A DNA stretch of 64,000 nt from Lathyrus oleraceus (taxonomy: Eukaryota > Streptophyta > Magnoliopsida > Fabales > Fabaceae). The stretch spans positions 184,096,294-184,160,293 of the forward strand of contig NC_066585.1 of NCBI RefSeq assembly GCF_024323335.1. Reading direction: 5' to 3'. The notes beneath the pieces are model-generated. The model was not told where the DNA came from and did no database searches. It saw only the letters and a program-made list of their open reading frames with translations. Positions within the stretch are counted from its first letter, which is position 1. Each line of letters begins with the position of its first letter. Positions 1 through 64,000 of this stretch are shown piece after piece. A program made the translations under genes and the position numbers.

Positions 1-623
1 TCACCTACAGACATCTCCTTCAACAACAACAACACCTGTAACAATCAGAATTTCCTTCTGACATCTCCTTCAACATCTGTAACATTCAGAATCACATTCT
101 GACATCTCCTTTAACATCACTGAACATCATTCTGTTCAACATCAGACATCTCCTTCAACATCACAGAACATCATTCTGTTCAACATCATCGGCTATCATT
201 AGCCTAACTAGCTACATCAGCACATGATAACTGCAGCTCATCACATCTCCACACATTAACTGCAGCTCTCCACATAATAACTTCTACCCCTTTTTAGTCA
301 AAATAGACCAAAGTGACCAATTAGACAAAATAAATGTCAATCAGTCCAACAGAGAATGTCACAAAGGATGTTATAACATATAAAATGTTAAAAGACAATG
401 TCAGGTGGTACAAACCATAATTATACACAACTGCAATAGCTGAGATAATCAAAAATCCAGGGAACTCATACAGAGCCCAAATATTACATCATGGCATCAG
501 AAAAGGACTGCCAAAAAATTACAAACATCAAACAGAAAAGCAACACACCATCCAAACATCCAAAACATCCAAAACAACATCCAGAACACACAACATTAAC
601 AAGGGAACCATCACCATAACAAC
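1..623 (-). repeat. RE1 3' untranslated region with short CATCTCCTT/CATTCTGTT repeats
   Basis: No coding potential is visible. Bases 1-200 are built from imperfect repeats of about 20-60 bp around ACATCTCCTTCAACATC and GAACATCATTCTGTTCAAC. The rest is A-rich and unremarkable. It lies between the stop of the extra ORF (624) and the 3' LTR, which is outside the window. Confidence 0.6.
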
Positions 624-2420
624 TTAGTCTGAGGAGGTAGCATCTTCTTCACCTTCAGATCCAGAACTGCCACTAGATTGATCTTGAGAATTAGACCTCT
701 CATATGAGGTATGGGCATCTGTCTCCTTGGCTTCACCAACCTTATCCATCTCTTCTTGCTCCAAGCTACTAATGAGAACCTCTAAAGCCTCTTTACTAGC
801 CTTGGCCACCCTAATCCCATTTTACAACTCCTTACAGGTTTCTTTTAATTGAGCAATCAGGCCACCTTGTGAGGCTGGCTCCTTCCTTGTAGATGTCATG
901 ACAATGTCATTGACATGACTGCCTTCAAATAACTTGTAATGAATGGATAATGGAGGCTTCCTTATACAGGGGATATCACTTGTGTTTAGAATACCAGGTT
1001 ATTGGCTTAAAATAATTCCACAAATGATCGAGGGAAAGGAAATTGGAAGCTTTACTGCATTAGTGGAGGCATGTCTAACAATTTTTTCAAACATGAACCT
1101 TCCATAATCAAAGTTGAGCCTGGTTCCAATAGCATATATAATCCTTCCAAGAGCATTAAATATTGTTGAGATATGGTTTATGGGCACCCAGTTGGCTGAA
1201 CCTATCTTATGCAAGATAGCATATTTTACAGTTAATTTGCCAGTAGATAGATGCTTTTTGCTTGGCCATTCCTTGACTTGACCAGCAGTGATTGTCCTAC
1301 AGACTTCATTGTCTGTGGCTTCTAACTCAATAACTCCTTCAGTTCCTCTTCCTAGGAATTTATTGATGATAGTTGGGGAGAACCTTACACACCTTCCTCT
1401 CACAAAGACCTTGCAGAATTCTTTGATTTTCTTGTCAAAAATATCCTCTGGGATATTCACCACAAACTCCTTCACTAAACCTTCAAAACATTGGGGCAAA
1501 GCACTAAATGTTTTCATCAAACCAGCAGTCTTGATCAATTCCATGACCTCCTTCACTTCTACAGCCTCCTTCCCTAGCTCCCTTTCCACATCAACTCTCC
1601 TTTGTATAACAAATTTCCACTTGGTTGCACCATCTTCCAAATGAAATGAAATGTTGTCCAAATGCACAACTGCAACCTTAGCTGGAGACTTTTTAACAGT
1701 CTGCCTTTTAGCAGGAGAGATGTCTGGGACATCGTCTTCGACATCATCTTCAAAGTCAGAACTTTCTCTGACCTTTGTTTTCTTGACTTCCACTTTACTC
1801 CATGATTTAGAAGGACCTACAGTAGCAACCTTCTTACCTGTTCTGGCTGTCAACATCTCAGCCACAATCTTGCCTTTCCTGGTCTTCATTTTCTTTGCAA
1901 CACTTGGTTTCAAGTGATAAACCAAGGTGTCATTTTCCTCTTCTGAACTCTCTTCCTCCAAATCAATAACTTTCTCAGCAGTGTCATGCTTCTTAGATTG
2001 AGAAGCATCTATAGGTTTCTTGTTATGCATGGTTTTTCCTAGAGAACACAGTCCCTCAGCAGCCATGTCTTTCTCTGATATAGATGAATCATCATCTTTC
2101 TCAGTTTGAGATTCCACCTCAGGTGAGGGGTCCCTTCTAGACAGAGGAGTCGAAACTCCCTTGACTGAGTGTCCTTCATTTAGAATCCTAGTTACCAGGT
2201 TCCTAATGACACGATCTGTATAGTGCATGTCATCCTTAGGTGGAGGGTTTTCAGAGTTGTTACCTTGATTGTTTCCTGCCGTGGAAGAAGGACCAGGGGC
2301 GTCGCCTGGGATTACAGAAAGAGGAATAACTTCCAAAACATCTTTATCCAGAAACTCCATGGAGGGAGTCCTTGCTTTGTGAGTGGGTTTTGATCCAGGG
2401 GATGAGGGATGTTGTGACAT
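624..2420 (-). pseudogene. RE1 extra (envelope-position) ORF, broken by two stop codons
   Basis: One minus frame runs from the ATG at 2420 to the stop at 624, about 599 codons, with in-frame stops at 999-1001 and 822-824. The 473-residue N-terminal piece is rich in Ser, Lys and acidic residues for about 250 residues. A globular half follows (motifs FVRGRCVRFSPTIINKFLG and SANWVPINHISTIFNALGR) that resembles the plant domain labelled 'putative plant transposon protein'. The C-terminal tail is acidic and Ser-rich, ending SGSEGEEDATSSD. I see no signal peptide or clear membrane anchor, so a viral-type envelope role is not supported. Position and family suggest the SIRE-type third ORF, whose function is unknown. 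Confidence 0.75.
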
Positions 2421-2627
2421 TTTGTTGAACTTTTGAGAAAATTCTTGTTGCCCTAGCAGAGGTTGTCTGAGAAGTTGGATGAAGATGGAAATGGTTGTGT
2501 TGAGGTAGCATGTGGAAATGGTATAGATACTATTTCCAATACTAGGTAATGATTTACCATAAATGAGGCACTTTCTTTTAAGTGGGAAGACAATATTTTT
2601 ATTACCTTTTCCACTCCACTTTAATTG
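2421..2627. other. Spacer between RE1 pol and extra ORF
   Basis: About 200 bases with no ORF. In the sense (minus) direction it is the stretch between the pol stop and the ATG at 2420. I see no clear TATA element here, unlike the matching spacers of RE2 and RE4. Confidence 0.5.
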
Positions 2628-4820
2628 CTATGAATTCTCATGAATACAAATCCCCAATTTCCCTCTTAAACATTCAAACTGATTAGCATCCAAAGCCTTT
2701 GTAAATATGTCAGCAAATTGCCTTTCAGTAGTAACATGCTCTAGCGCTATGATTTTCTCTTCCATAAGTTCTCTAATGAAGTGATGACGAATATCAATGT
2801 GCTTTGTCCTGCTGTGCTGAATACGATTTTTGGAAATATTTATAGCATTCAGGTTGTCAGAGTACAATGTCATGGCATCTTGTGTGACATTGTATTCAGT
2901 CAACATTTGTTTCATCCAAACCAGTTGAGAGCAACTACTCCCAGCTGCTATGTATTCAGCTTGATATCTAGCACAAACACCTACAGCAAAGGCAATGTCA
3001 GGTCTGCTTGCTGTGAGATATAGCAGACTTCCCATCATGCTTCTATATAGACTTTGATCTACACTAACACCACTTTCATCTTTGGAGACCTTCAAATGTG
3101 TAATAGCAGGTATCCTTTTATGCCTTGCATTCTCCATGCCAAACTTCTTAACAATGTTCTTGGCATATTTACTTTGAGATAGAAAGATAGAACCTTCCAC
3201 CTGCCTGACTTGTAGCCCAGGGAAATAGGTCATCTCTCCAACAAGGCTCGTCTCAAACTCAGACTTCATCTGTCTAACAAAATGTTCGACCATCTGATCT
3301 GACATCCCACCAAACATAATATCATCCATATATATTTGAGCCACCATGAGTTTTCCTCCTTCATTCTTAACAAATAGGATTCTGTCAATACCTCCCTTGT
3401 TGATTTTGTCATCTTCAGGTTCAACTTGAGGAGGTTCACCCTCATTATTTTTGTCTGAGAAGTCAGTTGGGGGATCATTCTGAGATGTCTCAACATCGTC
3501 TGTGACATCAGTCTGTTGATCATCATCCACAGCATTGATAGATTCCATCATTAATTTTGTTCTGGAATTAGAGACTCTGTATGCTCTGTTGTTTGTTGAG
3601 TAGCCTAGAAAAATTCCTTCATCACTTTTGGGATTCATCTTCCTTCTTTGTTCATGATCAGTCAAGATATAACATTTACTACCAAACACATGGAAGTATT
3701 TGACTGTAGGTCTTCTCCCTTTCCAGACTTCATATAGGGTTGTAGGAGTTCCTTTCAAGGTTACTCTGTTGTAAACATAACAGGCTGTGTTCAAAGCTTT
3801 AGCCCAGAAATGGTAGGGCAATTTCTTAGCATGAATCATAGCTTTGGCTGATTCTTGAAGAGTTCTATTTTTCCTTTCCACCACACCATTTTGCTGAGGA
3901 GTAATGGGAGATGAGAGCTCATGATGAATTCCTTCTGAAGAACAGAATTTAGCAAATTGGTTGTTCCTAAATTCCTTCCCATGATCACTTCTAATTTTGA
4001 TAACTTGACTTTCCTTTTCTCTTTGAAGTTTGAGACAAAGATATTTGAAGACTTCAAAAACATCAGATTTTTCTCTTATAAAATTCATCCAGGTGTATCT
4101 GGAGAAGTCATCCACCACTAAATAAGCATAATTCTTCCCACCAAGGCTTTCCACCTGCATGGGTCCCATCAAATCCATATGGAGGAGTTCCAAAACTTTG
4201 GAAGTGGTGTCATGTCTGAGCTTCTGGTGTGACATCCTTGTCTGACATTCCCCACATACTTTTCTTTCATCAATCTTCAAGTTGGGAATTCCTCTAACAA
4301 CTTCAACAGATATAACCCTCTTCATACCTTTAAGATGCAGATGGCTCAACCTTTGATGCCATGTCTTCACTTCTTCTTCTTTGGCTAAGGTACACATTGA
4401 AGAGTAACCAGTTTCTTGAGAACTCCACATGTAACAGTTGTCTTTAGACCTGACTCCTTTCATGATCACTTCACTTTCTTTGTTAGTAATCAGACATTCA
4501 GTTTTAGTGAAGTTAACATTTAGACCTTGGTCACACAGTTGACTGATGCTTATTAGATTTGCAGTTAAGCCCTTAACAAGTAGGACACTGTCAAGATCAG
4601 GAACTCCAGGGCAATCAAGCTTACCAATCCCCTTGATTTCACCCTTTGCTCCATCATCAAAGGTTACATAGCTTGTGGCATGAGGATGAAGGCCAGTTAG
4701 TAGGTTTTTGTTTCCAGTCATGTTTCTGGAGCACCCACTATTAAAATACCAATCTTCTTTGGCTAAAACTCTGAAGGAAGTATGAGCTATTAGACTTGTA
4801 ACATTAGTCTTATGACCCAT
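2628..4820 (-). pseudogene. RE1 pol: protease, integrase and internally deleted RT/RNase H, still an open 730-codon frame
   Basis: The frame is open from the ATG at 4820 to 2628 but encodes a crippled polyprotein. The protease motif reads DWYFNSGCS near residue 26; the family has D in place of N, so the catalytic Asp is lost. The integrase zinc region (H..H then CGEC) and the D, D, E residues (HMDLMGP, IRSDHGKEF, NGVVERKNR) are present. After the acidic linker the frame jumps directly to GGIDRILFVKN, so the N-terminal half of reverse transcriptase, including its first catalytic Asp, is missing; YMDD remains. A second in-frame jump, from GVCARYQ to AEYIAAGSS, removes most of RNase H with its DADW motif. 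Both deletions keep frame. Autonomous transposition is not possible. Confidence 0.85.
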
Positions 4821-6556
4821 TACTTTTTGTTGATAGGCCTGTGATGTTTGGGTCTAGGTTGATGGTGAGCAGGACTAGGATAACCATATAGCTTATAGCA
4901 GAAAGGCTTTATGTGGCCAAATTTTCCACAGTAATGACATCTCCATCTTTCGTGTTTCCCTTTCTGCTGTCTTCCCTTACGATGTTGTGACATATGATGT
5001 GACATCTCAGGTTTTCTTTTAATATGGCTGCACTTAGGTTTGGATTTAGGTTTGCCACCAGTGTAACTGCACTCAGGCTTAGATTCATTGAACCCAATGC
5101 CAGATTTGTCTCCTATTATTTGTCCAGTCTGGAGAATCTTGTCTAAGGTGTCAGATCCATTATTTAGCATTCTTACATACTTGGTCATCTCATCCAGTTT
5201 AGAATTCAAGAATACAACTTCAGTCTTTAACTTGGAGATGGTTTCCACATGTTCTTCCTTCTCATTCTCTAGTTGTGCTATCACTTTCTTCTGGCTTTCA
5301 ACTTGTTGACTCTCATCTAGTTTGGCATTCAGAACCACTGCTTCTGTTTTAATTTAGAGATGGTTTCCAAGTGTTCTACCTTCTCATTCTCCAGTTGAGT
5401 TATCACCTTCTTCTGGCTTTCAACCTGTTTACACACTTCTGCACTTCTGTGACACAACTTTCTGTAGGTAGTGGCCAACTCTTCAAAGGTTACTTCATCA
5501 TCACTTGAGTCTTCATCAGAACCCAATCTTCCAATCAAAGCAGTCACCAAATTTGTAGACTCTTCTATTTCACTTTCATCAGACCAAGTGACAGCAAGAC
5601 TCCTCTTCTGTTTCTTGAGGTAGGTTCCACATTCAGTTCTAATGTGTCCATACCCATCACATTCATGGCACTGAACTCCTTTTCCTTCTTTGGGCTTTTC
5701 ATCTGACCTTGTTCTTCTTCCAGCATTGTTGGGTTTATTGATGTCAGATGAGATGTTCTTGACATTTGCCTGAGATCTTACATCCATCTTTTCAGAAGTC
5801 TGTTGAATTGTCTTCCCAGCATTGCTACATCATTTTCCAAATCTTCATCAACATCCTTACCACTTTCCTCCTATTCCTCCTCAATGTTTGACATGAAGGC
5901 GATGCTTTTGGATTTCTTTTCAGATCCATCACACATTCCCATCTCAAATGTTTGGAGGGAACCAATCAGCTCATCAACTCTCATATTGGAGATGTCTTGA
6001 GACTCTTCTATGGCTGTCACCTTCATAGCAAATCTCTTAGAGAGTGACCTGAGTATTTTCCTTACTAATTTTTCATCTGACATCTTCTCTCCCAGGGCTC
6101 CTAAGGCATTAGCAATTTCAAGGATACTCATATGAAATTCATGAATATTTTCATCTTCTTTCATCCTTAAATTTTCAAACTTGGTGGTGAGCAACTGCAA
6201 TCTAGACATCTTCACTCTAGAGGTGCCTTCATGAGTGGTTTTAAGAATGTCCCAAGAATCTTTAGCCACCTCACAGTTGTTTATCAATCTGAAGATATTC
6301 TTGTCTACTCCATTGAATATAGCATTCAATGCTTTAGAATTTCCAAGGGTTATATCATCCTCCTCCTTGGTCCATTGTTCTTTAGGCTTTTTATCAATTG
6401 TAGCTTCTCCTTCCTTAGTAACTACTGGATGTTCCCAGCCTTCCAAGCCTTATCATCTAGAGATTTTAGGAAGGCTACCATTCGAGGTTTCCAGTAGTCA
6501 TAGTTGGATCCATCCAAAATAGGTGGCCTGTGAACAGATCCTCCATCTCTCTCCAT
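4820..6556 (-). pseudogene. RE1 gag, broken by frameshifts and a stop
   Basis: The likely start is the ATG at 6556, 54 bases after the primer site. A small deletion near 6445 shifts the frame into the 191-residue piece at 6446-5871, which has the UBN2-type copia gag fold (RLQLLTTKFENLRMKEDEN). A stop at 5871-5873 and a one-base slip near 5787 follow. Then comes a coiled-coil region with a zinc-knuckle-like CHECDGYGHIRTEC, a further slip near 5330, and a second knuckle CHYCGKFGHIKPFC near 4940. The stop overlaps the pol start (TAATG at 4822-4818), in a different frame. The function is the particle-forming nucleocapsid polyprotein; this copy is dead. Confidence 0.85.
5190..5432 (-). repeat. 122-bp tandem duplication inside RE1 gag coiled coil
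   Basis: Two adjacent copies encode VESQKKVITQLENEKVEH and VESQKKVIAQLENEKEEH followed by the same ETISKLK segment. The period is 122 bp (TGGTTTCCA at 5239 and 5361). The protein repeat is 41 residues, which needs 123 bp, so one base has been lost. That accounts for the frameshift near 5330. Confidence 0.8.
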
Positions 6557-6609
6557 AATACCAGAAAGTATTGTCCCTAGATCTCACCCAGAACCAGAGC
6601 AGGATGCCT

Positions 6610-6621
6610 GCTCTGATACCA
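6610..6621 (-). other. RE1 primer binding site (tRNA-Met type)
   Basis: The minus strand reads TGGTATCAGAGC, complementary to the initiator tRNA-Met 3' end. It starts two bases inside the 5' LTR end. This fixes the element's orientation and the inner LTR edge at 6624. Confidence 0.9.
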
Positions 6622-7198
6622 ATTGAAATTCTAGTACCAGATATGAGATGTCGAAGGTAATGTCACGAAACTAATATCTGAATGATACAAACATGATAAA
6701 GATAACGAACAATAATGCAAGAGACACAAGCAATTGTTAACCCAGTTCGGTGCAACTCACGTACGCCTGGGGGCTACCAAGCTAAGAAGGAAATCCACTA
6801 AAATAGAATCAGTTCAAAGGCTCTCAGTAAACAACACAAGTTACAGTCTTTTTCACCTAATCTCTACCCATGTGACTTCTACCTAAGAACTCTTAGATAT
6901 GAGATCCCACTCACTCCCCCTCAATCACACAAGTGATATTAAACAAGAATTACAATGAAAAGAAGACACTCTTCAAAGACACACACTTGATCTTACTTAG
7001 CAGCTTCAATTAAGTAGACACACACTCATGCTTAAAAGCTCTGAGGGACAAATTACAAATCAAAAATCAGACCAATTCAATCATCTATGGATGAATTGAA
7101 TGACTTACAAGTCACACGACCACACAAGACTTAAACCCTTATTTTCTCTCAATATTTCGCTATGTATTTCTTGTGTATCAAATCAGGTTTTCCATGTC

Positions 7199-7207
7199 CT
7201 TTTTATA
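7199..7207 (-). promoter_or_regulatory. RE1 LTR TATA box
   Basis: The minus strand reads TATAAAAAG about 455 bases into the LTR, the expected place for the Pol II promoter that makes the genomic RNA. A downstream start is inferred only. Confidence 0.6.
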
Positions 7208-7420
7208 GAAGCTTTCAGCTGGGCTTGGACATCATAAAACCCTAAAACTATTTTCCATTCAAATCTTCTTATGACAGTTGGTTAGATCTCTTTGGAAAAT
7301 AAGTTAATCACGTTGTAATCATTGATTGATAGCGTTTACAATTAACTCATCAATCAAATATAGATTGCCATTAAAAGCGCAATCACATAACACATAACAT
7401 TCAGACTGAATGTTCTGTAT

Positions 7421-7570
7421 ACAGATGTCATGACATCGGGTCTGACATCCTGGAACAATCCTGCATAATTCCATTTTAAATATCCAGCAGGTACATAATA
7501 TCAGATGTCATGACATCGGGTATGACATCCTAAAACAATCCTGCATAATTATATTTTCAACATCCAGCAG
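7421..7570 (-). repeat. 80-bp direct duplication in RE1 U3, each copy with a 14-bp palindrome
   Basis: GATGTCATGACATC is a perfect palindrome at 7424-7437 and again at 7504-7517. It is embedded in two near-identical 80-bp units that also contain AACAATCCTGCATAATT. The position, upstream of the TATA box, suits a duplicated transcription-factor site. The factor is unknown. Confidence 0.75.
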
Positions 7571-7739
7571 GTACATAGATATCTTATGTTAAGACATCAC
7601 TTGTAACATCTTGTGAACACTCTTGGTTTTACCAAAGTTGCTGCTAACACTTAGAACCAACAAGATTCATTTTCATTCTGAAAAAATTAATTATGGACTT
7701 TTGTCCATAATGAAAAGATGAATTTTAGAATGATAAGTC

Positions 7740-8152
7740 TTCAAAACTCTAGATAAGGTTCTGACAATTTATTTGTTGATGAATCAGAAAGGTTCTGATC
7801 AAAAATAATCTTATCGATTGGTCTTCTTGATTCTATACAATTGTCGCATTAAATGTTTGTCTTGTCAATTGATAGTGTGTGGTTCTTAGTGGTGAGAGTT
7901 GTCCCACTTTTTGAGCATGTGTACTAATGGTGTGACACATTGGGTTTCACATATCTTGGAATTAAGCTAAAATCTATTACGATTCCCCCCATGTCTGTGT
8001 AATTTTTAACTTGTCATAATTGCAAAAAGTTTCTTATACAAACCCACTTCACTCACATTTTCTCACTACGCGCACAATATTCCCACACTTTCTTCTTTCA
8101 AACCTTCAAACACCATCTCTGCAACTGTTCATCCTCTTCTTCAACTTCAACA
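7740..8152 (+). promoter_or_regulatory. RE2 putative internal promoter before the extra ORF
   Basis: This spacer aligns with 27680-28092 in RE4. Shared blocks are GTGGTTCTTAGTGG, TTGTCCCACTTT, GTGACACATTGGGTTT, a TATA-like element (TATACAAACCC here, TATATAAACCCC in RE4), TTCACTCACATTTTC and a pyrimidine-rich leader ending in CAATGG. The layout resembles a plant gene promoter and 5' UTR. Promoter function is inferred. Confidence 0.5.
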
Positions 8153-8498
8153 ATGGCTGCTCCTCAACAACAAATTCAACAACAAAAATCTCCCCAATCG
8201 CTCAATGGCTGATAAAAAACAAGAACAACAACAACAAGCTCAACCTCAATCTTCTTCTTAGTCATCTGCTGATAAAAACACTCCTCCATCCAAGGAAGAA
8301 ATATGTGGTAGTAATATCCCATCGAAAAACTGTCATATCTTCACCAAGATCGATCCTCCAGAAATCTTGGTGTAGTACTTGGAAGTTTGTCTAGAGGACA
8401 ACATTGATCCAATGGTGGATCCCTTAAATCTATCAGATGACTACCCAACTGTTCTGTCGCCGCCTCCTCCTTCCCTAAACCCTTGGTTCTCAAAATAG
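8153..8498 (+). pseudogene. RE2 extra ORF, collapsed fragment
   Basis: It starts ATGGCTGCTCCTCAACAACAA (M-A-A-P-Q-Q), matching the position of the RE4 extra ORF start. The frame is soon full of stops. A second stretch near 8370-8498 in another frame encodes YLEVCLEDNIDP..PLNL, similar to YLESCLRDELEP..PFNL in RE4 (near 29050). The middle of the gene is therefore deleted. No function remains. Confidence 0.6.
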
Positions 8499-8889
8499 TG
8501 GTTGCACATGTGTGTCCTTATTTTGTCTAAGTACGTCTGTGCTTTTTATGTTGTTTAAGTATTATTTGTATTTATATCATGTTTTTAAGTATTTCCGTTT
8601 GTGAAGTTTATTGTATCATCCCTGCCTTATGGCATTTTTTAATAAAAATCTTATTTTTTTTCTTTCCAATATAGTCTTTTATTTTATTTCATTTGTCTAT
8701 GTCTTTTTGATTGATGACAAATGGGGAGAAACATATTTAAGGGGAGGCATAATAATTGATTTTGATATACCTATATTCTTAAATAAGAACCCAAACATTT
8801 ATTAATGTTTACCCAAACATTTATTAATGTTTCTAATAATAAGTACTTCAAAGAATAGTTTTTTAATTGTTTTACAGGGGTATAAGACT
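8499..8889. other. RE2 sequence downstream of the extra ORF
   Basis: AT-rich, with no supported gene. It includes GATGACAAATGGGGAGAAA and a short direct repeat (CCCAAACATTTATTAATGTTT twice, 8791-8832). It ends where the Ogre LTR similarity begins. Confidence 0.5.
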
Positions 8890-11800
8890 TGGGTTGGGAG
8901 TTGTGTGAGTGGTTTGAGACCACCAAGCATGCTTGAATTGTATATTATTGCTTTTCTTATTTTGTTTACTAACCAAAAGCACTAAAATATGCCACTAACT
9001 TCTTTTGTTTTGAAGCTCAAGTGATCACATATGCCCTTGCTCCTAGGAGGCTCATATGCTCATTGAAATGGCTAGAGGAAGATGAAAGAAAGCATGAAAA
9101 TGGTTCCCAAAGATCTCAATCATCATATATGTCTCCTAAGTATCTCAATTTTCCAATTTGATCAAGATAACCCAAAGGGCTTGAGGCTTGTTTCACAAGG
9201 AAACCCTAATTCAACTGTGCATTGATTGTGCCTTGCTCATGAAGCAACCTCAACCTATGATCAAATTCAATCAAGGTAAGTTCTTTCATTCATTATTTTA
9301 TGCATATATGAGCCTATGTGAGTATCCTCAATCATTCATTCATCAAGATTTGAAGTTTGGCTTTGAGAAGTTGACCAGTCAAGTCATCTAACTAAATTGA
9401 GATCCATTGAGACCTAACTTTTGATGTGTTTGTCAAATTAAGATGACCCCAAGAGAAAAAATGTTATTAATAGCCATATGCAAAACTTTCATGTTCATCA
9501 AAAATCCATTTGAAACTTGGAAGTTCATCATTCATTTCAAAACATTATAGGTCATTTTGATTGAAACCCTAATTTTGGGTCAACTTCCCAAGGACCTAAC
9601 TTCCTTATTTTTTATGATTTTGAGGTGAGAACAATTGCATTGTAAAGATTAAGATGTCTAATTAAAATGTTATGTTGGACAAAATTTCATAATCCTAAAA
9701 GAAACACATGTGATAATACAAAACATTATAGGTCACTTTGGACCAAAACATTTGAATCTTGAAAAAGTCCAACTTCAAGTGCCCATAACTTTCTCATAAA
9801 AACTCCAAATGATTCAACATTTAAGTCTAAATTGATCATCTTGAAAAGATATACAACTTTTTTCTTTGAGGTTTTTCCGTTTGAGGCTTGGATCAATGAA
9901 ACAGAAGGGCTAGAAGTTGGTCACTTTTGGCAAAAAAATTCAAAGGGAACTTATACATGTTTTGTACCTCAAGCTTCAAGGCCAGTTTTCACAAATTTCC
10001 AAACTCCAAATGGATTTTTGCCCAACATAGATTTTGTTCCTTATGTCAAGACATTTCCAACCATTACTCACATGCCTATGTTTGGATTTTCTATATGGGA
10101 CTTTCGAAGAGATGAATGTGTAGGTCCAAATATGCAATTCACATGGAATCTTCATGCACAAGCCATTGCAGTTCAAATTGCACATCCATTTCAACTTGGT
10201 ATGATCTCATCTTGTGATTAAAATAAATTTTTGGCCTCACATGCACCTGTACAGGCCCATGCATGGAGGACCCAAAGCTTCATGCACACGAGTTTTCCCT
10301 CACTTGGCATCAGCTCCAGCTATAAATACATTGCCATGCTCATTCCAAATTCAACCTTAAGGCAACCTGAAGCTCTGCTGAAATCAAAACCCAACCATAC
10401 CAAAGGAATTCTGATTTTTATTTTCTTAATTCAAGCTTGAATTTCAACAAAATCAGTTGATCTTCAAGACTTATTCCTTAGCCCCGCATTCATATCACAT
10501 CTCAAGATCAAATTGGAAGCAAAAGTTGGAAGGAATCGTGCTGATCAAAGTTTCTCCTCAAACGTATATGATCCAATTGTTTTGATTTGAATCTCATCAT
10601 ACAATGTGAATTGCTTGTGTTCAAATGGCTTTCTGAAGTCCTCGTGCAAGAGGCAAGCCAGTGGTGGCTTTGGTTTCATGTTTTAAAACACTTCAGTTTA
10701 CACACCTTGAATTTCCAGCTCAGATTTCTCACTTGATAGAGGTCTTGAGGACAATCCAAGGTTACAGGGGTGATGTACATCACCCTAGCTTCATTTTGGT
10801 ATATGGCTCGTGCATTTTGGTTGAGGTTCAAAAACCTGCAACTGGTGGCCGGAGTTGGTTGGTCCACCGGAGAAGATGGTGGTTTTCACCACCATCCCCA
10901 CGTGGATGCACCATGGCCTTTGGATCTCACTGCCACGTTCTAATCTCAGCCATTGTTTTATTTGACTTGTTTTAAAAACACTTTGTTGCGCGCTTGACTA
11001 ATGCCTACCATGGAAATGCGCTTCTGAGCCCTTGGATGTTGCCACGTCAATTAATGAAGTGGAACCAGCGCTCCTGATTTTTTAGCATTTTCTATTTTCT
11101 GTTTTATTTTTCTTTTATTCCATTTATTTTCAAAAATTCATAACTATTTTATTTGGAATCACAAAAATATGAGACCAACACTAAAAAATTTCTTGAAAAA
11201 TCTAGTTTCATAATCTGACTTTTAATTATTTTTGTGATTCCATTTAATATTTTTTGTGAATTATTTTGTTTTTGATAGTTTTTAATTCATTTTAAGTACT
11301 TTTTGACATCTGAAAAATCCAAAAATATTTTCTTTACACATATGGATCATGATAAGTATATGAAAAATATTCTCATCAATTTCTTAATTTATTTGAGATT
11401 TATTTGAGATTTTAATTCATTTGTGTTATATTTTATTGTTTTTAGTTGATTTTAAATAGTTTCTGTTTTCAAAAAATGTTGAGAAAATTTGTCAAACCTT
11501 GTTTGACCATGTTAGACCTATGATGATTCAATTGGACTTGTTCAAGTTGATTTGAATTGAATTTGAGGTTTAACCATATTTTGTTCATTTTATTTTATGT
11601 TTTATTTTAATTCCAAAAAATACCAAAAATTATGTTTCACCTTGTTGACTTCTAATCTTCATTTCTCTTCTGTTTACCATTGGTGGATGATGATTTCATT
11701 CACATTTGATCATTGTGTTTTGATTATGTCATTTGAATTCTCCTTTTTATCCATTTCATTTCATCTTCATCTTCTTCTTTTTATTTTGGCCAATGAGTTA

Positions 11801-13027
11801 ATGATTTTTGGTTAGTCTTGACATATGAGAGACTTAACCTTCTTTGATCCAAATCAAATTCAACTTGATCAAAGATCAAGTTAATTTCTTTGTGTCCAAG
11901 ATAGGTTGCTTCTTGGTTAAGCAAAAAACCTAAAATCCATACAAGGCTTTCCTTCTTTTCTTTTGGCATGGCAAGTTGTAGAAGCTTGGCTTACTAGTCA
12001 TGATCACTAACTTGTGTTTATTTGCCTATAGTTTTATTTACCGGCCTCAGATAGGTGTGACTACTACATTAGTCCACTTACGATTGCTTAACATAGCGTT
12101 AAATTGTCTTATGACACACTAACATTAACTACTAATTACTAACTTTAATTTAAGCATTTAATTCTTGCAATTTACTTTAATGCAATTTATTTTCTTGCTC
12201 ATTTATTCATATTGCATTTTCCCTCTGCTCACTTGAGCTCATATTTTATGTTTATGCCATTTTCCTTTTGCTCATTTGAGCTCATTATTGTAAATATATT
12301 GTTGCTTTTGTGTTTGTTTTGTCTTTGTTTGTGTGAACCCAATGCAAAAAGGATAAAGGACTTAGAATTAGAACCTCACCTATGCTTAAAGGAGTTCAAG
12401 AGCAACTAGGCCTCATGCCTTTAGAATTCTAAACTTGTTGAAGAGTAACTAGGCCTCATGCCTTTAGAATGCTAAATCTTAAAGTTGACTTCAAAGGACC
12501 CATAATCTAAACTCATTCTTTGTCCATTCCTCTTATTGCATTGTGAACTTTTTGATGTTTGTTCTTTTGTGATAGGGATTCCAAACTTGAGATAGTAAGA
12601 AGGACCATTGTCATGAGTATCCAAGTTAAGAGAGACAAGCCAAATGGAGATTCTAAGAGCTTGAATGAATATTTGTTTGATTGCTTGAGTTAATTGCTAA
12701 GTCCAAAGGAAAGGAGCATCTTGAATCATCTTTATGATCTCAAGAAAAGGAACTCCAAGGGTTTTATCTCTTCTCTTATCTTTGCATATTTAGGACTATC
12801 CCTTCTCTTCTTCTCTCCATTCTAACCCAAGCCAAACTCATTTTGTGCAAACTTTGACATTATTTTAAAACTAGAAACCTAGGCCTTATGCCTTTGATTT
12901 TTTCAAATTCTTTTCATTAATACTTATTTTGAATGAACCTTAAGCCAAACTCATTTTGGCGACTCGAATTGTATGATTTACTTTTGATTTAGTCAATAAA
13001 TCATAAGGTAACGAATACCCCACTACA
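8890..13027 (+). repeat. RE3: truncated, internally deleted Ogre LTR
   Basis: It aligns along its length with the RE7 LTR (about 31380-36188). Shared landmarks are ACCACCAAGCATGCTTGAATTG near 8920, a TATA box TATAAATA at 10321-10328, CCGGCCTCAGATAG near 12042 and the end GGTAACGAATACCCC then ACTACA at 13027. The first 90 or so bases, including the TGTAAGACCCC start, are missing. A block of several hundred bases before the end is also deleted (12940-12957). No internal Ogre sequence follows, so it is probably a decayed solo LTR. Small ORFs inside are not genes. Confidence 0.8.
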
Positions 13028-13611
13028 CGGGATAAGTTCAAAACAACAGAAGCTCTTGAAGTTTTTAAGATCATAATGTAAGTTACTAGTTTTTGAAGGA
13101 ATGCTCTACTATTTGATTCTAAAACTTTCACGATGTTGTTTGAGAAAGATCTCAATCAGGAATCAGAACCAAGCATCAAGTTTTCAAGTATTTGAAAACC
13201 AGGCTTTGAAGAAGGATCTTTAATCAGGTTTTTAAAGCTCTTTTCAAAGATATTTTGTCAAAAGTAACCAGGCTCTGAAAGAGAATTTCAAAAGAACTAG
13301 ACTCTGAAGCTTCTTCAAAAGAATTCAATCAAGGTTCTGAATTAAAGTTCATCAGAATGTTGAGCTTGACAACCAGTGCTCTGGATAAATTCAACCAACT
13401 TCCATAGATAGACCAAATTCTGATGGAAGATTATTCTACTACTTCAAAAAGGTTTAATCATGAAAGTGTTCTTTCGTACTGATTTTATCTTTTTAGGATT
13501 ATACATCTCAGGGGAGTTGTGTGCTTCTGTAAGATGTATCTGTATGTGATTACCCTGTACAAAACTGTTCATTAAAATACATGTTTTTGTCATCATAAAA
13601 AAGGAGGAGAT
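13028..13611 (+). other. RE2 3' UTR and polypurine tract
   Basis: No gene is seen. It is rich in CTCTGAAG/TTCTGAAG-like short repeats. AAAAAAGGAGGAGA at 13597-13610 directly precedes the LTR start and is the polypurine tract that primes plus-strand DNA synthesis. Confidence 0.7.
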
Positions 13612-14609
13612 TGTAGGAACATGATTTGGTTATGCATCCATACCTTAAGTTTTGATGATAACAATGTTATATTTGTGTGAGAATAATTTTGGTTCCCTAA
13701 TAGTTTGTTATTGTGGAGCTTTAACATCCAGTTCTGGTTCTGAGTATATGACGTGCAACGTCATCAGTTTCTGAACATTGTATTCATGATTCCGCTTTTG
13801 TGCTAATCATGAGAAATTCTAAAAGATATCAAGTTATTGCTACAATATTCTTTCTGCTTTTGTGCTGATTCACTCCTAAGAAGTTTCTAAAGAGACGTAG
13901 GTTACTGCTGCAATATTCTCTCCATTTTTGCTTATGGACGTGACTATGATTATCAAGCTTCTGAATAATGGCAAGCTTCTGAAGTTTTGTTACTTAGCTG
14001 AAGATTATGAAGATATCAAGCTAGACATTTAGGTTTCAAGGTTCTAACTGTAGACTATGAAGACTCTAAAGATTATGAAGATACTGAAGATCCCAAGCTA
14101 GATTGCTGACGATGTCAAGGTTTTGACTGAAAATTCTGAAGTTTCTGAAGTTTCTGAATCTAGCTTTATGTTTCTTCATTTCATGCTTCATCAACTTTCA
14201 TCTGAAGCCAATGAACTTCAAGATAAGATTAAATGGGTATATGATCTAATAGTACATGGTACAAATCAAATATTCTTTCCACTACCTGATATCATGGGCA
14301 AGGACAGTACTATACATCACAATCGTCACTGAATTTGTGGGTGAAGGACAGTATGCAGTATCACTCCTCTCACCATTCAACAGTGAACAAGCGCTCTATT
14401 TGGTTTCCCCATTTTACCCTCCAACGGTCTTCTTTTTATGCTATATAAGTAGGACTTGGAGACTTAAAGAAAAACAAGCTGAATGCTGAAGCGCTACATT
14501 AATTTGACAAGTCTATTTCTTTGTGAAAAACTATCAATTTTGTATACAGTTTTTCTTTAAGTGTTTGTAATGCATTTGTGTAAAATATGCTTGTGTAGAA
14601 GCAACATGT
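13612..14609 (+). repeat. RE2 3' LTR, truncated at 14609 by RE4
   Basis: It begins TGTAGGAACATGATTTGG and is a diverged relative of the RE4 LTR that starts at 14610. A TATA box (TATATAAG) lies at 14442-14449. It stops after GTGTAGAAGCAACATGT, while the RE4 LTR continues for roughly 390 more bases past the equivalent point. The simplest reading is that RE4 inserted here and the rest of this LTR lies beyond RE4, outside the window. Confidence 0.8.
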
Positions 14610-15954
14610 TGTTAGAACAAGATTTGGTTTTGCATATATACCTTGAGTTTTGTGATAACAATATTGTATTTGTGTGAGAATAATTTTTGTATCCTAATGG
14701 TTTATTATTTTATAGCCTTAACAACCAATTATGATTATGAATATATAATGTGCAACATCATCAGTTTCTGAACTATGTGTTCCAAATCCGCTTCTGCGCC
14801 AGCTAGTAGAAGTTTTGAAAGACGTTCAATATTGTTGCTGCAATGTTCTTTCTCCTTCTCTACTGATTCACATATCATAAGCTTCTGAGGAGACACTATG
14901 TTGCTTCTATAATGTTCTCTTGGCTCATGCTTCTGGACGTGAATCTGATCACCAAACTTCTGAAGAATGGCAAGCTTCAAAAGTTGTGTTATGTAGTTGA
15001 AGGTTCTAAAGATCTCAAGTCAAGCGATTGAAATTATCAAGGTTCTGACTGAGGATTCTGAAGACTCTAAAGATTCTGAAGATCTCAAGCCAAACTACCG
15101 ACGTTGTCAAGGTTCTGACTAAAGATTATGAAGTTTCTGAATCCAGCTTTATGTTTCTTTATTTCATGCTTCATCAACTTTCATCAGAAGCCAATAAACT
15201 TGAAGATAAGATCAAAATGGGAACGTGATCAAATAGTACATAGTATAAATCAAACATCCTTTCCACTGCCTGATTTAGTGGGCAAGGACAGTACTATATA
15301 TCACACCTATCAGTGATTTTATGGGCGAAGGACAATACGCAATATCATTCCTTTACCATCCAACAGTGGACAGCAGCTCAAATGAGCTTTCCCCATTTCC
15401 CCCTCCAACGATCTTATGCTTATGCTATATAACTAAGACTTGGAGACTTGAAGAAAAGTTCCGGTGACACAATATTGTGACAAGTTATTTTCTTTGTGAA
15501 AAGCTATCATTATTTTGTACACAGTTTTTCTTTAAGTGTTTGTTATTCATTCGTGTAAAATCTGCTTGTGTAGAAGCATCTTGTAACACACAAAATATTA
15601 TTCAAACTATTTATTTGATTCCTTAAGGAGGTTATCCTTGAGAAGACAAATAAGGTTGTTCTTTGTGAGTCCTTAAGGAGACTAAGTTTAGTTGGATCCT
15701 TGAGAAGACAAAGAAGGTTATTCTTTGTGTTTGTTGTAATTTGTTGATTATAGTGGATTAAGTCTTTGTGTATAAGGAAAAATCACATTGGCTGGTGGAT
15801 TGGATTAGCTTTGAGTTTCAAGTGAACTAGGATAAAAATACTTGTGTTTTCATCTCTTTGTTATTAACTTGTTAGTGGTATTCTTATTTTGGAAAAAGCT
15901 TTTGCTTATAAAACCCAATTCAAACCCCCATTTCTTGTGTTTTTTACACCTTCA
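14610..15954 (+). repeat. RE4 5' LTR (1345 bp)
   Basis: It begins TGTTAGAACAAG and ends ACACCTTCA just before the primer site. A TATA box (TATATAAC) lies at 15426-15433. U3 holds degenerate GAAGATTCTGAAG repeats (15050-15130). U5 has a 62-bp near-tandem duplication of CCTTGAGAAGACAAA (15636 and 15698). Confidence 0.85.
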
Positions 15955-15956
15955 AT

Positions 15957-15968
15957 TGGTATCAGAGC
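15957..15968 (+). other. RE4 primer binding site (tRNA-Met type)
   Basis: TGGTATCAGAGC follows the LTR end after two spacer bases, as in RE1. Confidence 0.9.
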
Positions 15969-16043
15969 TTCGGTTCTGTTTATGATAAAAAGTTTTATCA
16001 ATACCTCACAGTATTAAGTATCGATCCAGTTTGTGTAAGAAAT

Positions 16044-17080
16044 AATGGTTGCTGCTAACGCTGCTAACGTTACTAATAATAATGAAGGAGATCATTACAG
16101 TTCAAAACCACCTTTTTTTATGGTGAAAAGTTTGACTGTTGGAAAGATAGAATAGAAAGTTTCTTTCTTGGTTCTGATGTTGATCTCTAGGATCTAGTAG
16201 TCGATGGCTACATTCATCCAATAAATGTTGAAGGAAATACTTTAGCAAGAAGTGATATGTCTGATCAACAGAAGAAAGACTTCAAAAATTATCATAAGGC
16301 TGAAACCATATTACTTAATGCTATCATTTATACGGAGTATGAGAAGATAACAAACAAAGATTCTGCCAAATCCATTTTTGACTCTCTAAGGATGACTCAT
16401 GAGGGAAATGCTCAAGTAAAGGAGACAAAGGCCTTGGCCTTAATCCAGAAATATGAGGCATTCAAAACGGAAGATGATGAAACAGTTGAGAATATGTTCT
16501 CAAGGTTTCAGATGCTTGTCGTAGGACTTAAAGTTCTGGGCGAAGGGTATTCTACAGCTGATCATGTCAAGAGAATTATTAGAAGTCTTCCCAAAAAATG
16601 GAGACCTATGGTAACTACCTTTAAGCTGGCAAATGATCTCAACAGCATCAGTCTTGAAGAACTTGTTATCTCTTTAAGAATCCATGAGATTGAGCTAAAA
16701 GAAGATAAACCTCAAAAGCGAGGTAAATTTGTTTCTCTAAAATCCAAGCTTGAGAAGATAAAGCCTATCAAGCTGAGGAAGAATCAGAAGGATCTGATAA
16801 AGACTCAGATGATGATGATAAGTTGGCTCTAATCTCAAAGAGAGTCAACAGACTCAGGAAACACATGCAAAGTAGTCAAGGGAAGTTCAGAGGAGTCAAA
16901 AGGACTGCTGGTCGCTTCGATTCTTTGTCTGGAAAAAAGAAGCAAGGTTCCAGAAAAGAAGTTATTTGCTTCGAGTGCAAGGATTCAGGCCACTACAAAA
17001 ATGATTGTCCTAAGATGAAGAAGGACATAAGGCCCAAGAAGAATTTCTCTAAGGTCAAGAAGGTGTTAATGGATACCTAG
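16044..17080 (+). pseudogene. RE4 gag, frameshifted
   Basis: The likely start is the ATG at 16044 (M-V-A-A-N). A one-base loss in the T-run near 16116 and a stop near 16190 break the N-terminus. The 191-residue piece from 16257 has the UBN2-type gag core (SIFDSLRMTHEGNAQVKETKA). A slip near 16790 moves to another frame that carries a zinc knuckle, CFECKDSGHYKNDC (16975-17010), with all C-C-H-C ligands intact. A stop at 17078 and further stops before 17138 separate it from pol. Confidence 0.8.
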
Positions 17081-19137
17081 GATGATTCAGAATCTGAAGA
17101 ATGAGATCCTGACGAAGAAAAATCCAATGTTTCACCGATGGCAACTACAGAGGATCCCACAAGCTCTAAAGAACTAGAAGACAAAGTATTATCAGAATCA
17201 GAATCCGACTTCGATTCTGAAGAGACATCCTTAACAGCTCAGTTGAAACACCAATCATGGTACCTGGACAGTGGATGCTTGCGACACATGACAGGCAGAA
17301 GGTCTATGTTCCAAGATTTGGAACTTAAGCCTGGAGGCTTCGTTGGTTTCAGAGGAAACCAGAAAGGAAAGATCATTGGCTCTGGAACCATTGGTAACGG
17401 TAAACTTTCTTCTATTACTAATGTTCTTTTAGTTGATGGTCTGATGCATAACATGTTGTCTATTAGACAACTTAGTGACGATGATTATGACATCATCTTT
17501 AATCAAAAGTCATGTAAGGCTGTTAGTTAGAAAGATGGTACAATCCTTTTTAAAGGAAAGAGGAAAAATAACATTTATAAAATTAGACTTTATGATCTTG
17601 AAGATCAAAATGTAAAATGTCTAATGTCTATTAATAAAGAGAAATGGGTATGGCATAGACGTTTGAGCCATATTAGCATGAGAGGTATTTCTCATCTAAA
17701 TAAGCTTAAATTAGTCAGAAGTCTACCCAACCTGAAGTTCGCTTCAGATGCTCTTTGTGAAGCATGTCAGAAAGGCAAGTTTTCTAAAACTTCTTTCAAA
17801 GCAAAAACTGTTGTTTCTACCTCTAGACCATTAGAACTTCTGCACATTAACTTATTTGGACCAGTGAAAATTGCTTCTATCAATGGAAATAAGTATGGAT
17901 TGGTCATTATTGATGACTACAGTCATTGGACATGGGTAAAGTTCTTGAAACACAAGGATGGGTCACATTTTGTGTTTTCTACCTTCTACTCACTAGTGCA
18001 GACATAAATGAATTGCAAAATGGTCATAATCATAAGTGATCATGGTGGCGAATTTGAAAATAAACATTTTGAAAATATTTTTGATTCAAATGGTATTTCC
18101 CATGAGTTCTCCTGTCGTAGAACTCCATAGCAAAATGGAGTTGTAGAAAGGAAGAATAGGACCTCGCAAGAAATGGCTCGTACCATGATCCAAGAAATTA
18201 ATATAGCTAAGTATTTCTGAGAAAAAGCAGTTAACACAACATGTTATACTCAAAACAAGATTTCTATCTGACCTATTATGGGTAAGACTCCTTATGAATT
18301 GTGGAAGAACAGAAAACCCAACATTTCTTATTTTTATCCTTTTGGATGTGAATGTTTTATGTTAATTACTAAAGAGAATCTTGGTAAGTTTGATTCTAAA
18401 GCACAAAAGTGTTTAATGTTAGGATATTCTGAATGTTCTAAAGGCTATAAAATCTTTAACACAGAAACACGAATTATTGAGGAATTAATTCATGTTAGAT
18501 TCAATGATAAGCTTGACCCTGAAAAGTCAAAACTAGTTGACAAATTTGTAGATTTGAAGATTAATCTTTCAGAATCCAAGGATATTGTTTATGGAGAAAA
18601 AGACTCAGAAGGAAAAGCCAAAGAATCTTAAGAAACGACTCAACCAGAAGTAATCATTGATCAAACTCTTCAGAAGAAAAGTAGATCAAGAACTTCTAAT
18701 TTTGAAGAATTGATTCTGGGAGACAAGAATGCTTCAGTCAGAACTAGATCTTCATTAAAACCTTCTGAAGAGACTCTTCTTGGTTTAGTGTCTCTGATAG
18801 AACCCACATTTTATTGATTAAACTCTTCTAGATAGTGAATGGATTCTGGCTATGCAAAAAGAACAAAATCAATTCACCAGAAATGATATTTGGATCTTGT
18901 TCAGAAACCAAAAGGCTTCCATGTCATTGGAATATGATGAGTCTTTAGAAACAAGCTGAATGAGAAAGGCGAGGTTGTTAGAAATAAGACTCGACTGGTA
19001 GCATAATGTTATAGTCAACAAGAAGGTATAAACTATACAGAAACCTTTTCTCCAATTTCCAGGTTAGAGTCCATTCGACTTTTAATTTCTTTTGCAGTCA
19101 ATCATGACTTCATCCTTTATCAGATGGATGTTAAGAG
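17081..19137 (+). pseudogene. RE4 pol, part 1: protease, integrase and start of RT, heavily mutated
   Basis: The protease motif WYLDSGCLRHMTG near 17260-17300 keeps its Asp. The integrase zinc region is present (WHRRLSHI..CEAC). The first catalytic residue reads LLHINLFGP near 17840, where the family has D rather than N. The second Asp (ISDHGGEFE) and the Glu (QNGVVERKN) are present. Stops interrupt at 17528, 18005, 18128 and 18218, among others. Reverse transcriptase begins near 18830 and is cut at 19138 by RE5, just after the QMDVKS motif; the reading resumes at 26425. Confidence 0.8.
19133..19137 (+). repeat. RE5 target-site duplication, left copy
   Basis: AAGAG here and AAGAG at 26420-26424 flank RE5 exactly. 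Removing RE5 and one copy restores continuous reverse transcriptase sequence of RE4. Confidence 0.95.
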
Positions 19138-20503
19138 TGAAGGAGAATTGCCATCCAAGGCGATGCGAAATTTAAATATTTTTCCATTTAGTGATCCTTA
19201 CGAATGGGCATGATCAGTGATAGAATCGTTACCTCTTATGGCGATTCAAACCTTTGGTGCAGATCTCTTGTAACAATCAAAACCTTGGATACAAATCCAC
19301 GGAGCGATCACGAATGTTGAACAATGACAACGTCTCTACTCAGTCCACACGAACGGGTTTCTTCAATCTCAGTGCTAGCTGGTACGAATGAAGGCTTTGA
19401 GTGAGAGAGAGAGGGAAACGAAATTCCAAGTCTTCACTTGAGTTTTAGTCTGAGTGACAATGCTTCTACCCAAGGGGTTCTATTTATAGAACCACTTGTT
19501 TGGGCTTCAAGCTAAAAAGCCCATTTAAGTGTATTTTGGCCCATATCTTATAATATGCCCAAAATCACTTAAGTATTTGGTAGCTTACCATATTTCGTAT
19601 TCTACTTAAGTACCCCGTACCTTACGATGTTCCTTAGTTACTCTATCTATCATCAATCCGTCCTTTGTGTGTGACCCTGTAGGTTTTCGCGACGTTGGCA
19701 ATTATATTAAATCACTCATTTAACATAATAAATAGTGAGCGGTATCTAGCAACACATCACTACTACCCAAGACACGAAAATGTCATGTGATCTGACAAAA
19801 CCTCTTGTGATAATATTTATGTGTATAATTACCCCTTTGCCCTTATGTCTATATTGAACACAAGGTATAGACCGTGTCATCCTTGTCCAGTTCAATATTG
19901 GATCCATAGATATTTATCCTGTTACGTAGGATGGGAAAATTCCATCTAGGTCACTCATGTCCCTCAGCATGCTTTGTGGAGTACCCATCAACTGTCTTTA
20001 TGGTTATCCAGTTACGGACAACGTTGGATCAGCAATAAAGCACTCGACTCTACATCTACGATCCATAGTGGTTTCAGGTCGAAGAGTGGTATACACCATT
20101 ATCACCATGAGAATAACTTATGACACTTTGCATAACTCTCTATATAGTATTCTCATAGCGGGTCAATCCGGTATAAATATTACTCTTAATATTCATACCT
20201 ATGTTTAAGACTTGATAACTCTTTATCCATGATCCATGAGATGTGATCATCAGTCTACAAACATAATAGTCTTAATGCTTTAATGTTATCCCACTTCACA
20301 ATAAAGCTCGACTACGGATACTTTAAGAATAGTGTCCTTATGTTTAACGTGATCTCATGATTAAGTCATACTTGATACATTAAACGGACTAGCTATTCTA
20401 GGGACTTTATTAATCAAACATAATAAAGAAAAAACCTTTTATTAATTAATAAATAATTCGATATAAGTACCAAAAATATTGGCCTCTAGGGCTTACACCA
20501 ACA
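19138..20503 (-). repeat. RE5 3' LTR (1366 bp), complete
   Basis: In plus orientation it runs from TGAAGGAGAATTG to TTACACCAACA. It is closely similar to 25157-26419 apart from its first 84 bases, which the other copy lacks. A minus-strand TATA box (TATAAATA) lies at 19481-19488. Confidence 0.92.
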
Positions 20504-20517
20504 ATCTCCCACTAGCA

Positions 20518-23500
20518 CTAGAGCCAATCAGACATACCCCTAATGCCCATTGATCTAGTATGGCCATCATGCTTCTGCTGCGCAAGAGGCTTTGTCAGTG
20601 GGTCAGCAATATTGTCAAGTGTAGGTACTCTACATATTTTCACATCTCCTCTGTCTATTATCTCTCGAATGAGATGATAACACCTAAGTATGTGTTTGGA
20701 TCGTTGGTGAGATCTAGGATCCTTAGCTTGTGCGATAGCACCATTGTTATCACAATAGAGACCAATGGGATCCACAATGCTAGGGACTATGCCAAGTTCA
20801 CTAATGAACTTTTTGATCCAAACAGCTTCCTTTGCTGCACTTGAGGCAGCAATATACTCGGCCTCGGTTGTAGAATCAGCAACTGTATCTTGCTTTGAGC
20901 TTTTCCAGCTCACAGCGCCACCGTTTAAGCAAAACACATAACCAGATTGCGATCTAAAGTCATCCTTATCTGTCTGGAAGCTAGCGTCGGTGTATCCAAT
21001 TACAGCCAACTCTTCCTGACCTCCATATATCAAGAGTGACTCCTTAGTCCTTCTCAAGTACTTAAGGATATTCTTGACAGCTACCCAATGGGCATCACTA
21101 GGATCAGATTGGTACCTACTCGTTGCACTTAAAGCATACGAGACATCTGGTCGAGTACATAACATGGCATACATGATAGATCCTATTGCAGATGCATATG
21201 GAATCTTATTCATGTGATCCCTTTCTTCCTTAGTTGAAGGGGATAGTGCTTTTGATAGACACAGGCCATGTTGTATAGGTATGAATCCTTTCTTGGAATC
21301 ATGCATATTAAAGCGTCTCAGCACTTTGTCTATGTATGTACTCTGACTTAGGCCAAGCAGTTTTTATGATCTATCTCTATAGATTTTGATTCCTAATATA
21401 TAGGATGCTTTACCTAGGTCCTTCATTGAAAAGCATTTTCCCAACCAAGACTTTACTTATTGCAGGGTAGGGACATCGTTTCGAATGAGTAATACGTCAT
21501 CTACATATAACACCAGGAACACGATCATGCTCCCACTAACCTTCTTGTATACACAAGGCTCGTCTTCGTTCTTGATGAATCCATATTGTTTTATTGTTTC
21601 ATCAAAACGAAGATTCCAGCTTCTGGAAGCTTGCTTCAATTCATAGATTGATTTTTGTAGCTTACATATCTTTTGGGCTTCTTCTGGTATGTCAAATCCT
21701 TCAGGCTGTGTCATGTACACATCCTCAAGAAGATTCCCATTAAGGAAAGCAGTTTTGAAATCCATCTGCCATATTTCATAATCATGATATGCAGCGATAA
21801 CAAGTAAAATCCGAACAGATTTAAGCATTGCAACTGGTGAAAAGGTTTCATCATAGTCAACCCCATGAATTTGTTTATATCCTTTTGCAACCAGTCTTGC
21901 CTTATAGGTATGTACCTTACCATCCATGTCAGTCTTCTTTTTGAAGACCCACTTGCATCCTATAGGATTAACTCCTACAGGAGGCTCTACCAAGGTCCAA
22001 ACTTGGTTTGTGTACATGGAATCCATTTCAGATTTCATGGCTTCTAGCCACTTCTCAGACTCGGGTCCAGTTACGGCCTCTTGGTAGGTTACAGGCTCAT
22101 CTTGATCCATGAGTAATATATCACCTTGATCTGTTATGAGATATCCATATCTCTCAGGTAGGTGAGGTATCTTGCTTGACCTACGCTGGTCTTGTTCTAC
22201 TTGAGCAGGTTGCTCTTCCACAACTACTTGTGTTTCCTGCTCTAATTCCTCCATAGGTGTATCGATGCTTTGTGATTCTTGAATTTCTTCAAGCTCTACT
22301 TTCCTCCCACTTATTCCTTTGGAAATAAAATCCTTTTCTAGGAAAACTCCAGTTCGAGAGACAAACACTTTGCCCTCTGAAGGATTGTAGAAGTAGTACC
22401 CTCTTGTTTCTTTAGGATACCCCACAAATAAGAATTTGTCAGATTTGGGCTCAAGCTTAGTTGAAATTTGTCGTTTCACATAAACTTCGCAACCCCATAT
22501 CTTCATGTAAGACATATGTGGTTTCTTACCACTCCATATCTCATATGGTGTCTTCTCAACCTTTTTGGATGGAACACGGTTAAGTGTGTAAGCTGTTGTC
22601 AATAGTGCATGTCCCCAAAAGGAGTTTGGAAGATCGGCGTGACTCATCATGGATCGGACCATGTCTAACAGGGTTCGATTTCTTCTCTCAGATACACCAT
22701 TCCATTGGGGTGTTCCAGGAGGAGTGAGTTGGGATAGGATCCCACACTCTTTCAGATGGTCATCAAACTCTAGGCTTAAATACTCACCACCTCGATCTGA
22801 TCGAAGAGTTTTAATATTCTTACCTAGTTGGTTTTGTACTTCATTCTTGAATTCCTTGAACTTTTCAAAGGACTCTGATTTGTGTTTCATTAAATACACA
22901 TAACCATATCTACTAAAATCATCAGTGAATATGATGAAGTGCTGAAATCCTCCTCTGGCTGGTATGTTCAGTGGTCCACATACATCAGTATGTATAAGGG
23001 CCAAAAGATCATTCTCTTTTTCACCTTTTCCTGTGAATGGAGACTTTGTCATCTTTCCAATTAAACAAGATCTGCATGTCTCATATGATTCATAATCAAA
23101 AGAGTCCAACAGTCCATCTTTATGGAGTTTGGAAATGCGTTTCTCATTTATGTGGCCTAATCGACAATGCCAAAGGTAAGTTGGATTTAACTCATTAGGT
23201 TTCATCCTTTTAGTATTAATGTTATAAATAGGCATTTCAAGATCAAGGACATATAGTCCATTGTTCAATTGTGCAGTAGCATAGAATATATCATTCAAAT
23301 AAATTGGACAACAATTGTTCTTTATTATAAATGAAAAGCCAAACTTGTCCAAACAAGAAACAAAAATAATATTCCTGCTAATTGCAGGTACATAATAACA
23401 GTTCTCTAACTGAATTATTAAACCACTAGGTAAAGTCAATACATAAGTTCCTACGGCTAAGGCAGCAACCTTTGCTCCATTGCCAACTCGTAGGTCGACT

Positions 23501-23913
23501 TCACCTTTTGCCAAATCTCTACTCCTTTTTAGTCCATGCACATTTGTACAAATGTGAGAACCGCATCCAGTATCTAATACCCATGATGCAGAAGTAGATA
23601 AATTAATTTCAATAATAAAAATACCTGAAGTTGGAGTCTCTACTCCATTCTTCCTATCTTCCAGGTACTTTGGGCAGTTCGTCTTCCAGTGTTCGGTCTT
23701 ACCGCAATGGAAGTAGGTGCCTTCTTTTGCTATGCCTCCACTGGGGTTCAAAGCAGCAATAGTGGGTTTGGGTTTGACAACTTCCTTGCCTTTCCCTTTT
23801 TCATGTTTGAGGACAATCCTCATGTTTAGGTACCAATCTAGAAAATTTATCCCAAACAATTTTTCCTTCTCAAGGATTGATCGCAAGATGTTGTTAGAGG
23901 TGTTTGTTGTCAA
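20518..23913 (-). pseudogene. RE5 gag-pol in one frame, with gag largely deleted and two stops in RT
   Basis: Gag starts MTTNTSNNILRSILEKEK. After about 37 residues it jumps in frame from RIVLKHE to KGKGKEVVKPKP, so most of the capsid domain is missing. The zinc knuckle reads YFHCGKTEHWKTNC, with the first Cys changed to Tyr. Protease (WVLDTGCGSH), integrase (HTDVCGP, LRSDRGGEY, WNGVSERRN) and the RT motif YVDDVLL are intact. Stops at 21457-21459 and 21364-21366 interrupt late RT. RNase H follows (GYTDASFQTD, STTEAEYIAA). Everything from 23913 to 20518 lies in a single frame apart from these two stops. Confidence 0.88.
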
Positions 23914-25156
23914 GGTAATCTACATAAGGATTAATGAAAAATAAGTATCATTAACATATTTAATTAGGCCTTTAATTAAACATGCTCCCACTATTTTACT
24001 CAAAACAAATGACCCTCATCATTTGATTCGGAAAATCCCGTTAGAAGATTTTCTAGTGGGTCGAGATCCATATTTCACTTCGTTCTAAGTCCGCGTAGGC
24101 GGATTACACAAAACTAGGTTATTTAGGTAGGAACTCCTTCCAATTGTATCTCATACAACTCTCGAAAATTTCAGCTGGGTGAATAACTCCTTATTCCAAT
24201 CCATCATATGGATCATTCCCAACTCTTGCTTCTAGACATATATAATATTATTATAATTAAGTTTGACCCATCGTTTTAGCAGTTGGATATTACAATTATT
24301 CCATCGCACCTTACCAATATAGAAAATGCACCTCGCGTAGGCGAAACCTACATTGTCCAATACTAGTCTTGATGAGTGTTAAAACTTGGAAAGCAAACAC
24401 ATATAATATTATTATAATTTGTTTAGTTAATTTTGACCCATTGTTTTAACAGTTGGATATTACAATTATCCCATCGTACCTTACTAATATAGAACATGCA
24501 CCTCGCGTAGGCGAAACCTACATTATCCGATACTAGTCTTGATGAGTGTTAAAACTTGGAAAGCATAAACTTAATATTTAATTTGAGGGAATTGCAATTT
24601 TTCTGATCTCACCGGCTTATTTATCATATAAATCGCCTCTCACATGCATCAACATACATTCACATGCATCAACATACATACATACATAATGAAACAGTTA
24701 TGGTCCCTAGCGCAATTGTTCTCCCAAGCCAATGAGAGAACCTAAGCTAACCTAATAACGATCTAAGCTTCTCCAAGCAAGATCTTCAAGGTTGTCCTCC
24801 TTTGGCACTGACTTCTTTGCTTTATTCATAACATTACATTACATAAAGAAACTCGTTTTACATACAAGGGAGTGAGATGAGAAAAGAAGTTACATTGAGA
24901 TTAAAAGAGAGGCACGACACGCAGGTCGTATTTTAAAACCAAAACAAAATAAAGGAAAACTAAGGCCATAACCGATCACCACAAGACAATAATAAACACA
25001 TTATTATTATTATCAATTTTAATTATTTTAATTAATTAAAACCAAATTAAATTTTGACGACCGATTACACTACGCAGAGTTAGCCGGGGATCCGCTGCCC
25101 GGTCAGCGGGAACGGGTGTTCCGCTGCCCGTTCAGCGGACGGGGGTCAAGGGGGCA
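23914..25156 (-). other. RE5 5' leader with a 170-bp tandem duplication
   Basis: No ORF is supported. Two copies of a 170-bp unit (about 24235-24400 and 24405-24566) share CACCTCGCGTAGGCGAAACC and a long downstream stretch ending AAAACTTGGAAAGCA. A partial third motif, CCGCGTAGGCGGA, lies at 24090. Near the LTR there are two GC-rich hairpins (see the separate entry). The primer site expected at the LTR edge is absent. Confidence 0.7.
25092..25139. repeat. Twin GC-rich hairpins in RE5 leader
   Basis: CCGCTG and CAGCGG enclose loop CCCGGT at 25092-25109. TCCGCTG and CAGCGGA enclose loop CCCGTT at 25120-25139. They stand out in otherwise AT-rich sequence beside the truncated 5' LTR. A packaging or dimerisation role would be speculative. 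Confidence 0.7.
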
Positions 25157-26419
25157 GCGTTTCAATCCTTTGGTGCAGATCTCTTGTAACGATCAAAACC
25201 TTGGATACAAATCCACGGAGCAATCACGGACGTTGAACGATGACAACGTCTCTACTCAGTCCACACGGACGGGTTTCTTCAATCTCAGTGCTAGCTGGTA
25301 CGAATGAAGGCTTTGAGTGAGAGAGAGAGGGAAACGAAATTCCAAGTCTTCACTTGAGTTTTAGTCTGAGTGACAATGCTTCTACCCAAGGGGTTCTATT
25401 TATAGAACCACTTGTGTGGGCTTCAAGCTAAAAAGCCCACGTAAGTGTATTTTGGTCCATATCTTATAATATGCCCAAAATCACTTAAGTATTTGGTACC
25501 TTACCATATTTCGTATTCTACTTAAGTACCCCGTGCCTTACGATGTTCCTTAGTTACTCTCTCTCTCATCAATCCGTCCTTTGTATGTGACCCTGTAGGT
25601 TTTCGCGACGTTGGCAATTATATTAAATCATGCATTTAACATAATAAATAGTGAGCGGTATCTAGCAACACATCACTGCTACCCAAGACACTAAAATGTC
25701 ATGTGATCTGACAAAACCTCCTGTGATAATAATTATGTGTATAATTACCCCTTTGCCCTTATGTCTATATTGAACACAAGGTATAGACCGTGTCATCCTT
25801 GTCCAGTTCAATATTGGGCCCATAGACATTTATCCTGTTACGCAGGATGGGCAAATTCCATCTAGGTCACTCATGTCCCTCAGCATGCTTCGTGGAGTAC
25901 CCATCAACTGTCTTTATGGTTATCCAGTTACGGACAACGTTGGATCAACAATAAAGCACTCGACTCTACATCTAGGATCCATAGTGGTTTTAGGTCGAAG
26001 AGTGGTATACACCATTATCACCATGAGAATAACTTATGACACTTTGCATAACTTTCTATATAGTATTCTCATAGCGGGTCAATCCGGTATAAATATTACT
26101 CTTAATATTCATACCTATGTTTAAGACTTGATAACTCTTTATCCATGATCAATGAGATGTGATCATCAGTCTACAAACATAATAGTCTTAATGCTTTAAT
26201 GTTATCCCACTTCACAATAAAGCTCGACTACGGATACTTTAATAATAGTGTCCTTATGTTTAACGTGATCTCATGATTAAGTCATACTTGATACATTAAA
26301 CGGACTAGCTATTCTAGGGACTTTATTAATCAAACATAATAAAGAAAAAGCCTTTTATTAATTAATAAATAATTCGATACAAGTACCAAAAGTATTGGCC
26401 TCTAGGGCTTACACCAACA
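25157..26419 (-). repeat. RE5 5' LTR, missing the U5 end
   Basis: It matches the 3' LTR from TTTGGTGCAGATCTC onwards and ends TTACACCAACA at 26419. The 84 bases present at 19138-19221 in the other LTR are absent, as is any TGGTATCAGAGC-like primer site. A deletion across the U5/primer-site junction is the simplest explanation. A minus-strand TATAAATA lies at 25397-25404. Confidence 0.85.
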
Positions 26420-26424
26420 AAGAG

Positions 26425-27655
26425 TACATTCTTGAATGAGTATATTTCTGAAGAAGTATATGTGCATCAAATTTTCTTGGTTTTGAAAGTTCTCAAAATC
26501 CTGATTTTGTTTTTAAATTGAAAAAATCTTTATATGGTCTGAAGCAAGCTCTTAGAGCTTGGTATGATAGACTAAGCAACTTTCTTTTGGAAAATGATTT
26601 TACCAGAAGGAAAGTGGACATAACTCTCTTTTGCAAAACCTTCAAGAATCATATTCTGGTTGTGCAAATTTATGTTAAAGATATAATTTTTGGTTCTGCT
26701 AATGCATTGTTGTGCAAGGATTTTACTAAGTCAATGCAGGTAGAATTTGAAATGAGTTTGATGGGAGAACTTAAGTTCTTTATGGGAATCCAGATTGATC
26801 AATGATCAGAAGGAACTTATATTCATCAGAGCAAGTACACAAAGGAACTTCTGAAGAAGTTTAACTTATCAGAATGTAAGCAAGCAAAGACTCCAATGCA
26901 TCCTACATGTATTTTAGAGAAATAAGAGGTAAGCAGTAAGGTAATTCAGAAGCTATTCAGAGGTATGATAGGCTCTCTTTTATATCTAACCGCTTCTAGA
27001 CCTGATATCTTATTCAATGTTTGCTTATGTGCTCGCTCACAATCAGATCCTATGGAAACTCACTTAACTGCTTTTAAGAGAATCTTTAGGTATCTGAAAG
27101 GTACTAATAATCTTGGTTTATTTTATAGAAATCAAGTGAGTAAAAATTAGTAGGCTATTGTGACGCTCACTATGTTGGAGACAAAATTGAAATAAAAAGT
27201 ACTTCTGGAAGTTGCCAATTTCTGGGAGACAACTTGATCTCATGGTCCAATAAGAGACAGTCAATAATTATGCTTTCAACAACCGAAGCTGAATATATTG
27301 TAGCTTATGGATGCAACACTCAGATACTCTAGATGAAGAGTCAGCTGGAAGATTATCAGATATCTGAGAGTAACATTCCTATTCTATATGATAATACTTC
27401 TACTATTTGTTTATCTAAGAATCCTATCTTGCATCCTAGGGCTAAGAATATTGAAATAAAACATCACTTTTTATGTAACTATGTTCATAAGGGTATTTTT
27501 CATTTAAAATTTGTTGATACAAACCATCAATGAGCTGATATCCTTATAAAACCCCTTGCTGAAGATAAATTCATGTTCATTTTGAAAAACTTATTTATGA
27601 AATTATGTCGAGAACTAAAAGATGTATTCAAAATGTTTAAGTCTTCAAAATATTA
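26425..27655 (+). pseudogene. RE4 pol, part 2: rest of RT and RNase H
   Basis: It resumes exactly after the RE5 target duplication. SLYGLKQALRAWYDRLSNF is clear reverse transcriptase. The catalytic YVDD box reads YVKDIIFG, so one of its two Asp is lost. SLLYLTASRPDI and the RNase H segment with STTEAEYI follow. Stops and slips at 26803, 26923, 27148 and 27327 break the frame. It ends near LAEDKF at about 27570. Confidence 0.8.
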
Positions 27656-27659
27656 GATT

Positions 27660-28092
27660 CTGAGATTGTTATTCTTTCTGATTCTGAAACATGAGCTTTC
27701 TGAAGTGAGGAAGGTTTCATGAATCAGAAAGGTTTTGATAAGAAGAAATGTTATCGATTTGTCTTCCTGATTCTGAACAGTTGTTGCATTAGATGGTTAT
27801 CTTTTCGTTTATTTCATGGGTGGTTCTTAGTGGCGACAATTGTCCCACTTTCTGAGCATGCGTGATAAAAGCGTGACACATTGGGTTTAGTAATTCTTAG
27901 AATTAGGCTTAAACTCTTATGCTTCCCCCTATAACTGTATATTTTCTATTTGTCATCATTGAATTTTTTTTTCTATATAAACCCCATTCACTCACATTTT
28001 CACATTACGCACACATTACTCCAACACTTTCAGTTTTTCAAACCTAAAACAACTCTCTATCTTTATGCAACTATTCTTCATCTTCATCTTCA
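27660..28092 (+). promoter_or_regulatory. RE4 putative internal promoter for the extra ORF
   Basis: It has a TATA element (TATATAA at 27974-27980), then about 110 bases of C/T/A-rich leader ending ATCTTCAATGG at the ATG. The block is conserved with 7740-8152 in RE2, including CACTCACATTTTC downstream of the TATA. Conservation between two diverged copies of a non-coding stretch suggests function. Transcription from it is inferred. Confidence 0.55.
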
Positions 28093-30083
28093 ATGGATGA
28101 ACAACAACAACAATCTCCAAGTTCTTCAAAGGGAAATGAAAGCAACGCCATCTTGGAAGGGATGCCTAAATTAACTTTTCACACTCCTGTCAACGAGTTA
28201 ATGGTGTTATGAGAAACCATCGTCGATTTCATTAATTAAAGGAAAATGGTTTTGATTTCTGTGAAACCTTGGAACTTCAAGGTTGGAAAACCTTCTTCGA
28301 GAGACTTACATGCCCAATATATCCAGTATTAGTGAAACAGTTATGCGTGCATGCCACTGCTGAAAAGGAAACTATTACTTCCCACATCATGAATAGGGAA
28401 ATAATTATTATTGAGAGGTTCATCGCTGATTTAATCTCTCACGATGGTAAAGGGAAAAGGATACACAGTGCGAAGATTAATGTCAGGAGATAAGCTGTCA
28501 TTGCTCCAATTATCTTTAAGGAAGAAACAAACTTTGAAGATGACAAAGGTCTTAGTGCTAAGGACTTGACTAGGCACCTAAGAGTTTGGTTCAAAATTAT
28601 CTTGGGTTGCATTCACCACAAGCCTAACACAAATAGTTATGACTACATCAACACTCATTAGAATTTCATGTTATTTTGTCTAGAGAAGGGTGTTAAGCTG
28701 AGATTTCCTTCTATTTTTTTCAAATTCATGAGCGATTCTATATAAGAATCCAGAACTGGTGGTTCTTCTAAGAAGACAAAGAGTAAGTTCATTCCCAACG
28801 GCATACTAATTTCTGACATTCTTGTGGAGAATGGTCTAGTAGATGACCTTCTGGTCAGTGGATTAATAGAAGAACTTGTGAAGGATGCTAGAAAGGTATT
28901 CTGGGGGGAAATATGAAGAGTATGAGTCTCATTTCCAGAATTCAAAGGCCATATTTCATTCTTTTTAAGGATGATATCTGTGGAGCAATGAATCCAGTTG
29001 ATGACTACCCAATCTTCACAAAGATTAATCCTCTAGAGGTTCTTATGGCATATCTGGAAAGTTGTCTAAGGGATGAACTTGAACCATTGGTGGGTCCATT
29101 CAACCTTCTTGAGACTTATCCTGATGTTCATAGGAAGAGAAAGAAGGAATTCATAGGAGATGGATCTCCTAGGGCTCAGAAGAAGAAGACGATTGTTTTC
29201 TTTCTAGATGAAGACGAGGTGCCTCTAAGTGAGCGCCAAAAAGTAATGCTTATGAAGGATACTTCTAGATTCATCCAGTCTTCTTCAAGAGCTTTTGATG
29301 TAGCATATGGTAAGCTTACTTCTGATAACACTCAATTTAATTATGATTCAATTATTTTTTAAAGGATCTTACCAATCCAACCTCCTCCTCCATCTCAACC
29401 AATTATTTCTAAACCTATCTCACTTCCACCACCTCAATCAATCACTATCAATGCTATCACAGAAACCTCCTTAGTTTTTGAACCTTTGATAGAACAGCAA
29501 CATATATCATTACCACCATCTTCTCCTCAGTTACTAAATTCACCTATCTCACCATCATGTATTTATGCTCCCCAACCAACAAATCCACATATCACAACCC
29601 CTATAACATCTCCCTCAAAAATTTCTGATGGACATGTTTCTGATGGAACTCTTGACAGGATGTTCGACTTTGAACCCGAACTAACTTCACCTTATCCTGA
29701 ATCACCTCCCATTGTTGTCCCATCATTTTCTTTTGTCTATGGTCCTGACTTTGATGAGTATAGAATCAACCTCATTGTTAACTACCCCAAACAACCACCA
29801 AAATCCTCCCATAACATTGGTAAGGTTCTAAAGAAATTTGAGTCAGAATCTAAAAGCCGTCTGCATCAAGCAATGATTGTCAGTCGTTATTCAGCAAATC
29901 CGGCTGCGAGTGGTTCGGCATGGGAAGCTTACAGAAGCTAGATGGATTCTAAGATTTCTAAGCTAAAGGATCTTGGGTATACTCTTGCTGAAAGAAAATT
30001 CCGTTATGGGTTCGTTCCCTTAATGGAATTCTTGAAGTTAAGAAACTCCCAACTTTGTCTTCCTGCTCCAAAAATCAACGAAG
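28093..30083 (+). pseudogene. RE4 extra (envelope-position) ORF, decayed and cut by RE6
   Basis: It starts ATGGATGAACAACAACAACAA (M-D-E-Q-Q-Q-Q). Early stops at about 28210 and 28237 and several slips follow. Recognisable stretches are at 28269-28493, 28913-29362 (ISRIQRPYFILFKDDICG, basic PDVHRKRKKEF) and 29486-29941 (Pro/Ser-rich). A C-terminal helix-rich part reaches 30083, where RE6 begins. It occupies the same place as the RE1 extra ORF. The family function is unknown; I see no membrane segment. Confidence 0.65.
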
Positions 30084-31290
30084 TGTAGCGGTAAATTCAG
30101 GATCATCAAGCTATGGATAAGATAGAGATCAAATAACAAGAGTCGCCACCGCGTTTTTATTGTTTCTAAGGGAAGAGGGAAAAAGTATGAACAAAACCCA
30201 AAAGTAAGAAGTTTTCAAATCAAAACTAATAAAATGTCAGAGATTTTAGGTAAGGGGGTTGGTTACATAGAGGGAAGGTGTTAGCACCCAAAGTGTCCTA
30301 GGTACTCCTAGGGAGCTCTTTTTGTGTGCATATGTATTTGGTACAAAAATGATGTTTACAAATAAATAGAATGGGGGGATGAGAAAAGAATTCATTAATT
30401 ATATTTTTTTTTGTTTGGTAAGACCTTCGGTCTTGTGCCTACGTACCAACATAAAAATGAGGGACCAAAACCTCGTAGTTCGTGATACAAATTTCAAAGT
30501 GGATGCATTGCTTTTAATAAAAATTAAGTTTGAAAGGCATAAAGGCCCAAAAATTATTTGAATGAGTTAGTTCTTTTTTGGCTTTTTGAAAGTTTAGGTC
30601 AAGTATAGTTAAGTCTATTTACAAGTTTGATTAAGAACAGGAAGTTTGAAAATTCAATGGCATAAGGCCAAACTTTCTATCTTTTTTGCAAAATGGTCAA
30701 AGTTTAGGACAAAATAAGTTCAATCAAAGAAGATTTTGAAAAGGTAGGGAGAGATTTTGAAATTAAAGAAATGGGGAGAAGATGAAAAGACTAATCCTAT
30801 GCAAAAAATTAACAGTTGAGAGTTGAAAAGATCTAACCAAAGGGGTAGAAATCCAATAAACAAGAATGTCACTAGAAACCCATAATTCCCTTGGACATTT
30901 AGAATCAAGCAACACACAAATACACAATTATTATCTTTAAGAGCAAAGGCATCAAATAAAGATAGTCACATCCAAGCTTTAGCCATTCCATGATCTTCTT
31001 CAAACTTAGCCCATGTAGCAGATGAATTCCACAAGTCAAAGATTCAAAATGACAGCTACACAATGATCATGTTGCAGATGAACTTAGAGGGATCTTGAAT
31101 GATGTATCAGATGAAGTTTCAAATTTAGCGCTATGTTAAGCAATTGTAATTGGACTTATGTAGAGGTCATAACTATTTGAGGTCAGGCAATAAAATGTTG
31201 GTGTTAATGCATGTTAGACACATAGTATTATGGACTATGCTCATGAAACATACCACACACAAAATAAATATGCAAAAGGTGTGGCCTAAT
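30084..31290 (-). repeat. RE6: terminal 1.2 kb of a minus-strand Ogre LTR
   Basis: In plus orientation it starts TGTAGCGG, the reverse of an Ogre LTR end. It carries CCTAGGTACTCCTAGGGAGC and TAGCGCTATGTTAAGCAAT, both reverse complements of RE7 LTR landmarks. It is broken off at 31290 where RE7 starts, so RE7 most likely inserted into it and the remainder lies outside the window. The bases CGAAG at 30079-30083 would be its target duplication. Small ORFs within are chance. Confidence 0.8.
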
Positions 31291-34200
31291 TGTAAGACCC
31301 CAATTTTGTCCCTAAGATCCCTCATGGCATCATAACATTGCATTACATAGCCTCAAATATCATTGAGCATCTTGGTTCTTTTTCCCTTTGGGTGGGACTT
31401 CTTGAGGGTGGTTTGAGATCACCAAGCATGCTTGAATTGTATATAATTGCTTTTCTTATCTTTATTACTAACCAAAAGCACAAAAATATGTCACTAACAT
31501 CTTTTGTTTGTAGCTTGAGCAATCACAAGGTCTAGAGCTTCAAGGAGATCATTGGAACAAAGACATGGTCAAGAGGAGATGATAGCAAGCATGGTAATGG
31601 TTCCCAAAGCTCTAATCCATCAAATGTGCCTCCCTAGTACATCAATGCATCATTTTGATCAAAGCAAGTCAAAGGATTTGAGGTTTGTTCCCCAGAGAAA
31701 CCCTAATTCATCTGTGCATCACAATGCCTTGCCCATGAAGCAACCTCAGCCCATGGTCAAATACAATCAAGGGAACTTCTTTAATTCATCATTTCATGCA
31801 TACTTGAACTTATTTGAGTGTCCTCAATCATCAATTCATCAAGGTATGAGGTGTGGACTTGAAAAGTTGATTAGTCAATTCATCTGACTATCTTGAAATG
31901 CACTGAGACCTAACTGTTTATGTGTTGGTAAAATAGAGATGGTCCCAAAATAAAAAATGTTCTTAAGGACAATATTAACAACTTTCATGTTTATCAAAAT
32001 TTGATTTGAAGCTAGGAAGACCATCTTCCATTCCAATACATTATAGGTCATTTTGACTGAAACCCTAATTGTGGGTCAACTTCCCAAGGACATAACTCAT
32101 TCATTTTTTATGATTTTTAGGTGGGATCAAATGCATTGGAAATATTGAGATGTATACTTCAAATGTTATATGAAAAAAATCTCAAAATATCAAAGGAAAA
32201 ACATGTGATAATGCAAGACATTATAGGTCCTTTTTGGCCAAAGGCATTAAAAGTCAAAGAAGTCCAACTTCAAGTGCCCATAACTCCTTCATCAAAAATC
32301 CAAATGATGCAAAATTTAAGTCCATTATGATTGTCTTGAAAATACCTACAACTTTTATTTTGGAGGTTTTTCCATTTGAAGCTTGCATCATAAAAATAGA
32401 AGGGCTTGAAAGTTGGCCAATTTTAGAAACCTTGCCTTGACATGTTTTGCATATCACACTTTAAACTCAAATTTCATAAATTTCCACATTCCAATGGATT
32501 TTTGACCAACATAACATTTGTTCCTCATACAAAGACCTTTCCAACCATTACCCATATGCCTATGCTTGGATTTTCTAAATGGTACTTTCGAAGAGATGAA
32601 TTTTTAGGTACAAAGAAGGAATTCACTTGAAATCTTGGTGCATAAGCAATTGCCTTGCAATTCACACGTCCAATTCCATCTGGCTGGTGTGCAGAACTCA
32701 TTTGGCATTGTTTTTGGGCCTTGTGCATGATCATGCAAGCCCATGCAATGAAGCTTCACATGCCATGTACACGGATCCTTTCACACTCTCCTTGCCACTT
32801 CCTCTATAAATAGAGACCTCATTCCCTCCATTTCACACGCCCAATTCAACCTGAAATGTTGTAGGATTCTCTCCCTAACCATCACTAAAGAAGCAATTGC
32901 ATTTTTCTCAAAAAATTTCAGATCTAGAATTCAACTTCATCTGGTTGTATTCTTAGATCTAATGCTTCTAGACCTTCATCATACACTTCATTGAACTTCT
33001 GTTTTGATAAAGCAAGCAAGGCATCATGTTGAAATCACCAGAACTCAAGCTTACATTTCAACTGGTATTTTCTTCGATTCTCTTAATCCATTGACCTATT
33101 GGCTTAGATTTTATGTTGGCTGAAGTCCTCTCAATGGAGGCATCATGTTTATGCTTTTAATTTTTGAAATTCATTGAGTTCATGATGAACACCAGATTTT
33201 TCCATCTCTGATTTCTCACACTATAGAGATCTAGAAGGAAAATGGATGGTATAGGGATGATGTACATCATCCCAGCTTTCTAATGATGTATAGATCGCAC
33301 GTTTTGGTTGCCTTTTGAATTTCTGCAGCTCTGGCTGGAATCCTGAAGCTCACCGGAGAAGACGGTGGCTCTGGTGGCTTCATCATCTCTAGTTTGAATC
33401 CTGGCCATTGGATCTGTTTTCCAGATTGAATCTCAGCCCTTGCTTGTTATGACTTCTAATTCTTTCCCATGCGCGTACATTGACCGTGGATCACCATAGG
33501 CGCGTGCCTTATGAGCGTGTGATCTGCCAGCTCAATTAATGAGCTCATATCTAACGCTCCACGTTTTTTTGCATTTTTATTTTCTGGTTTTAATTTCTTT
33601 AATTCCAATTATTTTCAAAAATCAATATCTCTTTCATTTTTTATCCAAAAATTATGGGACCAATTGCATTATTTCCCAAATAAATTCTAGTTTCCATTTT
33701 TGATTTTTAATATTTTTTATTTCATCATTTGATATTTTTTGTGAATTTTCTCTTTTCTGGGTATTTTTAATTCATTTTAAATAGTTTTTGATATTCAAAA
33801 AATACAAAAATATTTTCCTAACCTATTTGAATGATGATGGATCTATGAAAAATATTCTCATCAATTTTTGAATTGATTTGAGATTTATTTGAGATTTTAG
33901 TTCAATTAGGTTATTTTTATTCATTTTTAATTGATTAAAAATAGTTTCTGAGTTTTAAAAATGCTGAAATTTTTTGTCAAACTTTGTTTGACCTTGTTGA
34001 ACTTAGGATAAATCACTTGGACCTTTCAAGGTTGATTTGAAGTGATTTTGAAGTTTGACCTTTCTTTAATATTTTAATTCAAGTTTGTTTTAAATATTAA
34101 AAGATGCCAAAAATAGTTTATTCATTTCTTGACTTTCAATATTCATCTCACTTCTGTTTTTGATTGTTTGACCTTGACTTTCAATGTTATTGGTCAACAT

Positions 34201-36188
34201 ATGAGGATTGGTACATGGTATATCATTTAATGCACTTTTATTTTGCCATTTCCATTTCTCGTATCCACCTTCTCCTTCTTCTTCTACTTCTTTTCTTTTT
34301 GATCAATGAGTTGAAGATTGATAAGTTAGCATTGATTAGGGAGATTTAACCTTCCTTGATTCAAATCTAATTCATCTTGATCAATTGATCAAGTGAATGG
34401 CTTTGCATTAAGGATAGGTTGTCTTTTAAATCATGCAAAAGGCTTAAACCAATATAAGATCATTTCTCTTCTTCTTTTTGGCATGGCAAGTTGTTGGAAC
34501 TTGGTTCACTAATCAAGACTCCTAACTTGTGTTTGTTGCCTACATTATTATTGACCGGCCTCAGATAGTTGTGACTTCTACATAAGTCCAATTACGATTG
34601 TTTAACATAGCGCTAAATTTGCCTTATGGCACACTAACTACTAACACTAACTATTGACAATTAACATTTACTTTATGCAATTTACTTTTATGCAATTTAC
34701 TATTCTTGCACATATTATCCATTTGCTTTTCTCTTTGCTCATTTGAGCACATGTTTATGTTAATGCCATTTGCCTTTTGCTCACTTGAGCACATAATTGT
34801 GTATATACTATTTTGCTTGTGTTTTGTTTTGATTATTGTGGACCAAATATAAAGAAATGGACTTAGTTTCTAGGACTTTCCCTATGCAAAGAAATGGAGA
34901 ATTTGGACTTAGATTCTAGGACCTTCCTTATGCAAAATTGGAGTAAAAGGATCTTAATGATGAAGATGGATTGGAAGGACCATATCTCTAAACTCACTCT
35001 TGTCCATTCTTGTTTTACTTCATGGAACTTTTGATGTGTGTGCTTTTGTGCTAGGAATTCCCATTTGAGCTTAATTGGAGGACCATTGCCATGTTCATCT
35101 AAAGAAAGAGATGCAAAAGCCATTGAAGGATACTTAGAAGCAAGACCTTGTGTTTGATTGCTTGAAATATTTTCTTTGTGGTTGCTTTGTTCCAAAGGAT
35201 AGGAGCTACTTGGATCATCAATATAATCTCAAGAGAGGAACTCCTAGTGTGGTTTCATTTCTTATCCCTCATCTTTTTGCTTTGCTTAGTACTTAGCCTT
35301 TCTTCTTCTTCTCTCCACTCTAACCCAAGCCAAAACCATTTGTTGTGTAAACATTTAACCTTTGTTTTCAAACATTAGAAACCTAAACCCCTATGCTTTT
35401 GATTTTCAAACTTTCTTTTCATAACACTTATTTTGAATTGAATATTTAAGTCAACTTTGACCATTTTTGTATATACTTCTAATTAGTAAATATAACCCAT
35501 TCAAATGTGCTTTTGTGGTTCCAATGGCCACTTTCTTAAATCAATTTTCCATAACCTTTAGCTATTAGGTTTGAGTTATCTTTGTGGTAGATGTAATACT
35601 CACCTATATCCTTAGTGATGGACAATGAGTCTTCCATGCTTATTATAGGGTTAACCCCTCACTAGCATGTTGAAGCTATCCTCACATGGTGGATTTGTGG
35701 TTTGGTTGAGTTTTCTCCCTTTGATAACAAAAGACCTTAAGGCTTTTGGACCAATCAATTTACCAACTCATTTTGAGATTTTTACCCCGAACTACGAGGT
35801 TTTGATCCTAATCTTTTTTAAGATGTTACGTAGGCAATGGGTCTATCCATCCAAACACAAAAAATGTAAATAACTTGTATATTCTCCTCTCATCTCTTCA
35901 ATCATGTTTGCACAAACAAAATTTCACAAAACAACAACCTTTACAACAAGTATGAAAAGGGCTCCCTAGGAGTACCTAGGATGTTTTGGGTGCCTAACAC
36001 CTTCCCATTACATAACCAACCCCCTTACCCAGATCTCTGTTTCTTTTACTAGTTTTGTTAAAACTATTAGGTTTTTGTTCGCTTTCTAACCATTCCTTTA
36101 GATAAATAGAAGTGTGGTGGCGACTCGGCTTGTATGATTTACCTTGGAGTTAGTCAATATCTCTAATGGTAACGAATACCCCGCTACA
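31291..36188 (+). repeat. RE7 5' LTR (4898 bp)
   Basis: The ends are TGTAAGACCC and CCCCGCTACA. A TATA box (TATAAATA) lies at 32805-32812. The long U5 holds no supported gene; ORFs of 60-110 codons occur on both strands by chance. TGGCGACTC at 36118 is a second primer-site-like sequence 77 bp before the true one. Confidence 0.93.
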
Positions 36189-36194
36189 GAAAAG

Positions 36195-36212
36195 TGGCGA
36201 CTCTGCTATGGA
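36195..36212 (+). other. RE7 primer binding site (tRNA-Arg type)
   Basis: TGGCGACTCTGCTATGGA lies six bases after the LTR end. Compared with RE9 (ending GCTGGGGA) two G are changed (GG to AT), which would weaken primer pairing. Confidence 0.88.
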
Positions 36213-37112
36213 CATTGTGCCTAGTGGGTTTTGCCTACTTTTAATATTGTGTTGTATTGTATTGTATATTGTTTTGTGATATATTTTTGTGCAATTTGGG
36301 ATGACTGTATTGTATGTAATGATTGATTTGCTTGATATTAATTCCTTGTATGCTTGGTGATCTTTGTGAGATGAGTTCTATACCCGGACTCGAGTGCACT
36401 TAGGATAGGAGAATGGCATAATCTTGTTGACTTGTGTGGAGTTATTCCTTAGCAAGTTGACTTGCAAGTCCATTCACTTGGTGGAGATCATGTTGGGATC
36501 AATAATGTCACACAAGTAAGTTGTGGTTAGACATTACTCTTTCCAATATAGACCTTAGAAGCCAAGGACCTTAGTTTACCAAGCCCATCTTGGCCTATTT
36601 TTAGGATGTAGTGCGAAAGTCGTTCAAGTGTAAGATTTAATACGATTGTTACGCGATACTACACTCATAAGAGTCTCTCTTGAGAATATTTTTGGAATAC
36701 GAGTAGTCGTTTCTCCGATAATATCCGAAAGATGGGATGATGACTATGGGAACCTCTTGTAGAACATGTTTGGCAGGTTTAAACCTTAGTACACTCCCTT
36801 TGGGTGGTTCTTAACCGAGACTCCACGCTCGTGACTTACAACAAACCCTTGATTCATGGTTGATCCGTTCATATATCCTTAATATCAATAGAACTTGGGT
36901 GTTGATAAGGTGTAAACCATAATCCACCAAAATGGATGATTGATATTAAGGATGATATGATCCATCCCATGACCTTTGTTTGGTGTGCTTTGCTTGATCC
37001 TTGAGTGTGATTGTTGCATTCATGCATTCATGCACTCAATTTGCATCCATAGCATCAATAATGAAGAAAATTTTCAAGGAACTTAAGGGGTTTATTTGCG
37101 AAATTTTCAGAC
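36213..37112 (+). other. RE7 5' leader
   Basis: About 900 bases with no convincing ORF. Short frames near 37001 run into ORF1 in another phase and are shadows. Confidence 0.6.
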
Positions 37113-38564
37113 ATGGAAAGACAAAGAAGGAATACAAAGAAGTACAGCTTCAGACAATCAGATTTGAAAGAGTTAAGGAATCTGACATCCTATGTATTAG
37201 ATCCTTTGGGTTTCAAAGCTCGTTTTGGGAAGCTTCTTCCTCTTCTGACTACTCAGGTGGATGAAGGGTTAATGAGTGTATTGGTGCAGTTTTATGATCC
37301 CTTGTACCGATGCTTCACTTTTTCGGACTTTCAACTTTTGCCTACCCTTGAGGAATATGCTTATCTTGTGGGTATACCCATTCTAAACCAATTGTCGTTC
37401 AGTGGCTTGGAGAGTATTCCTACTTCTCAAGAGATAGCAGACATGTTGCACACAGATGAATCTCTGGTTGGTGCTCATATGACTACCAAAGGTGGAATTC
37501 AAGGTTTCCCTTCTGAGTTCCTCATTGCTCAAGCCACTATCTATGGGAAGGCCATGAGTGAGGATGCCTTTGAGGCCATATTTGTACTTCTCATCTATGG
37601 ATTGGTTTTGTTCCCCAACATCGACAAGTTTGTGGATGTGAACGCTATTAGGATCTTTTCTACTCTTAATCCCGTTCCGACTCTGTTGGGTGATGCTTAT
37701 TTCTCTTTGCATATGAGGAATGCAAAGGGTGGTGGCGCCATTGTGTGCTGTTTACCTCTGTTGTATAAGTGGTTTATTTCTCACTTACCTCAGACGGTCG
37801 CCTTCAAGGAGAACAAGGGATGTCTACGGTGGTCCACGAGACTCATGTCTCTCACTAATGATGATATCTTTTGGTATAACCGTGTGTATGATGGTGTGCA
37901 GATTATCGACTCTTATGGTGAATTCTCCAATGTGCCTCTTCTTGGTACATGTGGTGGGATTAACTACAACCCTGCCTTGGCACGTCGTCAGCTTGGGTTC
38001 CCCCTAAAGGATAAACCTAATAACATTTTGTTAGAGGGTGTGTTCTTTCAGGAGGGTAAAGATCCCCAAGGCTTGAAAGCTAGGATGGTCCGCGCTTGGC
38101 GCAAGATTCATAAGAAAGGAAGGAAGGAGTTGGGTCCTAAGAATTGCATCGCTTTGGAGCCTTACACTGCTTGGGTAAGGAAGAGAGCGTCTGAGTATCT
38201 CATGCCTTACGAGTATCCGAGACCTACACCTATGATTGTGGCTGGACCTTCAACCCTCCCTGACCAAGGAGTAGAGGAGTTGAGAGACGAAGACCGTTCA
38301 CGTGCCTGGATCCGTGAAAGGGAGGAGTTGCTTCAGCAGATTAAGGAGAATGACGCTTTGATTGAGTTCCTCGAGCATCAAGTTATTGATGACCCCGATG
38401 ATGCATGGACTTCTCTACTTCCTCAGTCTTCCCGGTTTTGGAAGAGGAAGTACGATCGACTCGCCAAGGAGAAGGCAGATATGGAGGCAGCCTATGAGAG
38501 GGAAGTGAAGAGGCTTCGTGCATCTTATCTTCCTGTGTCCCGAGCTTTAGATGATTGTTTTTAG
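37113..38564 (+). CDS. RE7 ORF1 protein, intact 483-codon frame
   Basis: This is the extra ORF upstream of gag that characterises Ogre elements. The frame runs unbroken from ATG (MERQRRNTKKYS) to TAG. The N-terminal half (YDPLYRCFTFSDFQLLPTLE, then GIPI) matches a domain found widely in plant retroelement ORFs, often labelled DUF7745; its role is unknown. From about residue 395 the protein is charged and predicted helical (REREELLQQIKENDALIEF, ADMEAAYEREVKRLR), probably a coiled coil. No zinc finger or catalytic motif is seen. It is unusual here for having no stop or slip while the gag-protease next to it has four stops. Confidence 0.85.
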   Translation: MERQRRNTKKYSFRQSDLKELRNLTSYVLDPLGFKARFGKLLPLLTTQVDEGLMSVLVQFYDPLYRCFTFSDFQLLPTLEEYAYLVGIPILNQLSFSGLESIPTSQEIADMLHTDESLVGAHMTTKGGIQGFPSEFLIAQATIYGKAMSEDAFEAIFVLLIYGLVLFPNIDKFVDVNAIRIFSTLNPVPTLLGDAYFSLHMRNAKGGGAIVCCLPLLYKWFISHLPQTVAFKENKGCLRWSTRLMSLTNDDIFWYNRVYDGVQIIDSYGEFSNVPLLGTCGGINYNPALARRQLGFPLKDKPNNILLEGVFFQEGKDPQGLKARMVRAWRKIHKKGRKELGPKNCIALEPYTAWVRKRASEYLMPYEYPRPTPMIVAGPSTLPDQGVEELRDEDRSRAWIREREELLQQIKENDALIEFLEHQVIDDPDDAWTSLLPQSSRFWKRKYDRLAKEKADMEAAYEREVKRLRASYLPVSRALDDCF

Positions 38565-38860
38565 GGATCCATAGGATGATTATTTTCCTTTGCTCTTGTA
38601 TATGATTGACAATGCTGTACTTTTTTTCCTTGATATTATTTGATGAGATATTTCCATATGCGATAAATGTTAAATGATTCCAAAATTTGAAAATAAAACC
38701 CTAGAGTTCCTTTGAAATATAAAAACAAATCATGTGCACAAGCATTGCATGCATCATGTGCATAAGCAGGTTTTGTTCCCGGTCTAACTTTGTGTTCTTC
38801 ATTTACTTTAAAGACAAGCTGACTCACCGATACTACACTAGAGCCAACACTTCAAGACTA
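38565..38860 (+). other. RE7 spacer between ORF1 and gag
   Basis: About 300 AT-rich bases, with no gene. AAGCAGG at 38764-38770 could be a splice acceptor, but I cannot pair it with a donor confidently. Confidence 0.45.
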
Positions 38861-41800
38861 ATGGATCACCTAGAGCAAGAGAACCGAGAACTCAAGGAGG
38901 AAGTAGCCAGATTGACTGCCCTGATGGAGTCATTCATGGCTGCCCAGAGCCAGTCTTCTCCGACGCCTTCAACTCCTCCCCAGAGGACAATCATCTCCGA
39001 GATTGTATCCTCTACTGTGCCCACAGCCAATGCATATTTTGCTCCAACAGCCATACCAACCGGGTTCCCGTGGGGGATGCCTCCCAACTTTATGCTTGAG
39101 GGTCCTGCTCCCACTTTTGCTTCTATGCCGGCATCTAGCCCGGTCCTTGTTGTTCCTCCTCCTGTCGTGCATACTATACCCAGGGTAGACGACACCATCT
39201 ATCATTCTGAGCCGTCTGAGGGCCCAGATGTCTATGAGAAGATGGACGCCATGAATGACCAATTTCTTGAGCTCCGCAAGGAATTGAAGACTCTCAGAGG
39301 AAAGGATCTTTTTGGCAAGTCTGCTGTCGAACTGTGTTTGGTTCCCAATGTGAAGGTTCCTGTGAAATTCAAGGTCCCTGACTTTGAAAAATACAAAGGA
39401 AATACTTGTCCTCTCAGCCACCTGGTCATGTATGCCAGGAAGATGTCAACTCAGACCGATAACGATCAGTTACTCATCCACTACTTCCAGGACAGTCCGT
39501 CTGGTGCTGCCCTGAGATGGTATATGGGTTTAGACAGTGCGAACATCTGATCCTTCAACGACCTTGGCGAGGCCTTCGTCAAGCAATAAAAGTACAACGT
39601 GGATATGGCTCCCGATAGAGATCAGCTAAGGGCCATGTCCCAGAAGGATAAGGAAACATTTAAAGAGTATGCCCAGATGAGGCGAGAGGTGGAAGCACAG
39701 ATCGTGCCTCCGCTAGAAGAGAAGGAAATGACCAAGATCTTTCTGAAGACCTTGAGTTCATTCTATTATGAGCGGATGATTGCTAGCGCTCCTTCTGACT
39801 TCACCGAGATGGTGAATATGGGGATGTATTTAGAAGAAGGGGTTAGAGAAGGACGTCTAACCAAAGAAGAAGGTTCTTCTGCCAAGCGTTATGGAGCGTT
39901 TGCGAAGAAGAAAGATGGAGAGGCGCATGCTGTGACCTCTCATGTGAAATCAAGAAGACCCTCTGTGAGGAGGAAGACCGTGCGTCCCATTGGTAACCAG
40001 CACCAGGTGGCTCATATAGCACCTGTTTTCAGAGACAATCAACAGTATCAGCAACATAACAACAATCAGCAACCACATCAACAATATCAACAACAACAAC
40101 ATCGACCGCAACAGCATGCCTACCAGCCTCGAAACAGTAATCAAACCAGCACGAGTTACGAGAGGAAAAAGGTCACTTTCGATCCTATTCCGATGACGTA
40201 CGCAGAATTATATCCCTCTTTGATATAGAGGAAGTTGATTACTCCGAGAGACCCACCGGCTATACCTGTTAACCCCCAGTGGTGGTATAAGCCCGAATTA
40301 CATTGTGTCTACCATTCTGGTGCTCCTAGCCACGACGTGGAGAATTGTTACCCTTTGAAGACCAAGGTTCAAGACCTTATGAGGTGTGGCATTCTGTGTT
40401 TTAAGGACGTAGGTCCTAATGTGAAGAAGAACTCGTTACCTGAGCATGGGAAATCTGTCAACATGGTCCAGGGCTCCCCTGGCAAGTACAAAGTCAAATA
40501 TGTTAGTCATATTCGACAATCTCTAGTTGAGATGCATCGTCTGCTATGCGATTACAGTCATTATGAGTACGACCATGATAGATGCCGAGTATGCTCTGTT
40601 AACCGATTAGGTTGTCGCCAGGTGCGCAAGGATATTCAGGAAATGCTGGATGAAGGAGTCATTGAGATTCTTCAGAATAGGAATGTTGACGAAGATGAGC
40701 CTGAGGTCAACGTAATTTCCCCGGTATTCCGGATGCCCGAGCCTGTTACCATTAAGTATGATGGTAGCAAGCAGAAGGTTTCTCCTTCTCTGATCATTAA
40801 GCCTGCCGGTCCTGTACCATACTCTTCTGAAAAAGTAATCCCCTTTCGTTACAACGTTGTTGCTGTAGAAAATGGGAAAGAGGTGTCCTTGCCATCTTCC
40901 TCTGTTGTTAATATCGTAGATGTTAGTGGTTTGACCCACAACGGTCGTGTGTTTTCAGCACCACCAAAGCCCCAGGTTAAGGCTGATTTTGTTGTACGTC
41001 CGATTGGGAATGTTGTGAGCACTCCGACTCTGGCACCTGTTGTTAAGTCCTCCTCTACATTGATAACTCCTACTTCTGTTGGCCCAAGCGGCAATGTGAA
41101 AGAAGATTGTGATGAGATGCTGAAGCTCATCAAGAAAAGCGAGTACAATGTTGTAGACCAGCTTCTACAAACGCCATCCAAGATATCGGTGTTATCTTTT
41201 CTCTTGAATTCAGAACCACATAGAGAGGCACTGCAGAAGGTTTTGGACGTGGCATATGTAGATCATGATGTCACAATAGAACAGTTCGATAGCATTGTTG
41301 CAAACATTACTGCTTGTAACAATTTGAGTTTCTGTGACTCTGATCTCCCTGAGGAGGGAAGAGACCACAACTTGGCTTTATATATTTCCATGAACTGCAG
41401 AGACGACGCCATGTCCAATGTGTTGGTGGACACTGGGTCATCACTAAATGTATTGCCGAAATCCACTCTTACAAAACTGTCTTATCAAGGGCCTCCCATG
41501 AGGCAAAGTGGAGTTGTTGTGAAAGCTTTCGATGGGTCGCGTAAAACGGTGATTGGGGAAGTTGATCTCCCAATCAAGATTGGACCAAGTGATTTCCATA
41601 TTACCTTCCAGGTTATGGATATTCACCCATCGTATAGCTATCTCTTAGGCAGACCATGGATTCACGAGGCAGGCGCTGTGACATCCACCCTACACCAGAA
41701 GCTGAAGTTTGTGAAGAACAAGAAACTGGTGGTGGTAGGGGGAGAAAAGGCTCTCCTGGTTAGCCATTTGTCTTCCTTCTCATATATAAATGCTGAGGAT

Positions 41801-42160
41801 GAAGTTGGAACTCCTTTCTAAGCTTTATCTATAGCTGAGCCTATTGAGAAGAGAACTCCTTCATTTACTTCCTATAGAGATGCGAAGTTGGCCATTGAGT
41901 GTGGTGCAACTACCGGCTTAGGAAAAATGATTGAGCTAGAAGACAACCAGTCTCGGGCTGGCATAGGCTTTTCCTCTGGGATCTTAAATGATCAAGGGAT
42001 TATCAAGAGTGGAGGTTTTATCCACACCGGTCAGGATGAAGAAGTTGTTGCTGTCTTGGAAGAAGATACAGAGGATTCTGGCAATTTCATCATCCCTGGA
42101 GGGGTCTGCAACAATTGGGTCGTTGTGGATATTCCTACAGTTATCCATAAGTCAACGTAA
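38861..42160 (+). pseudogene. RE7 gag-protease, one frame with four stop codons
   Basis: The chosen ATG at 38861 (MDHLEQENRELKEE) opens a coiled-coil start and one continuous frame to 42160. Stops interrupt at 39548 (TGA), 39587 (TAA), 40226 (TAG) and 41819 (TAA). The gag core includes YFQDSPSGAALRWYMG and FKEYAQMRREVEAQIVPPL. A Gln/His/Asn-rich stretch follows (40040-40140), then a zinc-like CVYHSGAPSHDVENC. Protease has VLVDTGSSLNVLPKS with its Asp at about 41429, and YLLGRPWIHEAGAV. Three of the four stops can be explained by C-to-T changes in CGA, CAG and CAA codons. The length matches the usual Ogre gag-protease. Confidence 0.88.
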
Positions 42161-42422
42161 TGATCACTTTGTTTAAAAAACCCGTCTCCCATGCCAAAAG
42201 GAGGAGTGATGACATTGTTGGCAACATAAAGAAAATGATATTTTCATTCAATAAATTCATGTTAAATGTTTGTTTTTTCAATTATTTTCCCTTTTTGCTT
42301 TTTGCATGAAATTGGTGATCACATAAAACCCTAAAAAATAGAACAAAATCAATCTTCTCATCTGCATAATGATTTTCCTTGTTTGAGTTCTAAATCTTTT
42401 CATATCCAAAATCATTATGCAG
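42157..42422 (+). other. RE7 intron between protease and reverse transcriptase (predicted)
   Basis: The donor is AC|GTAATG at 42157 and the acceptor ATTATGCAG| at 42422, giving 266 bases, AT-rich with a T-rich tract. Splicing joins AC to G, giving ACG (Thr), and continues in frame LISKPIEHND, removing the stop at 42158-42160. An intron at this place is established for Ogre elements. The exact sites are my reading. Confidence 0.75.
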
Positions 42423-44041
42423 GTTGATTTCTAAACCCATTGAACATAATGACCCAACACCATCTCCCAATTTTGAATTCCCTGTATTCGAGGCGGAAGA
42501 AGATGATGTTGAAGAGATTCCTGATGAGATCACCCGGTTACTTGAGCATGAAGAGAAGATCATTCAGCCGCATCTTGAGAATCTGGAACCAGTCAACTTG
42601 GGGTCTGAGGATTGTGTTTGTGAAGTGAAGATTGGGGCACTCCTTGAAGAATCTGTCAAGAAGGGGTTGATTGAATTGCTACAAGAATATGTCGACGTCT
42701 TTGCTTGGTCATACGAAAACATGTCGGGTTTAGATACTGATATTGTGCAACATTTCCTACCTTTGAAGCCTGAGTGCGTGCCTGTGAAGCAGAAGCTCAG
42801 AAGAACTCATCCCGATATGGCAGTAAAGATCAAAGAAGAGGTTCAGAAGCAAATTGATGCGGGGTTTCTGGTGACTTCTATATATCCTCAATGGGTGGCC
42901 AATATTGTGCCCGTGCCTCAGAAAGACGGAAAAGTCCGGATGTGTGTGGACTATAGAGACTTGAATAAAGCTAGTCCAAAAGATGATTTTCCTCTACCAC
43001 ACATTGATATGTTGGTAGATAATACAGCTAAATTCAATGTCTTCTCATTTATGGATGGATTTTCCGGATATAACCAGATCAAGATGGCACCCGAGGATAT
43101 GGAGAAGACAACATTCATCACACCTTGGGGAACATTCTGTTATCAAGTGATGCCCTTTGGTTTGAAGAACGCCGGAGCCACGTATCAACGAGCTATGACC
43201 ACCTTGTTTCATGATATGATGCACAAGGAGATCGAAGTGTATGTTGACGATATGATTTCTAAGTCGAGAACAGAAGTTGAACATGTAGAGTACCTGTTGA
43301 AGCTTTTTCAGCGTTTAAGGAAGTACAAGCTTCGTCTGAATCCCAACAAGTGTACATTTGGAGTCCGTTCTGGCAAGTTATTGGGCTTCATTGTCAGCGA
43401 AAGAGGTATTGAGGTTGATCCTGCGAAGGTCAAAGCAATACAAGAGATGCCTGCGCCCAAAACTGAGAAGCAAGTCCGAGGTTTTCTTGGCCGCTTGAAT
43501 TACATTTCTAGATTCATATCCCACATGACTGCCACATGTGCGCCGATATTCAAGCTCCTCGGAAAGATCAGTCTCATGATTGGACCAAGGATTTCCAGAA
43601 AGCTTTTGATAGCATTAAAGAGTATCTGTCTGAACCTCCGATCATGTCTCCGCCCGTGGAAGGAAGACCTTTGATCATGTATTTGACTGTTCTTGAAGAC
43701 TCAATGGGTTGTGTCCTTGGTCAGCAGGATGAATCAGGAAAGAAAGAATATGCTACTTACTACCTAAGCAAGAAGTTCATTGATTGTGAGTCTCGATACT
43801 CAATGCTTGAGAAAACATGTTGTGCTTTGGCTTGGGCTGCCAAGCGCTTACGCCAGTATATGATAAATCATACGACTTGGGTGATATCCAGAATGGATCC
43901 AATCAAGTATATATTTGAGAAGCCTGCTTTAACAGGGAGGATTGCCCATTGGCAGATGTTGTTATCTAAGTATGATATTGAGTATCGAGCTTAGAAGGCT
44001 ATTAAAGATAGTATCTTGGCTGACCACTTGGCACACCAGCC
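42423..44041 (+). pseudogene. RE7 reverse transcriptase and first part of RNase H, frameshifted
   Basis: After an acidic linker, RT is well preserved: VPQKDGKVRMCVDYRDLNKA, FSFMDGFSGYNQIKM, MPFGLKNAGATYQRAM and the catalytic YVDDMISKS near 43240. A one-base loss near 43560 moves the reading to the frame of 43536-43994, which holds the thumb and RNase H start (MYLTVLEDSMGCVLGQQDES). A stop lies at 43992, and the sequence is cut at 44041 by RE8. The enzyme would copy genomic RNA into DNA; this copy is inactive. Confidence 0.9.
44037..44041 (+). repeat. Presumed RE8 target site (CAGCC)
   Basis: These are the five bases next to the RE8 LTR edge. The partner copy is outside the window, so the duplication is inferred. 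Confidence 0.5.
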
Positions 44042-46090
44042 TGTCGCAACCTGAAAAATCACAGAAAGTGAAAAAAAACAACCGGCGAGAAAGAGATGAC
44101 AGAAGAGTCGCCACCGTGTGTTATTCATCCCAAAGGAGGGAAAGGAAACGCTCGAAGTAAACTTGGAAGAAGGAAAGGAAAAGACAAGGTCTCGCAACCA
44201 AATCTTGGGTTCGGGAGTCGATTATGCAAAGGGAAGGTATTAGCACCCCTGCGCATCCGTAGTACTCTACGGGATCCACTCTTGTTGTTCTTGTCTAAAA
44301 GGTGTGGGTTTATCTAATGTACTATTTACTAAAAACGGGGTCAAAAGAAAATGACTCGCACGGATGTCGCATCCACTGTATACGTATCTCATCTGAATAT
44401 GAGACTCAGAGTCTTCGTAGCTCGGCTACCTATGAGTTAAGGGGAAGTGTGCTCGCTAAGACATCGCGTCTTATGCCTACGTATCTCATATGGAATGAGA
44501 ATTAGAGCAAGCCGTAGTTCGGCTAACTACGGGTTAAGGGTTGTGTTTTGGGGTGAACGACGCTACTACGCAATCTACCGGATGCTCGACCTTTGGAGAC
44601 TTACTCGCTTGTAGTAGAAGGACTTAACGTGTTCTTAGGAGAAGAAAAATCAATGAGTTGTTTGCGTTGTAGGAACGCTCATGCAAAAAAGGAAGTCCTA
44701 GACGAAGGAACAGTGCTACCTTAATTGACATGCAGACGAGAGACTATATGAAGTCTAGCAATCCTATGGGGGAGACGATCACACCATACAAAATAAACAT
44801 GCATAAAGTAAACACACAAAAGAAAACATTGCCTCCTATTGAGGTCTTCCAGCTAAGAAAGCGGTAAAATACGGGAAAGAGGTAAAAGTACCACACGGAT
44901 AAAGATCCGAAGTAACAGCAACTAAGGGGACAAGAAACCCCTCTCAAGCTGGTACCATCAAAGAAAGCGAGTCAGTACAGGTAATCGGAATAAACCTCCA
45001 AGGGGTATCCCACAAATAAATTGGGATACCATGCAAGCCATCTCTTTTAAGGTCATGTGAGCCCTCACAAAAACTCAACAAACAGGTTAGGAAGCAACGC
45101 ATGGATGCAATAGAAAACATGTCACAACAGAACACAAAACAGATTAGAGCAAACATAAAAAACAACTACTGTCGCGATCGTTGTTGCATCGCCTAGTGAA
45201 AGCTTAGCGAAGCTTCGCTACAGGCTCGCCTAGCGAAGATGCTAGCGAACGCCTGCGGGTTTTGGGTTCTTCATGGATAACAGTACGATCTCGGAAATCC
45301 CAAACCCTATGGTACACATTTCAGAAATTAAACAATTAAACACTCAAGGCATTGATTTACAGATTCATATACATCTAACCGTGGGCAAAACCTCGCGATA
45401 ATACCTTATACATTTAGAGATTTCAAATTGAAGGCGTAAAATAATGGGAATAAGGTAAACCTGATTGGAGAGATCGATTAAAATCGAAAGGCACGGCAGG
45501 GTTTGCAAAGCATTGTTAGGGTTTAGAGGTGAAAAAGTGTGTGAGTCCGGGTGAACCTTTCAGAGCTGTTTGGAGGCTGCTGCAGATTAGTTCGTCCCTT
45601 TTCCTTCTCTCTTTCGTTCTCTCTCTTTCTCTCCAGGGTTTTTCTCTCACTGAAACTCTAGTATTTATAACCTGATTTTGTGACCTGATGGGCTCAGATG
45701 ATGGCAGCTCAAGCCCATGACTTTCTGTCATATTCTGAAAACGCGTGCCCTTCGCCTAACGAAGGATCTGCTCGCCTAGCGAGCATGACAGTTCAGTTTG
45801 CTTTGCGAACCATGCTGCTCGCCTAGCGAGCATGACAGCTCAGAAACAGATTTTTGCTTCTTCAAAATTAGCATTATGAATGATGACTAGACCCCATTTG
45901 AACCTGTTGGAAGTAGCTCAAGTCTTTCCCTTGTGCTGATCGATCACCTGGATAAAACCCACAAAAGCGTTTTGGATGATGTTCAAGCTTCTTGGATCTG
46001 ATCCTGATTGACATGATGAAATGCAATATGAAATGCTAAATGACCTAAAAATGGATGCATGAATGAGGGGGGCAAATTTGAGGTGCTACA
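44042..46090 (-). repeat. RE8 3' LTR (2049 bp)
   Basis: In plus orientation it runs from TGTCGCAACCTG to GGTGCTACA. It matches both RE9 LTRs in reverse. A minus TATA box (TATAAATA) lies at 45662-45669. Clusters of CTCGCCTAGCGAG hairpins occur at 45740-45830 and 45190-45245. Confidence 0.93.
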
Positions 46091-46218
46091 GCTGCCCCTA
46101 TTCAATCAACTGTGAACCTGAACGGATGAAAGCAACGGCTATCAAACTTTCAAGGTAAATAGGGATTGAATACCAAAAGAACCGGAGAATTTGCACTCTG
46201 TAGGTGGCGAATCAAGGA
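46091..46218 (-). other. RE8 polypurine tract region and 3' UTR end
   Basis: The sense strand reads GATTGAATAGGGGCAGC directly before the LTR start, matching RE9 (GATTGAATATGGGCAGC). RE8 has the purer G-run. Confidence 0.7.
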
Positions 46219-46958
46219 AAGTGAGGCCATTTACCGATGACGGCTTCAAAACCGATTTGATATTTACCGATATCAAAGAAAGCAAGGCCATTTACCGATG
46301 GCGGCTTCAAAACAAATTTGATATTTATCGATATCAAAGAAAGTGAGGCCATTTACTGATGGCGGCTTCTCTGGGGAGGAAAATGATGTTTGTAAGTGAG
46401 ACAAGACCAGACATTTATCGATGACTGGGAAGGAACTCGATGTTTACCGACATCGAACAAAAATATTTATAAGTGAAACAAGACCAGACATTTACCGATG
46501 ACTGGGAGGAACTCGATGTTTACTGACATCGAACAAAGATACTTACAAATGAAACGAGACCAGACATTTACCGATGACTGGGAGGAACTCGATGTTTACC
46601 GACATCAAACAAAAATATTTATAACGAAACAAGACCAGACATTTACTGATGACTGGGAAGGAACTCGATGTTTACCGACATCGAACAAAAATATTTATAA
46701 CGAAACAAGACCAGACATTTACCGATGACTGGGAAGGAACTCGATGTTTACTGACAAGACCAGCCATTTACCGATGACTGGGAAGGAACTCGATGTTTAC
46801 CGACATCGAACAAGATATTCATAACGAAACAAGACCAGACATTTATCGATGACTGGGATGGAACTCGATGTTTACTGACAAGACCAGCCATTTACCGATG
46901 ACTGAGAAGGAACTCGATGTTTACCAACGTCGAACAAAGGTGTTTACCAACACCAAGG
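46219..46958 (-). repeat. RE8 hairpin array, LTR-proximal part, with 76/49-bp tandem units
   Basis: The plus strand shows repeated loop TTACCG with pairing flanks: TTTGATAT/ATATCAAA at 46252-46275, GCCAT/ATGGC at 46284-46301 and again (loop TTACTG) near 46348, and TCGATGT/ACATCGA several times. Between 46405 and 46930 the array becomes tandem, with 76-bp units (AAGACCAGACATTTACCGAT...) and 49-bp variants lacking the last 27 bases. RE9 cuts the array at 46959. Confidence 0.88.
46954..46958 (+). repeat. RE9 target-site duplication, left copy
   Basis: CAAGG here and CAAGG at 59328-59332 flank RE9 exactly. The joined target reads ACACCAAGGAAAGAATAC, which matches the RE9 family's own 3' UTR (reverse complement near 56763-56791), so the host is a sister element. 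Confidence 0.96.
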
Positions 46959-49013
46959 TGTAGCACCTCAAATTTGCCCCCCTCATTCATGCATACATTT
47001 TTAGGTCATTTAGCATTTCATATTGCATTTCATCATGTCAATCAGGATCAGATCCAAGAAGCTTGAACATCATCCAAGACGCTTTTGTGGGTTCTATCCA
47101 GGTGATCGATTAACACAAGGGAAAGACTTGAGTTACTTCCAACAGGTTCGAATGGGGTATATTCATCGTTCAAAACGCTAATCATGAAGAAGCAAAAATC
47201 TGCTGCTGAGCTGTCATGCTCGCTAGGCGAGCAGCATGGTTCGCTAAGCGAGCTGAACTATCATGCTCGCTAAGCGAGCAGATCCTTCGCTAGGCGAAAG
47301 GCACGCGTTTTCAGAATATGACAGAAAGTCATGGGCTTGAGCTGCCCTCATCTGAGCCCACTAGGTCACAAAATCAGGTTATAAATACTAGACTTTCAGT
47401 GAGAGAAAAACCCTGGAGAGAAAGAGAGAGAACGAAAGAGAGAAGGAAAGGGACGAACTAATCTGCAGCAACCTCCAGACAGCTCTGAAAGGTTCACCCG
47501 GACTCACACACTTTTTCACCTCCAAACCCTAACAATGCTTTGCAAACCCAGCCGTACCTTTCGATTTTAATCGATCTCTCCAATCAGGTTTGCCTTATTC
47601 CCATTATTTTACGCCTTCAATTTGAAATCTCTAAATGTATGAGGTATTATCGCGAGGTTTTGCCCACAGTTAGATGTATATGAATCTGTAAATCAATGCC
47701 TTGAGTGTTTAATCGTTTAATTTCTGAAATGTGTACCATAGGGTTTGGTGTTTCGGAGATCGTACTGTTATCCATGAAGAACCCAAAACCCGCAGGCGTT
47801 CGCTAGCATCTTCGCTAGGCGAGCCTGCAGCAAAGCTTCGCTAAGCTTTCGCTAGGCGATGCAGCAGCGATCGCGACAGTAGTTGTTTTTTCTGTTTGCT
47901 CTAATCTGTTTTGTGTTCTATTGTGACATGTTTTCTATTGCATCCATTTGTTGCTTCCTAACCTGTTTGTTGAGTTTTTGTGAGGGCTCGCATGACCTTA
48001 AAAGAGATGGCTTGCGTGGTATCCCACTTTATTTGTGGGATACCCCTTGGAGGTTTATTCCGATTACCTGTACTGACTCGCTTTCTTTGATGGTGATAGC
48101 TTGAGGGATCTCTGGGTTTCTCATTCCCCTTAGTTGTTGTTACTTCGGATCTTTATCCGTGTGGTACTTTTACCTCTTTCCCGTATTTTACCGCTTTCTT
48201 AGCTGCAAGACCACAATAGGAGGCAATGTTTTCTTTTGTGTGTTTACTTTATGCATGTTTATTTTGTATGGTGTGATCGTCTCCCCCATAGGATTGCTAG
48301 ACTTTGTACAGTCTCTCGCCTGCATGTCAATTAAGGTAGCATTGTTCCTTCGTCTAGGACTTCCTTTTTTGCATGAGCATTCCTAAAAACGCAAACAAAC
48401 TCATTGATTTTTATTCTCCTAAGAACACGTTAACTCCTTCTACTACAGGCGAGTAAGTCTCCAAAGGTCGAGCATCCGGTAGATTACGTAGTAACGTCGT
48501 TCACCCCAGAACACAACCCTTAACCCGTAGTTAGCCGAACTACGGTTTGCTCTGATTCTCATTCCAGATGAGATACGTAGGCATGAGACGCGATGTCTTA
48601 CCGAGCACACTAACCCCTAACCCATAGGTAGCCGAGCTACGAAGACTCTGATTCTCATATTCAGATGAGATACTTATGTAGTGGATGCGACATCCGTGCG
48701 AGTCATTTTCTTTTGACCCCTCTTTTAGTAAATAGTACATTAGATAAACCCACACCCTTTAGACAAGAACAACAAGAGTGGATCCCGTAGAGTACTACGG
48801 ATGCGTAGGGGTGTTAATACCTTCCCTTCGCATAATTGACTCCCGAACCCAAGATTTGGTTGCGAGACCTTGTCTTTTCCTTTCCTTCTTCCAGGTTTAC
48901 TTCGAGCGTTTCCTTTCCCTCCTTTGGGATGAATAACGCACGGTGGCGACTCTTCTGTCATCTCTTTTTTGCCGGTTGTGTTTTCGCTTTCTGTTTTTTT
49001 TCAGGTTGCGACA
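46959..49013 (+). repeat. RE9 5' LTR (2055 bp)
   Basis: The ends are TGTAGCACCTC and GGTTGCGACA. A TATA box TATAAATA lies at 47380-47387. Hairpins around CGCTARGCG cluster upstream of the TATA (47218-47302) and again near 47801-47865. TGGCGACTC at 48944 is a primer-site-like sequence 72 bp before the true one. The short ORFs at 47883-49204 recur in all LTR copies but carry no recognisable domain, and I do not call them genes. Confidence 0.95.
47380..47387 (+). promoter_or_regulatory. RE9 5' LTR TATA box
   Basis: TATAAATA lies about 420 bases into the LTR, followed by a purine-rich GAGAGAAAGAGAGAG stretch. The same box is in the RE8 LTR; the RE9 3' LTR has TATAGATA instead (57696-57703). Confidence 0.7.
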
Positions 49014-49015
49014 GC

Positions 49016-49033
49016 TGGCGACTCTGCTGGGGA
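49016..49033 (+). other. RE9 primer binding site (tRNA-Arg type)
   Basis: TGGCGACTCTGCTGGGGA lies two bases after the LTR end. It is the expected Ogre-type complement of a tRNA-Arg 3' end and is intact here. Confidence 0.9.
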
Positions 49034-50029
49034 CCCAGTTTCCCTAAGCGAGTCCCTCCTAGCTTTTGTAGGTTTCTTGTTGGTTGGGTGTTTATTTCGG
49101 TTGTACAATTATTTATTTACTTGCTTGCATTCATGTACATATGTCTGTTGTATCTGTTGGCTTTGTTTTGGTTTGTTTGTTTGTTGGGATGTGATGTTCT
49201 ATGAGAGATAAGCCCATTACCCAGGCTTGAGTGTACACACAGGTTTTAGAGTGGATAGTCATGAGGCTTGCGTGGCGTGTTGCTACGTTAAGTCGTTCAT
49301 GAAAACCCACATCCAGACGAGGTTTCTTTTGGATATATTATGTCCTATGGGTGTTCCATAACGGCAGATGTTCCTCTAGAAATCGTCGACTTTGGTGACC
49401 ATTTCCCGAGAACTCAATCGAGGCCTCTCCTCCGAGACGCGTTTATGTTAGCTCTGGTGGGCGCATTCTCGCTGCTCAACCCGAGGACCCCGAGGATGGG
49501 AACTTGCCATTAGGATATCCTGTTGAGGGGAGTCACTGGAGGTCTTTTATCCCGTAATAATGCCAAACCTTCAGTGGTAAACGTATTATTCTCGACCGAA
49601 GGGCCGAAGTTGACAAACTTCTGTTCTTAGAACCTACCAGTGAAGGGCGGGCTAAATTCAGGAAACCTTAACCTCCAACCAACCCGGTTTTCTGGAGCAG
49701 AGCTTTGATCTTGTATTATATTCCTTAGTGGGTTTCTCTTCAGACAGTGCAACCCGACAGATGTTCAAGCGGATATAGCAACCTTGATTTCCATGTCACT
49801 GCATTGCATCACAACATGTTTATTTTCAAAAAATATAGTGCATATAAAAGAAAAAAGTTAACCCGCATATGCATATCAGAGAAAAAATAGCATACGCATC
49901 ATGCACATATCATTCATGCATCATTACAGGTGTTCTTGAGGAGGATTTCTCATTCCGGTTCCCGTTTCAGGCAGGATTGTTGAGTATCGTCCGCATCGTT
50001 ACGCAACAAGGCAGAATCGACAGAGGATC
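49034..50029 (+). other. RE9 5' leader
   Basis: No ORF1 and no convincing gene. GCATCATTACAG|GTG at 49917-49930 looks like a splice acceptor context. The matching leader of RE8 is 63536-64000 on the minus strand. Confidence 0.6.
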
Positions 50030-53000
50030 ATGGATCAAGTTCTAGCAGAACTAGCAGAGATGAGGACCAACATGGCCCAGTTCATGAGTATGATGCAAGG
50101 GGTAGTGCAAGGGCCAGAGGAACTCCGAGCCTTGGTCCAGAGACAAGAAACTGTGATTCCCCCTGTCGGTCAGAGTCCGCCAGAGGAGACCCCTATCGAT
50201 GACGCTGTTGTTACCAACCCTGTCAACAACCATGCCAATAGTGACGAATTGCGTGGTATCAGAATCAATGGACAACCCATCATTACAGAGGTTGCTAATG
50301 CTCGAGCGGCACGTGCTCCGGTTCACCATCCTTCTCATTTGGTTGACAAGCAAGAAGATATGTTCACCATTCCCAATGATGATGATGAATTTGGAAAAGT
50401 GGAAGAGAGAGATAGAAAGGTCGACGCCCTTGCTGAAAAGATTCGCGCCATGGAGTGCCAGAATTCGTTGGGTTTTGATGTTTCTAATATGGGTTTAGTT
50501 GATGGGTTGAGGATCCCATACAAGTTCAAAGCGCCATCTTTCGACAAATACAATGGCACTTCTTGTCCCCGAACTCATGTGCAGGCCTATTACCGGAAGA
50601 TATCCGCTTATACTGATGATGAAAAAATGTGGATGTACTTTTTCCAAGACAACTTGTCTGGAGCATCTTTGGATTGGTACATGGACTTGAGAAAAGAATC
50701 TGTCAGAAGCTGGAGAGAGTTAGGTGAAGCTTTTCTGAGGCAGTACAAGAATAACATAGACATGGCTCCGAGCAGAACCCAGTTGTAGGGTTTGTTTCAA
50801 AAGACCGGTGAGAGTTTCAAGGAATACGCCCAAAGGTGGCGTGAACTAGCTGCGAGAGTACAACCTCCGATGTTGGAGAGGGAATTGACTGATATGTTCA
50901 TTGGAACCCTGCAAGGTGTATTCATGGATCGTATGGGAAGTTTCCCATTTGGTAGTTTTCCGGATGTTGTGATTTACGGAGAAAGAACTTAAAGTCTTAT
51001 CAAAGCGGGAAAAATCCAAGACCCTAGTTCTTCAAGTTCTTCAGGTGCTAAGAAACCATTCTCAGGGGCACCCAGAAGGAGAGAGGGTGAGACAAATGCT
51101 ATATATAATCAGAGAAATGGAAATAGAGGACAACAATACCGTCAAGTTGCTGCTGTGACTATTCCAGCAACCCAACCTCAACAACCACAAAGAGGACAAC
51201 CACAACAACAACAACAACGCCAATTCCAACCAAGACAAAGAATGCCAGATCGACATTTTGATCCGCCGCCTATGACTTATGCTGAATTACTCCCTGAACT
51301 GCTCAGGTTAAAGTTTATTGAACTTCGCACTATGGCTCCATTAACAAGGATTCCTGCTGGTTATGATGCTAATGTCCGTTGTGATTTTCATTCTGGTGCA
51401 CCAGGGCACCACATCGAGAATTATCGGGCTTTTCACCATAAAGTTCAAGATTTGATTGACGCCAAGACGATTAACTTTTCTCCTACTCCGAATGTGGTGA
51501 ATAATCCTATACCTCAGCACGGAAGGCCCAGGGTGAACAGTGTGGAAGATGGGGAAAATTTGAACTTGGTAGTCAATATTGATGACATTCAGACTTCGTT
51601 GTTTGTAGTGAAGGAACGTCTGCTTAGAGGGGAAGTATTCCCGGGATGTGATAAGAATTGTTCAGATTGTGGTAATCATGAAAACGGGTGTGTGAAATTG
51701 AAAGAAGGTATCCAGGAATTGATAAATGAAGGTTGTTTACAGTTTGATCGAATAGTGAAAGACCGTGAAGAGGTATCGACCGTTACCATTTACTTTACGC
51801 CGTCAGAAGGTTCTGTACGTGCTCTAAGTGCGCCTGTGACTATTGGTACTCATGTGACCGTAGCTGCGCCCGTGACCATATCTGCTTCGGTGACTGTTGG
51901 TGTTCCCGCGACTATTAATGCTCTAGTAACTATCAATACTCCTACTACCATTGCTGCTTCTAGTGGAAGACTCTATGAGAGTAGTAGAGCAATTCCGTGG
52001 CAATATGACAATGCTTCTTCTCCAGTGACGATTGGTTCGTCAAATAAGACTCCAGTAACAGTTGGTTCGGCTGCGGATAACGTGGGAGGACCCGGAGGAT
52101 TTATGAGAAGTGGTCGTTTGTTTGCGCCTCAGGTTCCGAATGATAACAATGCTGAGGCTCTTGCTAGAACAAAAGGAAAACAAGTTGTAATTGAAGAAGA
52201 ACCAGTGCGAAAGGAAGTGCCCGAGAATTCTTTTGAGAAGGACGTGGAGGAATTTATGAGAATTATCAAGAAGAGTGATTACAAGATCGTGGATCAGTTG
52301 AACCAGATACCGTCAAAAATCTCTATTCTCTCTCTGTTGATGTGTTCCGTGGCACACCGTAACGCCCTGTTGAAAATGTTGAATATGGCTTATGTGCCTC
52401 AAGAGATTTCTGTTAACCAGCTTGAAGGTGTTATTGCAAATGTTAACACGAGACATGGTTTGGGATTCACGGAGCTAGACTTGACACCTGAGGGTCGCAA
52501 TCATAATAGAGCTCTGCATATCAGGATGGAATGCAAAGGCGCCGTTTTGTCGCATGTTTTGGTTGATACCGGTTCTTCTTTGAATGTGCTGCCCAAAAAG
52601 GCTCTGAGTAAGCTTGATGCCGAAGGGGTTGTTCTCACACCAAGTGATCTTGTTGTCCGTGCTTTTGATGGATCCAAGCGATCAGTTTGTGGTGAAGTCA
52701 TGTTGCCTGTGAAGATCGGCCCGGAAGTATTTAATATTGTCTTCTATGTGATGGATATTCAACCAGCATATAGTTGTCTGTTGGGGCGTCCCTGGATACA
52801 TGGAGTCGGATCAGTTTCTTCGACTCTTCACCAAAAGCTAAAATATGTGTGGGATGGTCGAGTTGTGACCGTGTGTGGCGAAGAGGACATCTTTGTGAGC
52901 CATTTATCCTCCTTCAAATATGTGGAGATGGATGGCGAAATTCATGAAACTCTATGTCAAGCTTTTGAGACTGTCAGTATTGAGAAGGTGGATTTTGTTG

Positions 53001-53344
53001 AACAGAAGAAACCAGGTACCTCGATTGCGTCCTATAAACAAGCTCTGGAGGTCATTCATTCAGGTGACGCGGAAGGCTGGGGCAAGATGATTGATGTGCC
53101 CGTAAAAGAAGACATGTTTGGCATTGGTTATCAGCCTTTTCAATCATCAGAGCAGGGTGTCCAGGATCAGAAAGGGCCGTGTACTTTCACTAGTGCTGGA
53201 TTGATGAATCACTGGGATGTCTTTGCAACAGACAATGAAGATGGTGACAGTGATTGTGATATGGTGCGCCCGTGTGCTCCAGGGGAGAAGATCAATAACT
53301 GGACTGCTGAAGAAATAGTCCAAGTTACTCTTCAGACAGAGTAA
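50030..53344 (+). pseudogene. RE9 gag-protease, one frame with two stop codons
   Basis: The frame runs from MDQVLAELAEMRTNMAQ to the stop at 53342, about 1104 codons, with in-frame stops at 50786 (TAG) and 50990 (TAA). The gag core includes YFFQDNLSGASLDWYMDL and FKEYAQRWRELAARVQPPM. A Gln/Pro-rich stretch (51160-51240) precedes the zinc-like motif CDFHSGAPGHHIENY, whose last Cys is now Tyr. A Thr/Val-Thr-Ile repeat (51830-51960) forms a linker. Protease has VLVDTGSSLNVLPKK (Asp at about 52565) and LLGRPWIHGVGSV. The polyprotein would form the particle and cleave itself; this copy cannot be translated whole. Confidence 0.9.
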
Positions 53345-53600
53345 TTTTCTTTTGTTTTGCATTTTGCATGAAAGCCATACGCTCTGCCCAAGGCGTAGTG
53401 GTTCATTGTAGGGCCACATCATGTTTTAAATTTTCAATGATTATCACCAATAAAGGACGTTTTGCAATCAAATTTGTGTTCCCTGTCTTTCTATTTTTAT
53501 TACTCTCATTTTCGAAACAATAAAAATGGCAATGTTTTTTGTTTTCTGTGACTTTCTTGAACTCTTTTCTAAAAAAAGGCATGAAACATCGTTCGTGCAG
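53341..53600 (+). other. RE9 intron after protease (predicted)
   Basis: The donor is ACAGA|GTAATT at 53341 and the acceptor TTCGTGCAG| at 53600, 260 bases. Splicing joins GA and A into GAA and continues in frame EIDLTGSIKN, removing the protease stop. RE8 has the same sites (62715 to 62459 on the minus strand, 257 bases), and RE7 has an equivalent intron of 266 bases. Confidence 0.75.
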
Positions 53601-53889
53601 AATTGATCTTACGGGTTCCATTAAAAACAGTTATGTTATGACTCAGTATGATTTCGATAATCCCATTTACAAAGCCGAAGAGAAGAGTGAAGAAGATTGT
53701 GAACTCCCCAAAGAATTGGCCGGACTATTGAAATAGGAGGAAAGGGTCATTCAACCTCATCAGGAAGAGTTGGAAGTCATTAACCTTGGTACTGAGGACG
53801 TAAAGAAAGAGATCAAAATAGGGGATGCGTTAGATGAATTCTCCTTGGCCATTCGCGATGTGGGGCATCAATATGATTGGAAAGATTGA
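53601..53889 (+). pseudogene. RE9 stub of the reverse transcriptase exon
   Basis: Only the acidic linker before RT survives (EEDCELPKELAGLLK, then EERVIQPHQEELEVINLGTE). A stop lies at 53734. At about 53833 the sequence jumps directly into integrase but in a shifted frame, so the stub ends ...ALDEFSLAIRDVG and stops at 53889. The whole RT and RNase H and the integrase zinc domain are missing. Confidence 0.85.
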
Positions 53890-54826
53890 ACCTACTGCTT
53901 CTAATGGATATCGCTTCACCCTAGTCACGATTGATTACTTTACCAAGTGGGTGGAAGCAGCTTCCTATGCCAATGTTACCAGACAAGTGGTTGCTCAATT
54001 CATTTAGAAAGAAATTATCTGTTGTTATGGGGTTCCTGAGAGAATCATTGCTGATAATGGTTCGAATCTCAATAACAAGATGATGAAAGAGCTTTGCAAA
54101 GACTTTAAGATCGAACACCACAATTCTTCTCCTTGCAGACCAAAGATGAATGGTGTTGTAGAGGCGGCAAACAAGAACATTAAGAAGATTGTGCAGAAAA
54201 GGGTTGTGACGTACAAGGATTGGCATGAGATGTTGCCTTTCGCTTTGCATGGGTATCGTACCTCAGTGCGTACGTCAACCGGGGCAACTCCGTTTTCACT
54301 TGTGTATGGCATGGAGGCAGTCTTTCCAGTAGAAGTTGAAATCCCTTCTTTGAGGGTGATGATGGATGTAAAATTTGACGAGGCTGAGTGGGTTCAATCC
54401 AGGTTTGATGAGTTAAATTTAATTGAGGAAAAGAGATTAGCAGCTGTGTGCCATGGACAACTATATCAGAGAAGGATGAAGAAGGCCTTTGATCAGAAAG
54501 TGCGTCCTCGAAGCTATCAGATAGGTGACTTAGTTATGAAGAGGATCCTTCCTCCCGGTACAGATAACAGGGGCAAGTGGACTCCGAATTACAAATGTTC
54601 ATATGTTGTTAAAAAGGTCTTTTCTGGTGGAGCCTTGTTGCTTACAACTATGGATGGTGAAGATTTTCCGTCTCCCGTGAATTCAAATGTAGTAAAAAAA
54701 AATACTGCGCATAAATCGACCCGCTGGACAAAAAAAAAGAATAGTCCAGGCAAAAAAGGGCATCCCCGCGAACCAAGAGAAAAAGAAAAGAAAAAGGTTC
54801 GGGCAAAAGTTAGGGATAAAGAATAA
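53834..54826 (+). pseudogene. RE9 integrase core and C-terminus, damaged
   Basis: The frame starts at MNSPWPFAMWGINMIGK. The family has Asp where this copy has Asn (GIN), so the first residue of the D,D,E triad is lost. A TAG stop lies at 54005. The second Asp (IADNGSNLN) and Glu (MNGVVEAANKNIKK) are intact. The C-terminal part (VRPRSYQIGDLVMKRILPPG) and a Lys-rich tail (KKKNSPGKKGHPREPREKEK) run to 54826. In an active element this enzyme inserts the cDNA; this copy could not act by itself. Confidence 0.88.
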
Positions 54827-55540
54827 AAATAATTTGTACACCCGGTAAGTCGAAAACCTGCAAAGGCGGCTTAGGCAAAAATGGGTATCCCGGTGGATTG
54901 AAAACCTGAAAAGGCGGTCCAGGCAAAAGAGGGATTAAAGCGAAGACTACAGTCTGAGTTATCTGTACTTCATCGCGTTTCAGTGTCTACCATCTTGAAG
55001 GATATGATCAGTCCAATCATTCTTCTCAGAAAGCAAAGAATTTGGGGGAAATTGAAGATCTATGAGTCCTAACAGAATTGGAAAATAGTGGAATGCCGTG
55101 TTCACATTGCCAATAGGATAGTTTATTTTCTCTTTTGGTGCAATTACCTCTTCCTAGGAATTGCTTCCTGATGTATTTGCCTTTATAGGCCATTTTCAAT
55201 CAATAGAAGTCGTTATTCAATCAAATTGATCTCTTGTTTTTTATTTTTACTGTTTTGTTTGCAAAAACGTCCGAATTTTTGATAAACATTGCATCTAAAA
55301 AAATGAAGGCTAGACAATGACGTGTAGAAAGATAAAACATCTGAAAATCATTTTGAATGTTGAGTACACTTGAGTATATTTTGTCCATACGATCCCCTGG
55401 GGCATGTATGTCTTGTCGTTTTGCAGGTTACTATCTTTGATTGATGGCTAAAGCAGATGAGCCAAAGTTTGTTCGGAGGAAGACCCTGTTGTTTCAACAC
55501 TGTCCAGTCGTGTAAGAAGTTGGGTCGTCTAAGTCAAGTT
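54827..55540 (+). other. RE9 3' UTR, first part
   Basis: No supported gene. It has repeated short blocks CCTGCAAAGGCGGC and CCTGAAAAGGCGGTCC (54855-54925) and then ordinary AT-rich sequence. The corresponding RE8 region is 60600-61270. Confidence 0.6.
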
Positions 55541-55544
55541 CAGA

Positions 55545-56705
55545 ATTTGTTTCCCCAGCATGGTCGAGAGGTTGGTGTTTTCCCAAAAAGTGACTCCCCA
55601 GTTGAGTTGGTTTCTCTACCGTTCCGAGAATGTCAGATCAGTGTGTATCCTCAGCAGAATTGTTGTATATCCTCAGCGGAGTTGACAGTGCCAGACTGTA
55701 TCTTCCCAGCAGAAGCGGCTGCTCCTCAGAGTTCGATGCCAGATCGATGATCTCGACGCCAGATCCATGGTCTCTTTCCTTGAAGCAGAATCTCGGTACC
55801 GTATCGGTGTTTGCTTCCCCTGCTGAGTCGTCTCTCTCGCAGACTATGGTTGCCAGAGCCACCGTCGCTTTCCTCAACAGCAAGCTTCCAGTGCCATTCT
55901 CTCCCCAGTCAGAGTCTCGGTATTATGTTATTGCCTGAACACCGCGTGGCCGGTCATTTCCCCACATAGTTCATTGGGCTGTGTATCTCCAACAGCATTG
56001 CCTGGGTCAAGAAGAGTGTAATCATTTCCCCGGCAGGAGTTCTTGCCTCGGCTTGGCATTCTCCCCAGCAGAGTTCCTTGCCTCAACTTGTCGTTATTTC
56101 TAACCTAGCATTTCGCATCCCTTCATGTAGAATCATATTGCATTGCATCCTCTCAGTATGGAGCATTACGCCATAGAAAACTCAAACATATGCATACATG
56201 CATTAAAACCAGATTGGATCTTATCCCCAGCAGAGACGGATCATTTTTCAACATCAGTGTAGCACATTTGCAGCAGTTGCTCTTAGTAACAGTCATAACC
56301 GATAATCCCAATGAGATTTATTTTCTCACCAGTCCGTGAAAGGAAAGCTTGATTCTCTTCCGAGTTAGTCCCCGGCAAGTGTCTGCCTTATTTTGACATA
56401 CATGAATATCATCCTGGAGATACCGGTAAGTGTCGTGTTGATCCTCGTAAATGTCTATGATTTTCTTTGATGTCGGCGAACATCATCTTTAGATGTTGGT
56501 AAACGTCGAATCCCAATCGTTGACCATCAGTAAATGGCATGTCTCTCATGATGTCTACAAAAAATCATTCTGTCAACACCCGTGGGTGTCCTTTCCTTTT
56601 TTGGTGTCGGTGAACATCATCCTTCGATGTCGGTAAACTTCGAATCCCAATCGTTGACCATCGGTAAATGGTTTTGTCGTCTAAGATTCCCCAGCAAATT
56701 CGATA
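55545..56705 (+). repeat. RE9 3' UTR array of primer-site-complementary sequences
   Basis: Degenerate copies of TCCCCAGCAGAGTCGCCA, the reverse complement of the RE9 primer site, recur in sense orientation. The best are CTCCCCAGCAGAGTTCC near 56063, ATCCCCAGCAGAGACGG near 56224, CTCCCCAGTCAGAGTC near 55901, TTCCCCTGCTGAGTCG near 55815, TTCCCCAGCATGGTCG near 55552, ATTCCCCAGCAAATTCG near 56686 and ATCCTCAGCGGAGTTG near 55670. RE8 carries the same array in reverse (59400-60550). ORFs here are by-products of the repeats. Confidence 0.8.
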
Positions 56706-57135
56706 TTCGTAAATATCGAATACTTCATTTTTGCCATCGGTAAATGGTTTCGTTTCATAAATGTATTCTTTCCTTGGTGTCGGTAAACACCTTTGTTCGA
56801 TGTCGGTAAACATCGAGTTCCTTCCCAATCATCGGTAAATGGCTGGTCTTGTCAGTAAACATCGAGTTCCTTCCCAGTCATCGATAAATGGCTGGTCTTG
56901 TCAATAAACATCGAGTTCCTTCCCAGTCATCGGTAAATGTCTGGTCTTGTTTCGTTATGAATATCTTGTTCGATGTCGGTAAACATCGAGTTCCATCCCA
57001 GTCATCGGTAAATGTCTGGTCTCGTTTCACTTGTAAACATCTTTTTCCCCCAGTGAAGCCGCCATCGGTAAATGGCCTTGCTTTCTTTGATATCGGTAAA
57101 TATCAAATTTGTTTTGAAGCCGCCATCGGTAAATG
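56419..57135 (+). repeat. RE9 3' UTR hairpin array: constant CGGTAA loop, varied paired stems
   Basis: At least ten hairpins have a six-base loop, usually CGGTAA. Perfect stems include ATTCGATAT/ATATCGAAT (56698-56721, loop TCGTAA), TTTGATAT/ATATCAAA (57086-57107), TCGATGT/ACATCGA (56797-56816 and near 56970), TGATGT/ACATCA (56468-56485), GGTGT/ACACC (56776-56791), GCCAT/ATGGC (57061-57076) and ACCAT/ATGGT (56657-56672). CCAGTCAT/ATGTCTGG (56998-57019) has one T-T mismatch. Units of about 49-76 bp are partly tandem. No protein is encoded. Confidence 0.9.
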
Positions 57136-57253
57136 GACTCGCTTTCCTTGATTCGTCACCTACAGAGTGCAAATTCTCCGGTTCTTTTGGTATTCAATCC
57201 CTATTTACCTTGAAAGTCTGATAGTCGTTGCTTTCATCCGTTCAGGTTCACAA

Positions 57254-57272
57254 TTGATTGAATATGGGCAGC
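57254..57272 (+). other. RE9 polypurine tract region
   Basis: TTGATTGAATATGGGCAGC directly precedes the 3' LTR. Compared with RE8 (AATAGGGGCAGC) a T interrupts the purine run. Confidence 0.65.
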
Positions 57273-59327
57273 TGTAGCACCTCAAATTTGCCCCCCTCAT
57301 TCATGCATCCATTTTTAGGTCATTTAGCATTTCATATTGCATTTCATCATGTCAATCAGGATCAGATCCAAGAAGCTTGAACATCATCCAAGACGCTTTT
57401 GTGGGTTCTATCCAGGTGATCGATCAACACAAGGGAAAGACTTGAGTTACTTCCAACAGGTTCGAATGGGGTTTATTCATCGTTCAGAACGCTAATCTTG
57501 AAGAAGCAAAAATCTGCTGCTGAGTTGTCATGCTGACTAGGCGAGCAGCATGGTTCGCTAAGCGAGCTGAACTGTCATGCTCGCTAAGCGAGATGATCCT
57601 TCGCTAGGCGAAGGGCACGCGTTTTCAGAATATGACAGAAAGTCATGGGCTTGAGCTTCCCTCATCTGAGCCCACCAGGTCACAAAATCAGGTTATAGAT
57701 ACTAGAGTTTTAGTGAGAGAAAAACCCTGGAGAGAAAGAGAGAGAACGAAAGAGAGAAGGAAAGGGACGAACTAATCTACAGCAGCCTCCAGACAGCTCT
57801 GAAAGGTTCACCCGGACTCACACACTTTTTCACCTCCAAACCCTAACAATGCTTTGCAAACCCAGCCGTGCCTTTCGATTTTAATCGATCTCTCCAATCA
57901 GGTTTGCCTTATTCCCATTATTTTACGCCTTCAATTTGAAATCTCTAAATGTATGAGGTATTATCGCGAGGTTTTGCCCACGGTTAGATGTATATGAATC
58001 TGTAAATCAATGCCTTGAGTGTTTAATCGTTTAATTTCTGAAATGTGTACCATAGGGTTTGGGGTTTCGGAGATCGTACTGTTATCCATGAAGAACCCAA
58101 AACCCGCAGGCGTTCGCTAGCATCTTCGCTAGGCGAGCCTGCAGCGAAGCTTCGCTAAGCTTTCGCTAGGCGATGCAGCAGCGTTCGCGATAGTAGTTGT
58201 TTTTTCTGTTTGCTCTAATCTATTTTGTATTCTGTTGTGACATGTTTTCTATTGCATCCATGCGTTGCTTCCTAACCTGTTTGTTGAGTTTTTGTGAGGG
58301 CTCACATGACCTTAAAAGAGATGGCTTGCATGGTATCCCACTTTATTTGTGGGATACCCCGTGGAGGTTAATTCCGATTACCAGTACTGACTAGCTTTCT
58401 TTTAAGGTGATAGCTTGAGGGATCTCTGGGTTTCTCATTCCCCTTAGTTGCTGTTACTTCAGATCTTTATCCGTGTGGAAATTTTACCCCTTTCCCATAT
58501 TTTACCGCTTTCTTAGCTGGAAGACCTCAATAGGAGGCAATGTTTTCTTTTGTGTGTTTACTTTATGCATGTTTATTTTGCATGGTGTGATCGTCTCCCC
58601 CATAGGATTGCTAGACTTCGTATAGTCTCTCGTCAGCATGTCAATTAAGGTAGCATTATTCCTTCGTCTAGGACTTCCTTTTTTGCATGAGCATTCCTAA
58701 AAACGCAAACAAACTCATTGATTTTTCTTCTCCTAAGAACACGTTAACTCCTTCTACTACAGGTGAGTAAGTCTCCAAAGGTCGAGCATCCGGTAGATTG
58801 CGTAGTAACGTCGTTCACCCCAGAACACAACCCTTAACCCGTAGTTAGCCGAACTACGGCTTGCTCTGATTCTCATTCCAGATGAGATACGTAGGCATGA
58901 GACGCGATGGCTTACCGAGCACACTAACCCCTAACCCATAGGTAGCCGAGCTACGAAGACTCTGATTCTCATATTTAGATGAGATACGTATGCAGTGGAT
59001 GCGACATCCGTGCGAGTCATTTTCTTTTGACCCCTCTTTTAGTAAATAGTACATTAGATAAACCCACACCCTTTAGACAAGAACAACAAGAGTCGATCCC
59101 GTAGAGTACTACGGATGCGTAGGGGTGCTAATACCTTCCCTTCGCATAATCGACTCCCGAACCCAAGATTTGGTTGCGAGACCTTGTCTTTTCCTTTCCT
59201 TCTTCCAGGTTTACTTCGGGCGTTTCCTTTCCTTCCTTTGGGATGAATAACACACGGTGGCGACTCTTCTGTCATCTCTTTTTCGCCGGTTGTTTTTTTG
59301 CTTTCTGTTTTTTTTCAGGTTTCGACA
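57273..59327 (+). repeat. RE9 3' LTR (2055 bp)
   Basis: It has the same length as the 5' LTR, from TGTAGCACCTC to GGTTTCGACA. A perfect 7-bp hairpin stem CCTTCGC/GCGAAGG lies near 57598. TGGCGACTC at 59258 is 69 bases before the end, as in the 5' LTR. Confidence 0.95.
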
Positions 59328-59332
59328 CAAGG
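59328..59332 (+). repeat. RE9 target-site duplication, right copy
   Basis: CAAGG, identical to 46954-46958. Confidence 0.96.
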
Positions 59333-59720
59333 AAAGAATACATTTATGAAACGAAACCATTTACCGATGGCGAGAATGAAGTATTCGATATTTACGGATA
59401 TCGAATCTGCTGGGGAATCTTAGACGACAAAACCATTACCCGATGGTTAACAAGCGGCTGATGTTTACCGACATCGAACAATGATGTTTACCGACACCAA
59501 AAAGGGAAAGGACACCCACGGGTGTTGACAGAACGATTTTTTGTAGACATCATGAGAGACATGCCATTTACTGATGGCCAACGATTGGAATTCGACGTTT
59601 ACCGACATCGAAAGATGATGTTTACCGACATCAAAGAAAAGCATAGACATTTACGGGGATCAACACGACACTTACCGGTATCGCCAGGATGATATTCACG
59701 TATGTCAAAATAAGGCAGAC
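59333..59720 (-). repeat. RE8 hairpin array, second part after RE9
   Basis: The plus strand shows ATTCGATAT/ATATCGAAT around TTACGG (59382-59405), CCAT/ATGG around TTACCG near 59355, TGATGT/ACATCA around TTACCG near 59618, and GCCAT/ATGGC around TTACTG near 59564. This continues the array at 46219-46958 that RE9 split. Confidence 0.85.
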
Positions 59721-61395
59721 ACTTGTCGGGGACTAACTTGGAAGAGAATCAAGCTTTCCTTTCACGGACTGGTGAGAAAATAAATCTCACTGGGATTATC
59801 GGTTATGACTGTTACTAAGAGCAACTGCTGCAAATGTGCTACACTGATGTTGAAAAATGATCCGTCTCTGCTGGGGATAAGATCCAATCTGGTTTTAATG
59901 CATGTATGCATATGTTTGAGTTTTCTATGGCGTAATGTTCCATACTGAGAGGATGCAATGCAATATGATTCTACATGCAGGGATGCGAAATGCTAGGTTA
60001 GAAATAACGACAAGCCGAGGTAAGGAACTCTGCTGGGGAGAATGCCAAGCCGAGGCAAGAACTTCTGCCGGGGAAATGATTACACTCTTCTTGACCCAGG
60101 CAATGCTGTTGGAGATACACAGCACAATGAACTATGTGGGGAAATGACCGGCCATGTGGTGTTCAGGCAATAACACAATACCGAGACTCTGATTGGGGAG
60201 AGAATGGCACTGGAAGCTTGCTGTTGAGGAAAGCGACGGTGGCTCTGGAAACCATAGTCTGCGAGAGACACGACTCAGCAGGGGAAGCAAACACCGATAC
60301 GGTACCGAGATTCTGCTTCAAGGAAAGAGACCATGGATCTGGCGTCGAGATCATCGATCTGGCATCGAACTCTGAGGAGCAGCCGCTTCTGCTGGGAAGA
60401 TACAGTCTAACACTGTCAACTCCGCTGGGGATATACAACAATTCTACTGAGGATACTTACTGATTTGACATTCTTGGAACGGTAGAGAAACCAACTCAAC
60501 TGGGGAGTCACTTGTTGGGAAAACACCAACCTCTCGACCATGCTGGGGAAACAAATACTGAACTTGACTTAGACGACCCAACTTCTTACACGACTAGACA
60601 ATGTTGAAACAACAGGGTCTTCCTCCGAACAACCTTTGGCTCATCTGCTTCAGCCATCAATCAAAGATAGTAACCTGCAAAACGGCAAGACATACATGCC
60701 CTAGGGGATCGTATGGACGAAATATACTCAAGTGTACTCAGCATTCAAAATGATTTTCAGATGTTTTATCTTTCCGCGCGTCATTGTCTAGCCTTCATGT
60801 TTTTAGATGCAATGTTTATCAAAAATTCAGACGTTTTTGCAAACAAGACAGTAAAAATAAAAAACAAGAGAGCAATTTGAATGAATAACGACTTCTATTG
60901 ATTGAAAATGGCCTACAAAGGCAAATACATCAGGAAGCAATTCCTAGGAAGAGGTAATTGCGCCAAAAGAGAAAATAAACTATCCTATTGGCAATGTGAA
61001 CACGGTATTCCACTATTTTCCAATTCTGTTAGGACTCATAGATCTTCAATTTCCCCCAAATTCTTTGCTTTCTGAGAAGAATGATTGGACTGATCATATC
61101 CTTCAAGATGGTAGACACTAAAACGTGATGAAGTACAGATAACTCAGACTGTAGTCTTCGCTTTAATCCCTCTTTTGCCTGGACCGCCTTTTCAGGTTTT
61201 CAATCCACCGGGATACCCATTTTTGCCTAAGCCGCCTTTGTAGGTTTTCGACTTACCGGGTGTACATGTTTTTTTTTGTTTTTTTTTATTCTTTATCCCT
61301 AACTTTTGCCCGAACCCCTTTTTTTCTCTTTTTCTCTTGGTTCGCCGGGATGCCCTTTTTTGCCTGGACTTTCTTTTTTTGTCCAGCGGGTCAAT
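59721..61395 (-). other. RE8 3' UTR with primer-site-complementary array
   Basis: The plus strand carries ACTCTGCTGGGGA-like copies: AACTCTGCTGGGGAG near 60027, GTCTCTGCTGGGGAT near 59864, GACTCTGATTGGGGAG near 60184, CAACTCCGCTGGGGAT near 60418 and CAACTCAACTGGGGAG near 60490. In element sense these are complements of the primer site, as in RE9. From 60600 to 61395 I see ordinary UTR with T-rich runs. ORFs near 60134-60463 are repeat by-products. Confidence 0.75.
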
Positions 61396-62225
61396 TTATG
61401 CGCAGTATTTTTTGACTACATCTGAATTCACGGGAGATGGAAAATCTTCACCATCCATAGTTGTAAGCATCAAGGCTCCACCAGAAAAGACCTTTTTAAC
61501 AACATATGGACATTCGTAATTCGGAGTCCACTTGCCCCTGTTATCTGTACCGGGAGGAAGGATCCTCTTCACAACTAAGTCACCTACCTGATAGCTTCGA
61601 GGATGCAACTTCTGATCAAAGGCCTTCTTCATCCTTCTTTGATATAATTGTCCATGGCACACAGCTGCTAATCTCTTTTCCTCAATTAAATTTAACTCAT
61701 CAAACCTGGCTTGAACCCACTCAGCCTTGTCAAGTTTTACATCCATCATCATCCTCAAAGAGGGGATTTCAACTTCTACTGGCAAGACTGCCTCCATGCC
61801 ATGCACAAGTGAAAACGGAGTTGCCCCGGTTGACGTACGCACTGAGGTACGATACCCATGCAAAGCGAAAGGCAACATCTCATGTCAATCGTTGTACGTC
61901 ACAACCATCTTTTGCACAATCTTCTTAATGTTCTTGTTTGCCGCCTCTACAGCACCATTCATCCTTGTTCTGTAAGGAGAAGAATTATGGTGTTCGATCT
62001 TAAAGTCTTTGCAAAGCTCTTTCATCATCTTGTTATTGAGATTCGAACCATTATCAGTGATGATTCTCTCAGGAACCCCATAACGTTGGCATAGGAAGCT
62101 GCTTCCACCCACTTGGTAAAGTAATCAATCGCGACTAAGATGAAGCGATGTCCATTAGAAGCAGTAGGTTCAATCTTTCCAATCATATAGATGCCCCACA
62201 TCGCGAATGGCCAAGGAGAATTCAT
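61396..62225 (-). pseudogene. RE8 integrase core and C-terminus, damaged
   Basis: The sense start MNSPWPFAMWGIYMIGK matches RE9, but the first catalytic Asp is Tyr (GIY). After ASYANV a 49-bp deletion between two GTTA repeats shifts the frame. The next piece has IITDNGSNLN and MNGAVEAANKNIKK (second Asp and Glu intact). A TGA replaces a conserved Trp codon at 61885-61887, then the frame runs from MLPFALHGYRTS to KKYCA at 61396. Confidence 0.85.
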
Positions 62226-62458
62226 CTAAAGCAGCCCCTATTTCGATCTCTTTCTTTACATCCTCAGTACCAAGGTTAATGACTTCCAACTCTTCCTGAT
62301 GAGGTTGAATGACCCTTTCCTCCTGTTTTAATAGTCTGGCCAATTCTTTGGGGAGTTCACAATCTTCTTCACTCTCCTCTTCGACTTGGTAAATGGGATT
62401 ATCGAAATCATACCGAGCCATAGCAGAACTGTTTTTAATGGAATCCGTAAGATCAATT
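62170..62458 (-). pseudogene. RE8 stub of the reverse transcriptase exon
   Basis: It encodes the acidic linker (EEDCELPKELARLLKQEERV) without the stop seen in RE9. It ends ...ALDEFSLAIRDVG and a stop at 62170, the same out-of-frame junction to integrase as in RE9. RT and RNase H are absent. Confidence 0.85.
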
Positions 62459-62715
62459 CTGCACGAACGATGTTTCATGCTTTTTTTAGAAAAGAGTTCA
62501 AGAAAGTCACAGAAAACAAAAAAACATTGCCATTTTTATGGTTTTGAAAATGAAAGTAAAAACAGAAAGACAGTGAGCACAAATTCGATTACAAAACGTC
62601 CTTTATTGATGATAATCATTGAAAATTTAAAACATGATGTGGCCCTACAATGAACCACTACGCCTTTGGCAGAGCGTAGGGCTTTCATGGAAAATGCAAA
62701 ACAAAACAAAATTAC
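62459..62715 (-). other. RE8 intron after protease (predicted)
   Basis: On the minus strand the donor GTAATT begins at 62715 and the acceptor GTGCAG ends at 62459. The joined frame reads E-I-D-L-T as in RE9. Confidence 0.72.
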
Positions 62716-63536
62716 TCTGTCTGAAGAGTAACTTGGACTATTTCTTCAGCAATCAAGTTGTTGATCGTCTCCCCTGGAGCACACGGGCGCACCATATCAC
62801 AATCACTGTCACCATCTTCATTGTCTGCTGCAAAGACATCCCCGTGATTCATCAATCCAGCACTAGTGAAAGTACACGGCCCTTTATGATCCTGGACACC
62901 CTGCTCTGATGATTGAAAAGGCTGATAACCAATGCCAAACATGTCTTCTTTTACGGGCACATTAATCATCTTGCCCCAGCCTTCCGCGTCACCTAAATGA
63001 ATGACCTCCAGAGCTTGTTTATAGGATGCAATCGAGGTACCTGGTTTCTTCTGTTCAACAAAAGCCACCTTCTCAATACTGACAGTCTCAAAAGCTTGAC
63101 ATAGAGTTTCATGAATTTCGCCATCCATCTCCACATATTTGAAGGAGGATAAATGGCTCACAAAGATGTCCTCTTCGCCACACACGGTCACAACTTGACC
63201 ATCCCACACGTATTTTAGCTTTTGGTGGAGAGTCGAAGAAACTGCTCCGGCTCCATGTATCCAGGGACACCCCAACAGACAACTATATGCTGGTTGGATA
63301 TCCATCACATAGAAGACAATATTAAACACTTCCGGGCCGATCTTCACAGGCAACGTGACTTCACCTAAAACTGATCGTTTGGATCCATCAAAAGCACGGA
63401 CAACAAGATCACTTGGTGTGAGAACAACCCCTTCGGCATTAAACTTACTCAGAGCCTTTTTGGGCAGCACATTCAAAGAAGAACCGATATCAACCAAAAC
63501 ATGCGACAAAACGGCGCCTTTGCATTCCATCGTGAT
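62712..63536 (-). pseudogene. RE8 protease; gag deleted
   Basis: The frame is open but lacks gag: leader sequence (ending GATTTCTCAT) is joined directly to the segment just before protease (ITMECKGAVLSHVL). The active-site motif reads VDIGSSLNVL, with DTG changed to DIG. The rest (VVRAFDGSKRSV, SCLLGCPWIHGAG) parallels RE9. Autonomous particle formation is impossible. Confidence 0.88.
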
Positions 63537-64000
63537 ATGAGAAATCCTCTTCAAGAACACCTGTAATGATGCAAGAATGATATGTGTATGATGTGTATGC
63601 TATGTTTTATCATGGATAAACCTAAAAAATGATATGCATATTCGGGTTAAAAAAAATTATGCATCATTTTTTTTGAAAATAAACATGCTATGATGCAAAA
63701 TGATGTGATGCAATGCAGTGACATGGAAATCAGGATTGCTATATCCGCTTGAACATTTGTCGGGTTGCACTGTCTGAAGAGAAACCCATTGAGGAATATA
63801 ATACAAGATCAAAGCTCTGCTCCAGAAAACCGGGTTGGTTGAAGGTTAAGGTTTCCTGAATTTAGCCCGCCCCTCACTGGTAGGTTCTAGGAACAGAGGT
63901 TTGTCAACTTCGGCCCTTCGGTCGAGAATAATACGTTTACCACTGAAGGTTTGGCATTATTATGGGATAAAAGACCTCCGCTGACTCCCCTCAATAGGAT
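63537..64000 (-). other. RE8 5' leader, running off the window
   Basis: It is the reverse complement of the RE9 leader around 49500-49955, including the TTACAGGTGTTCTTGA block. No gene. The primer site and 5' LTR lie beyond 64000. Confidence 0.8.

Follow-up and report, generated by a model that had tools for sequence, protein, structure and literature searches.

Arrays of constant-loop, free-stem hairpins in the 3' UTR of pea LTR retroelements, a candidate protein-read address on genomic RNA

Retroelement 3' UTR repeats and protein-read stem-loops

Retroelements of the Ogre/Tat lineage are known to harbor hypervariable tandem repeats, from which satellites are derived, between the coding region and the 3' LTR (PMC3305785, PMC7004042), and family-specific tandem arrays have also been described in the 3' UTR of the Retand lineage (PMC11963269). 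In the parts of these works considered here, the repeats are treated as tandem repeats and as a source of satellites (PMC3305785, PMC7004042, PMC11963269), and were recorded as polymorphic, with functions, if any, unknown (PMC3305785). The arrays analyzed here are alike in place and likewise family-specific. The published descriptions of both lineages deal, in the passages covered, with monomers, copy numbers and origin, and neither a constant loop nor stem covariation appears in those passages; the terms hairpin, palindrom and secondary structure have no occurrence in the main text of PMC7004042, nor do hairpin, inverted and stem in that of PMC11963269. Among the matches listed from the literature, mainly open-licence, no description of constant-loop hairpins in these 3' UTRs was found; priority is unproven.

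Stem-loops that combine a constant loop with a free stem and are read by a protein are found in mRNA UTRs, as shown by the iron-responsive element, the Smaug recognition element and the Roquin decay elements. These belong to cellular mRNAs and occur in one or few copies, whereas the pea arrays hold up to 35 sites and their loop differs per family. Known retroviral packaging stem-loops are small in number and sit close to the 5' end, in contrast to the pea array, which is long and near the 3' end, and whose link to Gag is putative. In MMTV such genomic-RNA sequences, one with a purine loop among them, are bound by Gag (PMC8096270), a candidate likeness to the pea arrays. A further parallel is the stem-loop in the 3' tail of LINEs, a structure at the RNA 3' end that the LINE's own protein reads (PMC4176376), although there it is the tail structure of a LINE and in pea it is an array in an LTR element. 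Protein-read stem-loops as such are known; an exchangeable array this large in a retrotransposon was not found previously, among the matches listed.

A hairpin array beside the 3' LTR of a nested retroelement

The window, that is the whole stretch of 64,000 nucleotides analyzed here (Lathyrus oleraceus, contig NC_066585.1), contains two elements in opposite orientation, whose parts are collected in Table 1. The LTR pair of element 2, flanked on either side by a copy of CAAGG, aligns over 2,058 bp, and the order of its parts is LTR, Gag/protease frames, integrase, hairpin array, purine-rich stretch and 3' LTR. A tandem-repeat region separates the coding part from the 3' LTR, as in Ogre-like elements, and, from layout and size, we take the host element to be an Ogre-like Ty3/gypsy element. 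Concerning gene content, gag, weak protease and integrase matches were obtained, and most of the reverse transcriptase was not found in element 2; since only its first part, ahead of the integrase, could be located, the element looks non-autonomous from its sequence. Element 1 carries the second array of the window, which lies in two pieces because element 2 inserted within it. The target CAAGG directly adjoins a GTGT-TGGTAA-ACAC hairpin of element 1. The loop complement TTACCG occurs twice per element 2 LTR on the sense strand (- strand CGGTAA at 48188, 48598, 58502 and 58912). At the purine-rich stretch other copies of the element have TTGAATAGGGGCAG in place of ATTGAATATGGGCAGC, and the junction of purine stretch and LTR, TTGAATAGGGGCAGNTGTA, is found 27,952 times in the genome (control, 0).

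Table 1. Features of the two window elements and of the array in the related element
Feature	Position	Strand	Remark
5' LTR of element 2	46959..49013	+	96.6% identical to 3' LTR
3' LTR of element 2	57273..59327	+	
Polypurine-tract-like stretch adjoining 3' LTR, ATTGAATATGGGCAGC	57257..57272	+	name inferred from position
Target-site duplication CAAGG, left copy	46954..46958		read from sequence
Target-site duplication CAAGG, right copy	59328..59332		read from sequence
gag part of element 2, stop-to-stop frame	49940..50788	+	Retrotrans_gag PF03732, E 1.1e-5
Gag C-terminal part and aspartyl protease, stop-to-stop frame	50993..53344	+	PF13650, sub-threshold at E 0.00029
Integrase part of element 2	54008..54826	+	PFV integrase, E 5.2e-6; rve PF00665, sub-threshold at E 0.0011
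CGGTAA-hexaloop hairpin array of element 2, varying self-complementary stems	56419..57135	+	
3' part of element 1 hairpin array, same design	46215..46958	-	cut by element 2 insertion
5' part of element 1 hairpin array	59340..59695	-	
3' LTR of element 1	44036..46093	-	5' LTR just past window, 96.2% identical
RTYCAG hairpin array of related element	L165 4591-5450		

The two strands of the window together have 43 copies of the CGGTAA hexamer, with 10.25 expected and a maximum of 18 in 100 shuffles; 13 of these copies fall at 56424-57132 on the + strand. The site list of this + array has 21 rows, admitting loops identical to CGGTAA or differing from it at one position, and loops differing at two positions where a stem is present, and its stems comprise ATTCGATAT, TTTGATAT, GATGT, GGTGT, GCCAT and ACCAT among others, each with its own complement. 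A Watson-Crick stem of at least four pairs closes 9 of the 18 sites having at most one loop mismatch, the others forming two to three pairs only or requiring G.U, and in the CCAGTCAT/ATGTCTGG form, which recurs, T opposes T at the fourth pair. Eight hexaloops have a closing stem of five or more Watson-Crick pairs, whereas 300 shuffles average 0.73 such loops and never give more than 3. For loop sizes of 3, 4, 5, 7, 9 and 10 bases the shuffle maximum is not exceeded, and the eight-base loops (5, shuffle maximum 4) are mostly CGGTAA hairpins counted one pair farther out. Upon swapping arms between the 18 sites, the 73 pairs observed compare with a random mean of 37.2 and a maximum of 67, no trial out of 20,000 equalling them. 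Shuffles and arm swaps together rule out chance pairing as the source of the hairpins. The sequence-only reading had described this stretch as an array of CGGTAA-loop hairpins with differing yet pairing stems in a retroelement 3' UTR; the arm swaps confirm the array, the comparison with shuffled sequence agrees, and the placement immediately 5' of the LTR is borne out by the element layout.

The same design across the genome and with a second loop

The exact form ATCGGTAAAT is present 97,599 times in the 3.795 Gb genome, as compared to 6,549 for the reversed control. Ten arrays were collected, namely those of the two window elements and eight stretches from the start of contig 1 (L154-L161), leaving out L162 and L163 with one isolated site each; they hold 226 exact-loop sites, 222 once isolated sites are dropped. 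The inner five pairs of the 222 sites yield 998 Watson-Crick, 49 G.U, 7 A.C and 56 other combinations, and those of the 133 distinct sites 590, 38, 7 and 30, respectively. Corrected mutual information places all six inner stem pairs within the top 16 column pairs, two of them at the top. With 154 distinct sites, and in a control that retains the relatedness of sites, 90.3% of inner pairs form in register versus 21.1-42.4% when the arms are slid by one to three bases, the covariation score being 0.632 in register and at most 0.187 slid. A search blind to the loop retrieved 133 stems with at least six Watson-Crick pairs (loops of 3-12 bases), of which 102 enclose a hexaloop and 76 exactly CGGTAA. 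The earlier claims that the stems covary with pairing kept, and that the loop is the constant part, hold, the former beyond the arm-swap, slid-register and shuffle controls and the latter through the share of perfect stems that carry CGGTAA.

Alignment from the LTR junction was possible for five related arrays, L156 being left aside as a sixth since the junction motif was not found in it. The alignment displays seven pairs with two Watson-Crick types, some of which could be unit exchange instead of point change, and at one aligned pair T-A, T.G and C-G are all present. A single array has as many as 35 listed sites, one-mismatch loops with stems counted. Plain slippage is insufficient as a source of the arrays, since the stems differ yet still pair. 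In L160 (1220-1650) a 114-base unit with three different hairpins is found in four tandem copies, a recent amplification which shows that duplication copies whole sets of different stems.

No additional clear array emerged from twenty 10-kb stretches sampled across the genome, where weak detector matches came from 5 of the 20 and one match from the shuffled control. The 31 stretches fetched from the viral collection have at most one exact-loop hairpin of at least four pairs per strand, and the same applies to the prokaryote collection, among the matches listed, with the exception of one bacterial repeat. This repeat, on the - strand of a Verrucomicrobiaceae MAG (L099, ~2800-3040), is a tandem repeat with five exact CGGTAA-loop hairpins on stems like TCGATGT/ACATCGG; it was found by pattern and is probably unrelated. 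Searching with the integrase returned no viral relative. Rfam returned no match up to E 1 for window positions 56300-57300, and none at the gathering score for five related stretches.

A related element just past the window (L164-L165; LTRs 96.2% identical) carries, at the equivalent place, a hairpin array whose hexaloop is RTYCAG, on stems such as TGGC/GCCA, CGAT/ATCG, CGGT/ACCG, CGAC/GTCG and CAGT/ACTG. Its 42 sites have 159 of 168 inner cells paired, a value equalled by none of 20,000 arm swaps, and over 81 distinct sites of this family 96.0% of the cells pair versus 3.4-48.5% slid. The excess of G.U (19) over A.C (9) is weaker than in the CGGTAA family. The integrase of the RTYCAG element is 81% identical to that of element 2 (80.3% in one comparison), the values for five further CGGTAA elements being 86.8-91.2%. 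In all seven loci examined an integrase lies upstream and the flank downstream of the array is recognisably alike, and the match continues up to the LTR start in six of them, ending just short of it in L156. The two families thus share the place and the design of the array, but not its loop. The loop-and-stem rule proposed earlier thus stands as a design, whereas its loop word is not general, the related family using another hexaloop. Over 139 residues of the Gag C-terminal region the RTYCAG element and element 2 are 52.5% identical, against 80.3% for the integrase, and this lower Gag identity is in line with a co-evolving reader, as far as sequence comparison can indicate. Two more tandem arrays were seen near retroelements past the window, one of AGATG-GACTTA-CATCT hairpins with a uniform stem (L164 4748-5110) and one of CTACC/GGTAG type hairpins with larger loops (L166 2657-2742); their hairpins are too few or too uniform to judge.

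A consecutive sample consisted of the first 13 TTGAATAGGGGCAGNTGTA junctions of contig 1, comprising L154, L155 and L161, which had originally been picked via their CGGTAA sites, and ten 611-base pieces. The former three have CGGTAA arrays. L193 and L195 show exact CGGTAA hairpins on the right strand ~1-2 kb upstream of the junction (one site and twelve sites); a CGTT tetraloop rule tried in these two was rejected, the arm swap not being significant (4,202 and 5,263 of 20,000). Four of the 13 junctions have RTYCAG arrays, whose 85 sites have 325 paired cells out of 340 (mean after swapping 267, equalled in 0 of 20,000 swaps), with 17 G.U and 7 A.C cells. L198 is a weaker RTYCAG relative, with 61 of 100 cells paired, a swapped mean of 53 and 40 of 20,000 swaps. 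Finally, L194, L199 and L201 have TGAG/TGCG tetraloop hairpins with long stems, as seen by eye. The hexaloop rule therefore applies at least in part to 10 of the 13 junctions, one by a single upstream site and one by a weaker test, and another design, a tetraloop judged by eye, to the remaining 3. A separate hairpin, TACCA-TTTATTT-TGGTA, lies downstream of the arrays in 7 of the 10 pieces (among L192, L194 and L196-L201), and its L201 version, TACCG-TTTATTT-CGGTA, is a matched double change.

Strand of pairing and candidate readers of the loops

Which strand pairs can be approached through the wobble cells, since a symmetric DNA process would give equal G.U and A.C. G.U exceeds A.C in all ten arrays (pooled 49 vs 7), and at the fourth pair of one stem the genome-wide counts are 14,438 G-C, 11,661 G.U and 160 A.C; these cells are copies and not independent events, and the genome-wide count covers one stem. 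Two stem types, GCCAT/ATGGT and GGTGT/ACATC, supply 27 of the G.U total of 49. If each distinct stem type with a single odd pair is counted once, the figures are 9 G.U vs 2 A.C (p 0.065), another mismatch being present in 10 more types, and the second stem pair of the ten arrays runs opposite (A.C 3, G.U 0). The small number of A.C pairs cannot be put down to G to A change being rare, as shown by the loop variants on good stems, where G2A (17) and G3A (14) amount to 31 over two G positions versus 4 for C1T at one C position. The G.U excess indicates that it is the sense strand that pairs. Folding of the window array in the sense direction has a z of only -2.0, and antisense z is more negative in all five arrays folded, the antisense raw energy being lower in only three of the five; two control stretches range from -1.1 to 0.2. 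On balance the sequence data point to selection acting on sense RNA, or on plus-strand single-stranded DNA. The initial suggestion of a structure in RNA or in extruded single-stranded DNA is thereby narrowed, RNA and plus-strand single-stranded DNA being retained and the double-stranded cruciform being dropped. Recognition through the loop, and the roles in packaging, dimerisation, priming or stability that were suggested with it, are candidate functions. We consider it very probable that the arrays are selected sense-strand hairpin arrays.

The explanation we propose is that the array forms RNA hairpins in the 3' UTR of the genomic RNA of a Ty3/gypsy (Ogre-like) element, each consisting of a constant six-base loop on a stem of ~4-9 pairs whose sequence would be free provided that pairing holds. 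The loops may be docking sites for a putative protein that binds many of them at once, most likely the element's own Gag or nucleocapsid, and the array as a whole would act as a family-specific address for recognition, packaging or sorting of the genomic RNA, an address that copies lacking a full reverse transcriptase, e.g. element 2, would need. For this complete reading, a selected sense hairpin array read as a multivalent family-specific protein tag, we see an even balance of chances, judging from sequence patterns. Gag or nucleocapsid is favoured as reader because the loops at an equivalent site differ between two families that share a nucleus, and because an apparently non-autonomous copy retains the array; by analogy Gag is a plausible candidate, falling somewhat short of probable.

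The main rival to Gag or nucleocapsid, although unlikely in our view, is a host RNA-binding protein that reads the loops, the array then serving RNA export, stability, translation control or silencing escape. Iron-responsive elements and decay elements act in mRNAs through host RNA-binding proteins, and a constant hexaloop on free stems in many copies in a 3' UTR fits such a reader equally well; the occurrence of unrelated loops at one position in two families is better, if not decisively, accommodated by a co-evolving element protein. It is improbable that no structural selection is involved and that the pairing comes from tandem duplication combined with template switches that correct quasi-palindromes in the course of reverse transcription. 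The arrays are indeed tandem repeats, with periods of 23-124 bases in the window, and strand transfers and recombination are invoked in published views, as far as the passages covered go (PMC7004042), but correction yields perfect pairs with no preference for G.U over A.C, contrary to the counts above, and leaves a constant loop on changing stems unexplained. Pairing of the loops with a UUACCG partner RNA, as kissing or tethering for dimerisation or circularisation, we regard as very improbable: the TTACCG copies on the sense strand of the element 2 LTRs could offer partners, but CGGUAA is not self-complementary. Least probable is a DNA-level hairpin of the arms, single-stranded or extruded, serving e.g. 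as integration target or recombination point, for while the antisense z values, the insertion of element 2 directly beside an element 1 hairpin and a reported weak preference of LTR elements for palindromes (PMC6911290, in the part covered, where the Ogre row of the table is 0.64, not significant) speak for it, a double-stranded cruciform would use both strands alike and give G.U equal to A.C, against the counts, only plus-strand cDNA remaining compatible.

Returning to the protein-read address, a rule of constant loop and free stem makes the 3' UTR repeats an RNA element that can be tested and that has numerous natural variants within one genome, and two families with different loops at one position lead to a simple prediction, cognate loop binding. 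The rule would account for something being preserved where sequence conservation fails, and it is relevant to how these elements, together with non-autonomous copies of them, attain high copy number. More tentatively, and with more doubt than confidence on our side, the 3' UTR repeats may be exchangeable bar codes, with up to some 30 docking sites bearing a family-specific loop and with a co-evolving element protein, by which the RNAs of different families would be kept apart and non-autonomous copies recognised. If true, satellite DNA grown from such 3' UTR repeats would represent fossil bar codes.
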